DNA of 64,000 nt. Source: Ignavibacteria bacterium (GTDB taxonomy: Bacteria; Bacteroidota; Ignavibacteria; Ignavibacteriales; SURF-24). The stretch covers positions 248,001 through 312,000 of the forward strand of contig JAAXKQ010000001.1 in assembly GCA_025612245.1 (NCBI GenBank), given 5' to 3'. The notes beneath the pieces were generated by a model, which ran no database searches, had not been told where the DNA came from, and saw only the letters and a list, made by a program, of their open reading frames with translations. The position numbers were made by a program, and so were the translations under genes. Shown here in pieces: positions 1 to 64,000 of this stretch; position 1 is the first letter of the stretch; the number at the start of each line of letters is the position of its first letter.

Positions 1-57
1 AAGCCTTAGAGAGAAATGCTTCCGCCTGAAAAAAAAAGAGTCTGGTTAAAATAAAGA

Positions 58-1092
58 TTATTTGACTTCCCAGGTGTTACCACTGAAGAGGAGTTTTTCC
101 AGGTCGCCCTCGCCGCGTTTGGCTTTAACTTCCTGGATCTGTTTTTCCATATCTTCATGATAAGTGGACTTGCTGATCTGCCTGAAAATTCCAACCGGAG
201 TCGGGAACTCGGCATGATTGCTCATCTGTCCGAGCAGGTAAGCAAGCACAACGCTCTTGTCAAATTCGTTGTGGACCAGAAGGTCATTAACGGAGTACTT
301 GCCTTCAGTAAGGCTTACAACCTTAGGAGTTGTTCCGTCAACGATGATTCCTTTATCCTTGTTTTTGCCAAAGATCATCGGTTTACCGTGCTCAAGGTAA
401 AGCACGTTGTCATCCCTGGTATCCTTTTCTGAAAGCGATGAATAAGCACCGTCGTTAAAGATAACGCAGTTCTGGTATATTTCGACAAAAGCCGTCCCCT
501 TATGCTCAGCTGCTCTTTTAATGACGTACTGAAGATGCTTTGGATCCCTGTCCAGGGCACGTGCAACGAAGCTTGCCTCAGCGCCAAGAGCCAGTGTAAC
601 AGGATTAAAAGGAAAATCGATGCTTCCGTACGGGGAGCTCTTTGTTACCTTGCCTTTTTCAGAGGTCGGTGAATATTGTCCTTTGGTTAAGCCATAAATT
701 CTGTTGTTAAAGAGCAGAATTTTCAGGTCAATGTTTTTTCTGCACGTATGAATAAAGTGATTACCGCCAATGCTAAGGAGGTCACCGTCACCGGTTGCAA
801 CCCAGACCGACAGTTCGGGATTTGCGAGCTTAGTTCCGGTAGCAATTGCAGCAGCCCTGCCATGGATTGTATGGAAGCCGTAAGTATTCATATAATAAGG
901 GAAACGGCTTGAACAGCCTATACCTGAAATCCATACGATCTTTTCCTTAGGCAGTCCCAGATCAGGCAATACTCTTTGAGTTTGTGCAAGAACTGAATAA
1001 TCGCCGCATCCCGGGCACCATCTGACGTCCTGATCGGTTACAAAGTCCTTAGCAGTCAGTTTAACTTCATTTGAATCTATGTTATTTGCCAT
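58..1092 (-). CDS. korB: 2-oxoacid:ferredoxin oxidoreductase, beta subunit
   Basis: 344 aa, the family's usual size. It is the thiamine-diphosphate-binding subunit that, with the upstream alpha subunit, oxidatively decarboxylates a 2-oxoacid (2-oxoglutarate is likely) to the acyl-CoA and reduces ferredoxin in the cytoplasm. Visible are CPGC (Cys26, Cys29), Cys60 and a Cys near 209, which together fit the [4Fe-4S] ligand set of KOR/POR beta subunits, and the TPP motif GDGD at 101-104. A GGAGG site precedes the ATG, and the ATG overlaps the alpha-subunit stop by one base (TAATG), so translation is probably coupled. The exact oxoacid cannot be read from sequence. Pyruvate or branched-chain oxoacids are alternatives. 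Confidence 0.9.
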   Translation of the reverse strand: MANNIDSNEVKLTAKDFVTDQDVRWCPGCGDYSVLAQTQRVLPDLGLPKEKIVWISGIGCSSRFPYYMNTYGFHTIHGRAAAIATGTKLANPELSVWVATGDGDLLSIGGNHFIHTCRKNIDLKILLFNNRIYGLTKGQYSPTSEKGKVTKSSPYGSIDFPFNPVTLALGAEASFVARALDRDPKHLQYVIKRAAEHKGTAFVEIYQNCVIFNDGAYSSLSEKDTRDDNVLYLEHGKPMIFGKNKDKGIIVDGTTPKVVSLTEGKYSVNDLLVHNEFDKSVVLAYLLGQMSNHAEFPTPVGIFRQISKSTYHEDMEKQIQEVKAKRGEGDLEKLLFSGNTWEVK

Positions 1093-2933
1093 TATTGTTT
1101 TCCTCCAAGGAGATTCATTATCTCAGCTTCAATTTCTGAAGCCTTGAATGGTAATCCCTTCATTTTGTTAAAATTAACCACGGGTACCAGGAATTCAGCT
1201 CTTAATATTCTTGAAAGCTGTCCAAGGTTGATTTCAGGGACAAGGACTGTCTTAAACTTCTTCAGAACCTCGGCCGTATTCTTCGGGAAAGGATTCAGAT
1301 ACTTAAGGTGAGCCTGGGAAACCTTCAAGCCCTCCTTTCTTGCACAGAGAACAGCTTCTGTAATTGCTCCGTAGGTGCCGCCCCATCCTAGGACGAGCAG
1401 GTCGCCTTCCTGTTCAAACCTTACTTCAAGGTCAGGAATATCGTTTTCAATGTTCTTGATTTTCTGAGCTCTCATACGGACCATGAAGTCGTGGTTTTCG
1501 TGCTCGTAGCTGACGTTGCCGTAAATGTGCGACTTTTCTAGTCCGCCAATACGGTGCTCGAGACCCGGGGTTCCGGGAACAGCCCATGGTCTGGCCAGGT
1601 TTTCATCCCTTGAATAAGGATAAAACCCTTCTTTTTCCGTCCTCTGCTTAACTTTTATCTCCTGCAGTTCCTCAACGTGAGGGATTCTCCAGGGCTCGGA
1701 ACCGTTAGCCAGGTAGCCATCGGTAAGAAGGATTACCGGTGTCATATATTTTGTAGCCAGTCTGCAGGCTTCAATTGCCATATAAAAGCAGTCGCTTGGC
1801 GTTGAGGCAGCAATAACCGGAAGCGGGGCTTCGCCGTTTCTTCCGTAGATTGCCTGCATGAGGTCAGCCTGTTCGGTCTTAGTCGGCAGTCCTGTACTCG
1901 GGCCGCCTCTTTGTACGTCCACTATCACCAGCGGCAATTCAGTCATTATAGCTAGGCCAACGGCCTCAGTCTTTAGTGCAAGGCCCGGACCGCTGGTTGT
2001 TGTAACGGCAAGGCTTCCAGCGTATGAGGCCCCAATTGCTGAGGTAATTCCGGCAATTTCGTCCTCTGCCTGGAAAGTCTTGATGCCAAAATTTTTAAGC
2101 TTGCTTAATTCATGCAGTATGTCGGAAGCCGGGGTAATTGGATAAGAGCCCAGGAACAAGGGCAATCCCGATTTTACGGATGCGGCAGCTAAGCCGTATG
2201 CAGTAGCCTGGTTACCGGAGATATTCCTATAGGTTCCTTTCGGAAGAGGTGCAGGCTCAACAGTATATGAAGTTGCAAAGACTTCTGTAGTTTCACCGTA
2301 GAAATAGCCTGACTTAAGGGCTTTTGCGTTTGCAGATGCAATTTCCGGTTTTTTAGAAAACTTCTGATTTATCCATGACAATGTTGCTTCAATTGGTCTG
2401 CCATAGAGCCAGTACATCATTCCGAGGGCAAAGAAATTTTTGCAACGCGTAACTTCCTTCGTTGAAAGCGGGCTGCCTTCAAGAGCAGCTGCCGTAAGTG
2501 AGGTGATTGGCACAGGAATAACATTAAAACCCTGCAGGGAATCATCTTCCAACGGGTTGGAAGCATAGCTGGCTAATTTCAGGTTTTTGGCGTCAAATGA
2601 ATCGATATTTACGATGATCGTTGCAGACGGCTTAAGGTCCTTAAGATTGATTTTCAGAGCTGCCGGGTTCATAGCCACCAAAACGTCCGGGTTGTCACCG
2701 GGGGTATATATGTCGCTGCTCGAAAAATGAAGCTGAAAACCGCTAACGCCGTAAAGCGTACCGGCAGGAGCACGGATTTCTGCAGGATAATCGGGCAGAG
2801 TGTTTAAATCATTTCCAAACAAAGCTGTTGTATCACTAAACTGCGTTCCAGTCAGCTGCATTCCATCACCGGAATCGCCGGCAAATCTAACCGTAACCTC
2901 GGAAAGACTTTTTACTTCTTTCTTTTTTGCCAT
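1092..2933 (-). CDS. korA: 2-oxoacid:ferredoxin oxidoreductase, alpha subunit (gamma-alpha fusion)
   Basis: 613 aa from the ATG at 2933 (MAKKKEVK). An in-frame start 21 codons further upstream would add a basic, low-complexity extension and is less likely. The N-terminal ~190 residues are the gamma (CoA-binding) domain, with GDSGDGMQ near residue 18. From about 235 comes the pyrimidine-binding alpha domain, with the typical YPITPAS, EDEIAG, TTSGPG and RGGPSTGLPT motifs, then a C-terminal transketolase-like domain. This gamma-alpha fusion plus a separate beta subunit is the standard two-gene KOR architecture of Bacteroidota and many anaerobes. It is the partner of the downstream korB and is used in the reductive or oxidative TCA cycle. 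Confidence 0.92.
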   Translation of the reverse strand: MAKKKEVKSLSEVTVRFAGDSGDGMQLTGTQFSDTTALFGNDLNTLPDYPAEIRAPAGTLYGVSGFQLHFSSSDIYTPGDNPDVLVAMNPAALKINLKDLKPSATIIVNIDSFDAKNLKLASYASNPLEDDSLQGFNVIPVPITSLTAAALEGSPLSTKEVTRCKNFFALGMMYWLYGRPIEATLSWINQKFSKKPEIASANAKALKSGYFYGETTEVFATSYTVEPAPLPKGTYRNISGNQATAYGLAAASVKSGLPLFLGSYPITPASDILHELSKLKNFGIKTFQAEDEIAGITSAIGASYAGSLAVTTTSGPGLALKTEAVGLAIMTELPLVIVDVQRGGPSTGLPTKTEQADLMQAIYGRNGEAPLPVIAASTPSDCFYMAIEACRLATKYMTPVILLTDGYLANGSEPWRIPHVEELQEIKVKQRTEKEGFYPYSRDENLARPWAVPGTPGLEHRIGGLEKSHIYGNVSYEHENHDFMVRMRAQKIKNIENDIPDLEVRFEQEGDLLVLGWGGTYGAITEAVLCARKEGLKVSQAHLKYLNPFPKNTAEVLKKFKTVLVPEINLGQLSRILRAEFLVPVVNFNKMKGLPFKASEIEAEIMNLLGGKQ

Positions 2934-3076
2934 ATTACTCACTTTTTTTATTTTTTTGTTGTCTTTAAAAATACGAAGTCTTTTACCTATTATCAATTTC
3001 TATGCGATATTATACTGAATATCTAATACTAAAAAATGTAACGAAAGCAACGCCAAAGAAGTTTCTTTTTAGCAGT
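2934..3076. other. intergenic, dsbD to korA
   Basis: AT-rich 143-bp gap between dsbD and korA on the minus strand. It probably holds the korAB promoter. I could not pick a convincing -35/-10 pair and saw no hairpin with a T-run. Confidence 0.4.
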
Positions 3077-4999
3077 TTAATCGATGCTGCTGATCAGTTT
3101 ATGAAACTCTTCGGCATTGACAAAACCAGTGATCCTTTTGACTTCCTGACCTTTGGAATTAATGATCAGTACGGTCGGCATTCCAACGATCTTAAACTTA
3201 TTCCTTATGCTTTCATTTACGTCTGAAAGCTTGGTCATATCAACCTTATAGTTATGAAACCTTCTGGATTCATCAATTACCCTGGAGTTGGAAAAAGTCA
3301 TTCCGTCTAATTCCTTGCACGGGATGCACCAGTCTGCAAAAAAGTCAATAATCATCGGTTTGCCGCTTTTCAGGGATGTCGTGTAGGCTTCATCGGAATA
3401 GTACTTCCATTCCGGCGCGCTCTTCTTTTCCGGCAGCAACATATATACTGCGATGGCAATAATCAAGACAGAAAATGCGGCCTTAAAAACTTTCATTCCC
3501 TTCACGTTTCCGGCAGATTTGTCAAATAATAAAAGATACAAAGATGCCAGGATCATGTATACAGGCAGAACATATTTAGCGAATGATTTCGGGAGAATCG
3601 GGTCCAGGAAATAAAGAGCCATTCCGAGCAGTATGAAGCCGAAGATGTGCTTAACTGCTTCCATCCACATTCCGGCCCTTGGAAGACTTTTGATTTTTCC
3701 AGAAAACAGGGCGAGCAGAAGATATGGGAAGCCGAGTCCAAGCGCCAGGAAGAAGAACATCATAAACCCGTAATAAGGGTCACCCTTTGTGCCAACAAAA
3801 GTTACAAGTCCGAGCACAAAAGGCCCAATGCACGGCGCGGCAACAATTCCCATGGTAAGCCCCATGAAGAAGGCTCCAAAGTAGCCCCCCTTGGCTCCCC
3901 CGGCCTTTGCAACAAGTGAATCCGGCAGCTTAAACTCATAGACGCCGAACATACTCAGAGAAAGTGTGAATAAAACCAGCACTACTACAAGTACCACAAT
4001 TGGCTTCTGCATCAAGGTCCCAAAAACAGCACCGCTTAAGGCCGTAATGACGCCGATTAGTGAATAGGTTAATGCCATGCCTAAAACATAAAGAACTCCG
4101 AGTGAAAAGAGTTTTCTTGTGCTGCCTTCACTCTGACCTCCAAAGTAGCCGATTGTAATTGGCACAAGCGGGTAGACGCATGGTGTAAGATTAAGGGCCA
4201 GACCGCCCAAAAACACAATCACCAGGCTCAAAAGCAGGCCGCTTGAGGCAAGTTTATCTGAAAGCGAGCCCTCTGTGGGGGCGGCTGCAGTTCCTGATGC
4301 CTGAAGTGAAGTCTGAGCTTTGTCATCTCCGGCTTTTGCCTGAGGTGTATTGGACTTAATACTGGTAGTTGAAGCCGTATCCTGGGCAGAGGCACCCTGG
4401 CTTGCCGGTGTTACATTTACATTTAGCTCAGCTTCAGCTGTTGAAGGCGGCAGGCAGGTATTGTTGTTGCACGACTGGTAATTAAGCACCAGCTTTACCG
4501 GGTACTTCCCGGGCTTTGTATTTGACGGAATTGTTATCTCGGCCGAAACCGTCACTTCCCCTTCATAGACAGAAACGGGGGTTTCGGAAAATTCAAACTT
4601 TATATTCTTTGCCGCTGGATAATGTAGAGAAGAGATCTGCAGTTTTGCGGGATTATTTTTCTTATCCAGCCCGAGTGTAGTCGGAATCAGGTAGTCTTCA
4701 TTAGGTTTATTTGAGTTAATGTGCCACGAACTTTCAATTGAAACCTTGCCCGTAAGCCTGAGCTTGCCTCCAGCGGGAACACTGTTTTCCGACAGCTTGG
4801 CACTTAGTCTGACGTGACTTTCCTCCCCTGCAAACTGAGCCTTAAGAGGTGAATAAGCCAGGAGCAAAAACACCAGGGGAAAAAATAGGAACCAGGGACT
4901 TAAGCTGCCTTTTCTACCGGAAAAAGAGCGTCCGGAAAAAGAACTAAAAGAAGTCCCAAGCTTGAACTCCTCATTTCTGATTGAACTGTTCTCAGTCAT
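3077..4999 (-). CDS. dsbD: Thiol:disulfide interchange protein DsbD
   Basis: 640 aa inner-membrane protein that passes electrons from cytoplasmic thioredoxin to periplasmic thiol proteins. After a signal segment (about 33-52) comes the periplasmic alpha domain with a Cys pair (SCNNNTC), then a Ser/Ala/Thr linker. Next is an eight-helix CcdA-like membrane domain with the two redox cysteines (LTPCVYP and AAPCIGP), and last a C-terminal thioredoxin-like gamma domain with CIPC (Cys558/Cys561). All three Cys pairs are present, so it should be functional. I chose the ATG at 4999: it has a GGAG site and overlaps the nadE stop (TAATG). An ATG four codons upstream has no ribosome site. Confidence 0.93.
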   Translation of the reverse strand: MTENSSIRNEEFKLGTSFSSFSGRSFSGRKGSLSPWFLFFPLVFLLLAYSPLKAQFAGEESHVRLSAKLSENSVPAGGKLRLTGKVSIESSWHINSNKPNEDYLIPTTLGLDKKNNPAKLQISSLHYPAAKNIKFEFSETPVSVYEGEVTVSAEITIPSNTKPGKYPVKLVLNYQSCNNNTCLPPSTAEAELNVNVTPASQGASAQDTASTTSIKSNTPQAKAGDDKAQTSLQASGTAAAPTEGSLSDKLASSGLLLSLVIVFLGGLALNLTPCVYPLVPITIGYFGGQSEGSTRKLFSLGVLYVLGMALTYSLIGVITALSGAVFGTLMQKPIVVLVVVLVLFTLSLSMFGVYEFKLPDSLVAKAGGAKGGYFGAFFMGLTMGIVAAPCIGPFVLGLVTFVGTKGDPYYGFMMFFFLALGLGFPYLLLALFSGKIKSLPRAGMWMEAVKHIFGFILLGMALYFLDPILPKSFAKYVLPVYMILASLYLLLFDKSAGNVKGMKVFKAAFSVLIIAIAVYMLLPEKKSAPEWKYYSDEAYTTSLKSGKPMIIDFFADWCIPCKELDGMTFSNSRVIDESRRFHNYKVDMTKLSDVNESIRNKFKIVGMPTVLIINSKGQEVKRITGFVNAEEFHKLISSID

Positions 5000-6636
5000 T
5001 ATCTTCTCCATTTTTGGACAATTGGGAATCTTCTGCCGTAGCCAAAAGCTTTTGTTGAAACCCTTAGAGCGGGGGCAGCCTGTTTTCTCTTGAACTCGTT
5101 AAAGTCTACCAGGTTCAGCACTTTTTTGACTATATCCGGATAACCTATCTCTTTAACAATCTGATGGAGTTCTTTGTTCTCTTCGAGATACATTTTAAGT
5201 ATCCTGTCCAGCAGGTCGTATGGAGGAAGCGAATCCTGGTCCGTCTGGTTGTGCCTTAACTCAGCCGAAGGGGCCTTATTTATTATTTCACAGGGAATTA
5301 TCTCTTCATTCCGGTTAATGTAGTTTGCTATTCTGTAGACGTCGGTCTTATAGACGTCTGCAATAACGCCCAAAGCGCCGCACATGTCGCCATAAAGCGT
5401 AGCGTATCCGACTGCAACTTCAGACTTATTTCCCGTCGTAAGGAGCAGATATCCGAACTTATTCGACATGGCCATCAGGTACATTCCCCTGATCCTGGGC
5501 TGTATGTTTTCTTCAGTCACATCTTCTGGCAACCCTTTGAAGTGGGGCTCCAGGACCTCTTTTATTTTCTCAAAAACGGGCTGAATTGACAGTACGTCTG
5601 ATGAGATGCCCAGTGTATCGATTAGTTTCTCTGAATCCTTCAGGCTTCCCTGGCTTGAATATTCAGAAGGCATCATGACTACGTGAACGTTTTCCTTACC
5701 CACGGCCTTCACGGCAATATAGGCTACAAGAGCCGAATCAATTCCGCCGCTCAAGCCTACAATTATTTTCTTGAAGCCGGTTTTCCGGCAGTATTCCTTA
5801 ACGCCAAAGATGAGGGCTTCGAGGACCTCTTCCTCATAGCTCCTTTCGGCCTGGATTATGGGGCTGTAATCCTGTTCTGTGTCAAAAATAAAGTAATCTT
5901 CCTGGAAAGCCTTACCCAGTCTTACCAGTTCCCCATGTGTGTTAAAACACATGCTGCCCCCGTCAAAAATCAGGTCCGTCTGCGCCCCGGCACAACAGAC
6001 GTAAGCCAGTGGTATATTGTCACTTTTTGAGACCGTAGAGAGCATCTTTCTTCTTTGTTCCCTTTTGCCGTAGGCATAAGGGGAAGCCGATATATTAAGC
6101 AGTACAGTTGCTCCCATGCGCACAAGAGCATTCACAGGATCGGTCTGGTATCTTCTTTTTTTCCAGAAGTCCACGTCATTCCAAATGTCTTCACATATGG
6201 AAAGGCCAAGTTTTTCACCCTTAAACTCGTGTATAAGGCAGGCTTTTGCCGGCTCAAAGTACCTTACTTCGTCAAATACGTCATAATTAGGTATAAGGCT
6301 TTTATTCTGCACTGCCTGAATTTTGCCTTCGTAGCAGAGTATGGCCGAGTTAAAGACCCCGGTTCCCACGTCTTCTGTTTCTTCTGTTATTGATCCGAAT
6401 AGCAGTGCCGTTTCCCCGGTCTGCGAGGCGATAAACTTTGCGGTTTCTTCAACTTTTTTCCTGAACTCCTCTTTTTCCACAAAGTCCAGGGGCGGATAAC
6501 CGCAAAGTGAGAGTTCCGGGCAGATTACAATGTCTGCATTGTCCCTAATCCCTTGAGCATAACTCTGGAGAATTTTATTTTTATTTCCTTCAATATCCCC
6601 TATTATAGAATTTATCTGGCAAAGCGCAATTTTCAT
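4999..6636 (-). CDS. nadE: Glutamine-dependent NAD+ synthetase
   Basis: 545 aa, normal for the two-domain enzyme that makes NAD+ from nicotinate adenine dinucleotide, ATP and glutamine. The N-terminal nitrilase-type glutaminase has its Glu-Lys-Cys triad at Glu41, Lys112 and Cys148. The C-terminal synthetase has the ATP-pyrophosphatase loop SGGIDS at 296-301. The start was set at MKIALCQINS with an AGGA site. A TTG 17 codons upstream would add a non-conserved extension. It overlaps dsbD by one base, so the two are probably co-transcribed. Pathway: last step of NAD biosynthesis, cytoplasmic. Confidence 0.95.
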   Translation of the reverse strand: MKIALCQINSIIGDIEGNKNKILQSYAQGIRDNADIVICPELSLCGYPPLDFVEKEEFRKKVEETAKFIASQTGETALLFGSITEETEDVGTGVFNSAILCYEGKIQAVQNKSLIPNYDVFDEVRYFEPAKACLIHEFKGEKLGLSICEDIWNDVDFWKKRRYQTDPVNALVRMGATVLLNISASPYAYGKREQRRKMLSTVSKSDNIPLAYVCCAGAQTDLIFDGGSMCFNTHGELVRLGKAFQEDYFIFDTEQDYSPIIQAERSYEEEVLEALIFGVKEYCRKTGFKKIIVGLSGGIDSALVAYIAVKAVGKENVHVVMMPSEYSSQGSLKDSEKLIDTLGISSDVLSIQPVFEKIKEVLEPHFKGLPEDVTEENIQPRIRGMYLMAMSNKFGYLLLTTGNKSEVAVGYATLYGDMCGALGVIADVYKTDVYRIANYINRNEEIIPCEIINKAPSAELRHNQTDQDSLPPYDLLDRILKMYLEENKELHQIVKEIGYPDIVKKVLNLVDFNEFKRKQAAPALRVSTKAFGYGRRFPIVQKWRR

Positions 6637-6827
6637 AATATCCTGCTTTTTTCTAACAAAAATAAAAAAGATATGAGGCTTTAACAATACTTCTCATTGC
6701 AGTATTGGAGCAGGAAGTAATAAATTGAGCGTCAAAAGAAGGAATTGCTGTATAAATAGTATAGCTTTCGTTATATTTGGCGCTAAAATTACTGCTTTTT
6801 GACAATTATCGGAATTATTTTAAGAAA
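6637..6827. other. divergent intergenic region nadE / TSUP gene
   Basis: 191 bp between divergently transcribed genes, so both promoters should be here. A small hairpin (7-bp arms 6685-6691 and 6701-6707) lies in the middle. A TAnnTTTG-like element occurs at 6772-6779, resembling the -7 box of Bacteroidota promoters, but no matching -33 box sits at the usual distance. Confidence 0.35.
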
Positions 6828-7583
6828 ATGGATCCAATCTTCATATATCCTGTCTTGTTTCTAGCTGGTATTGTAGCGGGACTAATTGACGCAATTGCCG
6901 GAGGCGGGGGCCTCATTACACTGCCCGTGCTGCTTGGAGTGGGACTGCCGCCTCATATGGCGCTTGGTACGAATAAGTTCCAGGCCTGCTTCGGAAGCTT
7001 TACGACTTCATATTATTACATAAAAAAAGGCGGGGTTTCGCTTAAAAGCACCCTGCCCGGAATATTATTCACCCTGATCGGCTCGGCCATTGGAACCTGG
7101 AGCGTTCAGCAGGTAAACAGTAACGTCCTTAAAGACATAATCCCTTTTCTCATGGCTGCAATCATTATCTATTCTTTTCTGACGCCAAAGCTGGGAGAGG
7201 TGGACAGGCTCCCTCGTATAAAACCTTTTATTTTCTACACTGCTTTCGGCCTGTTACTCGGCTTCTATGACGGCTTTTTTGGACCCGGCGTGGGCTCCTT
7301 CTGGGCAATTTCATTTGTCCTGATGATGGGCTTTAACCTGACCAAGGCAACAGGCTATACTAAGGTAATGAACTTTACGAGCAATATCATTTCATTCGCT
7401 ATTTTTATTGCCGGAGGATTTGTCATGTTTGCCGCAGGACTTGCAATGGCGGCAGGACAGATTTTAGGATCCAAGATCGGGGCGGGACTTGTAATAAAGC
7501 GCGGTACAAAATTCATTCGCCCGATCTTTATTACAATGGTAATCCTTACGACATTAAAGCTACTCTATAGCAGGTATTTCTGA
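6828..7583 (+). CDS. TSUP-family permease (TauE/SafE type)
   Basis: 251 aa integral membrane protein with about eight hydrophobic segments. It has the two TSUP repeats: AIAGGGGLITLP followed by GTNK, then DGFFGPGVGSFW followed by TKATGYTK and a conserved Asn. Family members (YfcA, TauE, SafE) export sulfite, sulfonates or other small organosulfur anions across the inner membrane. The substrate here is not readable from sequence. The ATG at 6828 (MDPIFIYP) was chosen over an upstream TTG because it begins directly before the first membrane helix. Divergent from nadE and alone as a transcription unit. Confidence 0.85.
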   Translation: MDPIFIYPVLFLAGIVAGLIDAIAGGGGLITLPVLLGVGLPPHMALGTNKFQACFGSFTTSYYYIKKGGVSLKSTLPGILFTLIGSAIGTWSVQQVNSNVLKDIIPFLMAAIIIYSFLTPKLGEVDRLPRIKPFIFYTAFGLLLGFYDGFFGPGVGSFWAISFVLMMGFNLTKATGYTKVMNFTSNIISFAIFIAGGFVMFAAGLAMAAGQILGSKIGAGLVIKRGTKFIRPIFITMVILTTLKLLYSRYF

Positions 7584-7648
7584 GCTTTGCTTTAAGAGAG
7601 TTAATTATTATTTTAAGCTGACATATTGTAAAATCATTTGAGGGGCAA

Positions 7649-10615
7649 GTGGTAAAAAAACTGTTAATCCTACTTCCTGTTATTATCACTGTGTTATCAG
7701 GGTGTCTGAAGAAAGAAGCTACGCTTATGGATGAACTTGCAATTCAGGTAAAAGATACCACACGTGCATTTTCGTATACAAACAAAAAATTCGGCCAGTA
7801 TTACGGGGAAACAAACTCATATTTTAAGGACGGCTGGCAGGGCTGGACGTTAAAAGAACAGAGGGTCTTTAACGACTATGCCTTTGAGAAAGACGGTATT
7901 TTGCTCCAGCGAAGTGCTGCTACGGCTACGGTTTATCCGCACGTTCTTAAAAGAGAATATAGTGACGGTACCGCAGAGCGGTTTTTCTTTGCCGACAGCA
8001 TGGATCTGATTATGATTGAATATAACTCCAGGACCTCGGGCGAAATTTCTTTCAGGCTCGACGGGCTCTTAGGCGGTGAGGACTTTTTGCTGGAGAATAA
8101 CGTCATAAAGCACAGCATCAATAGTTTTATTCCAAACGGCTTCATTTATATTACCTCCGACAGAAAAATTAAAGACGTCAAAAGACAAGACGGTGTCTTC
8201 AGGCTAAGGATTCCCGGAGAAAAATCAGCCAAAATATTTATTGCCGTTTCCTCTGCCACTCCTGACTTTAAGTCCATAATGGATAACTCTGAAAGCCTTG
8301 TTGAGAAAAAAGAAAAAAGAATTGAGAAGCTTCTTTCTTCAAGCTACGTGAAGACAAACAACAAAGAATTTGACAAGGCTCTCATGTGGGCCAAGATTTC
8401 TCTCGACGCCCTTATTACAGAACAGGATACAAAAGGGATATTTGCAGGGCTCCCCTGGTTTAACAACTACTGGGGACGCGATACTTTTATCTCGCTTCCG
8501 GGGGCGACTTTTGTAACCGGCAACTTTAAGGACGCAAGAGATATTCTGCTGTCGTTTGCAAAGTACCAGGACAAAAATCCCTCAAGCCCGAATTACGGCA
8601 GAATCCCGAACAGGATCACCCTCAAGGAAACCATATACAACACGGTTGACGGAACTCCGTGGTTCGTAATACAATCTTACAACTACTTCATGAGCTCAAA
8701 TGATATTTCTTTCTTAAAGGAAATCTACCCTTCCGTAAAACTTGCCTTTGAGGCTTCCGTGAAAAACCACGTTGACGATAAGGGCTTCCTTACGCACAAG
8801 GATGCCGAGACGTGGATGGATGCCGTTGGTCCTGAAGGCCCATGGTCGCCAAGGGGAAACCGCGCAGATGACATCCAGGCGCTCTGGTACAAGCAGCTTT
8901 CCTGTACTTCGGAAATGGCTTCGATTATGAAAGACACGGCACTGGAGCAGGCTGCCCTGGCGTTATCTGAAAAACTAAGCCTGAATTTTCGGAAATATTT
9001 TATCAATGAGGAAAAAGGAATCGTCTACGACAGGCTTACACCCGATGGAGCGCCCGACAGCACTATGCGGCCTAACTTGTTTTTTGCTCTAAATGAGCCT
9101 GCATTTTTTCCTGATGCCCTTTCAAGACTGAGGATACTTTCCAGGGCCGTAGGAAGCCTGGTCTATCCTTACGGCGTCCTTTCACTGGCACAGACCGATT
9201 CGAACTTTCATCCCTTCCATCAGTATCCGCCGTATTATGTAAAAGACGCAGCCTATCATAACGGCGTAATGTGGCAGTGGAACGTTGGACCTGTAGTTCA
9301 GACGCTCTGCAGCTTCGGAAAACAGGATATGGCCTGGAGCCTTACAAAAGAACTTACGCACGAGATACTCGAAAGAGGCGCTGTTGGAACGCTTGCCGAG
9401 CTGATGGATGCAATGCCGAGGCAGGGAGAAAAAGACCCGCGCTTAAGCGGAACATTCAGCCAGGCCTGGAGCCTTGCAGAGTATATAAGAAACTTTTACC
9501 AGGATTATCTTGGCGTCAAGCCGGATGCCCCGCACAAGGCTTTGTATCTGCTGCCAACTCTTCCAGGCGGACTTAACCAGGTGGAGTTTGACCAGAAAGT
9601 AGGCGACGACGTACTTAAGATTAAATATGAATTTAATAATGAATACTACAGGGTTTTTCTCGACGCCTCTAAAATAAAGGACAGCCTGGACATCGGGATC
9701 GGTCTTTTTAACCGTGCCGATGCAAATTTCCAGATGAAGACCTCGATAAAAAAGAACGACAAGATGGTTTTTGAAGTCCCCGCAAATTCCAATAACCTCA
9801 AGGATCTCTTAGCCGTAAGAAACGACAAGAGGATAAGAGTATCTTCGCAGATATATAATGAGCCACCTGCAAATGCCGGGCTTTTTAACGGCATCAGGTT
9901 TGCCGTTCCGAGCCTCGATAAAAACCTTAAGGCGCTTAAAGGTCCGGGCTACAGCCTTTTAGGCAACAAAGAGGTTAAGCAGGAGAATGCCTCGGCACGC
10001 GTTATTTTTGACAGGAGATCGGCTGAAAAAGACGAAAAGTATGAATATCCGACTAACCCTAACTTCAGGGAGGGCATACTGGACATAACGAGGTTCATTT
10101 TGCAGGAAGACGATAAAAATTATTATTTCACGCTTAACTTCAGAAACCTGTCAAACCCGGGCTGGCACAATGAATACGGATATCAGCTTACCTTTACAAG
10201 CATCTGCATACAAAATGAAGAAATAAAAGAAAGAAGCCGTAAGGTAAACCTGAACTCCGGATACACGCTGAGTGAGGATAGAGCATTCTCGAGGCAGGTT
10301 AACGTAGGCGGCGGCTTAGAAATTAAGGATGCCATGGGGAAAATTCTTGCTGCCTACCTCCCGCTTCCCGAAGACATAAGAAATCCCTTAGGAAGCGTGC
10401 AGAAGAAAACAATTAGGTTTTCAGTTCCCAAAAGTCTCCTGGGAAAGATTTCACAGTCTTCTAAAATTACGCTTCTTGCGGGCGCGCAGGATGACCATGG
10501 TGGAGCCGGCGTGGGCGAGTTCAGGAATGTTGGACTCAAGGTTTCAGAATGGGAAGGCGGCGGAAAGAAATCCCCTTCTGAAAGTAACGTGTTTGATTAT
10601 CTTCTTGTAAATTAA
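7649..10615 (+). CDS. Secreted lipoprotein, glycogen-debranching-like glucosidase with glucodextranase-type C-terminal domain
   Basis: 988 aa, GTG start behind a GAGGGG site. A lipoprotein signal (VLSGC, Cys19) places it in the envelope. The central (alpha/alpha) barrel, about 230-640, resembles the C-terminal domain of amylo-alpha-1,6-glucosidases: GRDTFISLPG near 275, TWMDA near 388, then the NRADDIQALWY segment. Residues about 800-985 look like the C-terminal binding module of glucodextranase (DITRFI, then a segment rich in aromatic residues). Cytoplasmic debranching enzymes lack a lipobox, so this is probably an exported alpha-glucan or other oligosaccharide hydrolase. Family-level substrate is uncertain (GH15/GH133-like fold). 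The esterase gene follows after 20 bp in the same operon. Confidence 0.75.
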   Translation: MVKKLLILLPVIITVLSGCLKKEATLMDELAIQVKDTTRAFSYTNKKFGQYYGETNSYFKDGWQGWTLKEQRVFNDYAFEKDGILLQRSAATATVYPHVLKREYSDGTAERFFFADSMDLIMIEYNSRTSGEISFRLDGLLGGEDFLLENNVIKHSINSFIPNGFIYITSDRKIKDVKRQDGVFRLRIPGEKSAKIFIAVSSATPDFKSIMDNSESLVEKKEKRIEKLLSSSYVKTNNKEFDKALMWAKISLDALITEQDTKGIFAGLPWFNNYWGRDTFISLPGATFVTGNFKDARDILLSFAKYQDKNPSSPNYGRIPNRITLKETIYNTVDGTPWFVIQSYNYFMSSNDISFLKEIYPSVKLAFEASVKNHVDDKGFLTHKDAETWMDAVGPEGPWSPRGNRADDIQALWYKQLSCTSEMASIMKDTALEQAALALSEKLSLNFRKYFINEEKGIVYDRLTPDGAPDSTMRPNLFFALNEPAFFPDALSRLRILSRAVGSLVYPYGVLSLAQTDSNFHPFHQYPPYYVKDAAYHNGVMWQWNVGPVVQTLCSFGKQDMAWSLTKELTHEILERGAVGTLAELMDAMPRQGEKDPRLSGTFSQAWSLAEYIRNFYQDYLGVKPDAPHKALYLLPTLPGGLNQVEFDQKVGDDVLKIKYEFNNEYYRVFLDASKIKDSLDIGIGLFNRADANFQMKTSIKKNDKMVFEVPANSNNLKDLLAVRNDKRIRVSSQIYNEPPANAGLFNGIRFAVPSLDKNLKALKGPGYSLLGNKEVKQENASARVIFDRRSAEKDEKYEYPTNPNFREGILDITRFILQEDDKNYYFTLNFRNLSNPGWHNEYGYQLTFTSICIQNEEIKERSRKVNLNSGYTLSEDRAFSRQVNVGGGLEIKDAMGKILAAYLPLPEDIRNPLGSVQKKTIRFSVPKSLLGKISQSSKITLLAGAQDDHGGAGVGEFRNVGLKVSEWEGGGKKSPSESNVFDYLLVN

Positions 10616-10635
10616 AATAAGGATTACTACCAAGG

Positions 10636-11457
10636 ATGAAAAAAATAATTCTAATACTTTTGCTCATTTCCATGAAGCAGGTTTTTTCGCAGGACCTGTT
10701 AATAAAGGATTCCCCAAATATTCCGCACGCGGACACTTCATTAGTATTCTTGCCCGGTGGCTACGATGAGGCTAAAAGCTATCCCCTTTTAATTATGCTT
10801 CACGGCTGGAGCGGAAACTACAAACAGTGGGATGAAGTTACAGGAGGCCTCAAGAAATACGCCGACAAATACCAGTTCATAATCGTCTGCCCCGATGGTT
10901 TCTATGATTCCTGGTACGTCGACAGCCCGGTAAAGCTTAAGAGTCAGTTTGAGACTTTCTTTACAAAAGAACTTCTGCCTGAGGTTGAAAGCAAATACCG
11001 TGTTGACAGGTCCAATATTTTTATTACGGGCCTCAGCATGGGGGGCCACGGAGCCATGATGATGCTCCTGAAGCACCCGGACACTTTTAAGAGCGCCGGA
11101 AGCACGAGCGGAATACTGGATATAACAGAGTTCCCGGACAGGTGGAGCATGTTAAATGCACTTGGCAGGTTCACCGAAAAGCCTGAAAACTGGAAAAAGA
11201 ATTCGGACATCTTTCTACTGGACAAGATAAAAGGCTTGAATAAGGAGGTCATCTTTGACTGCGGAACCGAGGATTTCGCCTATAATGTGAATAAAAGGTT
11301 TAATGAAAAGTGCCTTTCATTAAAAATAAAGGCTACCTTCATTTCACAGCCCGGGAACCACAGTAAGCAATACTGGAATAAATCAATTGAAAACCACTTC
11401 AGGTTTTTTAAGGCGCTTTCAGAAAATAAACCTCTTCAGGGCGCGGACAAGCGATAA
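10636..11457 (+). CDS. Secreted esterase D / feruloyl-esterase-like alpha/beta hydrolase
   Basis: 273 aa with a cleavable signal peptide ending at VFSQ. An alpha/beta-hydrolase core is visible: LHGWSG (oxyanion region), the nucleophile elbow GLSMGG with Ser133, a plausible Asp in DCGTEDF and a His in PGNHSKQYW. This matches the putative esterase family (PF00756 type: esterase D, feruloyl and acetyl xylan esterases, S-formylglutathione hydrolase). Export and its position 20 bp after the debranching-like lipoprotein suggest it removes acyl groups from polysaccharide. The natural ester is unknown. Confidence 0.8.
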   Translation: MKKIILILLLISMKQVFSQDLLIKDSPNIPHADTSLVFLPGGYDEAKSYPLLIMLHGWSGNYKQWDEVTGGLKKYADKYQFIIVCPDGFYDSWYVDSPVKLKSQFETFFTKELLPEVESKYRVDRSNIFITGLSMGGHGAMMMLLKHPDTFKSAGSTSGILDITEFPDRWSMLNALGRFTEKPENWKKNSDIFLLDKIKGLNKEVIFDCGTEDFAYNVNKRFNEKCLSLKIKATFISQPGNHSKQYWNKSIENHFRFFKALSENKPLQGADKR

Positions 11458-11493
11458 AAACTTTTCCGTGCGTTAAAATATTTTGCGTCAATA

Positions 11494-11521
11494 GAACTTT
11501 TGGGACCGCGGCATAGTCTAA
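11494..11521 (+). promoter_or_regulatory. ECF-sigma-like promoter upstream of the PspC gene
   Basis: GAACTT at 11494-11499, a 16-base spacer, then GTCTAA at 11516-11521, close to the consensus used by E. coli sigma-E (GGAACTT, ~15-16 bases, GTCTAA). The start point would fall near 11528, 27 bases before the ATG at 11555. The downstream genes are envelope-stress types, which fits. The organism's own ECF consensus is unknown. Confidence 0.5.
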
Positions 11522-11554
11522 ACTGGTAGAAACAACCTAAAAAGGAGTAGACCT

Positions 11555-12046
11555 ATGCGTGAAAGATTATATCGCTCTTATAAAGATAAGATGGTTGCCG
11601 GCGTCTGCGGCGGCCTAGCCGAATATTTTGACGTAGACCCTGTAATCATTAGAATTGCTTTTGTTGCGGCTACAATACTCTCCGGGATTGGTATTGTAGC
11701 CTACATATTGCTTTGGATTATTGTCCCCTACAAAGAACAGGTTGCCACCGCCGCCACAGCTGCGTCGTCGTCGGGTGCTTCCTCATCCTATGCTGGCTCT
11801 GAAAGCGATCAGAAGACTGCGTCTGATGCGGATGCCGCCTCACAGGCTGGGACTTCACGGTCTGTTTACAGGGACAGGAGATCAAGCCGGCAGGTTTTCG
11901 GCTATATACTTGTCGGTCTCGGACTTATATTTTTTGCCGACCATTTTTTCCCTGAAATTGAATTTCACCACTTCTGGCCGATCGTTTTAATAGCCATTGG
12001 AATCGGTTTATTACTTAGATCATCAAAAAAACAGCCAGGAGAATAA
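11555..12046 (+). CDS. PspC-domain membrane protein
   Basis: 163 aa. Residues 1-60 are a classic PspC domain: KMVAGVCGGLAEYF, then DPVIIRI and a membrane helix ending in LLWIIVP. A Ser/Ala/Thr/Asp-rich linker (about 62-105) follows, then two short hydrophobic segments (about 112-155) of the LiaI/LiaF-like (DUF5668) type. PspC proteins sense or transmit inner-membrane stress. It has an AAAGGAG site before the ATG. It overlaps nothing and is followed one base later by a LiaF-like gene, so the two form an operon behind the ECF-like promoter. Confidence 0.85.
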   Translation: MRERLYRSYKDKMVAGVCGGLAEYFDVDPVIIRIAFVAATILSGIGIVAYILLWIIVPYKEQVATAATAASSSGASSSYAGSESDQKTASDADAASQAGTSRSVYRDRRSSRQVFGYILVGLGLIFFADHFFPEIEFHHFWPIVLIAIGIGLLLRSSKKQPGE

Positions 12047-12047
12047 A

Positions 12048-12953
12048 ATGCGTACTAATCACTTGTTCTGGGGTATCCTTTTTATAACAATAGGCGCTCT
12101 TGTATTACTGAACAATTTTATGGCCCTGAATTTCAACTGGGATTTCATGTGGAGCCTGTGGCCGCTGGTACTGGTAATGACGGGCGTTTACTTCATCTTC
12201 CGGGAGGCAAAATTTAGGTGGATGATAGTCCTCTTCATTGCCTTCCTTTTGGGGATTGTGCTTTTTGCAGGGGTTAAGAATTTCTCTTTGTTCTTTGACG
12301 ACGGCTATGACAACTTTGACCTTGACGTAAATGTACAGGAGTTTACACTTCCATACGACAGCGGAATTAAAAAAGCCAAGCTGAACCTGGATGCTGCGGC
12401 AGGAAAATTTAATCTTGACGGCACTACGGATAGTCTTTTATACGCCAGAACAAGAGGCGGCTTCAGCGATTATTCACTCAATAACGATACAAGCGACGGT
12501 TCGGCAGATATCTCCTTTGAGATGACGGACCATCACCCGAAGGTGATCAGGGGCCTTGGGAAAAACCGCATGGAAATGAAATTAAATTCCAACCCGGTCT
12601 GGGATATGGATCTGAATGTCGGGGCGGCCTCGGTTAACCTGGATCTGGAACCCTTCAAGACGGAAAATATCTACTTTAAGTCCGGGGCCTCTTCACTGAA
12701 ACTTAAGCTCGGGGATAAAAACCCGCTGACTAAAGTCAGGTTCGAATCAGGTGTATCAAGCCTTGAGGTAATGATTCCAAGGTCGAGCGGCTGTGAAATA
12801 AATTCCGACACGAAATTTTCGAGCAAAGACTTCCGGGAATTTGAAAAGGTGGATGACCACGTCTACCGCACGCCGGACTTTGCAAGCCGCGGAAAGAAAA
12901 TTTACCTGGACATTGCAGCCGGGGTCTCATCTGTAAAGGTCGAAAGGTATTAG
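12048..12953 (+). CDS. LiaF-like membrane protein (DUF5668 plus toast-rack beta domain)
   Basis: 301 aa. Four hydrophobic helices (about 8-90) of the DUF5668/LiaI type are followed by a beta-rich domain from about 105 to the end, with repeated short strands (LNLDAAAGKFNLDG, LNVGAASVNLDLEP, SGVSSLEVMIPRS). This resembles the LiaF C-terminal beta-helix or toast-rack domain, which in Firmicutes modulates envelope-stress signalling. The start is one base after the pspC-like stop, with CCAGGAGA as ribosome site. An in-frame TTG inside the previous gene is not supported. The partner and ligand are unknown. Confidence 0.75.
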   Translation: MRTNHLFWGILFITIGALVLLNNFMALNFNWDFMWSLWPLVLVMTGVYFIFREAKFRWMIVLFIAFLLGIVLFAGVKNFSLFFDDGYDNFDLDVNVQEFTLPYDSGIKKAKLNLDAAAGKFNLDGTTDSLLYARTRGGFSDYSLNNDTSDGSADISFEMTDHHPKVIRGLGKNRMEMKLNSNPVWDMDLNVGAASVNLDLEPFKTENIYFKSGASSLKLKLGDKNPLTKVRFESGVSSLEVMIPRSSGCEINSDTKFSSKDFREFEKVDDHVYRTPDFASRGKKIYLDIAAGVSSVKVERY

Positions 12954-12957
12954 AAAT

Positions 12958-13005
12958 AACCGGGAAAAAGAAAACGGCTAAATGCCCGTTTTCTTTTTCC
13001 CGGTT
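12958..13005. terminator. bidirectional terminator
   Basis: Perfect 20-bp inverted repeat (12958-12977 with 12986-13005, 8-base loop), with A-rich and T-rich arms that provide T-runs for both directions. It ends the PspC/LiaF operon (+) and the convergent prfB-yjbQ-MGMT group (-). The right arm is also the last codons of the MGMT gene. Confidence 0.9.
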
Positions 13006-13346
13006 TTATTTAATTCTGGCTTCCAGAAGAATTTCTCCATTATTACACACCCGTCTTCGTCAAATTCGACGCCTTCACTTCTTAGCAGGTCTTCCATTAT
13101 CTCAGGACTCCCGAAGTAAACCTTTCCCGTAAGCGCGCCAAATCGGTTTACCACCCTGTGGCACGGCAGCCCGGAATCCTTGGCGCCATTTAAGGCCCAG
13201 CCGACAGTTCTGGCTGAGGACTTTACGCCGCAGAATTCCGCTATCGCGCCGTAAGTGGTCACTTTTCCGTAGGGTATTAAGGCTACTACTTCATATACCC
13301 TGTCGAAAAAGTCCTTGTTCTTTGAAGGTTCTTTTTCTTTTACCAT
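12978..13346 (-). CDS. MGMT-family DNA alkyltransferase-like protein
   Basis: 122 aa, only the C-terminal DNA-binding/active-site domain of O6-alkylguanine-DNA alkyltransferase. VYEVVALIPYGKVTTYG, the arginine-finger region (SSARTVGWAL) and PCHRVVN are present. Cys62 in the PCHR motif is the alkyl-acceptor cysteine. Alkyltransferase-like (ATL) proteins of the same length usually have Trp there, so this one may still be a suicide methyltransferase. It lacks the N-terminal domain of Ogt/MGMT. Its last codons form one arm of the terminator. It is last in the prfB-yjbQ group, 28 bp after yjbQ. Confidence 0.85.
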   Translation of the reverse strand: MVKEKEPSKNKDFFDRVYEVVALIPYGKVTTYGAIAEFCGVKSSARTVGWALNGAKDSGLPCHRVVNRFGALTGKVYFGSPEIMEDLLRSEGVEFDEDGCVIMEKFFWKPELNKTGKKKTGI

Positions 13347-13374
13347 AATTTCACCCCAAAAGGCAATTAAATGG

Positions 13375-13788
13375 TTATTCCCCCATCACTTTAATTATGA
13401 GCCTTTTACGGCGCTGCCCGTCAAATTCAGCGTAGTAGACCTGCTGCCAGGGTCCGAAATCCAGTTTCCCGTTTGTAACAGGAATTACTACCTCGTGATG
13501 AACCAGGAGGCTTTTAAGGTGCGAATCGCCGTTGGTCTCCCCGGTACGGTGATGCCTGTAGCCGGGATCAAAGGGAGCCATCTTCTCAAGCCACTCGTCA
13601 ATGTCCTGTATCAGGCCCGATTCGGCGTCATTGACGTAGACTCCGGCAGTAATATGCATTGCGGAAACTAAAACCATTCCTTCCATAATTCCGCTTTTAG
13701 AGAGGACTTCCTCAACATCGCGCGTAATATTGACGTATTCGCGGTGTTTTTTAGTGTTAAACCAGAGATATTCTGTATATGTTTTCAT
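13375..13788 (-). CDS. YjbQ/UPF0047 family protein
   Basis: 137 aa. The full-length match to the YjbQ/UPF0047 fold is clear: [15 protein letters not shown], then [18 protein letters not shown] and [17 protein letters not shown]-type strands (the gene has [12 protein letters not shown]). The His and Asp residues in these motifs bind metal. YjbQ of E. coli has been annotated as having thiamine-phosphate-synthase-like activity, but the cellular role is unsettled. The ATG overlaps the prfB stop (TGATG), so it is translationally coupled to release factor 2. Confidence 0.88.
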
Positions 13789-14898
13789 CAGACCTTGTTG
13801 TTTTGTGAGAACATGAGTAGAAAAGCTTTTATGAATTTATTCAGATCGCCATCCATTACGCCCTGCACGTCTGAGGTTTCGACGTTTGTCCTGTGATCCT
13901 TTACCATGTTGTAGGGGTGGAAAACATAGGATCGGATCTGGCTTCCCCACTCGATTTTCATTTTGCCTTTTTCGATTTCATCCAGCTCTGCAATCTGCTT
14001 TTCCCTTTCGATCTGATAAAGTCTCGATTTAAGGAGCCTCATGGCGTTATTCCTGTTCTGCAGCTGGCTTCTTTCAGTCTGGCATGCGGCAACGACGCCT
14101 GTCGGGACATGCGTAATTCTTACGGCAGTTTCAACTTTATTGACGTTCTGCCCTCCTTTTCCGCCCGAACGGTAGGTATCGACCCTGAGGTCGGCCGGAT
14201 TGATTTCAATTTCAATTGAGTCATCCACCTCTGGTATTACAAAAACCGAGGCAAAAGAGGTATGACGCCTTTTATTTGCGTCAAACGGGGAGATTCTCAC
14301 CAGGCGGTGCACTCCGTTTTCAGCCTTCAGGTACCCGTAGGCAAATTCACCTGTGACTTCAATTGTGGCGCTTTTGATTCCAGCGCCGTCACCTTCAAGC
14401 ATATCAAGGACAGTCATCTGAAAGCCGTTTTGTTCGCCGTACCTTAAATACATCCTCATTAGCATCTCGGCCCAGTCCTGTGCCTCGGTTCCGCCGGCAC
14501 CGGAGTGGATTGTAAGTATGCAGTTCTTGTCGTCATCCTTACCGCTTAGCATGTTCTTAAACTCGAGATCCTCCAGCGTCTCTCTAAGCGACTCAAGTTC
14601 AGCCTGGATATCCGAAGAGAATGAGTCGTCATTTTCAGAACGTGCCATCTCAATTATGTCGTGTATGTTATCGCTTCTTTTTTTGACGTCCTCGTACAGG
14701 TCGACCCATTGCTGCAGGGATTTAATCTGCTGCAATACTTTCTGCGCCTCCTGCTGCTCGTTCCAAAAAGAGGGGTCCTCGGTCTTAAGCTTTAAGCCCC
14801 TGATCTTCTCCTGCCTGGCATCCAAGTCAAAGATAGCTCCGTAGATTATTAATTCTCGCCTGATAGTCCGACAATTTTCTTACTTCTTCATCGTACAT
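13788..14898 (-). CDS. prfB: Peptide chain release factor 2, with programmed +1 frameshift
   Basis: Two joined frames. Translation starts at the ATG at 14898 (AGGA site) and runs 23 codons to CTT (14830-14832) followed by an in-frame TGA (14827-14829). The ribosome slips +1 on CTT-T and continues at GAC for 346 more residues, giving a 369-aa protein, normal for RF2. The slippery site CTT TGA C is preceded by CGGAGC TAT, an internal Shine-Dalgarno-like stimulator, as in E. coli prfB. GGQ lies near 248-250 and the stop-reading SPF near 203-205. RF2 terminates at UGA and UAA, so the frameshift is autoregulatory. It heads a coupled group with yjbQ. Confidence 0.95.
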
Positions 14899-14943
14899 TA
14901 AAGTTCCTGTATTTATTGACTGAAAAAACCATTAAATCCGGTA

Positions 14944-14973
14944 ATTAAAAAAGCCCTGTCCGGTTTTCAGGGC
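14944..14973 (-). terminator. intrinsic terminator of the AtuA operon
   Basis: Read on the minus strand: GCCCTG (14968-14973), a 9-base loop, CAGGGC (14953-14958), then a six-T run. It separates the pcm-miaA-AtuA group from prfB, which must therefore have its own promoter in 14899-14943. Confidence 0.8.
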
Positions 14974-15023
14974 GGGGCCGGAAAATCTGTCAATTTTCCA
15001 CCCAAAAGATCTTAAAAAAGCGC

Positions 15024-15335
15024 TTAAATATCCAATTCCATTCTAAGCAAAGCGGCAGCCAGTGTTTTCCCTTGTGCGTCATGTTTTAATGAAACGGTTC
15101 CACCGCCCCCTAAAGTTTCATGGAGCAGGAAATTCAATGCCCTGAGGTTCGGCAGTTCATATCTTTCAACTTTTCCCTGGCAGATTCCCTTAAAGTACTC
15201 CTTGACCCTTTCTGCTGTCAAATATTTCCCGATTAACTCGTAACCTTTTTCGTCGTAGGCAATAATGCCTATATTGGCCGCGTCCCCTTTGTCGCCGCTT
15301 CTGCCGTGAGCGATTTCCAGTAGTTTGATTTTCAT
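15024..15335 (-). CDS. AtuA-like C-terminal domain protein
   Basis: 103 aa, matching the small alpha/beta domain that forms the C-terminus of AtuA-type proteins: AHGRSGDKGDAANIG near the start and HETLGGGGTVSL near the end, with conserved Arg, Ser, Asp and Gly residues. Here it is a separate gene. Its ATG overlaps the stop of the large AtuA-like gene (TGATG) and uses a GGAG site inside that gene. The two polypeptides probably form one complex. The function of the family (acyclic-terpene or related acid utilisation) is not proven at the reaction level. Confidence 0.8.
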   Translation of the reverse strand: MKIKLLEIAHGRSGDKGDAANIGIIAYDEKGYELIGKYLTAERVKEYFKGICQGKVERYELPNLRALNFLLHETLGGGGTVSLKHDAQGKTLAAALLRMELDI

Positions 15336-16705
15336 CAGTTCATCTCCATTATTTTTACTTCAGGAACGACCAGATCCTTAGGAATCAGGGCGGGCCAGTA
15401 TGCAACAACCTCACTTGGCTTGGGCCTGCCGCCGGCAAAGCCCGTAACTGCCGGAGGTCCTGTAAGTATCAAAGGAGCAATCTCCTTGCCGAATCTTTCA
15501 ATTGAATAGTAATCCTGCCCTCTTACTGCAACTCGAAGCATAACTTCGTTAATCTCGTTTTCATCCGGTTTAATGGCCAGCGGACCGTGGCAGGCGTTAT
15601 AGCCCACAAATTCCGTTCTGATCTCGTCGAACTTAAGTCCCAGATTGTCAAGTCTTTGCCTGAGGATTTTATCTGCAGCTTCGGCTTTCTTAAGAGCCTG
15701 CGGCCAGGAGTAGGTAAGGCTTCCAGAGGCAGAAAAGCCCGCCGAAAAAGAGCATGAGACCTTGTAAAACTCAGTCTCGGGACTCCCTTTGACGTTATAG
15801 ACCCTGACCCTGTTATCTCCCAGATCCTCCAGCTTAATGGAAGTAAAGTCGGCGATGCAGTCGGGTGTAATGTAAGCCTTTGGGTCTCCTATTTCATAGA
15901 CCAGCTGTTCTGCAACGGTTTCAAAGGAAACTCTGCCTCCCAGCTTTTCGTGCTTTGTTATGATGACGCTTCCATCCTGATAAGCCTCTGCAATTGGAAA
16001 TCCGATATCGGCCATGTTTTCTATAGATTCCCAGTCCCCCAGGAAGTTTCCTCCCGAGGCCTGAGCCCCGCATTCGAGTATATGCCCGGCAACGGTTCCG
16101 GAGGCAAGCAGGTCGTAGTCCGTTTTCTTCCAACCGAATTCATAAATCATTGGAGCCAGCGTAAGTCCCGTATCTGTTGTTCTGCCAGTAATTACGATGT
16201 CGGCTCCTTTTAAGAGGGCTTCAACGATCGGGAAAGCGCCGAAATAAACGTTAGCGCTGAGGATTTTATCCAGGTAGCGGCCGATAGATTCACCGGTTTC
16301 CATATTATTCAGGTGAGTTCCTGTGTGCACGAGGTCCTCAAGCCTGGGCTTAATATTGTCGCCAAGCACAATGCCCACTTTAAGACCATTAATTTCGAGG
16401 GCTTTTGCAACCTCGAAGACCGCCTCAGCGCAGGCCATGGGGTTAACGCCCCCGCCATTTGTAATTATTTTAATCCCTTTTTCTTTACAAACAGGCAGTA
16501 TCCTGCTCATCAGTTCAGGGATGTCCTTTGCATAGCCAAGTTTCGGGTTCTTATTTTTCTGCTTCTGCAGAATTGACATAGTTACCTCGGCCAGGTAATC
16601 CATAACAAGGTAATCTACCTCGCCTTTAGTCACCTGGTTAAAAGGTGCCTCAATTAAATCGCCCCAGAAACCCTGTCCGGATGCAATCCTGATCTTTTCC
16701 TTCAT
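15335..16705 (-). CDS. AtuA-family (DUF1446) protein
   Basis: 456 aa covering the main DUF1446 domain: ASGQGFWGD at the N-terminus, GGGVNP, GADIVITGRTTDTGL and NACHGPLAI. AtuA is the first gene of the Pseudomonas acyclic terpene (citronellol) utilisation cluster. Related proteins are widespread beside acyl-CoA carboxylases, but neither a carboxylase nor other atu genes occur in this window, so the role here is open. In Pseudomonas AtuA the two domains are one chain. Here the C-terminal domain is the next gene. It follows miaA by about 50 bp and is probably co-transcribed with it. Confidence 0.8.
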   Translation of the reverse strand: MKEKIRIASGQGFWGDLIEAPFNQVTKGEVDYLVMDYLAEVTMSILQKQKNKNPKLGYAKDIPELMSRILPVCKEKGIKIITNGGGVNPMACAEAVFEVAKALEINGLKVGIVLGDNIKPRLEDLVHTGTHLNNMETGESIGRYLDKILSANVYFGAFPIVEALLKGADIVITGRTTDTGLTLAPMIYEFGWKKTDYDLLASGTVAGHILECGAQASGGNFLGDWESIENMADIGFPIAEAYQDGSVIITKHEKLGGRVSFETVAEQLVYEIGDPKAYITPDCIADFTSIKLEDLGDNRVRVYNVKGSPETEFYKVSCSFSAGFSASGSLTYSWPQALKKAEAADKILRQRLDNLGLKFDEIRTEFVGYNACHGPLAIKPDENEINEVMLRVAVRGQDYYSIERFGKEIAPLILTGPPAVTGFAGGRPKPSEVVAYWPALIPKDLVVPEVKIMEMN

Positions 16706-16756
16706 GTTGGCTCTTTTAATGTTGTTGATGGGATAAAATAATATATTAAAAATTCC

Positions 16757-17677
16757 TTACTGAAGGAATTTCAAAATTTTATCCGGCACATTAAGCAGGT
16801 CATCAGAAGAAGAGATGTCGAACCAGTGAATTTTGTCGTCTCTTCTAAACCAGGTCATCTGGCGCTTTGCATAGCGTCTGGTATTTCTTTTGATGAGTTC
16901 AATTGCCCTTTCTAGCGTAATTTCGCCGGAAAGGTGCATTATAATTTCTTTATATCCCACGGTGTTGAGTGAGTTCAGGTCCTTGCTAAATCCCATAGCG
17001 AGTATAGTCCTAACCTCATCAATCAGTCCCAGCGAGATCATCTGGTCCACCCTGGTCTCTATATTCCTGTAAAGGATCTCCCTATCCCAGTTCAGACCGA
17101 ACTCAAGGAATTCAACGCCGAGGTTTCTTTCATATTCCTTGTGGTGCTCCAGTATCGAGCGCCCGGTAAGATGGAATACTTCAAGGGCGCGCATTACCCT
17201 TTTCCAGTTCTGCGGAAGCATTGTAGCGGCAGCCCCGGGGTCCACTTTCATCAGTTGGTCGTAGAGGAACTGCCTGCCGAAGGTATCCAGTTGAGACTTC
17301 AGTTCCTGCCTGAGCTCCTCGTCAGTTTCCGCTGTATTAAAGATTCCTTCTGTAAGCGCCTTTATATAGAGCCCTGAGCCCCCGGCTACTATTGGTATTT
17401 TGCCTTCCTGATGAAGTAAGTCAATAATATTAAGGGCGTCTTCCTCAAATTTCGAGACGTTAAAGTCCTCGTCTGGCTTTAGTGTCCCGATAAAATGGTG
17501 TTTAACATCTTTAAGCTCGCCAGGGCCTGGCTTAGCCGTACCGATGTCGAGATAACGGTAGACCTGCCTGCTGTCTGCTGAAATTATTTCCGTTGCGAGT
17601 AATTTAGCAAGAGAAATGCTGACCTGGGTTTTACCGGAGCACGTAGGGCCTGTGATAACAATTACTTTTCGTTCCAA
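16757..17677 (-). CDS. miaA: tRNA dimethylallyltransferase
   Basis: 306 aa. It transfers dimethylallyl from DMAPP to A37 of tRNAs reading UNN codons. The P-loop GPTCSGKT is at 10-17, the DxRQ motif is SADSRQVYRYLDIGTAKP near 35-52, and the tRNA-binding TRRYAKRQMTWFR is near the end. The start is TTG at 17677, inside the last codons of pcm (16-bp overlap), with GGAAG about six bases upstream. No ATG lies closer to the P-loop. Part of the pcm-miaA-AtuA transcript. Confidence 0.95.
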   Translation of the reverse strand: MERKVIVITGPTCSGKTQVSISLAKLLATEIISADSRQVYRYLDIGTAKPGPGELKDVKHHFIGTLKPDEDFNVSKFEEDALNIIDLLHQEGKIPIVAGGSGLYIKALTEGIFNTAETDEELRQELKSQLDTFGRQFLYDQLMKVDPGAAATMLPQNWKRVMRALEVFHLTGRSILEHHKEYERNLGVEFLEFGLNWDREILYRNIETRVDQMISLGLIDEVRTILAMGFSKDLNSLNTVGYKEIIMHLSGEITLERAIELIKRNTRRYAKRQMTWFRRDDKIHWFDISSSDDLLNVPDKILKFLQ

Positions 17678-18300
17678 CCTTCTCTTCCGATAAGGGGTAC
17701 AAAGGCAAACTTCGGGACCTCTTCGGTCTCGAAAGATTCCTCACCCGTTTTGGTGATAATCTTAAGTGTCTGGGATTTTTTATCCCCGACGGGAATTACC
17801 AGTCTTCCTCCAACCTCGAGCTGCTTTTTGAGGTTAAGGGGAACAACGGGGCTACCCGCGGTAACAATTATGCCGTCATATGGGGCAAACTCAGACCATC
17901 CAATGGTCCCGTCGCCAATGCGGCAGACGGCGCGGACGCCGAGTTTATCGAAAAGTTTTTGTGTCCTGAGGGATATTTCTGCATTACGTTCAATTGTATA
18001 GACTCTCATTCCCATCCTGTGGAGAATTGCCGCCTGATAGCCCGAGCCGGTACCGATCTCGAGGACTTTACTGCCTGTTTTAAGCCTCAGTGCCTGTGTC
18101 ATAAAGGCAACCGTATAAGGCTGTGAAATTGTCTGTCCATAACCGATCGGCAGAGCCACGTCTTTATATGCATGAGAAATCATGATTTCCGGGACGAAAA
18201 GGTGCCTTTCTACTTCTGAGAGAGCTTTAAGCACCGCTTTGTCAGTTATTCCATTACTTTCCAGTTTCCGAACTAAATCTTCTCTTTCTCTTTCGTACAT
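17662..18300 (-). CDS. pcm: Protein-L-isoaspartate O-methyltransferase
   Basis: 212 aa SAM-dependent methyltransferase that begins repair of isoaspartyl residues in damaged proteins. The SAM-binding motif VLEIGTGSGYQAA is near 82-94, with GYGQTISQPY ahead of it and GDGTIGW and APYDGIIVTAG after it, all typical of PCMT. The length matches the family. First gene of the minus-strand group. Its end overlaps miaA. Confidence 0.94.
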   Translation of the reverse strand: MYEREREDLVRKLESNGITDKAVLKALSEVERHLFVPEIMISHAYKDVALPIGYGQTISQPYTVAFMTQALRLKTGSKVLEIGTGSGYQAAILHRMGMRVYTIERNAEISLRTQKLFDKLGVRAVCRIGDGTIGWSEFAPYDGIIVTAGSPVVPLNLKKQLEVGGRLVIPVGDKKSQTLKIITKTGEESFETEEVPKFAFVPLIGREGWNEK

Positions 18301-18364
18301 TTTTATGATAAAATATTAATAAATACAAAGCAATTTAAACTTTATTTAGGTCAAATTAAATATT

Positions 18365-18910
18365 ATGTTTGCAGAAAATATAAGTAACACCATGATTGAA
18401 TCCTTACTTGGCGCATTTTTAATAATGGCAATGCGTGTCTGCGACGTGACAATCGGGACAATGCGGACCATACTTGTTGTTCAGGGGAAAAAATACTACG
18501 CCGGACTTGCGGGATTTTTTGAGGTTCTGATCTGGATTACGGCGATGCGTTACATAGTTCAGCACATGGACGCAACAATAAACCTTTTCGGTTATGCCGG
18601 AGGCTTTGCTCTTGGAAACGTGCTTGGAATAACGCTCGAGCAGAAGATTGGCCTGGGCTTCATTCAGCTAAATGTAATATCCAGGCATTGTACGGACGCA
18701 ATTGCCGACATGCTAAGGAAATCGAACTATGGCGTTACAATACTTCCGGGCGAAGGAGGCACTGGAGGCGTATCGATAATGGTAGTGGTATTAAAGAGGA
18801 AGCAGCAGAAGACTGCAGTTGGCCTCATAGAATCTGTAGACCCCAAGGCGTTTATTTCCATTCAACCCTCGGTTCCTTACAGGGGGTTTATGCACGGATC
18901 GAGAAAATGA
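18365..18910 (+). CDS. UPF0316 membrane protein (DUF5698 plus DUF2179)
   Basis: 181 aa. Three hydrophobic segments in residues 12-90 (including the RVCDVTIGTMRTI motif typical of the family) are followed by a cytoplasmic DUF2179 domain (about 100-175) with GYGVTILPGEGG-like spacing (here NYGVTILPGEGG) and VVLKRK. DUF2179 domains bind small ligands in other families. The function of UPF0316 proteins is unknown. Divergent from pcm. Confidence 0.8.
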   Translation: MFAENISNTMIESLLGAFLIMAMRVCDVTIGTMRTILVVQGKKYYAGLAGFFEVLIWITAMRYIVQHMDATINLFGYAGGFALGNVLGITLEQKIGLGFIQLNVISRHCTDAIADMLRKSNYGVTILPGEGGTGGVSIMVVVLKRKQQKTAVGLIESVDPKAFISIQPSVPYRGFMHGSRK

Positions 18911-18940
18911 AATATTTTACTAGTTTTTTTAAGAAAGTAT

Positions 18941-18969
18941 TTGCAAAATAAACGAAACGGTGGTATATT
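18941..18969 (+). promoter_or_regulatory. promoter of tRNA-Gly(GCC)
   Basis: TTGCAA at 18941-18946, a 17-base spacer, TATATT at 18964-18969, about 40 bases before the tRNA. The same stretch also reads as TTTG, 20 bases, TATATTTA, close to the Bacteroidota TTTG/TAnnTTTG promoter. Confidence 0.6.
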
Positions 18970-19010
18970 TAATGCACAATTTTTAAGATTGTTCTCAACA
19001 AAAATGAAAC

Positions 19011-19083
<73 letters not shown>

Positions 19084-19088
19084 CTAGG

Positions 19089-19118
19089 ATCCACTTACCA
19101 CATGAGTGGATTTTTTGT
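19089..19118 (+). terminator. terminator after tRNA-Gly
   Basis: 7-bp stem 19089-19095 / 19105-19111 followed by a T-run. Confidence 0.8.
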
Positions 19119-19225
19119 TTATAGCTTACTGGCGCCATAGCCCTTTATTCAGGGCGGATCCAAGGGCGCTTTTGTAAAAAAAATCAATCGCATTTTAATT
19201 TTATTATTTTTAGATTTGTTTATCG

Positions 19226-19299
19226 GGCGCTGTAGCCAAGTGGTCCAAGGCGAAGGTCTGCAAAACCTTTATTCGTCGGTTCGAATCCGACCGGCGCCT
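19226..19299 (+). tRNA. tRNA-Cys(GCA)
   Basis: 74 nt. The acceptor GGCGCTG pairs with CGGCGCC (one G-U), the anticodon loop CTGCAAA gives GCA, the T-stem is GTCGG/CCGAC, and the discriminator is T. No encoded CCA. Confidence 0.97.
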
Positions 19300-19305
19300 C
19301 TATTG

Positions 19306-19337
19306 AAAGCTCAAAATGAAAGTTTTGAGCTTTTTTT
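19306..19337 (+). terminator. terminator after tRNA-Cys
   Basis: 11-bp inverted repeat 19306-19316 / 19323-19333 with a run of T. Confidence 0.85.
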
Positions 19338-19413
19338 GTGCCCTGTCCTTTATAAAGTTTCAAGTTAAAGATATATCCGGTTCACTTGATCTGAAGAAAA
19401 AGCTAAAAGCATA

Positions 19414-22266
19414 CTACTTTGAAATTTCCACCTTCTTGCCTTCATATAAAACAGGCATTCCTGTTTTCTGAGAAATTTCTGAACTTGCAGTACTATTCCG
19501 GTTAACCCAGATTATATTCAGTTTAATTTTTTCAGGCATTCCCGGAAAACTTCCCGTTCTTTGACCAATAGTAAGCTTTTGTTCTTTTTCGCTCCAGCGG
19601 ATCGGAACAATTGAATATGCGCCCTTCTCATAATTGTAATTATCCCCTTCGTCGTCATACAGGTCAAATGCCGCATCGGCGCCCGTGTAAACCCTGATCT
19701 CAATTGGGGCGCCCGACTTTTCGGAGGCATAATTTAAATCGGGTCCCATGGGAATAATTGAGCCGGCTTTAACGTACAAAGGGATAATGTCTATCGGCAC
19801 TTCGCGCCTTAGAGTCTTTCCGCCAAGGACGTGCTCGCCTGTCCAGAAATCGTACCATCCTCCCTGAACTTCAGGAAGGTAGACTGATCTTATGCCGCTT
19901 TCACGCGAGGGGTCATAGTGCTTAAGAACCATACCCGGAGTTTTCCATGCAAAGCGCAGCTTTGTAGAGTTTGCAAGGCGGGCAAATTCGATTTTAAAAG
20001 TGTGCCAGCAGCCTGCGTCTAAAGGCATTAAGATCCGGTATGTTGTATCAATTCCCTTATTGTTCCAGCCATCTAGGATCTCATTGCCATCCATAAAAAA
20101 TCTAACCGCATCGTCACTTGTAAGCCAGAGTTCATACTCTCCTGCGCTTAGGCTTCTGAAGGAACCCGTCCAGCGCATGCTGTTTTTCTCCCAGTTTACC
20201 TGTGGGGGAAGATCGCGCCCCAGGTAAAGGTCAAAGAGCGTCTCACTCTGGAGGCTGTCCACCTTAAGCGTGTCGAAATTTGTCCCGCTGAAATATTCAG
20301 CCCTGTAGAATCCTGGTTTCCCTTCAGGCGTTTTCAGGCATGAAGGCGGAATGAGCCTGTTTTCATAGCCCTCGCCGTAATACATGTGCTCTGTAACGGG
20401 ATTAACCATTATCGAAGGCCCGAACATGAACTGGTCCGCAATATGAAAGACACACGTATCGGACGGGAAATCCATCACAAGGCCGCGCATTATTGTATAG
20501 CCGTTATGTTCAACCTGATAGGCAAGCGAGTAAATATATGGCAAAAGGCGGTAACGCAGACGGTCATATTTTACTATTGCCTCATAAGCCCAGTCGCCCT
20601 CCTTCCCGAAAGTCCAGGGCTCGCGTGGTACATCGGTGCCATGGGAGCGGAATATCGGATTAAATGCCCCAAACTGGAACCAGCGCACATAAAGTTCTCG
20701 GTAGCCGGGGTCATCGGCTCCACCCGGAAAACCCCCGTAGCGGCTTACGTGAAAGCCACCGATGTCGTTTGTCCAGTAAGGGATTCCTGACATCGAAAAG
20801 TTAAGGCCTGCGGGGATCTGGTTGCGGAAGACAAGCCAGTTTGCTACAATGTCCCCCGACCAGGTAGTAGCGGCATTTCTCTGCTGCCCCAGGAAGGCCG
20901 AACGCGTTAGGATATAGACGCGTTTAGAGGGATCTGCGGCTCTTTGCCCCTCATAGACGGCTTTAGTAGTCATTAAGGAATACGGATTAAGGTACCTGGC
21001 CATGGTGCCAAGCGCATTGCTTCGGGCTTCCTTAATGGACCTTTCCGTTGGGGCGAGCACTACCTCAGGCTCCGTGGCATCCATCCAGAAGGCATCGACT
21101 CCGAGGGAAAAGAGTCCTTTATTAACCTCATTCCAGTATATCTTCCGTGCCAGAGAGCTATAGGCATCATAGGTATGTCCGTCCGTCCAGTGGTAAGGCT
21201 GGTATAAGAGTCCATTTTTATACAGCTCATTGTATAATTCAGTCCTTTGCCCGGCAACGGGCCATATGCTGACCATTAAATGAGTGTGATATTGCCTGTG
21301 CAGGGAATCTATCATTCCTCTTGGATCGGGGTATCGCACGGAGTCAAATCTCATGGCATTCCAATACCGGTTGTCGTCACCCCAGTACTGCCAGTCCTGC
21401 ACGATACAGTCAACGGGTATATTCAGCTCCCGGAATTTCCTGGCCGCATTAAGGATCTCATTTTGAGTTTTGTAGCGTTCTTTCGACTGGAAGTACCCGT
21501 ATGCCCAGCGGCTGTACATTGGAGCCCGACCCGTAGCCAGGCGGTAGCCCATGATCACCTCATCCATGTCATGCCCTGAGATGAAGTAATAGTCTATGTT
21601 ATCCGCAACCTCAAAGTAGAAGTATGTGCTGTCCTCACGGTCCTTAAACCGGATTTTGGAATAGTTATCTAACAAGAGACCGTATTTTTTTGTCGATAAA
21701 ATAAAAGGGACTACAGCCCGGGTATTTTCCTGCACCAGGGTTTCCTCATGCCCCCTGTAGTTCATAAGGCCATCCTGGAACTGCCCCAGGCCATAAATGC
21801 CCTCATCAGGCGTAAATTCAAGGTTCAGTTGGGCGTTATAAGTACGCTCCCCAAGGACAACTGCCGGGGTAAAAATTGCGGCAGAAGCCGGGTTTTCATG
21901 AAGGAGGATATTGCCAAGGGAATCTGAAAAGGTTACTGCGCCGGAATTTGGGTCTGCTATTATCTGAAGCTTATCAGTTTCAATTATTATGCTGTTTGGT
22001 GTGCTGCTTACTTCAAAAGGCACCCTGCTGTTCCAGCTATTGATTACTGAAAGGCTCGTCCGTGGAAGAATTGTTTTTTTAGGGCCGTGGAGGATGCGTA
22101 TGACATTTCCGGAGCAAATTACAATCTGAAGCCCGCCAGCAGGAAGCCTTACGGTAACGGAGGAATCGTTCCTTTCGAAACGTTCCTGGGAAAGTGATAT
22201 ATTTGGCGATGCAACCAGAAGAACGGCTACGGCAAGAGCAATGGATCTGTAAAACATGGATGACAT
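19414..22266 (-). CDS. Secreted GH31 alpha-glycosidase (alpha-xylosidase-like) with PA14 module
   Basis: 950 aa with a signal peptide (MSSMFYRS to ISLSQ). N-terminal mutarotase-like beta-sandwich, then the GH31 barrel. The nucleophile Asp is in FWMDATEPE (about 393) and the acid/base Asp is in TWSGDI (about 470), followed by GIPYWTNDIGGF. A PA14-type carbohydrate-binding module (about 652-780, AEYFSG to LRFAWKTPG) sits after the barrel, inside the C-terminal region, followed by a DUF5110-like beta domain. GH31 enzymes with PA14 often act on xyloglucan side chains (alpha-xylosidase). Alpha-glucosidase is the alternative. The ATG at 22266 gives a clean signal peptide; upstream starts lack a ribosome site. 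No T9SS tail. Confidence 0.88.
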   Translation of the reverse strand: MSSMFYRSIALAVAVLLVASPNISLSQERFERNDSSVTVRLPAGGLQIVICSGNVIRILHGPKKTILPRTSLSVINSWNSRVPFEVSSTPNSIIIETDKLQIIADPNSGAVTFSDSLGNILLHENPASAAIFTPAVVLGERTYNAQLNLEFTPDEGIYGLGQFQDGLMNYRGHEETLVQENTRAVVPFILSTKKYGLLLDNYSKIRFKDREDSTYFYFEVADNIDYYFISGHDMDEVIMGYRLATGRAPMYSRWAYGYFQSKERYKTQNEILNAARKFRELNIPVDCIVQDWQYWGDDNRYWNAMRFDSVRYPDPRGMIDSLHRQYHTHLMVSIWPVAGQRTELYNELYKNGLLYQPYHWTDGHTYDAYSSLARKIYWNEVNKGLFSLGVDAFWMDATEPEVVLAPTERSIKEARSNALGTMARYLNPYSLMTTKAVYEGQRAADPSKRVYILTRSAFLGQQRNAATTWSGDIVANWLVFRNQIPAGLNFSMSGIPYWTNDIGGFHVSRYGGFPGGADDPGYRELYVRWFQFGAFNPIFRSHGTDVPREPWTFGKEGDWAYEAIVKYDRLRYRLLPYIYSLAYQVEHNGYTIMRGLVMDFPSDTCVFHIADQFMFGPSIMVNPVTEHMYYGEGYENRLIPPSCLKTPEGKPGFYRAEYFSGTNFDTLKVDSLQSETLFDLYLGRDLPPQVNWEKNSMRWTGSFRSLSAGEYELWLTSDDAVRFFMDGNEILDGWNNKGIDTTYRILMPLDAGCWHTFKIEFARLANSTKLRFAWKTPGMVLKHYDPSRESGIRSVYLPEVQGGWYDFWTGEHVLGGKTLRREVPIDIIPLYVKAGSIIPMGPDLNYASEKSGAPIEIRVYTGADAAFDLYDDEGDNYNYEKGAYSIVPIRWSEKEQKLTIGQRTGSFPGMPEKIKLNIIWVNRNSTASSEISQKTGMPVLYEGKKVEISK

Positions 22267-22548
22267 ATTCTGTTTACCTGCTTTCTTTGCTGTCAAGATA
22301 ATTCTTCCATATTTCATAAGCAAGATGTCGCAGAAATCCCTGCTTTTTTTCGCTACTTACTTGTATTTCCCAAATGAATAAGCTAAGTTTCTATTGCAAA
22401 GATAATTTGACACCTTGTTCCCTGCTACTAGTGTTTTTTGCTTTATGATTAAAAACCGGTTTGTATGAAAGTATTTGAATCCGGCATTATATAAGTTCTC
22501 ATGAGATTATACTACTTATTTCCATAAATTTTGCACAGGAGATTTCTC
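22267..22548. other. divergent intergenic region
   Basis: 282 bp between the GH31 gene (-) and the first Asp-box gene (+). It must hold both promoters. I saw no clear hexamer pair and no coding sequence. Confidence 0.4.
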
Positions 22549-24756
22549 ATGAAAGTAAAATTACTTTCCTTATTATTCTTTTCACTTTTTACCTGCCTTT
22601 ATGCTCAGAATGAATTCTGGCAGAAAGTTTCGCATGTGGATGCAGGAAATTCAGTATCCATGGCCGTTGATTCACTGGGATATGTTTACAACGGGACCAG
22701 CGATGAGGGACTCTTCCAGTCGACTGACCACGGCAAGACCTGGAAAAAGCTGGAAACAGGCTTTTATAAGGCAACCGTCAAAAAAGTCAGGGTTATTCCG
22801 GATGGCAGTATTGCCGTCCTTACTGCAGACTACGGTATTCTCATATCCAAGGATCATGGAAAAACATGGAGGCAGAGAATTGGTTCACTTAATGCACAAG
22901 ACATTCTTACCATGAGCGCCAGTTCCGAATATCTCCTTGCCGGTACGTCAAATGGTCTTTACAAATCATCTGACGGCGGTAACAGTTGGAAAGCTGATAG
23001 TGCTTTCAGCGGAATGAAAGTAGTTGAAATTGAATATTTGAATGGTGTGCTTTTCTGTTTCAGTCGGAAGGATAATTTCGTTTTTGCCACTTCTACAGAT
23101 GGGGGCCACTCATGGGTCGTTTCATCGCTCCGTTATGAGGGGTTCGATTATGTTAATGCCTCATTTGCATATTTACCTTCCGCAGGGAAAGTCTTCTGCG
23201 CCTTAAGTTCTACACTTGATCAGAATAGCTATCGGAGGTGGGTTTATTCCAACGATACGGGGAAAACATGGAGTAATTATAACCCCGGTGGATACGTAAA
23301 CTCATGGATTGCCGACACATCAGGGAATCTGTATGCGGCATGCTTCAAATCCGGAGTAATTAAATCATCCGATATGGGAGTTACATGGCAGAAATCAGGC
23401 AGCGGAATAAGCAACACTTTCATTCAATCAATTGCATTCGATCCGAAGGGAAGGATTTATGCCGGTACAACGGGCAGCGTGATTAGTTCAAATGACAATG
23501 GGAAAAGCTGGGAAAGTTATACGACAGGCTTAAACAATACTGGTATTAGCGAAGTAGCAGTTGATCTAAACGGAAACATTTATGCGTCCTTCTATGATGG
23601 TTTTTATTGGTCAAAAGATAAGGGCGCAAACTGGCAGGCCGTTACAGAAGGGCTTAATATGTTATCACTTTCCAGACTGCGGCAGATTAATAACAATATA
23701 TTTATTTATTCAGAAGAATTTTATGGGATGGATATCTTTATAAATGACTGCCATAGATTCAACCAGGCCCTGAATAAGTGGACAAGTTGCGATTCAAGTA
23801 TTTTTGTATTTATAGATGAATTAGCCAAGGATAATAATGGCGACATTTATTCTTTTTACCAACATTACTCACGTGGTATGTCGAGTTGTATATATAGATC
23901 GACTGATGACGGAAAAACCTGGACTTACCGTGATTTGGACGTTGATAGCAAGTCTTCTTTTACAATTGATGCAAAGGGAACTTTCTTTCTTACAACTTCA
24001 TCTAGCCGTGGTATAATAAAGAGTTACGATAAAGGAATGACCTGGGAATCTACCGGTTACAGCGAAAAATCCGCAAAAAAAATCAGATCCAGCTCAAAGG
24101 GATACCTTTTTTTGCAAACTGATGACAATAGAATGCTTTTATCGAAAGATGGGGGGAGCTCGTGGACAAGCATAATAGATAATTTTCCGAACTCAGGAAT
24201 CGCTGATTTTTATTTGGACAGTAAAGACCGCATATATATCTTAGATAAACTGAGACATCTTTACTACTCTGCTGACAACGGGGGAAAATGGACATCAATA
24301 ACGAATAATCTTCTTGGTCCAGGTATTAAATGCATTGCATTAGGTCCGGACTTGAGCATTTACGCTGTCACACTTTCAGGAGAAATATACAGGACTACTG
24401 AGCTGGGATATTCTGGCGGGTCCACAGATTCGACCGGTACACCTAATATAAATGATCCAAAAGATTCTACAAATGCGTCAATTTCCGCTCCCAAAGACTA
24501 TTCTTTATCCCAGAATTACCCAAACCCGTTTAACCCGAATACGACCATCAGCTATGCAATTCCTCACGCAGGAAATGTAAGCATAAGCCTTTTTGACGCC
24601 CTTGGAAATAAGGTCATGGATCTTGTGAATGAGTACAAGTCTGAGGGCATTTACAAGGTTAACTTTGACGGGAAGAACTTTGCAAGCGGGGTTTACTTCT
24701 ACAGAATACATTCCGGGAACTACATTGAAACTAAAAAGCTGATGCTTATTAAGTAA
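22549..24756 (+). CDS. Secreted Asp-box beta-propeller protein with T9SS sorting domain (copy 1)
   Basis: 735 aa. Signal peptide ending at LYAQ, then twelve Asp-box repeats (S-x-D-x-G-x-x-W, e.g. STDHGKTW, SSDGGNSW, SNDNGKSW) spread over about residues 45-620. This is a BNR/sortilin-like propeller that may be ten-bladed or two linked propellers. The last ~85 residues are a T9SS type A sorting domain beginning at NYPNPFNP and ending in KKLMLIK. The protein should be exported and released or anchored at the surface. No catalytic sialidase Arg triad was recognised, so no enzyme activity is claimed. AGGAG site before the ATG. Paralog of the next gene. Confidence 0.85.
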   Translation: MKVKLLSLLFFSLFTCLYAQNEFWQKVSHVDAGNSVSMAVDSLGYVYNGTSDEGLFQSTDHGKTWKKLETGFYKATVKKVRVIPDGSIAVLTADYGILISKDHGKTWRQRIGSLNAQDILTMSASSEYLLAGTSNGLYKSSDGGNSWKADSAFSGMKVVEIEYLNGVLFCFSRKDNFVFATSTDGGHSWVVSSLRYEGFDYVNASFAYLPSAGKVFCALSSTLDQNSYRRWVYSNDTGKTWSNYNPGGYVNSWIADTSGNLYAACFKSGVIKSSDMGVTWQKSGSGISNTFIQSIAFDPKGRIYAGTTGSVISSNDNGKSWESYTTGLNNTGISEVAVDLNGNIYASFYDGFYWSKDKGANWQAVTEGLNMLSLSRLRQINNNIFIYSEEFYGMDIFINDCHRFNQALNKWTSCDSSIFVFIDELAKDNNGDIYSFYQHYSRGMSSCIYRSTDDGKTWTYRDLDVDSKSSFTIDAKGTFFLTTSSSRGIIKSYDKGMTWESTGYSEKSAKKIRSSSKGYLFLQTDDNRMLLSKDGGSSWTSIIDNFPNSGIADFYLDSKDRIYILDKLRHLYYSADNGGKWTSITNNLLGPGIKCIALGPDLSIYAVTLSGEIYRTTELGYSGGSTDSTGTPNINDPKDSTNASISAPKDYSLSQNYPNPFNPNTTISYAIPHAGNVSISLFDALGNKVMDLVNEYKSEGIYKVNFDGKNFASGVYFYRIHSGNYIETKKLMLIK

Positions 24757-24768
24757 GGCTTTCTGTTA
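24497..24768 (+). repeat. 272-bp direct repeat, copy 1 (T9SS tail)
   Basis: Identical by eye, base for base, to 26907-27178 (offset 2410). It covers the whole sorting domain, the stop codon and 12 bases after it. The genes diverge strongly immediately outside it. Confidence 0.95.
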
Positions 24769-24784
24769 GAAGAGATATTTGAGT

Positions 24785-24820
24785 GTGAAATAGCTGGATA
24801 AATTTATCCGGCTATTTCAC
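24785..24820 (+). terminator. hairpin terminator after copy 1
   Basis: 18-bp near-perfect palindrome (24785-24802 / 24803-24820, one G-U) followed by a short T-rich stretch. Confidence 0.7.
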
Positions 24821-24991
24821 TTTCTGAATTTTTGAATAAAGTTAGTTTTTCCTATCATTTTATAGATACAAAAGTGTTTCTGATACAAATCTCCCAATCC
24901 TCAAAATGACAGGAAATTTCAGCTTTACTTTCTGAATGTAAATTCCTGAGATATTGCGGTAAACCAGTAAAACTGCAAAAGGAGGATTTTC

Positions 24992-27166
24992 ATGAAAATT
25001 AAATTACTCCCCTTCTTAATCCTGATCTTAAGTATGTGTATTTATCCTCAAAATCAATTATGGCATAAGATTTCAACAGTAGACGCCGGGAACTCAGTTT
25101 CAATAGCGGTTGATTCTTTGGGATATATCTATAATGGTACATCCGACAGAGGTTTATTCCAGTCAACTGATAATGGGCTGAGCTGGCAGAAGCTTAACAT
25201 TGGATTTAGTGATATAACAATAAGAAAAGTCAGGGTGACTCAGGATGGAAGCATTATGGCAGTAACAACAAAGTACGGTATTATGATTTCCAGCGATAAC
25301 GGGAGAACCTGGAGCCAGATAAATGGTCAGCTTAGCCCGATAGATATTATAACCATTAGTTCAAGTTCAGACTTTCTTTTGGCTGGCACACCCAATGGGC
25401 TTTTTAAGTCATCTGATGGCGGCAAGAACTGGCTTTCTGACAATGCATTTGCTGGGCTTAAAGTCATTGAGATTGAAAACATAAAAGGGACAATATTCTG
25501 CTACGGTATAGCGGGTATTCAAAAAAAAGCCTTTTTTACTTCTTCAGACGGCGGAAAAACATGGACGGAAATCGATCTTTCACATGAGGGCTTCAGCTAT
25601 CAAACTGCTGCATTTGCTTTTGATAAAGCAACAGGCAGAGTCTTCTGCGCTGCAAGTTTCTCATCATATAACGGGACAGGAAGAGTTACATATTCTTCCA
25701 ATGATAATGGCAGAACCTGGGTTAGCATTGACTCTAAAGGTAAACTGATAAATTCTCTCTTTACAGATTCATCAGGATTGTTATTTGCCGCCTGTTCCCA
25801 TGATGGTATTATTAAGTCAACTGACTGGGGGCTTTCCTGGCAGAATGCAAGTGCCGGAATAAGCAATCCTTATGTGGGATCAATAACATATGACAAAAAA
25901 GGGAATATTTATGCCGGAACTACAAGCGGTGTAATGGTTTCGCAAGACAATGGTTTAAGCTGGAAGGAAGTTTCAAAAGGCCTGAATATTTCTTCTCTAA
26001 ATGGTTTTGTTGCCGATGATAATGGGAATCTATATGCATCTTCGACAGCTAGTATTTACAGGTCAAAGGATGATGGCTTAAACTGGGCTCCTGTTATGAA
26101 CGGAATTGAGCCCGGGAACCTTTCAATGTTAAGAGAAGTTAACAATAACATTTTCATAAGTCATACGACGTACTTAACAACAAGCAGCTTTACGAGTGGT
26201 CAGAAATTTTATCCGGACTTAAATTCATGGGGGAAAAGCAATAATGTTGTTGATCAAACAGGAGTTGATCCTAGAGGCAGGATTTATTCTTTATATACTT
26301 ACTTTGACGGCATATTTGCAACTAATTATCTATATGTTTCATCAAATGGCGGGGATATCTGGTCTCCCCTACTTTCGACCGATAAAGGCGGCTGGAATCC
26401 GCCTTTCGCAGTAGATCCATACAAAGGAATAATTTATCTTAGATCAGCGGGAAATCTCTGCAAGAGTTCTGATTATGGGAAAACATGGAGCAATACAAAT
26501 TATGCCGGAGGTAATTGCATTAAATTGAAGTCCAATACAAAAGGTCATCTTTTTGCCATGCCTGATTCATTCAACATTTTTCGGTCTGAAGATGAGGGAA
26601 ATACATGGAAAGACATACGCAATAACATTACCCTAACCGCTGGCATCTCTGAAATTTATTTTGATAATAATAACAGAGTGTTCCTTCTTACTGGGAACGG
26701 GAGGGTAATCTATTCAAAGAACAGCGGCGATTCTTGGATTGAAATTACAAATAATCTCTTGGATCAGGGAGGAATTTTTGCTATTGCTTTCAGCCCATAT
26801 TCCGTCGTCTATGCTGCTTCAATCTCTGGAGAAATCTATAGAACAACGGAAGAAGCGCTGAAGGAGTTTGTTTCAGTAGAAGAACCTAAGATTGATATAC
26901 CAGAAAACTATTCTTTATCCCAGAATTACCCAAACCCGTTTAACCCGAATACGACCATCAGCTATGCAATTCCTCACGCAGGAAATGTAAGCATAAGCCT
27001 TTTTGACGCCCTTGGAAATAAGGTCATGGATCTTGTGAATGAGTACAAGTCTGAGGGCATTTACAAGGTTAACTTTGACGGGAAGAACTTTGCAAGCGGG
27101 GTTTACTTCTACAGAATACATTCCGGGAACTACATTGAAACTAAAAAGCTGATGCTTATTAAGTAA
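24992..27166 (+). CDS. Secreted Asp-box beta-propeller protein with T9SS sorting domain (copy 2)
   Basis: 724 aa, about half identical over the propeller to the preceding gene and identical over the sorting tail. Signal peptide ending at IYPQ, then twelve Asp-box-like repeats (STDNGLSW, SSDGGKTW, SNDNGRTW, SSDYGKTW), some degenerate (SSNGGDIW, SKNSGDSW), and the T9SS type A domain from NYPNPFNP to KLMLIK. It has an AAGGAGG site. It is preceded by its own 235-bp spacer and hairpin, so probably has its own promoter. The role is unknown; surface binding or adhesion is possible. Confidence 0.85.
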   Translation: MKIKLLPFLILILSMCIYPQNQLWHKISTVDAGNSVSIAVDSLGYIYNGTSDRGLFQSTDNGLSWQKLNIGFSDITIRKVRVTQDGSIMAVTTKYGIMISSDNGRTWSQINGQLSPIDIITISSSSDFLLAGTPNGLFKSSDGGKNWLSDNAFAGLKVIEIENIKGTIFCYGIAGIQKKAFFTSSDGGKTWTEIDLSHEGFSYQTAAFAFDKATGRVFCAASFSSYNGTGRVTYSSNDNGRTWVSIDSKGKLINSLFTDSSGLLFAACSHDGIIKSTDWGLSWQNASAGISNPYVGSITYDKKGNIYAGTTSGVMVSQDNGLSWKEVSKGLNISSLNGFVADDNGNLYASSTASIYRSKDDGLNWAPVMNGIEPGNLSMLREVNNNIFISHTTYLTTSSFTSGQKFYPDLNSWGKSNNVVDQTGVDPRGRIYSLYTYFDGIFATNYLYVSSNGGDIWSPLLSTDKGGWNPPFAVDPYKGIIYLRSAGNLCKSSDYGKTWSNTNYAGGNCIKLKSNTKGHLFAMPDSFNIFRSEDEGNTWKDIRNNITLTAGISEIYFDNNNRVFLLTGNGRVIYSKNSGDSWIEITNNLLDQGGIFAIAFSPYSVVYAASISGEIYRTTEEALKEFVSVEEPKIDIPENYSLSQNYPNPFNPNTTISYAIPHAGNVSISLFDALGNKVMDLVNEYKSEGIYKVNFDGKNFASGVYFYRIHSGNYIETKKLMLIK

Positions 27167-27178
27167 GGCTTTCTGTTA
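26907..27178 (+). repeat. 272-bp direct repeat, copy 2 (T9SS tail)
   Basis: Second copy of 24497-24768. The two direct repeats bracket the second gene, so recombination between them would delete it exactly and leave one intact gene. Confidence 0.95.
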
Positions 27179-27195
27179 AAACGAGATGTATAACT

Positions 27196-27231
27196 TAATG
27201 AAAAGCCGGCTAAAATCCCGGCTTTTCATTA
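27196..27231. terminator. bidirectional terminator
   Basis: 14-bp perfect stem (27196-27209 / 27218-27231, 8-base loop) between the convergent Asp-box gene and the cytosine deaminase gene. Confidence 0.8.
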
Positions 27232-27239
27232 CTTAAACT

Positions 27240-27677
27240 CTATTTGCCTATGTCTTCGTTCCAAAGGGATGGGTTTTCAGAAATGAAAGCCTGCATCATT
27301 TCGACGCATTCCTGAAGGTTCAATACTTCTAGCTTTACTCCTCTTGAACTAAGAAGCTCCTCCTCCCCTTTGAATGTCCTGTTTTCCCCTATTACTACCT
27401 TCGGTATACCGTATAATAAGACTGCCCCCGAGCACATGGAGCACGGTGAGAGAGTGGTATACAAGACAGACTCCCTGTATATCTTGGCCTCAAGCCTTCC
27501 CGCATCTTCAAGCGCATCCATCTCTGCGTGCAGGATTGCGCTATGCTTCTGAATTCTTTTATTATGACCGCGGCCGATAATTTTACCACTATGAACCAGA
27601 ACCGAGCCAATAGGGATTCCGCCTTCAGAAAGCCCCTTTTCGGCTTCCTTCATTGCCGCCTGCATGAATGTATCCAT
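27240..27677 (-). CDS. Cytosine deaminase, fungal FCY1-type CDA fold
   Basis: 145 aa zinc deaminase. HAE (His50, Glu52) and PCSMC (Cys79, Cys82) form the zinc site and proton shuttle. Beyond the generic motifs it resembles yeast cytosine deaminase along its length: GGIPIGSVL, GRGHNKRIQK, LEDAGRLE, LYTTLSPC, LYGIPKVVIGEN and the C-terminal W-N-E-D-I-G end that caps the active site in the yeast enzyme. I therefore favour cytosine to uracil deamination over tRNA adenosine (TadA) or guanine deaminase activity, which share the fold. It would feed uracil salvage together with the UraA-type permease in this window. Convergent with the Asp-box gene. Confidence 0.75.
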   Translation of the reverse strand: MDTFMQAAMKEAEKGLSEGGIPIGSVLVHSGKIIGRGHNKRIQKHSAILHAEMDALEDAGRLEAKIYRESVLYTTLSPCSMCSGAVLLYGIPKVVIGENRTFKGEEELLSSRGVKLEVLNLQECVEMMQAFISENPSLWNEDIGK

Positions 27678-27766
27678 TAAAAATGCCTCCGAAATTGTTC
27701 AAAGAATAAAAGCCTTAAAACGCTAATCTTAAGGCTTTTATCTCCCGGGAATTGAAAATTGCTCTG

Positions 27767-27991
27767 TTATTCATTTACCTGGTGGTCTTCAGGATCCTTA
27801 ATTCCGCCTGAATATATGGATGCCCTTAGCTCCTCGACGTTCTTATCCAGCGAAGCCAGGTGATCAATGAATTCCGGTACCTCACGTTCTGGCTGATGTG
27901 AGAGGATTGTTTTCATTGAATGAAGAGTCTGTTGTATGCAGGTAACTGAATCAAAGAGTTTTTTATTAATTTCCTGCTGACTTAAAGCCAT
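27767..27991 (-). CDS. small hypothetical protein
   Basis: 74 aa, mostly helical and charged. Start at MALSQQEI with a strong AAGGAGG site; a longer in-frame extension upstream lacks one. No family recognised. It may be co-transcribed with the deaminase gene 90 bp downstream. Confidence 0.6.
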   Translation of the reverse strand: MALSQQEINKKLFDSVTCIQQTLHSMKTILSHQPEREVPEFIDHLASLDKNVEELRASIYSGGIKDPEDHQVNE

Positions 27992-28286
27992 ATTTCCTCC
28001 TTTGGGGTTTGAAAATCGTACCCCGGATTTATTTTTACAGAAATTTTCACATTTACCGGACGACAAAGACTAAATTCCCAAGATCAGTTTAATTAGAATA
28101 TGCATTAAATAATTAAAATTCAATCATTTTCTTTCATTTTTGGTCATTAAAGAGGATTTCTCTGGCCAATTTGATACATTCAGCCACTTTTATAAAAATG
28201 CCTGCCTGGAAAGGGTTAAAAAGGACAAAAAATCTTTTGGTACGGAATTAGTGTATTAATAAGAAATTAGACCCGAGGTTTTGGAA
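27992..28286. other. divergent AT-rich intergenic region
   Basis: 295 bp, no coding sequence seen. It should contain the promoters of the small hypothetical gene (-) and the first tandem paralog (+), including the TGGTACG element at 28238. Confidence 0.4.
28238..28252 (+). promoter_or_regulatory. possible sigma-54-like element upstream of tandem paralog 1
   Basis: TGGTACG at 28238-28244. GG (28239-28240) is followed after 10 bases by GT where sigma-54 promoters have GC. The -24 box fits with one mismatch, the -12 box poorly. About 35-50 bases before the ATG. Confidence 0.3.
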
Positions 28287-28991
28287 ATGAACAAATTAAC
28301 ACTTGATACGTTTTTATATGTCACCGATTTTGAACTGAGCTCGTACAAAATTCTGAACAGTTTAAAGAACTACAACAAAGAATTCAATCATAACAGGTTA
28401 TATCCCGGCCTTTCAGAACTGATTGAGCTGAATCTTCAGCTCAAAGAAATAGATGAAAACAACCTGAATGACGTATTTATTGAGAACCTTTCCAGCAGAA
28501 AGTCCAAAGATGACCGCCTGATGGTGGAAACCATTGAGGTTACGGATGACTATATTCAGCAGGTTGTAGATCTAATTGAATGGGCAAAACCTCTGGTCAA
28601 AGACACCATCGATGAAGGCAAAATTCTGTACGAATTCGTCAAAAAGAACATTTATATAGAAGAAATAGGCATCGCAGATGCAAGCCGTGAGGAAGGCTAC
28701 GTCCTTATCCCCGATAACAGGCAGGCCATGATACAGGTACTTCGCTACGAAATTTCCATGACTTCCAGCGGCAAGAAGTCGCAGAGAAAATTAAACACCC
28801 GTGTCATTCAGTCCGTCGACAAGGTTTATGTCAACCAGGCCCCAAATGAAGTGATAATGGATCTCTTTGAACAGTTTGCAGACATGCCAAGCTCTTCGAC
28901 CTTCATCTGCACGACGGATCTGGACTTCCCTTTTAGTGAAACTATTCTTCCTGTTGTAAAAAGGAAACTCATGTCGCGCATGGCAGCCTGA
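28287..28991 (+). CDS. unknown protein, tandem paralog 1
   Basis: 234 aa, soluble, acidic and mainly helical, with no signal peptide or membrane segment. No family recognised. The first ~125 residues are clearly homologous to the next gene: both open with KLTLDTFLYV or YLTLDTFLYV then DFEL, and share Y-K-x-L, Y-N-x-E-F, P-x-LSEL and D-T-I-D-E-G motifs. The C-terminal ~110 residues, absent from the paralog, contain VLRYEISM and a TTDLDFPF segment. Start at the ATG at 28287 (a TTG lies two codons upstream) with a GAGG site. Possible regulation from the element at 28238. The function is unknown. Confidence 0.75.
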   Translation: MNKLTLDTFLYVTDFELSSYKILNSLKNYNKEFNHNRLYPGLSELIELNLQLKEIDENNLNDVFIENLSSRKSKDDRLMVETIEVTDDYIQQVVDLIEWAKPLVKDTIDEGKILYEFVKKNIYIEEIGIADASREEGYVLIPDNRQAMIQVLRYEISMTSSGKKSQRKLNTRVIQSVDKVYVNQAPNEVIMDLFEQFADMPSSSTFICTTDLDFPFSETILPVVKRKLMSRMAA

Positions 28992-29011
28992 ACTTTCAGC
29001 AGAATGGACGG

Positions 29012-29037
29012 TAATATTGTGCAACTGTGCAATATTA
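29012..29037. promoter_or_regulatory. dyad upstream of tandem paralog 2 (possible activator site)
   Basis: TAATATTG, 10 bases, CAATATTA, a perfect 8-bp inverted repeat that also contains two direct TGTGCAA copies. It lies about 70 bases upstream of the TGGAACG element, the distance typical of an enhancer site for a sigma-54 activator. No T-run follows, so it is unlikely to be a terminator. Confidence 0.35.
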
Positions 29038-29092
29038 GCCATTCCCAACGCTGAATTATAAATAAAATGCTACATATTGTCGGTTTTAATTC

Positions 29093-29108
29093 TGGAACGA
29101 TACTTGGA
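29093..29108 (+). promoter_or_regulatory. possible sigma-54-like promoter of tandem paralog 2
   Basis: TGGAACG, 4 bases, TTGGA, versus consensus TGGCACG-N4-TTGCA: 10 of 12 positions match, but the invariant GC at -12 reads GG. A competing TATAAT at 29114-29119 has no good -35. Confidence 0.35.
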
Positions 29109-29138
29109 CGTTTTATAATAGAGTTTATTTAATAAGGG

Positions 29139-29537
29139 ATGAAAAAGATGGCATACTTAACTTTAGACACGTTTTTATATGTAAATGATTTTGAATTAGG
29201 CCAGTACAAAGTACTAGGCGCATTGAAAAAATACAACGACGAGTTCCGGAATAAAAGCACACACCCGTATTTGTCTGAATTAACTTCTCTGGTCAATACG
29301 TTGATCAGGGTTGAGAAGAAAAGAAGCAAAATTATAGATCTCTTCCCAATTCCAGTCGAGAAAGTAGACGCCGAGAAAAAGCAGCTCGTTTTTGAAAATT
29401 TCGTCCTTTACAACGAAGATATCGAAAGAATATTCGACCTGATAAAATGGGCAATTCCAATGATACACGACACAATTGACGAAGGCTTGTGCGTAAGCAA
29501 GTCCTTTACAAAAGAGCGCTCGGACGTGCTCGTTTAA
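29139..29537 (+). CDS. unknown protein, tandem paralog 2 (short form)
   Basis: 132 aa (ATG at 29139; a second ATG at 29148 is possible, and a GGG stretch precedes the first). Homologous to the first ~125 residues of the previous gene, ending just after the shared D-T-I-D-E-G motif with a short unrelated tail. The C-terminal half of paralog 1 is missing and no remnant of it is visible downstream, so this looks like a natural short form rather than a frameshift. Cytoplasmic and helical. No recognised family. Followed by its own terminator. Confidence 0.7.
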   Translation: MKKMAYLTLDTFLYVNDFELGQYKVLGALKKYNDEFRNKSTHPYLSELTSLVNTLIRVEKKRSKIIDLFPIPVEKVDAEKKQLVFENFVLYNEDIERIFDLIKWAIPMIHDTIDEGLCVSKSFTKERSDVLV

Positions 29538-29593
29538 GAGAATTTCAGACGAACCATTAAAAGTTATAAAGTTATTTTTTATCCTCTCATTTC

Positions 29594-29628
29594 AATCCCC
29601 ATAACAGTAAAATGATATGGGGGTTTTC
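29594..29628 (+). terminator. terminator after tandem paralog 2
   Basis: 9-bp stem (29594-29602 / 29617-29625, one G-U) ending in TTTT. Confidence 0.65.
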
Positions 29629-29634
29629 TATTTT

Positions 29635-29662
29635 AAACCAATAAAAGACACAGTAGGTCTAA
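29635..29662 (+). promoter_or_regulatory. ECF-sigma-like promoter upstream of htrA
   Basis: AAACCA (29635-29640), 16 bases, GTCTAA (29657-29662): the same -10 box and spacing as the element upstream of the PspC gene, sharing AAC in the -35. The leader to the ATG would be about 120 bases. Confidence 0.35.
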
Positions 29663-29789
29663 ATAACAGGACGTAAAGAGGGCTTATTTTTTGAACTTCC
29701 GGTAGTTACCCTGTTTGTATTTACAGCAATCTTTGATTTAAAAAAACCTCTTTTTTTATTATCTTTGAAATGTTTAACAGGAAAATCTT

Positions 29790-31001
29790 ATGAACAGAAA
29801 TAAAATCATTCTTACTGCACTTCTTGTGTTTGTCATGATTTCTGCGGTTTTTGCCTACAGCCTTTTCTCGGATAAGAAAGGCAAGGACATTTACTTTAAG
29901 GTAAACGGCGGCGAGCGTACTTTTGTTACGGCACAGCAGCGCCAGGCGGTAAATGACCAGATAACCGCAACCAGGAATAATCTGATAACCGAAACAGTTA
30001 AGGCCGTAAGCCCGGCTGTAGTGGGTATTAACGTTACCGAAGTGGTTCAGTACCAGGATCCCTGGGCAAGCGACCCTTTCTTCAGGCAGTTCTTCGGCGA
30101 CAGGTCCTATAACCAGGAAGTAAAAAGCCTTGGCTCGGGCACCATTATTTCGCCTGACGGCTACATACTGACTAATGACCACGTGGCCGGTAACGGGGTT
30201 AAAATTACGGTTACAATGACAAACGGGAATCATTATACTGCAAGGAAAATCGGGACCGATCCGGCAAGCGACATTTGCCTGCTTAAAATTGAGGGCAATA
30301 ACCTCCCTTACATCCCAATGGGTAACTCGGATGACGTACTTACGGGCGAATGGGTCATTGCTCTTGGCAACCCGTTCGGACTTTTTGAAATAAATGACCA
30401 GCCTACGGTAACAGTAGGCGTTATAAGCGCCAAGGGAATGAACCTTGAACCCGATAACAACCGCTATTACCTCGGCATGCTTCAGACAGATGCCGCAATT
30501 AACAGGGGTAACAGCGGAGGCCCTCTTGTTAACTCCGTAGGTGAGCTTATAGGCATGAACACGCTCATCTATACGGCCGACGGCTCTTCGGGAAATATAG
30601 GGCTTGGCTTTGCAATCCCGATAAACAAAATAAAAAGGATCATTTCCGAGCTGAAGGAAAAAGGAATTGTGGACAGGAACTTTAAGATAGGGCTTGATGC
30701 ACAGACAATTGACGAAGGAATTGCCGAATACTATAAACTTCCTAGCACACGCGGAGCTATTATTACTGATGTAAAACGCAACTCCCCGGCAGAGAAAGCT
30801 GGCCTTGAGGCGGGTGATATAATTGTGGAAGTTGAAGGCAACAAGATCATCAACCGCGAATCCCTGGTAGGTGTTTTCCAGGAATTCCGCACCGGTCAGA
30901 CCATCAGTCTAACAATAATCAGAGACAAACAATCATTAAACAAAAAAATGAGGCTGGAAAGAGCAGATGATCGAAAGATATACACTCCCCGAAATGGGTA
31001 A
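29790..31001 (+). CDS. HtrA/Deg-family serine protease
   Basis: 403 aa periplasmic protease/chaperone for misfolded envelope proteins. An N-terminal signal or anchor (5-25) is followed by a trypsin-like domain with the full triad, His131 (TNDHV), Asp161 (ASDICLL) and Ser242 (GNSGGPL). There is a single PDZ domain (about 300-395). DegP/DegQ have two PDZ domains, so this is DegS-like in layout, though more general quality control is likely. Its last 35 bases overlap the start of purB in another frame. Confidence 0.93.
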   Translation: MNRNKIILTALLVFVMISAVFAYSLFSDKKGKDIYFKVNGGERTFVTAQQRQAVNDQITATRNNLITETVKAVSPAVVGINVTEVVQYQDPWASDPFFRQFFGDRSYNQEVKSLGSGTIISPDGYILTNDHVAGNGVKITVTMTNGNHYTARKIGTDPASDICLLKIEGNNLPYIPMGNSDDVLTGEWVIALGNPFGLFEINDQPTVTVGVISAKGMNLEPDNNRYYLGMLQTDAAINRGNSGGPLVNSVGELIGMNTLIYTADGSSGNIGLGFAIPINKIKRIISELKEKGIVDRNFKIGLDAQTIDEGIAEYYKLPSTRGAIITDVKRNSPAEKAGLEAGDIIVEVEGNKIINRESLVGVFQEFRTGQTISLTIIRDKQSLNKKMRLERADDRKIYTPRNG

Positions 31002-32268
31002 GATCTGGAAAGACGACTTTAAATACCAGACATGGCTACAAATTGAAATACTCGCCTGCGAGGCACGCGCCTCAATGGGAGAAATCCCTGCTGAAGACGT
31101 AGAGGTAATTAAAAAAAAGGCAAATTTCGACATAAAAAGGGTTCTTGAAATTGAAGAAACCACAAAGCACGACGTAATTGCATTTCTGACAAATGTAGCT
31201 GAGTACGTCGGACCTGAATCGAGACACATTCACTACGGGATGACCAGTTCCGACATACTGGATACTTCCCTGTCTTACCAGATGAAGACTGCCGGGGAGC
31301 TTTTGATGAAAAAACTCCTGGAATTCAAGTCGGTCTTAAAGCAAAGGGCTTTGGAACACAAAAATTCGCTCTGCGTCGGCCGCAGCCACGGCGTTCACGC
31401 CGAACCTACGACAATGGGCTTAAAATTCGCCCTATGGTACGAAGAAACAAAGCGGAACATTGCAAGGCTTGAAAATGCAATAAATACAATCAGCGTCGGA
31501 CAGATCTCGGGCGCTGTTGGGACTTTCGAGCACCTTTCGCCAAAAGTTGAGGAGTATGTCTGCCACAGGATGGGGCTGAGCCCGGCACCTGTTTCGACAC
31601 AGGTAATACAGAGGGACCGTCATGCCGAGTTTCTTACGACTCTCGCAATTATAGGCACAACATTAGAGAAAATTGCAGTTGAGATCCGCCACTTGCAGAG
31701 AACAGAAGTCCTTGAGGCAGAAGAATACTTCTCCAAAGGCCAGAAAGGCTCTTCTGCAATGCCGCATAAACGCAACCCGATTACCTGCGAGAGAATAACG
31801 GGTCTTTCGAGGCTCCTAAGGAGCAATTCCATGGCTGCAATGGAAAACGTTGCACTCTGGCATGAAAGGGACATTTCGCATTCCTCAGTGGAAAGAGTTA
31901 TTGTACCCGACAGTTGTATTATAGCAGACTATATGTTACATTTATCGATAAAACTGGTCAAAAACCTCCTGGTATATCCTGAAAATATGCTGAAGAATCT
32001 GAACCTGACGCGGGGACTCATATTTTCACAGACCGTACTGCTTAAACTGGTCAGCAAGGGTGCCACAAGAGAAGAAGCCTACAGGCTTGTTCAGAGCCCG
32101 GCAATGGACGTATGGGCAGATCAGTCCAAAAACCTGAAAAGCGAGCTCTTAAAGTCAGAGGGCGTTAAAAAATACTTGAATGAGAAAGAACTCGCGGAAA
32201 TATTTGATAACCAGGCCACACTTAAGAACGTCGACTTCATATTTGCCAGAACCGTTGAAAAAGATTAG
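30967..32268 (+). CDS. purB: Adenylosuccinate lyase
   Basis: 433 aa, the normal length of the short bacterial form. It acts twice in purine synthesis, splitting SAICAR to AICAR and adenylosuccinate to AMP, releasing fumarate. MTSSDILDT, the catalytic-His segment GRSHGVHAEPT and the fumarase-superfamily signature SSAMPHKRNP (about 263) are visible. The ATG lies 35 bp inside htrA with GGAAAGAG as ribosome site, so the two are co-transcribed. Confidence 0.96.
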   Translation: MIERYTLPEMGKIWKDDFKYQTWLQIEILACEARASMGEIPAEDVEVIKKKANFDIKRVLEIEETTKHDVIAFLTNVAEYVGPESRHIHYGMTSSDILDTSLSYQMKTAGELLMKKLLEFKSVLKQRALEHKNSLCVGRSHGVHAEPTTMGLKFALWYEETKRNIARLENAINTISVGQISGAVGTFEHLSPKVEEYVCHRMGLSPAPVSTQVIQRDRHAEFLTTLAIIGTTLEKIAVEIRHLQRTEVLEAEEYFSKGQKGSSAMPHKRNPITCERITGLSRLLRSNSMAAMENVALWHERDISHSSVERVIVPDSCIIADYMLHLSIKLVKNLLVYPENMLKNLNLTRGLIFSQTVLLKLVSKGATREEAYRLVQSPAMDVWADQSKNLKSELLKSEGVKKYLNEKELAEIFDNQATLKNVDFIFARTVEKD

Positions 32269-32340
32269 ACCATCGTTTTTTGTTTTAGAAAAAGTGTTAT
32301 ATTGTAAAAAGGGACGTTCCTTATCAGCCATTTTTACGGG

Positions 32341-32382
32341 GAGAAAAGCCAATGTAGGAAAATCTACATTGGCTCTGTTCTC
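32341..32382 (+). terminator. hairpin after purB
   Basis: 11-bp perfect stem 32347-32357 / 32364-32374, extended by GAGAA/TTCTC. The following bases are pyrimidine-rich but not a pure T-run, so termination is probable, not certain. Confidence 0.5.
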
Positions 32383-32541
32383 TCTATGAAGCACTAAAAT
32401 TCAGTGGTGCAATATCTCCCGTTAAACCAGCGAAAGATCATCACTGTTTTTCCATCCTCTTAAAAGTTACCCCCCGTTTTCCTGTAAACAGATGCTTCCT
32501 GAGGCTGAAAAGGACAGAAACAATGTTTATGAGGGCAGATA

Positions 32542-35265
32542 ATGGAACAGAATCAGATTGCAAGGGCATTAAAGGAAAGCGAAGACCGCTACAGGCAGCT
32601 GGTGGAATACCTTTCGGACGCGATAATTGTCCACTCCAGCGCACAGATATCCTTCATTAATCCGGCAGGGCTGGAACTCCTCGGGGCTGAATCAATGCAT
32701 CAGGTCCTGGGCAAGGCCTTTATTAACTTTGTACATCCCTCGGACAGGGAATGCGTCCAGGAGCGCTTCAGAAAGGTAATTGTTGAGGGGACTGAAAGCG
32801 GGTACTTTGAAACTAAGCTAACCAGGCTCGACGGCAGTGATATTTTTGCCGAGACAATACTCTCCCCTTTTTCATTCAAGGGTGAATGGGCAATTCTTAT
32901 AGTAACGCACGACATAACCGGCAGAAAGCAGACTGAACAAGCCTTAAGGGATAGCGAGGAACGCTTTAAGACTATGGTGCAGAACATAAACGGCTATATT
33001 TATAGCGTTACGTATAAGGGGAAAAAAGCCGTCTCGTCCTACCATAGCCCCAAATGCCTCGTCATTACGGGTTATTCTCCCGAGGAATACCAGGAAGACC
33101 CGGATCTATGGATTAAAATGGTTTATAAAGAGGACCGGGATCACGTTCAAGGGGTATTTGACTCTCTCCGGGAAAACCCGCAACAGACGAGAGTTGAACA
33201 CAGGATAAACCATAAGAACGGATCCATAAGGTGGATTGAGAATACCTACACGCTGCAGATCAACGAAGCCGGTGAAATTGAAAGGATGGACGGGTTCATT
33301 ATAGACATTACCGACCGCAAAATGGCGGAAAATGCCCTGAGTGAGCAGTACTTCTTCCTTCAAAGGCTCATTGATACCATTCCCAACCCTATATTCTACA
33401 AGGATACAAACGGGGTTTTCCAGGGCTGCAACATAGCTTATGAAAAGTTCGTCGGGGCCAGCAGGTTTGAAATTATAGGAAAGACCGGTTTTGACCTTAT
33501 GCCCAGGAATTTGGCCCTGAGCATTCAGCAATACGACGAGGAGCTTTACAGGCGGCGCGGGATACAGATCTATGAAAGCGAATATGAAACCAGGGACAAA
33601 CGTAAACTCAATATAATCCTGAACAAGGCGCTTTATTTCAACACGGACGGCACGGTTTCGGGTCACGTTGGTGTTATTCTGGACGTCACAAAGCTTAAAG
33701 AAACCCAGGAAGAGCTCAAAAAAGCTCTCTTGGAATTAAGGCAGATGGAAATAATCATCAACAAAAGTCCTGCCATCGTATTCTTATGGAAGGCAAGAAA
33801 CGACTGGCCGGTTGAGTTTGTTTCGGACAATATTAACCAGTTCGGCTACAATGCCGGCGACCTGATTTCAGGAAGGGTAAAGTTCTCTCAAATAATTCAT
33901 CCGGATGACCTGTCAAGGGTTACCTTTGAACTTAATAATTTTACCTCGGCACAGGTTACAGATTTTATTCAGGATTACAGGATACTGACAAACGAAGGGG
34001 ATGTCCGCTGGGTTGACGACCGAACGTGGATCAGGAAGGATGAAAACGGCATAGTTACGCATTACCAGGGAATTATAATTGATATAACGACCAGGAAGCA
34101 TGCTGAACGCCTTTTGCGCGAGAGCGAGGAGCGCTACAGGGCCCTGGCTGAAAACTCATACGATCTGATTAGTGAAATAAGCCAGGATTTGAAATTCCTT
34201 TACCTGAGTCCGAACTTTTTTGACGTTCTGGGCTACAATCCATATGACCTGGTAAATAAAAGCATACTTGAGCTTGTACATTCCGATGACGTTCCCGAGG
34301 CACTCTCGGCACTAAGGAGGGATTCCGGGAGCGCTGTACTCAGGTTCAGGCACAAAAACGGCGAATGGCTGTGGTTTGAAAGCACGGGTAAAAAATTTCG
34401 CACTGCAACGGGCGAGCACAGGGGCGTCATCGTATCCCGCGACATTTCGGAACGGAAGCGCCTCGAGCAGCAGATAATACATACTGAAAAGCTGATGGCC
34501 GTGGGTGAAATGTCTGCCATGATTGCCCATGAATTCAGGAACGCACTGACTTCAATTAAAATGATACTTCAGCTCCAGGGTGAGTCGGAAAACCTTACAG
34601 TCTCTGAAAAGGAATCCTTCGGCGTGGCCATAAATTCCATCTACCACATGGAGTCTGTAGTTCAGCAGCTTCTGAACTTTGCGCATCCGGCACCCATGGA
34701 ATCGCAGATTGAGGACTTAGGGCGGGTCTTCAGCGAATGTCTACCCTTTATAGACCTGCAGGCCGCAAAAAAATCAATCAGCATAATAAAGAAAATTGAC
34801 CGCAACCTCCCCAGAATGCCTCTCAATGCAGCTGGGCTAAAAGACGCAATAATAAACCTCGTCCTAAACGCAGCACAGGCTTTCGACTCCGGAGGCAGCG
34901 CTGAGAAGAGAAAAATTTCAATTGTAATGAAAAAGGTAATGCTGGCTGAAACCTTAAGGGATTATGATTTCAGCGCCAGCGGCGAGCACCTCCTCTTAAA
35001 GCAGAGGAACGAGGAAAACCACGAACTGGTGCTCGAGAAAGGTTGTGAATGTGTTCTGGTTGAAATATCCGACAACGGTCCCGGAATTCCGGAAGAAATT
35101 CTGGATAAGATTTTCGAACCGTTCTTTACTACAAAGGAAAAAGGCTCGGGACTCGGGCTGCCGATTGTAAAAAGGACAGTTAATGCTCATGGGGGTGTAA
35201 TCCAGGTCTTCAGCCGGATAAATGAGGGCACGACTTTCAGAATTTATCTGCCCGTCTATTATTAA
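32542..35265 (+). CDS. Multi-PAS cytoplasmic sensor histidine kinase
   Basis: 907 aa without signal peptide or membrane segment. Five PAS domains in series (about 10-125, 134-258, 265-385, 400-520, 525-640), several ending in the PAC-type D-I-T-x-R-K motif. A HisKA dimerisation domain has the phospho-acceptor His near 662 ([10 protein letters not shown]). A HATPase domain follows with N-box LVLNAAQ, DNGPGIP and GSGLGLPIV. The ligands of the PAS domains are unknown. The next gene, 25 bp later, is an NtrC-type regulator, so this is its probable kinase. ATG with a GAGGG site. Confidence 0.92.
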
Positions 35266-35290
35266 ATTTTTTAGAATTTAGCAGAGAAAA

Positions 35291-36694
35291 ATGAGTGAGA
35301 AGCAGAAAATACTGGTCGCAGACGATGACGAGAAGATCCTTTATGCCTTTATGGAACTGCTGAAAAAGGACAATTATAACGGAATTGTTGCAAGAAACGG
35401 CGAAGAAGCCCTCAGGAAAGCCTTTGAAGAAAACCCGGATGCCATCTTCCTGGATATTACAATGCCCAGGTTTAACGGGTTGGACGTACTGGAAGAGATA
35501 AAAAAAAATTCCCCTCAGGTGCCGGTAATTATCATTACCGGCTTCGGTACTATGCACAGCGCAATTAAGGCAATTAAACAGGGCGCTTTTGAATACCTTA
35601 CCAAGCCCCTTGACCTTACAAAAATAAGGACCGTAATTAAACAGGCCCTTGCCAGCACACAAAGTTCTGTCGTAACCTTTAAGGATCAGGAGCATTATGA
35701 CGCACAAATCGTTGAGCGCTATGAACTGATCGGGAAAAGCACGCTGATGCTGGAGGTCTATAAGCTTATTGGTTCCATTTCAATGACCCCGAACAACACT
35801 TCAGTACTTATTACCGGTGAAAGCGGTACGGGCAAAGAGCTCATTGCAAGGGCAATTCACAATAACAGCGAAAACTGCAACGAGCCGTTTATTGCCATCA
35901 ATTGTGCTGCTTTCCCGGAGACGCTCCTTGAATCCGAGCTTTTCGGCTATGAAAAAGGAGCCTTTACGGGTGCACTGGACAGAAAGCTGGGCAAATTTGA
36001 AATTGCAGGGCAAGGAACGATATTTTTGGATGAAATAAGCAACCTTTCGCTCAACCTGCAGCAGAAGCTCCTTAGGGTAATTCAAAACCGTGAATTTGAG
36101 CGCCTCGGCGGAAATGAAATAATTCCCGTTCAAGCCCGTTTTATTGCCGCAACAAACATTGAAATAGTGCCGGAAGTAAAAAAGGGCAATTTCAGGGAGG
36201 ACCTTTATTACAGGCTTAACGTGGCGGCCGTTAACCTTTCCCCTTTGCGTGAAAGAAAGGACGATATCCCCCTGCTGGCAAACTACTTCCTTTCAAAATA
36301 TAACTATCAGCTGAAAAAATCCGTAAAAGGGTTTTCAGACGAAGCAATGCAGATGCTTCTATCCTACAGCTATCCTGGTAACGTCCGCGAACTTCAGAAC
36401 CTGATTGAAAGGGCCGTAATGCTTTCAAAATCGGACATAATACTGCCCGATGTACTGCGCGAATTGACTTCAACTGACGGAACAAAGCCGCACGCCCTGC
36501 CAATAATAAGCCAGAATTTCAGCAAATCCAAGGAATACGTCCTGGGTTTGTTTGAAAAGGAGTTTATTATCAGTCAGCTCATTCAGAGTTCGGGCAATGT
36601 TTCGAAAGCCGCTCAGAATTCCAGCATGACCCGCCAGAATTTCCTGAGGATGATGCGTAAGCACGACATCAGGGCCGAGCAGTTCAGGAGGTAG
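35291..36694 (+). CDS. Sigma-54-dependent response regulator (NtrC family)
   Basis: 467 aa. Receiver domain (1-120) with Asp55 as phospho-acceptor (IFLDITMP) and Lys in TKP. AAA+ domain (about 145-385) with Walker A GESGTGKE (about 176), the sigma-54-contacting loop GAFTGA (about 223) and Walker B IFLDEIS. Fis-type helix-turn-helix at the C-terminus (GNVSKAAQNSSMTRQNFLRMM). It activates sigma-54 promoters from upstream sites. Paired with the PAS kinase. Likely targets include the following gene. Confidence 0.94.
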   Translation: MSEKQKILVADDDEKILYAFMELLKKDNYNGIVARNGEEALRKAFEENPDAIFLDITMPRFNGLDVLEEIKKNSPQVPVIIITGFGTMHSAIKAIKQGAFEYLTKPLDLTKIRTVIKQALASTQSSVVTFKDQEHYDAQIVERYELIGKSTLMLEVYKLIGSISMTPNNTSVLITGESGTGKELIARAIHNNSENCNEPFIAINCAAFPETLLESELFGYEKGAFTGALDRKLGKFEIAGQGTIFLDEISNLSLNLQQKLLRVIQNREFERLGGNEIIPVQARFIAATNIEIVPEVKKGNFREDLYYRLNVAAVNLSPLRERKDDIPLLANYFLSKYNYQLKKSVKGFSDEAMQMLLSYSYPGNVRELQNLIERAVMLSKSDIILPDVLRELTSTDGTKPHALPIISQNFSKSKEYVLGLFEKEFIISQLIQSSGNVSKAAQNSSMTRQNFLRMMRKHDIRAEQFRR

Positions 36695-36720
36695 TGCATA
36701 ATTCAAGAACTACAACTCTG

Positions 36721-36751
36721 AATTTACACAAGTGTAAATTTGAAATTTACG
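36721..36751. promoter_or_regulatory. palindromic site, possible enhancer for the NtrC-type regulator
   Basis: AATTTACAC-AA-GTGTAAATT (36721-36740), 9-bp arms, followed by a third half-site AAATTTACG (36743-36751). About 80 bases upstream of the -24-like box. No T-run follows, so it is not an obvious terminator. Confidence 0.45.
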
Positions 36752-36812
36752 TCCCCGGTGAAAAATATTCCGGAAAGCTTGCTTTTGCGCCCAATTTTTA
36801 TACTTTATTAGT

Positions 36813-36836
36813 TGGCACGAAAATGTGATACATTTT
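36813..36836 (+). promoter_or_regulatory. possible sigma-54-like promoter of the receiver gene
   Basis: TGGCACG (36813-36819) is an exact -24 box. The -12 region reads TGTGA instead of TTGCA. A 7-bp inverted repeat (36820-36826 / 36830-36836) overlaps it. Confidence 0.35.
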
Positions 36837-36885
36837 AAGTGAACTTATTTATTATACTTAAGATTTTATAAATGAAGGAGGGCAA

Positions 36886-37377
36886 ATGTCTGTAAGGGAA
36901 GATTTCGATTCAGTTTCCCAGGAAGAAACTATTGTTAAACAAGAGGTCTCAAAAAAGGGCGACAGCGGCAAAGCAGTTTCTGCGGAGAGTGTTCAGGGGA
37001 AGCCAAATGTGCTTGTAGTTGATGACGACAAAAAGATACTGGAAGCCTTCAGGTATTTGATGGAATCGGAAAATTGCAATATGATTGGAGCTTGCGATGT
37101 TGACGAGGTGATGCAGAAAATTCAGGACGTTCATCTGGATTTGATTATCACGGATTTTATGCTGGAATCCAAGTCGAGCATAGAATTATTCACACTGATC
37201 AGAAAATCGCAGCCTGAGGTGCCAGTTGTAGTTATGACGGGTTACCCTGAGCTAATCAGTGAAAAAGACGTAAAAATGTTTGGCGGGAATTACCTGCTTA
37301 CAAAGCCCCTGGAATTAGGAAGGCTTCGTAATGTAATAAGGACCTGCTGTAATCCGCTTAAAATAGTATCGTACTAA
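36886..37377 (+). CDS. Single-domain response regulator
   Basis: 163 aa. A 38-residue charged N-terminal extension precedes a receiver domain (about 40-155) with VVDDD, phospho-acceptor Asp90 (IITDFML), MTG and Lys in TKPLE. No output domain. Such proteins act in phosphorelays or as phosphate sinks. Its position 190 bp after the NtrC-type regulator, with a palindrome and a -24-like box between, suggests it belongs to the same circuit. GGAGGG ribosome site. Confidence 0.85.
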   Translation: MSVREDFDSVSQEETIVKQEVSKKGDSGKAVSAESVQGKPNVLVVDDDKKILEAFRYLMESENCNMIGACDVDEVMQKIQDVHLDLIITDFMLESKSSIELFTLIRKSQPEVPVVVMTGYPELISEKDVKMFGGNYLLTKPLELGRLRNVIRTCCNPLKIVSY

Positions 37378-37401
37378 AAAAGCAAAAAATAAAATAAAAG
37401 G

Positions 37402-37435
37402 AAGCCGGGACTTTTTAGAAGATCCGGCTTTTTTG
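37402..37435 (+). terminator. terminator after receiver gene
   Basis: AAGCCGG (37402-37408) / CCGGCTT (37424-37430), 15-base loop, then a T-run. Confidence 0.8.
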
Positions 37436-37454
37436 TTATTTTTCACTGTAAGAG

Positions 37455-38270
37455 TTAGAAATTATTGTCTCCCCCGCTGTCACCTCCGCCGCCAAGAATA
37501 TTTCCGAGTATGGATCCACCAAGAATGGCGCCCCCGATGGTTCCAAGTCCGCCAAGTCCGCGTCTTTCTTCTTTCTGCTGGTAAGTTGCAGCGGCAAAGA
37601 TTCTGTCGGCCAGTCTTGAAAAAGGCAGGCTCTGCAGGTAAACCGTACCAGGGCCGGTAAGCCTTACGAGGAAGAGCCCTTCGCCGCCAAAAAGCGCGTT
37701 CTTGAAGCCTCCGATGAACTGAATGTCGTAATCCACGTTTGGCGACAATGCAACAAGGCATCCCGTATCAACTCTCAGTGTCTCTCCCGGCTGAAGCTCT
37801 TTTTTGATAATTGTTCCTCCGGCATGAATAAAAGCCATGCCGTCGCCCTCAAGCCTCTGAAGGATGAATCCTTCGCCTCCAAAGAGTCCGGCGCCAATTC
37901 TTTTTGTAAATTCCACGCCTATTTCAATTCCTTTTGCGGCACAAAGGAATCCGTCTTTCTGGCAGATAAATTTACCTCCCAGCGTACCCAGGTCGAGCGG
38001 TATAATCTTCCCCGGGTAAGGAGCTCCAAGCGTAATATGTCTTTTGCTGCGGCCGTTATTGAGGAAAGTTGTAATAAAGAAACTTTCACCCGTAACCATT
38101 CTCTTAAAGCCGCTAAAAAGACCGCCTCCTGTGGAAGTCTGCATCTCGATGCCGTCTTCCATAAACATCATAGCTCCAACCTCGGCACGGACACCCTCGC
38201 CGGTATCCAGCTCAACTTCAACTGCCTGTATGTCGTCGCCAATAATTTTATAATCAATAACGTCAGCCAT
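37455..38270 (-). CDS. AIM24/TIGR00266-family protein
   Basis: 271 aa from the ATG at 38270 (GGAGAG site); four extra codons upstream are not needed. Beta-rich protein with repeated glycine motifs (GGGLFSGFKRM, GGEGFILQRLEG, GGFKNALFGGEGLF, LTGPGTVYLQSLPF), the AIM24/TIGR00266 pattern. A Gly-rich hydrophobic tail (GGSILGNILGGGG) ends it. The bacterial function is unknown; the mitochondrial homolog affects membrane organisation. Confidence 0.85.
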   Translation of the reverse strand: MADVIDYKIIGDDIQAVEVELDTGEGVRAEVGAMMFMEDGIEMQTSTGGGLFSGFKRMVTGESFFITTFLNNGRSKRHITLGAPYPGKIIPLDLGTLGGKFICQKDGFLCAAKGIEIGVEFTKRIGAGLFGGEGFILQRLEGDGMAFIHAGGTIIKKELQPGETLRVDTGCLVALSPNVDYDIQFIGGFKNALFGGEGLFLVRLTGPGTVYLQSLPFSRLADRIFAAATYQQKEERRGLGGLGTIGGAILGGSILGNILGGGGDSGGDNNF

Positions 38271-38326
38271 TTTTCTCTCCAATAAAGTTAACCAGATATA
38301 ATCATTTACTTAATGAACTAACAAAT

Positions 38327-38360
38327 ATGCCCGCAACCCTGTGAGGGATTAAACGGGCAT
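38327..38360 (-). terminator. hairpin downstream of ALDH7
   Basis: ATGCCCG (38327-38333) / CGGGCAT (38354-38360), with an inner CCCT/AGGG pairing. A weak T-rich stretch follows on the minus strand. Confidence 0.5.
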
Positions 38361-38388
38361 GTTAAAATTTCCAGATTGTCGGGAATAA

Positions 38389-39951
38389 TCAGATTTCGAA
38401 CTTAATTCCCTGAGCCAGCGGCAGGTCTGTGCCGTAGTTAATTGTATTTGTCTGGCGTCTCATGTAGCACTTCCACGCATCGGAGCCCGACTCGCGTCCG
38501 CCGCCGGTTTCCTTTTCGCCGCCGAAAGCGCCGCCGATTTCTGCGCCTGAAGTGCCGATATTCACGTTAGCAATTCCGCAGTCGGAGCCGGCAGCCGAGA
38601 GGAAAGCCTCAGCTTCTCTCAGGTTGTTTGTAAATATTGCAGATGAAAGTCCCTGAACAACCCCGTTCTGGAGCTCAATTGCGTTCGTGACGTCTCCGGA
38701 ATACTTAATGAGGTAAAGTATAGGGGCAAATGTTTCTTCCTGGACAATAGCGTAGCTGTTTTCAGCCTCTACGATTGCAGGCACTACATAGCAGCCTGAT
38801 TCATAGCCTTCACCCGAGAGTACCTGCCCGCCATAGATGACCCTGCCGCCTTCTTTTTCTGCGCTTTCAAGAGCCTTCGTGAACATCGTAACGGCAGATT
38901 TATCTATAAGGGGACCTACATGGTTTTTCTCTTCAAGAGGATTCCCGATTTTAAGTCCGCTATAAGCCTTAAGAAGGGATTCTTTTACCCTGTCATAAAT
39001 TGATTCATGAATGATAAGCCGCCTCGTTGTAGTGCAGCGCTGACCGGCGGTACCAACAGCCCCAAAAACCACGGCCGGCATGGCCATTTTCAGGTCCGCA
39101 TCGGGAGTCATAATAATGGCATTGTTTCCGCCAAGCTCGAGTATGGACTTGCCGAAGCGCTTAGCAATTATTTCTGAGGCATGCTGTCCGACGGCAGTGG
39201 AACCTGTAATTGAAATTAGCGGCACTCTCTTATCCTTAAGCATCATCTCTCCAATGGTTGCACCGCGGCCGATTACAAGAGAGAATATCCCTTCGGGAAG
39301 GTTATTTTCCCTTATGACCTCACCAATAATGTTCTGGCATGCAATTGCCGTAAGAGGAGTTTTTGAGGATGGTTTCCACAGGTTAACATCCCCGCATACG
39401 GCAGCAAGCATTGAGTTCCACGACCAGACGGCTACAGGAAAGTTGAAGGCCGAAACTATGCCAACGATGCCCAGGGGATGGTACTGGTCGTACATCCTGT
39501 GGTTAGGCCTTTCAGAATGCATCGTAAAGCCGTAGAGCTGGCGCGATTGCCCGAGTGCAAAATCGCATATGTCAATCATCTCCTGGACTTCTCCAAGTCC
39601 TTCCTGCAGCGATTTACCCATTTCATAGGAAACCAGTGTGCCCAAAGGCTGCTTATACTGCCTTAGCTTAAGCCCTATCTGGCGGACAATTTCCCCTCTT
39701 TTGGGCGCTGGAACCTTCCTCCAAACCTTAAAGGCTTCGTATGCCGTGGCAACAACAGACTCATAATCCTTTTCAGAAGCCTGATAAACCGAACCTATAA
39801 ACTCACCCGTAGCAGGAGAGAATATCTTAAGCTCACCCTGGTCGGTGGTTTCATTCCATTTTAATCCGCTTGAAGAACCGTAATTTTTTTCTTTGATTCC
39901 CAGGACCTTCAGGAAATCCAGGCTAGTCTCTGTTTCTTTTAACACTTCCAT
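38389..39951 (-). CDS. ALDH7-family aldehyde dehydrogenase (antiquitin-like)
   Basis: 520 aa NAD-dependent aldehyde dehydrogenase. ELGGNN (catalytic Glu, about 269) and GTAGQRCTT (catalytic Cys, about 305) are present. Motifs [47 protein letters not shown] and [11 protein letters not shown] match the antiquitin group (ALDH7A1, bacterial AmaB) closely, whose usual substrate is alpha-aminoadipate semialdehyde from lysine breakdown. No other lysine-degradation gene is in the window, so general aldehyde detoxification is also possible. GGAGGAG ribosome site. Confidence 0.9.
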
Positions 39952-40173
39952 AAAACTCCTCCAAGGACAGAATGTTTAATAAATGATTTTATAAAGGTAA
40001 GAATCGTTCAGAAGACCACATAAGCAAATAATTTAACTTACAAAGTCTAAGTAATATAACACTAAAAGTCAATCGGATTCAGGATAAAAGAAATCTCCCA
40101 CTTTTATGATCTCTTTGTCACTTTATTTCTTCAAAAATATTTTTAATTATAAGTATATAAACGGGCAAAACGC
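39952..40173. other. divergent AT-rich intergenic region
   Basis: 222 bp between the ALDH7 gene (-) and the DUF305-like gene (+). No RNA gene or hairpin seen. Confidence 0.35.
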
Positions 40174-40857
40174 ATGAAGACGAAAGTTTTTATTTCCATT
40201 ATGACAGTTCCCGGGCTGGTTGTATTGCTTTTCCTCATTTTATTCAATTCTCAGGAAAAAAGGGATATTCTCTTACGCGGCAGGGCATATGCAACCTCAG
40301 GTATGGGCTTTTCAAACAGTAAGGAAGACGAACTTAGCGGCGTACTAAAAGACGCATTCAATAAAATTAAGGCAATGAAGCTGACAAATAACCCCGAGGT
40401 GGACTATTCTTCTCTTATGGCCTCATTTCTTCAGGCGGCAGTCTCCCTTTCCGCAAAGGAAATCGCCCGTGGAGGAGACAACACGATGAAAGACCTGGCA
40501 AAAAGGACAGACAAAAGGATAAGGAGCAAGATAAACGATTTCAAAAGAGCAAAAGAAAAACAGGCTTCAAAAACGGAAAAGGAGCGCGGTTCCGGCGTTA
40601 CGACCAGCACGTTTTTTACTTCACTTGACCTGATGCATGAAAGGCTTAAAAGCTATTCCCCTGCCGGGAGCTTCGACTACGACTTTGCTTCCGTTCTTAC
40701 GATTTTTCACCAGACGGTAAATGACCTAAGCCAGGTATTTTTAGAGAACAGCATCGATTCGGATTTAACAAAGTCGGCAAAAAAAATCATCTACGAAAAC
40801 GAGCAGGATATAGAGCAGATGCTGGAATGGAAGGCAAAAAGGAAATTTTCGGAATAA
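40174..40857 (+). CDS. hypothetical envelope protein, possibly a DUF305-like double repeat
   Basis: 227 aa with an N-terminal signal or anchor (7-25). Two helical blocks, about 75-125 and 165-222, each resemble the DUF305 (ferritin-like) pattern: an aromatic/Asp start, a helix where DUF305 has M-x-x-H-H, then an L-A-K/S-A-x-x-I-x-x-x-Q-x-x-I-x-x-M-type helix (LTKSAKKIIYENEQDIEQML). The His pairs of DUF305 are replaced (SFLQAAV, IFHQTV), so metal binding is doubtful. The assignment is inference. What is certain is a real-looking, exported, helical protein with a basic linker. Confidence 0.6.
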   Translation: MKTKVFISIMTVPGLVVLLFLILFNSQEKRDILLRGRAYATSGMGFSNSKEDELSGVLKDAFNKIKAMKLTNNPEVDYSSLMASFLQAAVSLSAKEIARGGDNTMKDLAKRTDKRIRSKINDFKRAKEKQASKTEKERGSGVTTSTFFTSLDLMHERLKSYSPAGSFDYDFASVLTIFHQTVNDLSQVFLENSIDSDLTKSAKKIIYENEQDIEQMLEWKAKRKFSE

Positions 40858-40875
40858 TGACGAGTCGCGAATTAC

Positions 40876-41553
40876 TCAGCCTTTCTTAAGATAATCTCTT
40901 AAGAGCAGGACGGTAAGAACTATGGATATCAGGAACATTACTATTCCCCATCCCATGGCGGGGAAATGTGTCATTGAAGCCATCAGGCTGGCATCCGTCT
41001 GCCTGGAACCCGAAGTAAGAAGATCCTCCTTAATATCCACTATAACATAAAAGCAGCTGATAAGGCCAATCGCCCTTAGAAGAAAGAAATGCAGGAATTT
41101 CGGAAGAAACCTGGGAGAAAGGAAAAACAGAACGCAAAAGCCCAAAGTAAAAAGAATGCCGAAAATGGTTTTAATATACAGTATAACCAGGAGTAAGAAC
41201 ACCAGGGAAAGCACATTACAAACAGTGGTGCTAAACCTGAAGTTTTTTGTTGATAAAAATATCAGTCCTCCCAGCAAAGCACTGCCAATATATCCGGCGG
41301 GTGCAATAAAAAGAGGGTTCCCTCCTTTAGACACACAGCAGCCGCCTAGCTGATAGGTGATCTGCATTTCTACTATGCTGCCTCCGGTAAGGAGTGTCAT
41401 AATTCCATGGCACGACTCGTGCAGGAGTACAACGAGTAATTTAACCGGGAAAGTAAAAAAGGAATTCCAGAAGAAGAAAGCCGCCGTAATAACAGCTGTC
41501 AGGAGGAATATTTCCGTTAATTTCTTCCCTTTTGAAGAGAGTCTGAATGCCAT
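40876..41553 (-). CDS. M50B-like membrane metallopeptidase
   Basis: 225 aa, about six hydrophobic segments. HESCH at 45-49 in the second membrane region is the zinc-binding HExxH motif, and APAGYIGSALLGG matches the PF13398 (peptidase M50B-like) pattern. It lacks PDZ domains, unlike RseP. Substrate unknown. Convergent with the preceding gene, only 18 bp apart. Confidence 0.75.
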   Translation of the reverse strand: MAFRLSSKGKKLTEIFLLTAVITAAFFFWNSFFTFPVKLLVVLLHESCHGIMTLLTGGSIVEMQITYQLGGCCVSKGGNPLFIAPAGYIGSALLGGLIFLSTKNFRFSTTVCNVLSLVFLLLVILYIKTIFGILFTLGFCVLFFLSPRFLPKFLHFFLLRAIGLISCFYVIVDIKEDLLTSGSRQTDASLMASMTHFPAMGWGIVMFLISIVLTVLLLRDYLKKG

Positions 41554-41696
41554 AAGGATATTTCCGGGTAAAATAATTAATGTGGGAGCAAAATTAAAGC
41601 AGAGTATTCAACAAGACAAGAACAATTTTACATTTTTTCTTGAAAAATAAGTTTTTGTTACTTAATTTAATAATAGTTCTTTGAGGGATATAAAAT

Positions 41697-41769
41697 GCGA
41701 GCGTAACTCAGTTGGTAGAGTGTCAGCTTCCCAAGCTGAATGTCGCGGGTTCGATCCCCGTCGCTCGCT
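41697..41769 (+). tRNA. tRNA-Gly(CCC)
   Basis: 73 nt. The acceptor GCGAGCG pairs with CGCTCGC, the anticodon loop TTCCCAA gives CCC, the T-arm is GCGGG/CCCGT, and the discriminator is T. Confidence 0.95.
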
Positions 41770-41786
41770 CTAAAAAAAAGCAAAGT

Positions 41787-41811
41787 AAAAGCAAAAAAGT
41801 ATTTGCTTTTT
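41787..41811 (+). terminator. possible terminator after tRNA-Gly(CCC)
   Basis: AAAAGCAAA / TTTGCTTTT (41787-41795 / 41802-41810) with a T-run overlapping the stem. Confidence 0.5.
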
Positions 41812-41859
41812 GGAAATAATAGACTTATATTTAAGTCTCACTTTTTGAAAGACTGATAC

Positions 41860-41934
41860 GGGAGCTTAGCTCAGCTGGTTCAGAGCACCTGCCTTACAAG
41901 CAGGGGGTCATTGGTTCGAATCCATTAGCTCCCA
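41860..41934 (+). tRNA. tRNA-Val(TAC)
   Basis: 75 nt. The acceptor GGGAGCT pairs with AGCTCCC, the anticodon stem CCTGC/GCAGG has loop CTTACAA (TAC), and the discriminator is A. The T-stem ATTGG/CCATT has one T-T mismatch. Confidence 0.95.
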
Positions 41935-41936
41935 CT

Positions 41937-41964
41937 AAAAGCCTAATTTAATTAGGCTTTTTTG
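41937..41964 (+). terminator. terminator after tRNA-Val
   Basis: AGCCTAAT (41940-41947) / ATTAGGCT (41951-41958), 3-base loop, then T6. Confidence 0.85.
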
Positions 41965-42053
41965 TTTTTAAATGTCCATGTCCATATAGCGGCCCAAAAT
42001 TGAAATGAACCCCTGATATATGCATGTTGTTTTTGCCGGAAATGAATCGGCTA

Positions 42054-42437
42054 CTAATTTCTTAATATCAGATATCCCCTTTTAACCATTCTGAAATTAA
42101 TGTTGATCCGGTAGCTGTATTCACCCGGCTGAATTGAACTTCCACACCTTCTGCCCTTGCCGTCTAAAAAGACCTGCTCAGATTTACTTTCAAGCGAAAC
42201 CTTCCTTATCAATTGGCCTGAATTACCATAAATACTCAGATCAGCACGCATAGTTTTCATACCTTCTGGTAGTTTTACATATAAACCGGAAGAAAGTGTG
42301 GCTTTAGGCGTGCTTTTAGCTTTATTCTTTTATCCCTTTCCTGGTACAAACGGTAGAGAATTTCTCCTAATGAAATCAAGGCTGAATGTTCGGCTATCCT
42401 GAGAGAAGTCAATCCTGGAATCAGTTATCCCCTGTAA
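42054..42437 (-). pseudogene. decayed 3' end of a T9SS-secreted protein gene
   Basis: Reading the minus strand in one frame from about 42437 gives a protein-like stretch of ~38 codons, a TAA near 42326, then ~88 more codons (GLYVKLPEG, MRADLSIYGNSGQLIRKVSL, IQPGEYSYRI) to a stop at 42054. The second part has the shape of a T9SS type A sorting domain (L-x-I-Y-x-x-x-G-x-L, G-x-Y-x-Y-R). Upstream of 42437 the frame is closed by a TAG next to the S41 gene. It looks like a truncated, interrupted remnant; a very short expressed protein from 42260 cannot be excluded. Confidence 0.5.
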
Positions 42438-42453
42438 ATAACGCTAAATGCTC

Positions 42454-43926
42454 TTAATTGTTCAGTATCCAGTTCCTTGCCGCTTCGAGCACAGTATCAG
42501 ACTGCCTTTCGGTATCCATAGGCTTCCGTTTAACTTCAATATCCGGAAGCACCCCCCTCCTGTCGCTGCAATTCCCGTTGGCTCTTACAAACAGCGCCGA
42601 CGGCATGGAAACCATGAGCTGTGTGTTGGGAAGCCTGAAGTAGTACACCTCTCCAAATTCATTCGGAATTCCTCCGGTCTCTTCGCCAATCAGGCAGGCC
42701 AGCTTATAGTCCGAAACTGCATTTGCAAGGAGCATTGCGCTTGAATAGGTCCCCGTGCCAATCAGGAAACAGACTTTTATTTGGAAGCGTAAGGGATTGT
42801 CTTCGGGAATTTCTTCTGCGGTATAAAACTTTAACACTTCTCCGTCTTTGGCAGTAAACATATCCGCGTATTCGCTAAAAAGCCCGGCTATCCAGATGGC
42901 AGGCCTGTAAGAGACCCAGCTAAGCCACCAGGGAATCCTGCTCCTCATATAATCCTTGTATTGCGCGCTTGCCTTCCAGGCTTTCATGGAATGCATCCTG
43001 AAAGGCTTTTCAGCCAAATAGTTCAGCAGCATGTATCCATATTTTGCGTTTCCCCCGCCATTTTGCCTCAGGTCAATAATTAGTCCACTGGCTTCCTTTG
43101 CCTTGAGTTCAGAAAAGACTTTTTCAAGAAATGCTCCAAAGGGGTTCGACACGTCGTTACTTTCCATGCTGAGGTAATTCATATAGCCTATGTTACCCGG
43201 AAGCATCTCAAAAGTATAAGGTTCCTTATAAGTAACCGCTGGCTGGGAAGGTGTGCGGCTTCTGGCTATCCCGTCTGTTTTTAATTTCATTTCACGGCCA
43301 TTAGCCCTGAAGGTTATTTCATAAGGGGCGAGTATTTTATTGAGCCACAGGTATCGCTTAAACCACTCGGAAGCCACATTGTTCTGCCACTTTTCACTTT
43401 CCCCGCCCCGGTAAGTCTTAAACGCGTTAAACAGTGAATCGGCTTCCAGCCCGTTTATTGCAACAATTCTTGCCCCCGGCATAACACGACTGCTGCTGTC
43501 ACAGCTTTCTTTTACCTTCAGACCGCCTTCAGAGTCAAAAGATACTCTATAAGGGAAAGACCTTCCACCGTGCTCCAAATAGCTTTCCCATTCCACTCCG
43601 GGAAGAAAAATGCATGAGTGACCGTTTTTAAGTAATGAGAGTAAGGGAGCCGCAAGTCTGTAGAACTCAAGGCGGGTCATAGAATGGTTCAGGCTGTCCA
43701 TGACCTTTTTTACGCTTGAAGTAAATGTTATGCTGTCAACGGCTGAGTATAAGGAAGGATGAACCTCCTGCGAATTTTTTACCAGAAATTCCAGGTCGGA
43801 CCTTAGTTCGGCTGACGGGAAAAGCCTTAGCGTATCTTTATTTTCTTTTTCGGAATTGCGCCAAGCGGAACAAGAAGTCAGGATAAGTGAAGCAAAGAAA
43901 AGAAATACCGTTAGAGACACCTTCAT
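42454..43926 (-). CDS. S41-family peptidase lipoprotein
   Basis: 490 aa. Lipobox LTSC (Cys19) puts it in the envelope. A helical cap (about 35-110), a PDZ-like region with GARIVAINGLEAD (about 150) and a C-terminal S41 (CtpA/tricorn-like) domain with GLIIDLRQNGGG and GTGTYSSAMLLANA (nucleophile Ser near 393), then EETGG. It cleaves proteins or peptides in the periplasm or at the surface; substrate unknown. AAGGGAG site. Not in an obvious operon. Confidence 0.85.
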   Translation of the reverse strand: MKVSLTVFLFFASLILTSCSAWRNSEKENKDTLRLFPSAELRSDLEFLVKNSQEVHPSLYSAVDSITFTSSVKKVMDSLNHSMTRLEFYRLAAPLLSLLKNGHSCIFLPGVEWESYLEHGGRSFPYRVSFDSEGGLKVKESCDSSSRVMPGARIVAINGLEADSLFNAFKTYRGGESEKWQNNVASEWFKRYLWLNKILAPYEITFRANGREMKLKTDGIARSRTPSQPAVTYKEPYTFEMLPGNIGYMNYLSMESNDVSNPFGAFLEKVFSELKAKEASGLIIDLRQNGGGNAKYGYMLLNYLAEKPFRMHSMKAWKASAQYKDYMRSRIPWWLSWVSYRPAIWIAGLFSEYADMFTAKDGEVLKFYTAEEIPEDNPLRFQIKVCFLIGTGTYSSAMLLANAVSDYKLACLIGEETGGIPNEFGEVYYFRLPNTQLMVSMPSALFVRANGNCSDRRGVLPDIEVKRKPMDTERQSDTVLEAARNWILNN

Positions 43927-44025
43927 TACATTTTCTCCCTTAAAAAAAGAAAATCAGGAATAATCAGCGAGAAACTATAAAGATATTTTCCAAACTGAAT
44001 TCAGGCTCAAAATGTTTTTCCCAGG

Positions 44026-45273
44026 TTAAACTGACTTTGCATGTTTATAATTCGGTTCCTCAATTTTCTGCAGTATTATGAGTCCCAGAATGAAGAAAAT
44101 GCCAATTACAAGGGCAGCTATCCTTTCATTTGAGATGTCTGAAACGATACCGTAGACAAGGGGGCCAACTACGGCCGAAGACTTTCCGAAAAGCCCGTCG
44201 TAAAACCCGAAAAACTCGGCTTCCCTTTCCTTTGGAGTTAAAAGTGCCATCAGGCTTCGGCTGCTCGACTGTGAGCTTCCGATTGAAAGTCCGGCTAAAA
44301 GGCCCACAACATAAAACTCCCAGATTGTCCCTACAAAGAATGCTCCTATTATCACTGCTATCCATATAAACAGCGTGATGCTGATTGTCTTCTTGGGGCC
44401 TATGTGGTCTGAAATGATTCCGAAGATAAACGAGCCGAAAACGGCTGTACTTTGTACTATTACAAAGAAGTAGATAACCTCCTGGTCCGTCATCTTTAGT
44501 ATGTTAGAGGCAAAGATGGAGGCAAAAGCTATAATTGTGAGGATTGCGTCATTGTACAGGAAGAAAGCAAGCAGGAATCTTGAAATTGCGGGGTACTGTT
44601 TCGTAAAGAAAAGTGCCTTTAATGTAGAAAAACTTTTCTCAATTCCTTTTTTTACGAGGTCCTCCCTCTGCAGGAACGTAACCTGTGGCTCCCGGACAAA
44701 GAAAAAAAGCGGTACTGAAAAAACCAGGAAAAACGCTGACGCCACAACAAAGGATAGCCTGATGTAGAAATAATAATCCGCCGAGGCCTGTCCCGGAAGA
44801 AGCATCATAACAATTAAGAGCACAGCAAGAGCACCAAGGTATCCCATAGCAAAGCCGTAGCCGGAAACCCTGCCAAAATTCTTCTTTTCCGTTAAATTGG
44901 GAAGGAAGGCGTCATAGAAGACCAGGCCGCCTTCAAAACCGATGTTGGCCAGTACAAAAAGCAAAAAACCTAAGAGTATATCCCCTTTCTGTACATAGAA
45001 CATCAATGCCGTTGAGACGATAGAAACGAGCGTAAAGACCAGAAGGAATCTTTTCCTGTTCCTGGAGGAATCGGCAATTGCCCCGAGCGGCGGACTTAAT
45101 ATGGCGGAGAGGATCATGGAGATGCTTACGGCAAGCCCCCAGATCCATCTTTTACCACCTGTTACATAGTTCGAGAAGTATTTTGAAAAAATAACAGTGA
45201 CAATAATTACCGAAAAGGCGGTATTTGCAAAATCAAATAGAGTCCACGCAAATATCCTGCCTCTATTCTTCAT
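44026..45273 (-). CDS. UMF1/Atg22-type MFS transporter
   Basis: 415 aa, twelve predicted membrane helices. The N-terminal WTLFDFANTAFS motif is diagnostic of the UMF1 (Atg22-like, PF11700) group. SPPLGAIADSSRNRKR is the loop 2-3 motif. Relatives export amino acids or other small molecules; the substrate is unknown. Its ATG lies 11 bp inside the end of nusB, so the two are co-transcribed. Confidence 0.88.
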   Translation of the reverse strand: MKNRGRIFAWTLFDFANTAFSVIIVTVIFSKYFSNYVTGGKRWIWGLAVSISMILSAILSPPLGAIADSSRNRKRFLLVFTLVSIVSTALMFYVQKGDILLGFLLFVLANIGFEGGLVFYDAFLPNLTEKKNFGRVSGYGFAMGYLGALAVLLIVMMLLPGQASADYYFYIRLSFVVASAFFLVFSVPLFFFVREPQVTFLQREDLVKKGIEKSFSTLKALFFTKQYPAISRFLLAFFLYNDAILTIIAFASIFASNILKMTDQEVIYFFVIVQSTAVFGSFIFGIISDHIGPKKTISITLFIWIAVIIGAFFVGTIWEFYVVGLLAGLSIGSSQSSSRSLMALLTPKEREAEFFGFYDGLFGKSSAVVGPLVYGIVSDISNERIAALVIGIFFILGLIILQKIEEPNYKHAKSV

Positions 45274-45760
45274 CCGTCTTATTTTTTTTAGGTTTCTTCT
45301 GTATTGTTTCGTCTATCAGGCCCCTGCCCGTCTTGTTCAGGCTTCCGCTTTCACGCAGGCCCGAAAGAACGGTATCCAGTATTCCGTTGATAAATTTACC
45401 GCTGTTTGGAGTACTGAAATTCTTCGCTATTTCAATTACCTCATTTATCGTCACTTTGGGAGGGATGTCGGGCAGATACATCAGTTCGCAGAGCCCCATT
45501 CTGAGCAGTATCTTATCTATAAGCGCAATCCTGTTGAGCTCCCAGTTATTTACCCTCTCGTTTATCTTATTGTCGAGTTCATTCTGATGGACCAGTGTCT
45601 TGTTTACCAGTATACGGCAGAATTCCTTGTCGGTTTCCTCTTCAAGGTCAGCCAGTATTCCTTCCGTAAGAGCCTCAAGGCCCTCGTTATTCATTTCAAA
45701 TGCATAAAGTATCTGTAGAACTTTTTCTCTGAGGACGCGCCTGTTTATCTTTTTTTTCAT
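45263..45760 (-). CDS. nusB: Transcription antitermination factor NusB
   Basis: 165 aa all-helical RNA-binding protein that, with NusE (S10), binds boxA and supports rRNA transcription antitermination. Family features include RRVLREKVLQILYAFE at the N-terminus, LIDKILLRMGLCEL, and INEVIEIAKNFSTPNSGKFINGILD. A basic/acidic tail of ~25 residues extends beyond the usual end. Overlaps the MFS gene downstream. Confidence 0.95.
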   Translation of the reverse strand: MKKKINRRVLREKVLQILYAFEMNNEGLEALTEGILADLEEETDKEFCRILVNKTLVHQNELDNKINERVNNWELNRIALIDKILLRMGLCELMYLPDIPPKVTINEVIEIAKNFSTPNSGKFINGILDTVLSGLRESGSLNKTGRGLIDETIQKKPKKNKTDEE

Positions 45761-45930
45761 TTTCCCACAATAATTACTTGAAATAGATTACTAAAAATAC
45801 ATACAATTACTAAAACCAAAGAGTTAAGCATTCAGTACGTGTAATTCCCGGAAAATAAGAAGTGCCGGATTTTCCCGGGGGCAGGCAATGCCTATACGAA
45901 ATACAAAGTAATGAATGCTTGCAAGCCGGC
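45761..45930. other. intergenic, leucine dehydrogenase to nusB
   Basis: 170 bp. Contains 9-bp inverted repeats 77 bases apart (45826-45834 and 45912-45920) and a C/G-rich stretch. No gene seen; it probably holds the nusB promoter. Confidence 0.3.
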
Positions 45931-47046
45931 TTATCTTCCTGCCGTCAATTCGCCAAGCCTTCCGGAAAAGCCCGATGTTCCGGTATAAATTTTCCTTATG
46001 TTTCCGACCTGGCAGAGTCTTTCTTCTGCAATTTTATTTGATGCCACGTGTGTCGGTATGTTTTCTTTTTTAGAAGTATCGATGATCTTCTTAAGGACGT
46101 CATAGATCCCTTCAGCCTGCTTCATTGCCCTGTCCTGGCGGTAGCCTTCAAGCTCATTGGCAACATTTATAAGCCCCCCGGCATTGATCACGTAATCGGG
46201 GGCGTATAGAATTCCTTTTTGCAGGAGTGCCTGCCCGTGCTTGCTTTCGTCCTCGAGCTGGTTATTGGCGCCGCCGGCAATTATCTGGAACTTAAACCTC
46301 GGCAGTGTCTCGTCATTTATTATTGCACCAAGTGCCGTAGGGGCAAAAATATCGGCATCGATATCATAGATTTCATCGGGCTTTACAACGTGCGCCTTAA
46401 CGGTTTCAAGGAGCCTTTTTACTTTCGATTCGACTATATCTGTCACATAAATCTCAGCCCCTTCGTTGTAAAGGTGTTCGCACAGATAACGGGCTACGTG
46501 GCCTGCTCCCTGTACTGCAACCTTTCTTCCCCTTAAGGAGTCATTGCCCCATTTCTCATGCGCGCATGCCTTAATGCCAACGTAAACGCCGTAAGCCGTT
46601 ACTGGTGAAGGATCTCCGCTGCCTCCCAGAGCCTTGGAGATGCCGGTAACGTACTTTGTTTCCATGCGTACAAATTCCATGTCGCGCACGTCAGTTCCAA
46701 CGTCTTCGGCCGTGATGTAGCGCCCTGCAAGGCCGTCAACAAACTTGCCGAAGGTCCTGAAGAGGACTTCGTTTTTCTGTGTTGCCGAATCCCCGATAAT
46801 AACCGCTTTACCGCCTCCCAGGTTAAGTCCGGCAACAGCAGCTTTATAGGTCATACCCCTGGATAATCTTAAAACATCTTTCAGTGCAGCTTCAGATGTG
46901 GTATAGTTCCACATGCGTGTTCCGCCCAGAGCAGGCCCCAGCGTCGTGTTATGAATTGCAATTATAGCCCTGAGTCCTGCCTCCTTATTGGTGCAGTAGA
47001 TAACCTGCTCATGATTAAAAGTTTCCATCATTTCGAAATTGACCAT
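45931..47046 (-). CDS. Leucine dehydrogenase (Glu/Leu/Phe/Val dehydrogenase family)
   Basis: 371 aa NAD-dependent amino-acid dehydrogenase, interconverting branched-chain amino acids and 2-oxoacids. GPALGGTRMW, Lys68, GLNLGGGKAVI with catalytic Lys80, the NAD-binding VQGAGHVARYL and TALGAIIND fit LeuDH better than glutamate dehydrogenase, which is longer. It would link branched-chain amino acid breakdown to acyl-CoA pools. GAGGAG ribosome site before ATG 47046. A substrate shift to valine or phenylalanine cannot be excluded. Confidence 0.88.
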   Translation of the reverse strand: MVNFEMMETFNHEQVIYCTNKEAGLRAIIAIHNTTLGPALGGTRMWNYTTSEAALKDVLRLSRGMTYKAAVAGLNLGGGKAVIIGDSATQKNEVLFRTFGKFVDGLAGRYITAEDVGTDVRDMEFVRMETKYVTGISKALGGSGDPSPVTAYGVYVGIKACAHEKWGNDSLRGRKVAVQGAGHVARYLCEHLYNEGAEIYVTDIVESKVKRLLETVKAHVVKPDEIYDIDADIFAPTALGAIINDETLPRFKFQIIAGGANNQLEDESKHGQALLQKGILYAPDYVINAGGLINVANELEGYRQDRAMKQAEGIYDVLKKIIDTSKKENIPTHVASNKIAEERLCQVGNIRKIYTGTSGFSGRLGELTAGR

Positions 47047-47085
47047 CTAGGACTCCTCAAAAATTGTTAAACTTTAATGTTTAAG

Positions 47086-48129
47086 TTATAGTGCAAACAA
47101 CCAGAAAAGAAGTAATGCCAAACTGTCCCTGAATTTATAAAAGAATAGTTTTTCCAGACTAAGTCGCAAGCCTGAAGCTACTCCGTCTGCTTTAATGTTG
47201 TAAAAATCGCACATTTCCATTGCCCTTTTCAGGTGAAACTGATCGGAAACAATGATAATTTTCTTAAGTCCCCTCTTTTCAATCAGGGTTTCTTTAATAT
47301 ATTCAATCTGTTCTGAGGTTGAAGAGGTTCTTCTTTCAATCCATATATTGTCGGGATCCACGCCGTAGCGTACCAGGTAAACATAAGCCACTTCAGCTTC
47401 ACTCATCTCGCCCGGAGCGCTTCCCCCGGTAACGAGCAGTTTCCTAACTATTCCGGCGTTATAAAGGTTATTTGCTTTCCCTATCCTTGAAGCAAATATC
47501 GGGCTCGGCCTGTTCTTTGAATAAACGGCTGCACCGAGAATGACTGCCACATCGGCCTGGCTGCCATCCTTGAAATACTTCTCCGAATTATCCTCGTATT
47601 CATTTTCGTAGACAAAAGCGCCCAAAACAAGTACAAAAATAATAAATAGTGAATACAATAACGAACGCAGGTACAAAAATTTGTTTATCCTGAAAATACT
47701 CATCCAGGCCGCCGCAGTAAGGAAAAACAGCAGGAACTGGTATATTGAAAACATCAATGCCACATAAATATTCTCAAGAGGATAACCGAATAAATATTTA
47801 AAGGGTAGAGGTAAATTAAACTCTTTTATGAATAAAGTAAATACAAGAGGAATATTCATTACAATTGTAATGGATAAAAGTCCGTAGAGTTTTTTAATAT
47901 CAATTTTCCCGGGGTAAAAAATCAGGAATAAAAAGCCCAGAACAGGAAGTACGGTAAACAGGAAATTCAAAAGATTGCCTGTGCTCCTGGGATTAAACTC
48001 CATTATGGAAAGATTTTTATGGGAATACTTGCTCAGATACATGAATATCAGGTCGAAGAGCAAGAGAAGAATAACCGAAGTGCATATTCTTCTTTTACTT
48101 GCGGCATTATTTTGTCCTGTCGAAGCCAT
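47086..48129 (-). CDS. YdcF/ElyC-like DUF218 membrane protein
   Basis: 347 aa. Five or six hydrophobic helices (about 12-175) precede a DUF218 domain (about 195-335): VAVILGAAV, SRIGKANNLYNAG, LVTGG, the polar SEAEVAYVYLVRYGVDPDNI segment and SDQFHLKRAM. ElyC and SanA of E. coli are relatives, needed for envelope integrity or lipid-carrier metabolism. The specific role here is unknown. Its ATG overlaps the stop of the ABC gene (TAATG). Confidence 0.8.
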   Translation of the reverse strand: MASTGQNNAASKRRICTSVILLLLFDLIFMYLSKYSHKNLSIMEFNPRSTGNLLNFLFTVLPVLGFLFLIFYPGKIDIKKLYGLLSITIVMNIPLVFTLFIKEFNLPLPFKYLFGYPLENIYVALMFSIYQFLLFFLTAAAWMSIFRINKFLYLRSLLYSLFIIFVLVLGAFVYENEYEDNSEKYFKDGSQADVAVILGAAVYSKNRPSPIFASRIGKANNLYNAGIVRKLLVTGGSAPGEMSEAEVAYVYLVRYGVDPDNIWIERRTSSTSEQIEYIKETLIEKRGLKKIIIVSDQFHLKRAMEMCDFYNIKADGVASGLRLSLEKLFFYKFRDSLALLLFWLFAL

Positions 48130-48935
48130 TATTTCCCATAGCCAGGTTTAATAACAACACTTACCCTTTGCGAGTCATTGTCAATTACAATATCTGAATT
48201 TACCTCAAAAACCTTAAAAATGTTCTCTTTTGTCAGTATTTTAGCTGTCCTGTCGTCTTCAACAATTCTGCCATCTTTCATCAGCACTACCCTGGAACTG
48301 TAGGAACCTGCAAGGTTAAGGTCATGCGAGACCGTAACGACGGTCAGCCCCTTTTTCTCATTAAGGCTCCTAATAAGGTTAAAAATCGAAAGCTGATGCT
48401 TTATATCGAGATGCGAGTCCGGTTCATCCAGCAGTATTAGCCTCGGTTGCTGTACGATTGCCCTGGCAATAAAAGCCCTCTGTGCCTCGCCGCCCGAGAC
48501 CTCGTTTATGCCCTTATTTTTCAGGTGGGCAATATCTACCATTTCAATTGCCTCGTTAACCAGGTCGCAGTCCTCCTTTTTCTCATAACCGAACATATTC
48601 AGGTACGGTGTACGGCCCATCATTACAATTTCATAAACCGAAAACGGGAAAATCGTAAGTGAGGACTGGGGAACAAAGGCTACTGCCCTGGCAAGTGCTT
48701 TCCTGGAAATACTCCTGTAGTCTTTCCCTTCAAGGCTAATTGTACCCTGAGAGTATTTCAAAAGCCCGCTGATTACTTTCATCAGCGTGGATTTCCCGGA
48801 GCCGTTCGGGCCCAAAACGGAGATAAATTCCCCGTTATTAATAGTCAGATGGATGTCATGCAGCTGAAAATCAGGTTCATCCTTTGAAGAACTATTATAG
48901 GAAAAGCAAATATTCTTTAATTCGAGCAGAGGCAT
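48129..48935 (-). CDS. ABC transporter ATP-binding protein, FecE/BtuD type
   Basis: 268 aa. Walker A GPNGSGKS, Q-loop FVPQSS, signature VSGGEAQRA, Walker B LILLDEPDSHLD and H-loop SHD are all present. It resembles ATPases of iron-siderophore, heme or cobalamin importers (FecCD systems). No permease or binding protein is in the window, so the partners are elsewhere or this is an orphan. It is coupled to the ElyC-like gene. Confidence 0.88.
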   Translation of the reverse strand: MPLLELKNICFSYNSSSKDEPDFQLHDIHLTINNGEFISVLGPNGSGKSTLMKVISGLLKYSQGTISLEGKDYRSISRKALARAVAFVPQSSLTIFPFSVYEIVMMGRTPYLNMFGYEKKEDCDLVNEAIEMVDIAHLKNKGINEVSGGEAQRAFIARAIVQQPRLILLDEPDSHLDIKHQLSIFNLIRSLNEKKGLTVVTVSHDLNLAGSYSSRVVLMKDGRIVEDDRTAKILTKENIFKVFEVNSDIVIDNDSQRVSVVIKPGYGK

Positions 48936-48979
48936 AACGTTTGTAAAAATTCTAGCTCAAATTAAGGAAAAAAAGCGCT

Positions 48980-51028
48980 CTATTCAAGAATATTTGGATC
49001 CCTCATGGCTTCTTTTAGCTCGTCGAATGAAAATACAGGGCGGCGGCAGGTGTAATTCTGGCAAACGTAATAGGTTATCTTGCCGTCAATGACCCTTTTA
49101 CCCTTCTGAAGTTCAAGTATCGAGGGGCTGCCTTCGGTACGGCATGAAAGAACTGAAAACGGATAGTACTCATTGTAAAACTGCCTTATAACGTCGTTCG
49201 TCTCCTCGTGCGTATTGGTTACAACTGCAACTTCCCTGGGTTTCATAAAGTCGTAGTAAACTGCTGAAATCATATAGGCAAAGCTTTCCGGGTGCCTGAT
49301 AAGAAAATCATGCATGTAAGAATAATCCATCCTTGCAATTTCAGCATAGCGGGCCTTATTCTTCAGCACCGCAAGTTTCAAAAGTGCCGTTACGGCAGAA
49401 GAGTTACCCGACGGTAAGGCTTGGTCGTAAAGCTCTTTTGTCCTTAAGATCAGGTCCCTGGAATCCCTGGAGGAAAAGAAAAAGTCATAGGAGGAAGGGT
49501 CATAAAAATTTTCAATCATAATTTCGGCTAGTATATCCGCCCTTTCAAGCCAGATTTCCTCCGAAGTTACTTCATAAAGTGCTATAAATGCCTCTACCGT
49601 AAAGCTGTAGTCATCCAGGAAGCCCTGGCCCTTAAAGCCCCCATTCTTAAAAGAATGAATGAGGGCGTTATTCCGAAAACAGTTATTCCAGATAAATTCA
49701 GCGTTTTTCCTGGCAGCAAAAAGGTACTTGTCGTTGCCCGTTACGCCGAAGGCCAAAGAAAAAGTCTGTAGCATGAGGGCATTCCAGTTTACCAGTATCT
49801 TGTCATCCTGTCCCGGTTTAATTCTCTTCTCTCTTTGTGAAAAGAGTTTGGACTTTACGTCTTCGGTCAAGCTTTCAGCCTGGCTAAAAGAAATTCCTAG
49901 CTCACGGGAAAGTTCAGCAATTGAGGCGTGGCGTGTAAGGATGTTTTTACCCTCAAAGTTACCTTTCCTAGAGATACCGAAGAGTATTACCGCAGCCTCA
50001 AATTCAACGCCTGAAAGAAGGGTCTTAAGTTCGTCATAATCCCACAGGAAAAATTTCCCCTCCACTCCTTCGGAATCAGCATCCTGTGCTGAAAAAAAGC
50101 CTCCCGAGCGGTCCGTCATTTCGCGCAGGACGTATGAGAGCGTATCTTCAGCAATTTTAAGGAACTGCATGTTGTGCCTGAGGCGGTAAGCCTCCAGGTA
50201 AGCCCGGCTGAGCATGGCATTGTCGTAGAGCATTTTTTCAAAGTGAGGCACGAGCCATTCATTATCCGTAGAATAGCGGTGAAAACCGCCGCCGACCTGA
50301 TCGTAAATACCTCCTTGCGCCATTTTATTCAATGAATTTTCGATCATCTCGAGAGCCACCTTGTTCTCAGTTCTGTGAAAGTAACGCAGCAGGAATAAAA
50401 TGGTCATTGCAGACGGAAACTTGGGTGCACGGCCGAATCCTCCGTACTCCTCGTCATAATCATTCAGCATCTTTGTGAAAACACTGTTAAAGTCGGGTAA
50501 TGTAAAGGAGTTCTGATTTTTCTTAATATTTGAGGCCTTTGAAAGGGCATTTAATATTTCCCCGGTCTGTTTTAGGATGTCATCTTTTTTCGTCGCATAG
50601 ATCTCGAAAATTGTATTTAATACCTGAATAAAGCCGGGCCTGCCGTATCTCTCCTCCGGCGGGAAATAAGTTCCGCCGTAAAAAGGGAGCCTTTCTGGCG
50701 TAAGGAAAACCGTCAGGGGCCAGCCGCCTGATCCTGTTGTAATCTGCACGAAATTCATGTACACGGCGTCGATGTCAGGGCGCTCCTCCCTGTCAACTTT
50801 TACGTTAATGAACTTCTCGTTCATTAACGCTGCAATTGTTTCATTTTCAAATGACTCGTGCGCCATTACGTGGCACCAGTGACAGGCGCTATAGCCAATG
50901 CTGAGCAAAATGGGTCTGTCCAGTTCTTTGGCGAGCCTAAAGGCCTCTTCTGACCAGGGATACCAGTCGACCGGATTATTTTTATGCTGCTGAAGGTAAG
51001 GCGAAGTTTCGTACTGCAGACGGTTCAT
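48980..51028 (-). CDS. YyaL/SPATA20-family protein (thioredoxin-like plus glycosidase-fold)
   Basis: 682 aa from the ATG at 51028 (CAGGAGA site). Residues 1-165 are the DUF255 thioredoxin-like domain: [28 protein letters not shown] with Cys49/Cys52, [10 protein letters not shown] and [11 protein letters not shown]. The rest is an (alpha/alpha)6-barrel (about 190-600) as in N-acylglucosamine epimerases and glycosidases, with [10 protein letters not shown] and [11 protein letters not shown]. Found in bacteria and mammals; biochemical role unproven. Confidence 0.88.
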
Positions 51029-51172
51029 AGTTCTCCTGTAAAAATGTGCACTTTCATAAGATACAACGATCAGCACCGCACTTCAAGGCAGTTTAAGGGG
51101 CTTTAGTTTTAAGGGATAGATTTATTGAATATTCAATGGGCTAAATGCATGTTAAATCAGGACTTGGGGCGG

Positions 51173-52486
51173 TTATATTCCCGGCGTATTTTTAAGATAA
51201 TTTATTCCTGCCCGGGCCGCATTATGGCCGCTTTGAACTGCTCCTTCTATTGTTGCCGGAAGTCCCGTCTGTGTCCAGTCGCCGGCAAGGAACAAATTCT
51301 TAACTTTTGAGACAGTATCCGGTCTCCGGCTCAAGACGTGCGGTAAAGGGACAAAGGTTGCCCTTTTTTCTTTAATAAGTTTTACGCCGCAGATAAAACC
51401 TCTTTGGAATTGAGGGAAATATTCCTCAAGCTCACCTATAATTAGCTCCTGAAGATCGTCCTTACTTCTGCCTGAGATTTCATCTGCATTGCTTATTACA
51501 GTTGTGATAAATTTCCCGTGGTTAAAAACCCAGTGAACCGGCGAATCTACAAGTCCATAGAATCTCCCCTTAAAAGGGTTTTCTTTAAGCCAAATGTTGA
51601 GCGATATTATAGACGAGTAAGGCATATTTTCCAGTTCCAGGCTTTTGACAAATGCGTCTGGAAATATCCTGGTAAAAGAGTAGTACGGAACGGCGGAAAT
51701 GACGAAATCAAAATCACTTAGCTGTCTTTTGCCAAGTAAGATTTTCTTAGCGGCGCCATCTATTATTTCCACTTCCTTAACCGGCTCCGAAAGCCTTATG
51801 CTCCCGCCATTTGAACTGATGAATTTAATGGCACTTTCACAGAAAAGCTCGCTCAAACCGACTTTAGGCAGAATAATTGTAGATGCACTGTTTCCATGAA
51901 GAAACATCTTCTTAAGAATTGAAGCAAATAAGGAAGCTGATGCGCGTGCGGGATCAGTATTTAAGGCCCCTACGGAAAGTATTTCCCAGAAGGCTTTAAT
52001 TGTCGCAGTGCTTTGCCCTTCTTTCCTGAGCCATTCAAGTATTGTCATTCCCGCCAAGGAATAATCCCTAAGAAAAGGAAGCTTTGAAAAAAGGCCGATA
52101 ATTTCAAGCCTTTCAGAAAACTTCAGGGCTTTATAGGAAAGAAGCCCTTTAAGAAGGTTAAACGGATAAAAGCTTTTCCCGGTCTTAAGTGGTGTCATGC
52201 CCAGTTTCTTGTCGACAAAGTCAACCTGGAGGCTCTCCTGGAATAAGAGCTTATTTGTAGCTCCAATAGTCTGAAGAAATCGGAGTGTTTCAGTGTAGCA
52301 GCCCATCATGATGTGCTGGCCGTTATCGATTACGTCATCCATAGAAGGTTCACGAAAAGAATATGCCCGTCCCCCGGGCTTAGGAGAGCTTTCGAAAACT
52401 TCTACCTCGACTCCGGCCTTTGCAAGACAGACCCCGGCACTAAGGCCTGCAAGTCCGCCGCCAATTATTACGCACTTTCTTCGCAT
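51173..52486 (-). CDS. hpnE: Hydroxysqualene dehydroxylase
   Basis: 437 aa FAD enzyme. N-terminal Rossmann motif GGGLAGLSAG then E-x-x-PKPGGRA, DNGQHIMMGCY typical of HpnE, and the C-terminal FAD segment LFLAGDWTQTGLPATIEGAVQSG. It removes the hydroxyl from hydroxysqualene made by HpnC to give squalene, at the membrane. The ATG at 52486 overlaps the hpnD stop (TGATG); a TTG one codon earlier is not needed. Last gene of the hpnC-hpnD-hpnE operon. Confidence 0.9.
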   Translation of the reverse strand: MRRKCVIIGGGLAGLSAGVCLAKAGVEVEVFESSPKPGGRAYSFREPSMDDVIDNGQHIMMGCYTETLRFLQTIGATNKLLFQESLQVDFVDKKLGMTPLKTGKSFYPFNLLKGLLSYKALKFSERLEIIGLFSKLPFLRDYSLAGMTILEWLRKEGQSTATIKAFWEILSVGALNTDPARASASLFASILKKMFLHGNSASTIILPKVGLSELFCESAIKFISSNGGSIRLSEPVKEVEIIDGAAKKILLGKRQLSDFDFVISAVPYYSFTRIFPDAFVKSLELENMPYSSIISLNIWLKENPFKGRFYGLVDSPVHWVFNHGKFITTVISNADEISGRSKDDLQELIIGELEEYFPQFQRGFICGVKLIKEKRATFVPLPHVLSRRPDTVSKVKNLFLAGDWTQTGLPATIEGAVQSGHNAARAGINYLKNTPGI

Positions 52487-53328
52487 CAATAGACAAGGCT
52501 GTACTTGGCCCAGACTCCCAGTGCAATGCCGACTTTTTCAAACTTTGTAACTTTAATCTTCTTTTCGTAGACGTTATAATGGCTGGCTTCGATTTTCTGC
52601 AGAAGTTTATAATAAATATGCTGCATTGCCCGGGCAGCAAACATGGCTGGTTTGTCCTCAAGGTCAAGCGCGTGATTGGCCTTGTCGAAATAATCCTTTG
52701 CCCTCTGAGCCTCGTATCTCATCAGCTGGACGAAATTTTCATTGTAGACGCTGCTTAAGAGCTCTGCTTCAGAATAGTTGAATTTCACCATATCCTGCTG
52801 CGGCAGGTATATTCTGCCGTTCTGTGCGTCAATTTTAACGTCGCGCAAAATATTTGTAAGCTGAAGCGCAAGCCCTAGGTTAACGGCAAAATCCTTGGCC
52901 GAGTTGTTCTTATAGCCGAATATTTCTATGCACATGAGCCCCACGGTTGAAGCTACCCTGTAGCAGTAAAGTGTCAGATCCTCAAAGGAGAGATACCTGT
53001 TATTCTGTAGGTCCATTTCCATTCCCCTAATCAGCTCAAAGAAGGGCTCAATGGGGATGTGGAACTGCTGAATAATGTGTGAAAGCTTATTAAAGAACTG
53101 GTAATCCGAATTACCGGTCAATGATTTTTCCAGCTCGATGCGCCACTTGCGGAGTTTTTCATACTTTACCTCCTCGGGCTCGTTGCCGTCGTCTACTATG
53201 TCATCGGTCTGCCTGCAGAAAGCATACACCGTATTCATTGCATCCCTTTTGTCGGTGGGAAGCAGGCTGAATGCATAATAAAAACTGCTTTTACTGCTTT
53301 TTGCAATCTGCTGTGAAAAATCGCTCAT
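52486..53328 (-). CDS. hpnD: Presqualene diphosphate synthase
   Basis: 280 aa trans-isoprenyl synthase. First Asp-rich motif QTDDIVDD (about 40-47), second motif LTNILRD with downstream GRIYLP. It condenses two farnesyl diphosphates to presqualene diphosphate. It starts directly after the hpnC stop (TGA then ATG) and is itself overlapped by hpnE. Assigned to HpnD rather than phytoene synthase by the three-gene context. Confidence 0.88.
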   Translation of the reverse strand: MSDFSQQIAKSSKSSFYYAFSLLPTDKRDAMNTVYAFCRQTDDIVDDGNEPEEVKYEKLRKWRIELEKSLTGNSDYQFFNKLSHIIQQFHIPIEPFFELIRGMEMDLQNNRYLSFEDLTLYCYRVASTVGLMCIEIFGYKNNSAKDFAVNLGLALQLTNILRDVKIDAQNGRIYLPQQDMVKFNYSEAELLSSVYNENFVQLMRYEAQRAKDYFDKANHALDLEDKPAMFAARAMQHIYYKLLQKIEASHYNVYEKKIKVTKFEKVGIALGVWAKYSLVY

Positions 53329-54183
53329 TCAAGGCTCAAAAATTGATTTAATGAAAAGGTTAAAATATTCCAATTTGCCCAGTTTGGGTCTTTTGTTTAT
53401 CACGTCGTAACCATTATCTTTAATTTTGTCCAGAATTTCCAGCCCGCCTAGAACAGTCCATTTAATCTCCAGGTTAAGCGGCCTCGGCAGAAAAGCCGTT
53501 AGCGGCTTCCCCTCAAGAAAAAGTTCACGTGTTCTGTCGACCTGAAGCCTTATCAGCTCTTTAAAGTTAGTATTAATTTTCTTCAACTCAAAATCATTTT
53601 CAGTAACATTAAACTTTTTCATCTCCTCCAAAGGGATGTAAATTCTACCCTTTTTAAGGTCTATACTGGCGTCCTGATAGAAATTTGCCAGCTGAAGCGC
53701 CGAGCAAATTTTGTCAGATAGCAGGGCCAGCTTTTCACTCCTTACCTCAAAAAGCTCAAGAATTATCCTTCCAACCGGGTTGGCAGAAAAGCGGCAATAA
53801 TCCATCACTTCTTCAAATGTATTGTACCTTTTAACCCTAACGTCCTGCCTGAAGGCGGTAAGAAGGTCAAAGAAGTATGATGGCGTCAGCTTTTTTTCAT
53901 GAATTGTTCCGACAAGAGCCCTGAAAAATCCGTTCTTATATTCCCCCGCAAGAGCATCCTTAAGATCAGCTTCCAGGCAGTCAAGAGCCTTTATTCTTTC
54001 CTGCGGACTTAAGTCTCCCTCGTCTGCCAGGTCATCTGCCATGCGCGCATATTTATATATGACAGCAACATGCTTCCTCAGTTTCTTTGGGACAAGAAAA
54101 GAAACCACGGGAAAGTTCTCGTAGTGTGAAGAAGCGACTTCAAGTGATTCCTTATATTCTTTATCTATGTCTATATGTTTCAA
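53329..54183 (-). CDS. hpnC: Squalene synthase HpnC (hydroxysqualene synthase)
   Basis: 284 aa, same fold as hpnD. MADDLADEGD is the first Asp-rich motif and LANFYQDASIDLKKGRIYIP the second region, in the HpnC-type form with Phe-Tyr-Gln before Asp. It converts presqualene diphosphate to hydroxysqualene. First gene of the operon hpnC-hpnD-hpnE. No squalene-hopene cyclase is visible in the window. Confidence 0.88.
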   Translation of the reverse strand: MKHIDIDKEYKESLEVASSHYENFPVVSFLVPKKLRKHVAVIYKYARMADDLADEGDLSPQERIKALDCLEADLKDALAGEYKNGFFRALVGTIHEKKLTPSYFFDLLTAFRQDVRVKRYNTFEEVMDYCRFSANPVGRIILELFEVRSEKLALLSDKICSALQLANFYQDASIDLKKGRIYIPLEEMKKFNVTENDFELKKINTNFKELIRLQVDRTRELFLEGKPLTAFLPRPLNLEIKWTVLGGLEILDKIKDNGYDVINKRPKLGKLEYFNLFIKSIFEP

Positions 54184-54487
54184 TATTTTATGAATATTTC
54201 GTGTTAAAGAAAAAGCGTTAATATTATGGGATAAATGGCTTTAGACTCCCAAAACCCTCCTCCAATTTAACTTAAGTTCTGCAATAAATCAAAACGCCCA
54301 AGTTCCTAGTGTGTAGGCTGCCCTCTACAACGCCCACCGTTTACTTTCAGTGACGGGGCTCACAAAACCTTTAACGTATATGATGAAAAAGTTGCAGGGC
54401 AGAGTAAATCGGTTACCTTTAAATTAAAGGGACAGATCATATATAATAATCTTTACGACTACTATTGACTACAAAAAGAGACTAATT
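54184..54487. other. intergenic region with coding-like remnant
   Basis: 304 bp between hpnC (-) and the outer-membrane-like gene (+). The hpnC promoter should be in the left part. The right part holds the remnant listed separately. Confidence 0.4.
54309..54468 (+). pseudogene. coding-like 3' fragment without start codon
   Basis: One plus-strand frame is open to a TGA at 54466-54468, closed upstream by a TAG at about 54307, with no ATG. The last 39 codons read like protein (FTFSDGAHKTFNVYDE, SVTFKLKGQ), beta-strand-like and suggestive of the end of a secreted protein. It may be a gene remnant or chance. Confidence 0.3.
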
Positions 54488-55612
54488 ATGAATATCAGAA
54501 GGCTTTTTTTTATAATTCTCTCAATATTACTTCCCAATTTATCACTACTGGCACAGATCGACGAGACAGAAAAACCCGAATATTATCAGATGGAGCCTTA
54601 TAACGACAGTCTTTTTGTAAAGATCCAGGAAGAAGTCTTCATTGATCCGCCGGACCCAAAGGCTGAAATAATTGTTGACCTCAGGGACCAGAATAACCAG
54701 ACTGTTTCAATCAAGGGCGCCCTCTACCCTATTTTATCTTTTACTCCGGAGACGCGTGCAAAAATTGTAACCTACCCGTTTAAGATTAATCTTCTGGATG
54801 ACATAAACTACGGAAGCGTCTTTACGCGCGTAATCAGCAAAATCAAGATGAGCAAGCTCATCGAACCACCCAGGAAAAACCAGATTGCCTCCACGCTTTT
54901 TTATGTAAACCCATTTCTGCAGGTTTACGGCTGGGAAAGGTTCGGTATACCGTTTAAGGATGACCTGGGCATTTCCATTGGTTTCGGAACCCCGTACTCT
55001 GCGCCCATGGAAACCAACTTTGCCGAGGCAAATATACATATACTGGGTTTCTACGGCGGGGCATTTACAAAAATGGAGCCTGTAATTGAGCCCAAGTTCT
55101 TCAAAAATCCCCTCATCGCCACAACCGGATACCAGGTGGGCTATGTCATACCCTTGGGAAACTTCTTTGAGTTTAATTACCAGAAGACCGTAGATAACCT
55201 GAAGCAAGACTACATCGAATCTATATATAACGGCGACAGCTCAAAACTCCTTAAGCTGATGTCGGGATCTTATTTCAACTGGGAATTCAGGTATCCCTTC
55301 AGGACGCTTGGAAGCAGCCGCGCAAAGCTCTACGTGGCCAAATACCAGAATGAAATTCACCTTGGTTACATGGGGCGCGAACTCTCTTTGGCCGGAAGCA
55401 CATTCGATTTCAGATTTGATGCCCTCGTAAAGACTCAGGACAGGAAGCGCCAGTACGCTCTTGATATACTGGTGCAGAGAGTAGCTTCAGGCTGGGGCTT
55501 CAGCACACTTGCCCTAGGGCCCAGCATAGTTATGGCAAATGACAAATACGGAAAATTTGGTTTTATGACATTTTTTGTCAATGCCAGGCTGAAAGTTGGG
55601 ACTTCCTTATAG
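54488..55612 (+). CDS. hypothetical outer-membrane-like protein
   Basis: 374 aa. Signal peptide ending at LLAQ, then a strand-rich, Gly- and aromatic-rich sequence (SIGFGTPY, GYQVGYVIPLGNFFEFNYQ, FNWEFRYPF) ending in FFVNARLKVG, like an outer-membrane beta-barrel. No family recognised, no T9SS tail. Weak ribosome site (AAAAGAG). Its neighbours give no functional clue. Confidence 0.7.
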   Translation: MNIRRLFFIILSILLPNLSLLAQIDETEKPEYYQMEPYNDSLFVKIQEEVFIDPPDPKAEIIVDLRDQNNQTVSIKGALYPILSFTPETRAKIVTYPFKINLLDDINYGSVFTRVISKIKMSKLIEPPRKNQIASTLFYVNPFLQVYGWERFGIPFKDDLGISIGFGTPYSAPMETNFAEANIHILGFYGGAFTKMEPVIEPKFFKNPLIATTGYQVGYVIPLGNFFEFNYQKTVDNLKQDYIESIYNGDSSKLLKLMSGSYFNWEFRYPFRTLGSSRAKLYVAKYQNEIHLGYMGRELSLAGSTFDFRFDALVKTQDRKRQYALDILVQRVASGWGFSTLALGPSIVMANDKYGKFGFMTFFVNARLKVGTSL

Positions 55613-55686
55613 TGCAGTTTTAGCCTTCTTAATGTAAATTGCCCGGGGAAAATCCCATTGAAAGAAAAGCATATAGAACAATGCCA

Positions 55687-55977
55687 TCAGGACTTGTTGA
55701 ATTTTGTGCCTTTTAACAGGAGATTTGCACAGAAGATACTAACCCCATAGCTTTTTACATATTCGTGCAGGGATTTTTCAAATTTTTTGCGGTCTGTGAT
55801 CCGGAAATCCAGCTCCTTCGAATAAAGAAGCTGATAACAGAATTCGTTTGCCGTTATCTCTTTTTTTAGATAACCTTTCATTGCTGAGGAGTCGGGAGCC
55901 TGGAGAATAAGACTAATGCCCATTGCCTTTTCCCATTCCGCAGGATTTTTTAAGACTTGTTTCTGTAGGACTTCCAT
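55687..55977 (-). CDS. small hypothetical protein
   Basis: 96 aa, cytoplasmic, helical. Start at the ATG at 55977 (MEVLQKQV); a GTG four codons upstream (55989) with a better TGGAG site is an alternative. No family recognised. Isolated between convergent and divergent neighbours. Confidence 0.5.
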   Translation of the reverse strand: MEVLQKQVLKNPAEWEKAMGISLILQAPDSSAMKGYLKKEITANEFCYQLLYSKELDFRITDRKKFEKSLHEYVKSYGVSIFCANLLLKGTKFNKS

Positions 55978-56256
55978 TATGCATCTCACTCCAATTATTG
56001 ATGAGTAATTTTATTGATTTTATTTATAATATGCAATATGGGAAAAACCAAATATCCCAGACGGCATAGTTTCCCGCATTTTTTTTGAGAAAGCCCATCT
56101 TTTTAATTTATTTCCAGAATCCTTTTCAGGAAAAGTGAATCTAATTCAAGACAGAAAGTGCTTTAGAATGCCATATGGATGACATTTTGCAATGATTTAA
56201 CAATTGTGGGCACAACATTAAACAATTTTATAAAACATGAATTAAAAAGGTTTTGC

Positions 56257-56631
56257 ATGCCAATAGATCAGATCGTACTATACGCAGTTATCGTTTTTTT
56301 CGTCATTTTATACCTAAGAAAATCCTTTCAGTCAAAATCCCTCAGGCAGTACGCCCCAGGTGAAGTCAAAGACAAGATAAACGCTAAGGGCACCGATTTT
56401 GTGCTGCTTGACGTCAGGACGGGTAGCGAGCGGGCAGAAAGGCACATAAAAAATTCGCTGCATATACCGCTTAATGAACTTAAGGCAAGAATAAATGAGC
56501 TGAATAATCTGAAGGATAAAGAGATTATCTGCTACTGCAGGAGCGGCAACAGGAGCAGTACGGCGGCGCTTCTTCTGAAAAAGGCGGGGTTCAAATCCGC
56601 GAATATGAAAGGCGGCATGTTAGCCTGGTAA
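56257..56631 (+). CDS. Membrane-anchored rhodanese-domain protein
   Basis: 124 aa. One N-terminal membrane helix (6-20), then a single rhodanese domain (about 32-123) with LLDVRTGSE and the active-site loop CRSGNRS (Cys94), then GGMLAW. Such proteins carry persulfide sulfur or act as sulfur-transfer adaptors; the loop length is that of sulfurtransferases. Start at the ATG at 56257 with AAGG; an upstream in-frame extension has no support. Confidence 0.85.
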   Translation: MPIDQIVLYAVIVFFVILYLRKSFQSKSLRQYAPGEVKDKINAKGTDFVLLDVRTGSERAERHIKNSLHIPLNELKARINELNNLKDKEIICYCRSGNRSSTAALLLKKAGFKSANMKGGMLAW

Positions 56632-56641
56632 AAAGGCGTAA

Positions 56642-56671
56642 GAAAAAAGCCGCAGAATATTTCCGCGGCTT
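56642..56671 (-). terminator. terminator of the YflT-like gene
   Basis: Minus strand: AAGCCGC (complement of 56665-56671), loop, GCGGCTT (complement of 56647-56653), then a run of T. Confidence 0.75.
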
Positions 56672-56695
56672 CACGGAAAGGAATTCTTTTAAGGA

Positions 56696-57259
56696 TTAAA
56701 ATCTCCTGTTTTCAGGCGGAGCATCGGCATTATAGTCACCTGATGCCTCAGAGGTGGAAGAAATATCCTCGGCTCCTGTTTCTGAAAGCATATTCTTAGC
56801 CCTTCTAACCCACTCCTCATCATCGCAATGGATTGAGAGCAGAATGCCTCCCTTGCGTATTCGTCCGTCGTATCGTTTGGCTTCGAATTCAGGTATGCCC
56901 ATGCCGATAAGTGTACCGGTTATGCCTCCTAATGCTCCTCCGGCACCTGCACCGGCCAGTGCCGCAACGATGGGTCCCGCGGCCAGAAAAGGGCCAATTC
57001 CCGGAATAGCCAGGGCGCCAATTCCGGCAAGCCATCCCAGTGCGCCGCCAACAACCATACCCGTTCCGGCACCGGTTGCGGCTCCTTCGGGAGCTTTTGT
57101 GCCTTTTTCCATCGCAAAATCCTTGGAACCTTCGTTCTCTTGCATCAGGACAGAGATATCCGTGTTTCTGAAGCCGGCATTTTTTAATGCATCCACCGCG
57201 TTTTCAACGGATAGGCGCGTGTTGTATATACCAAAAACCGACGTGTTTTTACCAGCCAT
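56696..57259 (-). CDS. General-stress (YflT-like) protein with glycine-zipper segment
   Basis: 187 aa. Residues 6-40 match the heat-induced stress protein YflT N-terminus (VFGIYNTRLSVENAVDALKNAGF, here also NTDISVLM). A long Gly/Ala-rich hydrophobic stretch (about 58-118, GTGMVVGGALGWLAG, GAGAGGALGGITG) of glycine-zipper type follows, then a second alpha/beta part (GGILLSIHCDDEEW). It may insert in or associate with membranes. Role in stress inferred only from family. AGGAGG site. Confidence 0.75.
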   Translation of the reverse strand: MAGKNTSVFGIYNTRLSVENAVDALKNAGFRNTDISVLMQENEGSKDFAMEKGTKAPEGAATGAGTGMVVGGALGWLAGIGALAIPGIGPFLAAGPIVAALAGAGAGGALGGITGTLIGMGIPEFEAKRYDGRIRKGGILLSIHCDDEEWVRRAKNMLSETGAEDISSTSEASGDYNADAPPENRRF

Positions 57260-57412
57260 TTATCCTCCTGTCATTTTAATACGTTGACTATTTATTTAGC
57301 TTAAGAATTTATTTCTCTCCGTTCAAGCTACTTTTATGGTAGAATCAGGGGATGCGTGAAGTGGCTGGTTTGCCCTATGCATGCAAACAATAGAGGTCTT
57401 TAGCTCAAGATT

Positions 57413-57961
57413 TCAGTGCTTTTTTGCCGTGCCCGACTGAGGAGTCATCCGGAAGCTATTAGGGTCGTAGCCGTGTGCTTTCAGTATATTCCAGATTTCG
57501 GAGAGCTTTTCCTCGGATAGCTTTTGCGTGCGGCTTAGTATCCAGCCGTATTTCCTGTCGGGTGACCCTACGACGGAGTACTGGTAGTCCTTATCTAGCC
57601 CGATTATCCAGTAATCCCCCCAGAATGGACGTATACCCAGTATGCTGAAAAAGCTGACCTCGAGTTTTGAGTTTGATGCCGGATCGACAATTCTTGCAAT
57701 ACCTTCAACAACGTTTCTATGCCCGTCACCTTCATCACAGCTGTTAATAACGTTAATTCTTCCGTCATCCCTCAGTGAATATTCAGCTGTTGTATTGCCG
57801 GTGCAGTCTTTCTGGAACCTGTTTGGAATTTTAGCAATTTCATACCACAAGCCCGCATAATGCTTAAGATTTACGAATTTTACCGTTTCGGGTTCATTCT
57901 GCTTTTCCTGGGCTGAAACAACCCCGCTTAAGACAAGAAGAATTGTAAGGAATGCATTCAT
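57413..57961 (-). CDS. Lipocalin (Blc type)
   Basis: 182 aa. Signal peptide ending at VSAQ, then a bacterial lipocalin: LKHYAGLWYEIAKIPNRFQ, the strand FWGDYWIIGLD with DYQYSVVGSPDRKYGWILSRT, as in E. coli Blc. No lipobox Cys, so soluble periplasmic or secreted. Blc-type proteins bind fatty acids or lysophospholipids and help membrane maintenance under stress. Confidence 0.9.
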   Translation of the reverse strand: MNAFLTILLVLSGVVSAQEKQNEPETVKFVNLKHYAGLWYEIAKIPNRFQKDCTGNTTAEYSLRDDGRINVINSCDEGDGHRNVVEGIARIVDPASNSKLEVSFFSILGIRPFWGDYWIIGLDKDYQYSVVGSPDRKYGWILSRTQKLSEEKLSEIWNILKAHGYDPNSFRMTPQSGTAKKH

Positions 57962-58323
57962 AGAATTTTCTCCGGAGATTTTTTTGTGGGCCTGATTGGT
58001 CCGTGTACATTCAATAAAAATTTAGCAGGAGAAACGAAAAAATCAAGGCTCGCGCAAATATACGAGCCCGCGCCCCGTAATTTTATTTAAGTCATAAAGG
58101 CAATTCAGCCTTATTTATGTTAAAGATTTTGCCCCCAGGCTTTAATATTTGACGAAAAAACTCAAAAATACCTTTTATTTTTTTAAGAATAGACTTATTT
58201 TTGTAAAGTATTTTTGAGGCGTAATTATTCCAATGGGGGCAATAGCCGCTTATGCTGCAGGCAATAATTACCGCATCCAATCCATGATCAAGCACTAAAA
58301 ATAACAGGAGAAAGAAAACTCAC
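57962..58323. other. intergenic region with structured leader upstream of the nucleobase-uptake operon
   Basis: 362 bp. Three structures: (1) GGCTCG/CGAGCC hairpin at 58047-58068, followed on the minus strand by a T-run; (2) an 11-bp stem with one bulge, 58219-58229 with 58263-58274, enclosing a G-rich 33-base loop, 49 bases before the ATG; (3) a 9-bp long-range pairing, 58129-58137 with 58234-58242, that would compete with the folding inside (2). No known riboswitch consensus was recognised. Confidence 0.45.
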
Positions 58324-58998
58324 ATGAAGAAATACCTTTTAATTTTTATGTTCTTTTTATCGGGTTCCTTAATGGCGCAGAATTTTCAGCTTCATTACGA
58401 TATGGGAAAAGACAGGCACTATTATACTTCAACAGTCGAGATGTTTAAGCCCGATGAGTACGGTTCAACGTTTTTATTTATAGATATGGATTACAACCGC
58501 GGCGGCAACAAGAGTGCATCGCTGGGCTATATGGAAATCGCCCGCTACGTAAACCTTCCTTTTGTAAAAGGTTTATCTGCAACGGTTCAGTACAATGACG
58601 GAATGATTTATAACAAGGATCTTGACAAGGATTTTCCCTTGGGGCAGGTATGGCTGGCAGGATTCAGCTATCCAATAGATTTAGGATTCGTTACCTTGAA
58701 TACGGACCTTTTATACCGTGCGGATTACCTTTCAGAGTCAAAGGCAAATGCACAGCTGACGACAGTCTGGTTTAAGTCGTTTTTCGACAACAGGATTAAT
58801 TTTACGGGCTTTATGGATATCTGGTCTACAAAGCAGGCCGGGAAAAACCAGGTTGTTCTTCTTACAGAGCCCCAGATCTGGTTCAATGTAGTCAACCACC
58901 TTGCAGTTGGAAGTGAAGTTGAAATTAGCAATAACTTTGTACCTGGAAAAACCAGCGTTCAGGTAAACCCTACAGTTGCGGCAAAGTGGACATTCTAA
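58324..58998 (+). CDS. Tsx-like (DUF5020) outer-membrane nucleoside channel
   Basis: 224 aa. Signal peptide ending at LMAQ, then a 12-strand-like barrel ending in aromatic Phe (KWTF), matching the DUF5020/Tsx-like group: NFQLHYDMG, FLFIDMDYN, YMEIARYVNLP, GFMDIWS. Its position 21 bp before a purine permease supports nucleoside or nucleobase passage across the outer membrane. CAGGAGA site. Confidence 0.8.
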   Translation: MKKYLLIFMFFLSGSLMAQNFQLHYDMGKDRHYYTSTVEMFKPDEYGSTFLFIDMDYNRGGNKSASLGYMEIARYVNLPFVKGLSATVQYNDGMIYNKDLDKDFPLGQVWLAGFSYPIDLGFVTLNTDLLYRADYLSESKANAQLTTVWFKSFFDNRINFTGFMDIWSTKQAGKNQVVLLTEPQIWFNVVNHLAVGSEVEISNNFVPGKTSVQVNPTVAAKWTF

Positions 58999-59019
58999 CA
59001 ATTTAATCCGGGGAAAAAC

Positions 59020-60351
59020 ATGTTAAGTCACTTTTTCGAGTTCGAGAAAAATAAAACAGATCTTAAGACGGAAATTCTTGCCGGGGCAACGACGTTTCTT
59101 GCGGCAATGTACATAATTGTAGTAAATCCTGCCATACTGAGTAAAACCGGTATGTCTTTCAGCGCAGTGCTTACGGCAACCGTGCTGGTATCGGCTTTCT
59201 GCACTATAATGATGGGAATTTATGCCAAGAACCCCATACTTGTGGCCCCTGGAATGGGACTGAATGCATTCTTCACCTTTTCGGTGGTGCTTGGAATGGG
59301 GGTAAAATGGGAAGTGGCGCTTGGTGCGGTTTTCTGGGCAGGCGTTGCATTCCTGTTACTTTCAATTTTCAACATACGTACCTTTATCGTAAAGGCAATT
59401 CCAAAGCAGATCCGCTATGCGGTCTCGGCCGGCATTGGGCTTTTTATTGCACTGATCGGTTTTGCAAATGCAAAGTTCATTGTTTCCAATCCAGCTACAA
59501 TTGTCAGCATCGGTAAGCTGGATGCCGTTACGATTACCTTTCTTGTAGGCCTGCTTTTAACTTCAATTCTGGTAATCAAACGCGTAAAGGGCGCTCTTAT
59601 CTACGGCATTATACTTACTACTCTGATTGCCCTACCGATAGGACGCTTCTACGGCGACGCTTCGGCGATTAACTTTGGAGTGCCGACGCTTGTAACCTGG
59701 AAAGGACTATTTTCGGCTCCCGACTTCAGCCTGATCGGAAAACTGGATCTGTTGGGGTCACTTCAGTTCTCCATCTGGCCGATTGCCTTCGCATTCTTAT
59801 TTACAGACATGTTCGACAGCCTTTCTACTTTTGTAGGCGTTGCCGAGGCAGCCGATCTGATCGATGAAAACGGCGAGCCAAGGAATGTCAAACAGTCGCT
59901 TATTGTCGATGCCGTTGCAACTACAGGGGCAGGCCTCCTGGGAAGCAGCGCAGGTACGGCCTACATCGAATCGGCTACAGGAGTTGAAGAAGGCGGCAGA
60001 ACCGGAATGACGGCCCTTACGGCAGGAATCCTTTTCCTTCCCTTTATGTTTATTTCACCTTTGTTATCCATAGTACCTTCTATTGCCACCTCCCCTGCCC
60101 TGGTACTGGTAGGTGTCTTTATGATGAAACCTATACTGAAAATAAACTGGTCGCAGTTTGACGACGCCATCCCGGCATTCCTTGCCCTGGTGCTCATACC
60201 TTTCACGTATTCAATTACAGAAGGCATCATCTGGGGATTTTTGTCCTGGACCATCATCAAGCTGGCGCTCGGGAAAAAACACGAAGTTTCGCCAATGCTG
60301 ATAACAATTGATGTTTTTGCCATTATTGCACTAATTCTTGCACAAAAATAA
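59020..60351 (+). CDS. NCS2-family purine permease (AzgA/PbuG group)
   Basis: 443 aa, about twelve to fourteen helices. TEILAGATTFLAAMYI, APGMGLNAFF, DMFDSLSTFVGVAEAA and SSAGTAYIESATGVEEGGRTG are hallmarks of the COG2252 (adenine/guanine/hypoxanthine) branch of NCS2. Proton-coupled nucleobase uptake at the inner membrane. Same operon as the Tsx-like channel. Purine preference follows from the branch, not from direct evidence. Confidence 0.9.
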   Translation: MLSHFFEFEKNKTDLKTEILAGATTFLAAMYIIVVNPAILSKTGMSFSAVLTATVLVSAFCTIMMGIYAKNPILVAPGMGLNAFFTFSVVLGMGVKWEVALGAVFWAGVAFLLLSIFNIRTFIVKAIPKQIRYAVSAGIGLFIALIGFANAKFIVSNPATIVSIGKLDAVTITFLVGLLLTSILVIKRVKGALIYGIILTTLIALPIGRFYGDASAINFGVPTLVTWKGLFSAPDFSLIGKLDLLGSLQFSIWPIAFAFLFTDMFDSLSTFVGVAEAADLIDENGEPRNVKQSLIVDAVATTGAGLLGSSAGTAYIESATGVEEGGRTGMTALTAGILFLPFMFISPLLSIVPSIATSPALVLVGVFMMKPILKINWSQFDDAIPAFLALVLIPFTYSITEGIIWGFLSWTIIKLALGKKHEVSPMLITIDVFAIIALILAQK

Positions 60352-60370
60352 ATAAGCAGTTCAGATTTCA

Positions 60371-60396
60371 AAAAGGGCCATGGCGCCCTTTTTTTA
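60371..60396 (+). terminator. terminator after the purine permease
   Basis: AAAGGGC (60372-60378) / GCCCTTT (60385-60391), then T-run. The next permease gene should have its own promoter in 60397-60446. Confidence 0.75.
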
Positions 60397-60446
60397 TAAG
60401 ACCTTTTTATTACTAAAGTAATTTTTGAATTTTAAGAAGGAGTCAA

Positions 60447-61748
60447 ATGTCCACGCGTGTAATTGACGTAAACGAAAGGCCATCCATGGCCAAAAGCATC
60501 CCCCTAAGCTTCCAACATCTTTTTGCGATGTTCGGAGCCTCGGTGCTTGTTCCCATACTTTTTAAGATCAATCCGGCTACGGTTTTGTTCATGAACGGCA
60601 TAGGAACACTACTCTACATTTTCATAACAAAGGGCAAAATTCCGGCATTCCTGGGATCAAGCTTTGCCTTCATTTCACCGGTATTTATCGTCATGTCGGG
60701 AGGCGGCTACGAAGCTGCTTTAGGCGGGTTCATTGTTTCGGGACTGATATTTATAACGGTTGCTCTTCTGTTCAAGTATCTGGGAACCGGATGGATACAC
60801 GTGGTATTCCCTCCGGCAGCAATGGGAGCAATTGTAGCCATAATAGGACTTGAGCTGGCACCGGTTGCAGCCAATATGGCGGGTCTCATATCCAAGAACA
60901 ACGCTCCCCTGGATCCGAGGGCAGTCACGGTTTCCGTCTCTACGCTTGCCGTGGTAATCTTAGGTTCGGTTTTGTTCAGGGGGTTCCTGAAGATAATACC
61001 CATACTCATCGGGGTTATTTTCGGCTACATCCTCTCCCTTTCGATGGGAATAGTAAACTTCTCGGCCATAAACCAGGCTTCATGGTTTGCCTTGCCTACT
61101 TTTTATACTCCGCAGTTCAGCCTCTCGGCAATCATAGTCATTATTCCGGCCTCGCTGGTTGTAATTGCAGAGCACATCGGGCACCTGATTGTAACGGGAA
61201 ACATAGTAGGACGCGACCTGGCAAAGGATCCCGGTCTTCACCGTTCACTGATGGGTGACGGAATTTCGACGACAATATCGGGATTTTTCGGCTCTGTGCC
61301 AACGACTACCTACGGAGAGAACATCGGCGTACTGGCAATTACAAAGGTCTACAGCGTTTGGGTAATTGGAGGAGCGGCCGTCCTGTCAATTGTTGTCTCG
61401 TTTTTCGGTAAATTTGCCGCGGCAATACAGACGATCCCTCTTCCTGTAATGGGCGGAATTTCACTCATGCTCTTCGGCGTCATTGCAGCCTCGGGTATCA
61501 GAATGCTGGTAGAATCTAAGATCGACTACAGCCAGCCAAGGAACCTTATCTTAACGGCTTTCGTACTCATTATTGGCCTCAGCGGCGCCCAGCTGAAAAT
61601 CGGATCCGTTACACTTGCCGGAATGGCTCTTGCCACCGTTTTCTCGATAATCATAAGCCTTACATTCAAAATTTTTGAAGTAGCGGGACTCATGAACGAA
61701 AAAGAAGAAGCCGTTAGCATAGAACAGAATACGGACTCCGAAGCTTAA
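60447..61748 (+). CDS. Uracil/xanthine permease (UraA type)
   Basis: 433 aa NCS2 transporter of the uracil/xanthine branch: SFQHLFAMFGASVLVP at the N-terminus, PAFLGSSFAFI, AEHIGHL with the proton-coupling Glu, and GSVPTTTYGENIGVLAITKVYS. Imports uracil (or xanthine) with protons. AGAAGGAG site. Lies after the purine permease but behind its terminator. It fits with the cytosine deaminase elsewhere in the window. Confidence 0.9.
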   Translation: MSTRVIDVNERPSMAKSIPLSFQHLFAMFGASVLVPILFKINPATVLFMNGIGTLLYIFITKGKIPAFLGSSFAFISPVFIVMSGGGYEAALGGFIVSGLIFITVALLFKYLGTGWIHVVFPPAAMGAIVAIIGLELAPVAANMAGLISKNNAPLDPRAVTVSVSTLAVVILGSVLFRGFLKIIPILIGVIFGYILSLSMGIVNFSAINQASWFALPTFYTPQFSLSAIIVIIPASLVVIAEHIGHLIVTGNIVGRDLAKDPGLHRSLMGDGISTTISGFFGSVPTTTYGENIGVLAITKVYSVWVIGGAAVLSIVVSFFGKFAAAIQTIPLPVMGGISLMLFGVIAASGIRMLVESKIDYSQPRNLILTAFVLIIGLSGAQLKIGSVTLAGMALATVFSIIISLTFKIFEVAGLMNEKEEAVSIEQNTDSEA

Positions 61749-61767
61749 AGAATTAACCGTTGCCTCA

Positions 61768-61819
61768 TTTGGGCTTCCTCCCCCGAGTAATGCTTATTCA
61801 GAGAGGGATGAAGCCCAAA
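61768..61819. terminator. long hairpin after the uracil permease
   Basis: TTTGGGCTTC (61768-61777) pairs with GAAGCCCAAA (61810-61819). Inside lie TCCC/GGGA and GAGTAA/TTATTC stems. It probably stops or stabilises the transcript. No clean T-run follows on the plus strand. Confidence 0.55.
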
Positions 61820-62036
61820 ACTTTCTTCCCATAAAAATACCTTCACCTGCAAATTTACGGTACTGCGCAATTGCTCCACAAATAAATTAATTCAACGGGT
61901 CATTCGGGTTTAATAGATAAAATTTATGACCTTATAAATGGGATTGATTTTATGTCCAAAAGGGATTTATTATCGAGTAATAGCACATACACATCTTTAG
62001 ACTGGTTCATAAATAAATAACTCAGGGGAGGTCATT
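61820..62036. other. intergenic, upstream of the cytochrome gene
   Basis: 217 bp AT-rich, with the cytochrome promoter presumably inside; no firm element picked. Confidence 0.35.
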
Positions 62037-64000
62037 ATGGCAAAGAATAAGATACTTATATCTTTTTTCGTAATCGTTCCCGTTTTACTCCTTTTATCGT
62101 TCCATTCACTCCATGCTCAAACCTTGACTATCACGCTTGAAGGCAAATCGCCGGGGCAGCTTCAGCTTACTGAAACCTCACAAACCTGGCCTGTATTCTC
62201 CGGCTTGCCGGTTGTGCCGCTTGGAAAGAAAGTTTTCCTCTCGGCGGATACAACTGCAGGAGGCGACACTACGGTACAGGCTCCAATGGTTACCTGGACG
62301 CTGACGGCAAAGCCAAACGGTTCAACTGCTTCATTTGAACAAAGCGGCACTTCAAGCACGAATTCATTTACTGCCGATATGAGGGGCCTTTACACAATAA
62401 CGGCTACAATTGGCTCCAAGACGGCAACACAGAACATTTTTGTCAGCGTCTTTAAAGGCATTACACTGACAAAAAACTGTGCCCCCTGCCACCAGACGCC
62501 TAAAACGGTAAATAAATTCCCGCAGTGGAGCCAGTCGGCTCACGCCACCATGTATAAGAGAGGCATTACCGGAGGGCTCTTCGGCGAATACGGCACCTAC
62601 TGCGTCAAGTGTCACACCACGGGCTGGGATTCGACGCTGAACAACGGAAACTTCGGCTACAAGGCCAAGATTACAGGCTGGGATACAACCTGGTATAAAC
62701 CCAGAAAACCGGTTAACGATACCATTCATATAACACCTGGCGACTCCAGCAGATGGGTGCTTCTGGAGACGCAGTATCAAAGCGTGGATTCAGTAGCCAA
62801 CATTGGCTGCGAACAGTGCCACGGCCCTGCAACAGACCACGCAATGACTGCCGATCCGACAAAAGTTGCAGTCTCGCTTCAGGGAAGCGTATGCAACGTG
62901 TGCCACGACCTGTCGCCAAGCTATGTTGTAGGCAGCGACTGGAGGCAGTCGAACCATGCAACCATGCCTTTAAGCGGCGAGGAAGCCGGGCGTACGGCGT
63001 GCTATCCGTGCCACAGCGGCTCTGCAATAGTGAAGTTCGCAAAGAACAAAACCGCTCCGGGCTACAATGCAACGCAGGATAATTTCCCGTCAATTGCATG
63101 CGCAAGCTGCCATGATCCTCACATGAGCGCAAACAATACTTCCTCGGTCAGGTTGACCACTCTCGATTCACTTGTAAACGGCTATAAGCCGCAGAACCCG
63201 ACAGGAACGGGCTCCATGTGCATGAACTGCCATCATGCGCGTGAAAATTCACAGGTCAGAGTTACCAATCAGGCAACGAAATTCGCCGACAGGTTCTATC
63301 CGCATTACAGCCCGCAGTCGGATATGTTCCTCGGGGCAAACGGATATGAATACGGACAGAATTTCACCGGACAGGGAACTCATAAAAACATCATGGCAAA
63401 TGCCTGCGTCGACTGCCACATGGTGGCCAACCCCGATACCTCGGTTAACAGGTTCGCAGAGGCAAACCACTTTATGAAGATGGTAGATCAGCAGGGTAAA
63501 GACAGGGTCTACGTCTGCAAGCCTTGCCACCCGTCTGTAAATACTTCATTTGACGAAGTTAAGGCTTCAAGCGACTACGACGGCAATGGAACGATCGAAG
63601 GCGTACAGACAGAAATAAGAGGACTCCTGGATAAGCTAAAAGCTGTGCTTCCAAAGGATTCGACCGGAGAGGTTGTTACAATGGCAAGAGACTCAATGAT
63701 TGTAAAGAACTTCCCGGGATATCCGAAGATTCTGCCTGCGATGTGGGACTACTACTTCGTCAAGAACGACTGGAGCTACGGCGTTCACAACTCCAGATAT
63801 GCGGTCTCTCTGCTCCAGGCTTCACTTGCACAGGTAACAGGAGTGGAAAAGTCGAATAATAACATACCGCGGATCTACGCTCTGGAACAGAACTACCCGA
63901 ACCCGTTCAACCCGGCCACAACCATTCAGTTCTCGGTTCCAGAAAATGCGGACGTGACACTGAAGGTATATGACGCCGTTGGACGTGAGGTTGCTACACT
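62037..64000 (+). CDS. Nine-heme c-type cytochrome with T9SS sorting domain (truncated by window end)
   Basis: At least 654 codons, open at the right edge. GGGGAGG site, ATG 62037, signal peptide ending at LHAQ. Residues about 30-140 form a beta-rich Ig-like domain. Nine CxxCH heme motifs follow: CAPCH, CVKCH, CEQCH, CNVCH, CYPCH, CASCH, CMNCH, CVDCH, CKPCH. Extra His in QSAHATM, QSNHATM and DPHMS could be distal ligands. After a helical segment comes a T9SS type A domain (NYPNPFNPATTIQFSVP). The protein should be exported and placed on or released from the cell surface, suggesting extracellular or outer-surface electron transfer or a multiheme reductase. Family resembles cytochrome c554-like multihemes; substrate unknown. 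Confidence 0.88.
   Translation, partial: MAKNKILISFFVIVPVLLLLSFHSLHAQTLTITLEGKSPGQLQLTETSQTWPVFSGLPVVPLGKKVFLSADTTAGGDTTVQAPMVTWTLTAKPNGSTASFEQSGTSSTNSFTADMRGLYTITATIGSKTATQNIFVSVFKGITLTKNCAPCHQTPKTVNKFPQWSQSAHATMYKRGITGGLFGEYGTYCVKCHTTGWDSTLNNGNFGYKAKITGWDTTWYKPRKPVNDTIHITPGDSSRWVLLETQYQSVDSVANIGCEQCHGPATDHAMTADPTKVAVSLQGSVCNVCHDLSPSYVVGSDWRQSNHATMPLSGEEAGRTACYPCHSGSAIVKFAKNKTAPGYNATQDNFPSIACASCHDPHMSANNTSSVRLTTLDSLVNGYKPQNPTGTGSMCMNCHHARENSQVRVTNQATKFADRFYPHYSPQSDMFLGANGYEYGQNFTGQGTHKNIMANACVDCHMVANPDTSVNRFAEANHFMKMVDQQGKDRVYVCKPCHPSVNTSFDEVKASSDYDGNGTIEGVQTEIRGLLDKLKAVLPKDSTGEVVTMARDSMIVKNFPGYPKILPAMWDYYFVKNDWSYGVHNSRYAVSLLQASLAQVTGVEKSNNNIPRIYALEQNYPNPFNPATTIQFSVPENADVTLKVYDAVGREVAT

Follow-up and report, generated by a model that had tools for sequence, protein, structure and literature searches.

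Neighbouring T9SS cargo genes of an Ignavibacteria bacterium share homogenised 3' sorting tails, very probably through repeated gene conversion

Neighbouring same-strand genes that encode T9SS cargo very probably undergo repeated gene conversion of their 3' ends, with the sorting tail evolving in concert. The pair described here lies in a 64,000-nucleotide stretch of the genome, which as a whole is called the window.

Two diverged tandem genes with an identical 3' end

Gene A (22549..24756, + strand) encodes a 735-aa protein with an Asp-box (sortilin/BNR) beta-propeller (PF15902) and, at residues 657-732, a C-terminal T9SS type A sorting domain (TIGR04183, PF18962). Gene B (24992..27166, + strand), a 724-aa paralog with the same architecture, follows after 235 bp. 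In profile searches, the two proteins score 46.2 and 46.3 bits against TIGR04183 (cut-off 23) and their C-termini 40.3 and 40.1 against PF18962 (cut-off 27). The genome also encodes SprA (TIGR04189, 815.9 bits, cut-off 200), the sole T9SS component that was looked for. Both proteins are predicted to be secreted T9SS cargo.

The preliminary description of this DNA had put the two propellers at about half identity. The body proteins are indeed 45% identical (280/629 aligned residues), DNA identity outside the tract is about 48-68% per 120-column aligned block, and the synonymous sites of the bodies are saturated (pS 0.757). The two genes are tandem paralogs of old origin.

The two genes end in 272 bp that match exactly at an offset of 2410, as had been reported. 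Copy 1 of this homogenised tract (24497..24768, + strand) runs from the sorting domain through the stop codon into 12 bases of 3' flank, and copy 2 (26907..27178, + strand) does not differ from it at any base. The tract begins one base into the codon preceding YSLSQNYPNPFNP and ends 12 bases beyond the stop, which in gene A is the TAA at 24754-24756. Past this point the 3' flanks of A and B are unlike each other, and each carries its own terminator-like inverted repeat, read by eye, outside the tract (24785..24820 for gene A, differing from that of gene B at 27198..27229; both + strand). Inspection of the tract edges by eye revealed no terminal repeats or mobility genes.

Where A and B have the same residue in their bodies, they use the same codon in only 42% of cases. 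In the tail, the same codon is used at 83/83 residues, and none of the 52 synonymous sites differs. The probability of such agreement is about 9e-32 at the body rate; codon usage alone gives about 1e-37. This is the one segment in which the synonymous sites and the non-coding flank are homogenised, a pattern by which concerted evolution is recognised.

Near-identical tails in the genome are all same-strand neighbours

A tail-protein search of the 4.84-Mb genome returned 128 places. The all-against-all DNA comparison covered 121 of the 128 tails, and an amidase-like pair on C18 was handled apart, its identical tails having merged. Only three tail pairs exceed 80% DNA identity (128 tails, 8128 pairs). 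All three consist of same-strand neighbours at distances of 2.4-3.6 kb, a class in which just 26 of the 8128 pairs fall when the limit is set at 6 kb. Besides A/B (tail DNA 100%), they are the C18 amidase-like pair, with tails at 100% (an exact match of 334 bp that takes in the terminator) and bodies at 71%, and a pair on C22, with tails at 95% (159 bp exact) and bodies at 66% (protein 45%). The remaining tails differ at no fewer than 20% of bases, mostly about 30-40%, and the longest exact run among non-neighbour tails is 28 bp, within the QNYPNPFNP motif. A DNA alignment of the genome's tails had been proposed together with the question of whether other cargo carries the A/B block; no other of the ~128 tails carries it, and homogenisation is confined to same-strand neighbours. 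The tail is therefore not a genome-wide mobile cassette.

One further tandem pair in this genome (L156, G000:C3:5200-10800) is 95% identical over 76 bp of last codons, 3' untranslated sequence and terminator, with tails at 68%. Homogenisation there seems to have been limited to the terminator.

The C22 pair gives an indication of direction, and it is the only pair for which the direction of transfer could be inferred. In a tree of 33 bodies, the body of gene g2 groups with C44 of the same genome (SH-aLRT 100), and C44 and its nearest relatives have a different C-terminus, of the VFPNPYYG type. The body of g1 groups with G001_C2, whose tail is of the g1 kind. Four changes of C-terminus type are required on this tree. 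Since the g2 body falls within a set of relatives that end in another C-terminus while its tail is that of its neighbour, the C-terminus of g2 was most likely replaced by the tail of g1.

Bodies and tails of the amidase-like genes have different histories

The congener G001 carries orthologs of both C18 amidase-like genes in a conserved arrangement, so the sister-genome comparison that had been suggested for the tails could be run on this pair; the body/tail tree test rests on it, A and B having no orthologs in the relatives searched. The amidase-like bodies are closest to their orthologs (0.68 and 0.74, versus 0.63-0.64 for the paralogs within each genome). In the tails the order is reversed: within-genome paralogs are closest, at 0.993 in this genome and 0.924 in the sister, versus 0.75 between genomes.

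The trees are in conflict accordingly. The body tree is ((own_up,sis_up),(own_dn,sis_dn)) with support 100/100, and the paralog grouping is rejected (AU p=1.6e-11). The tail tree is ((own_up,own_dn),(sis_up,sis_dn)), likewise with support 100/100, and here the ortholog grouping is rejected (AU p=9.7e-62). The terminator hairpins match within each genome, as the tails do. The 3' end of this pair has evolved in concert in both lineages since their split.

Apart from the shared 334 bp, the C18 genes have an internal tract of 97% identity (L132, G000:C18). It lies about 470-580 bases before each stop, and a diverged linker separates it from the tail tract.

Homogenised tails in other genomes

The survey drew on 80 tail-bearing GTDB contigs and 20 additional stretches. 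Tail DNA identity reaches at least 85% in 8/59 same-strand homologous pairs, those of the present genome included, and in 2/90 pairs with unrelated bodies. The same pattern of tail homogenisation is found in several other genomes (L296, L309, L308, L207 and L187). The strongest case with unrelated bodies comes from Stygiobacter (L187, MHAZ01000017.1), in which two adjacent genes at 6743-8858 and 8872-10294 have unrelated bodies and tails that are 96% identical. Their common tail includes an insertion, GTAAAGACGCCATATATGGCGTCTCTAC, which resembles a short palindromic repeat inside coding sequence.

The identity of the 3' end exceeds that of the body by at least 0.15 in 11/59 tailed tandem pairs, versus 2/38 tandem pairs that lack the type A tail (Fisher p 0.07). 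Both control matches, L188 and L203, were judged to be artefacts of alignments that were short and end-free or had failed; with the two set aside on inspection, the untailed count becomes 0/36. A tail identity of 1.00 at L141 was judged an artefact of the same kind, a 79-bp run at L307 is an overlap of neighbouring reading frames, and a seeming 397-bp match between two tails of the genome traced back to a single gene entered twice.

About 80% of tandem homologous pairs have no strong tail excess. In two tandem arrays that lack a type A tail, L305 (G026) and L313 (G030), whose C-termini are of the FPNP or YPNP type, the 3' ends lie 0.11-0.12 above the bodies. Part of the 3' bias may thus not be special to the type A domain. 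Because of this modest excess, and because pairs in one array are non-independent, special behaviour of the type A domain is likely but not proven.

Alternative explanations

The shared tail could also stem from a recent duplication of the whole gene, after which one body was replaced by a diverged allele or homolog from outside and the common tail served as the anchor of the exchange. A conserved tail could anchor recombination in this way, surface-protein genes of P. gingivalis are described as exchanging segments between alleles (PMC5266723), and the absence of A and B from the congener, whose flanking genes lie side by side, would suit such a history. Body replacement is nonetheless unlikely: both amidase-like bodies have orthologs at the same location in the sister species, which shows that there the tails were replaced and not the bodies. 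The cassette model, in which the tail moves as DNA and which the preliminary description had offered beside gene conversion, has to be divided. Between neighbours such movement seems to occur, as in the C-terminus of C22 g2 and on the unrelated adjacent bodies of Stygiobacter L187. These two cases also speak for a mobile cassette that spreads genome-wide among cargo genes, but the comparison of the genome's tails yields no dispersed copies, all strong cases that were found are neighbours, and the tract edges bear no sign of mobility by eye. A genome-wide process of this kind is largely refuted, and we consider it very unlikely as the source of the A/B match.

An assembly artefact, in which a single consensus was used for two similar tails, might be suspected in a draft of 44 contigs, the more so as 272 bp can exceed short-read k-mers. 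The tract, however, sits within a contig of 461,695 bp and has unique flanks, and collapse itself presupposes almost identical tails. Neither the imperfect tracts (95%, 93% and 92%) nor those that paralogs of one species share with each other but not with the other species can be products of collapse; the sister amidase-like tails, at 92%, exclude it for that pair. For A/B, where the merging of two almost identical tails retains a small probability, we regard an artefact as highly improbable, even more so than a genome-wide cassette. The smallest probability, close to nil, goes to purifying selection that acts only on protein, RNA or codons. The sorting domain is conserved across cargo, with 19 invariant columns in 14 tails, yet the all-tail comparison refutes selection as the sole cause: the other tails have diverged under the same domain, whereas A and B agree at every codon and their identity continues past the stop. 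The earlier argument that selection on protein is insufficient thus holds, and gene conversion, which had been named as the simplest explanation, is supported by both the neighbour-only homogenisation and the conflict between body and tail trees.

A possible mechanism

Under repeated gene conversion, homologous recombination would take place between the neighbouring 3' ends of A and B, and the tail DNA of one gene, with a few post-stop bases, would recently have overwritten that of the other in a non-reciprocal manner. The A/B bodies would by now be too diverged to recombine, and the conversion tract would be bounded upstream by these bodies and downstream by the unlike flanks. Function would keep the tail similar, its identity would stay above what recombination needs, and it would be homogenised repeatedly. 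We infer that tail constraint maintains homogenisation, since a functionally constrained tail is always similar enough for conversion. The exchange is most likely a RecA-type DNA conversion. Conversion of 3' ends by a reverse transcriptase was considered because some tracts run to the terminator; there is no RVT_1 match in this genome (G000, 97% complete).

Relation to known systems

In methanogens, one domain of the same-operon paralogs mtrA-1 and mtrA-2 has remained homogenised over a very long period (PMC4632066). The likeness lies in neighbouring paralogs with one shared domain under long-lasting conversion and a differing remainder; there, however, one domain of one pair is concerned, whereas here it is a secretion signal at the C-terminus, and several unrelated cargo families of the genome and the order are affected. 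In Salmonella tufA/tufB, conversion has no fixed starting point and extends within the limits of the gene (PMC5485169). Transfer between bacterial paralogs is common to both systems and is non-reciprocal in Salmonella (PMC5485169), but the tuf genes are nearly identical, and in the present pairs only the 3' end seems still convertible. The P. gingivalis genes rgpA, kgp and hagA undergo domain rearrangement and allelic exchange (PMC5266723); these affect adhesin domains, with exchange between strains, as opposed to a sorting domain exchanged by neighbours on one chromosome.

Gene conversion is a known process, and its repeated restriction to the sorting tails of T9SS cargo appears to be a new setting: a search of the open-access literature, with most subscription journals outside its scope, returned no report that connects T9SS with gene conversion or concerted evolution. 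Possibly, and we offer this tentatively, the T9SS tail of Ignavibacteriales is a recombination module that neighbours swap as DNA, even between unrelated bodies, with the gain of a sorting signal in one step.

T9SS cargo proteins form large families, and their C-terminal domains can serve for grouping and tracing proteins. Should neighbours homogenise or swap their tails, any tree or classification based on those tails will mislead, and whole-gene trees will mix two histories. Tail exchange would also be a simple route by which a body acquires a surface or secretion signal.

The locus in relatives and other repeats

No A/B orthologs were found in the 20 relatives searched, in which the best matches have 25-40% identity over parts of the proteins. 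In the congener, the flanking GH31 and TadA-like genes are direct neighbours separated by about 50 bp, and both A and B are missing; the locus thus differs between close species. In principle, the direct repeats would permit a deletion of B, as had been proposed; the congener lacks both genes and not B alone.

An inverted match of 96% at about 19.0-19.3 kb covers tRNA genes. Downstream of gene B, the window contains a further tandem duplicate pair at 28281-28991 and 29139-29537, of which the second copy is shorter (132 versus 236 aa) and may be broken.
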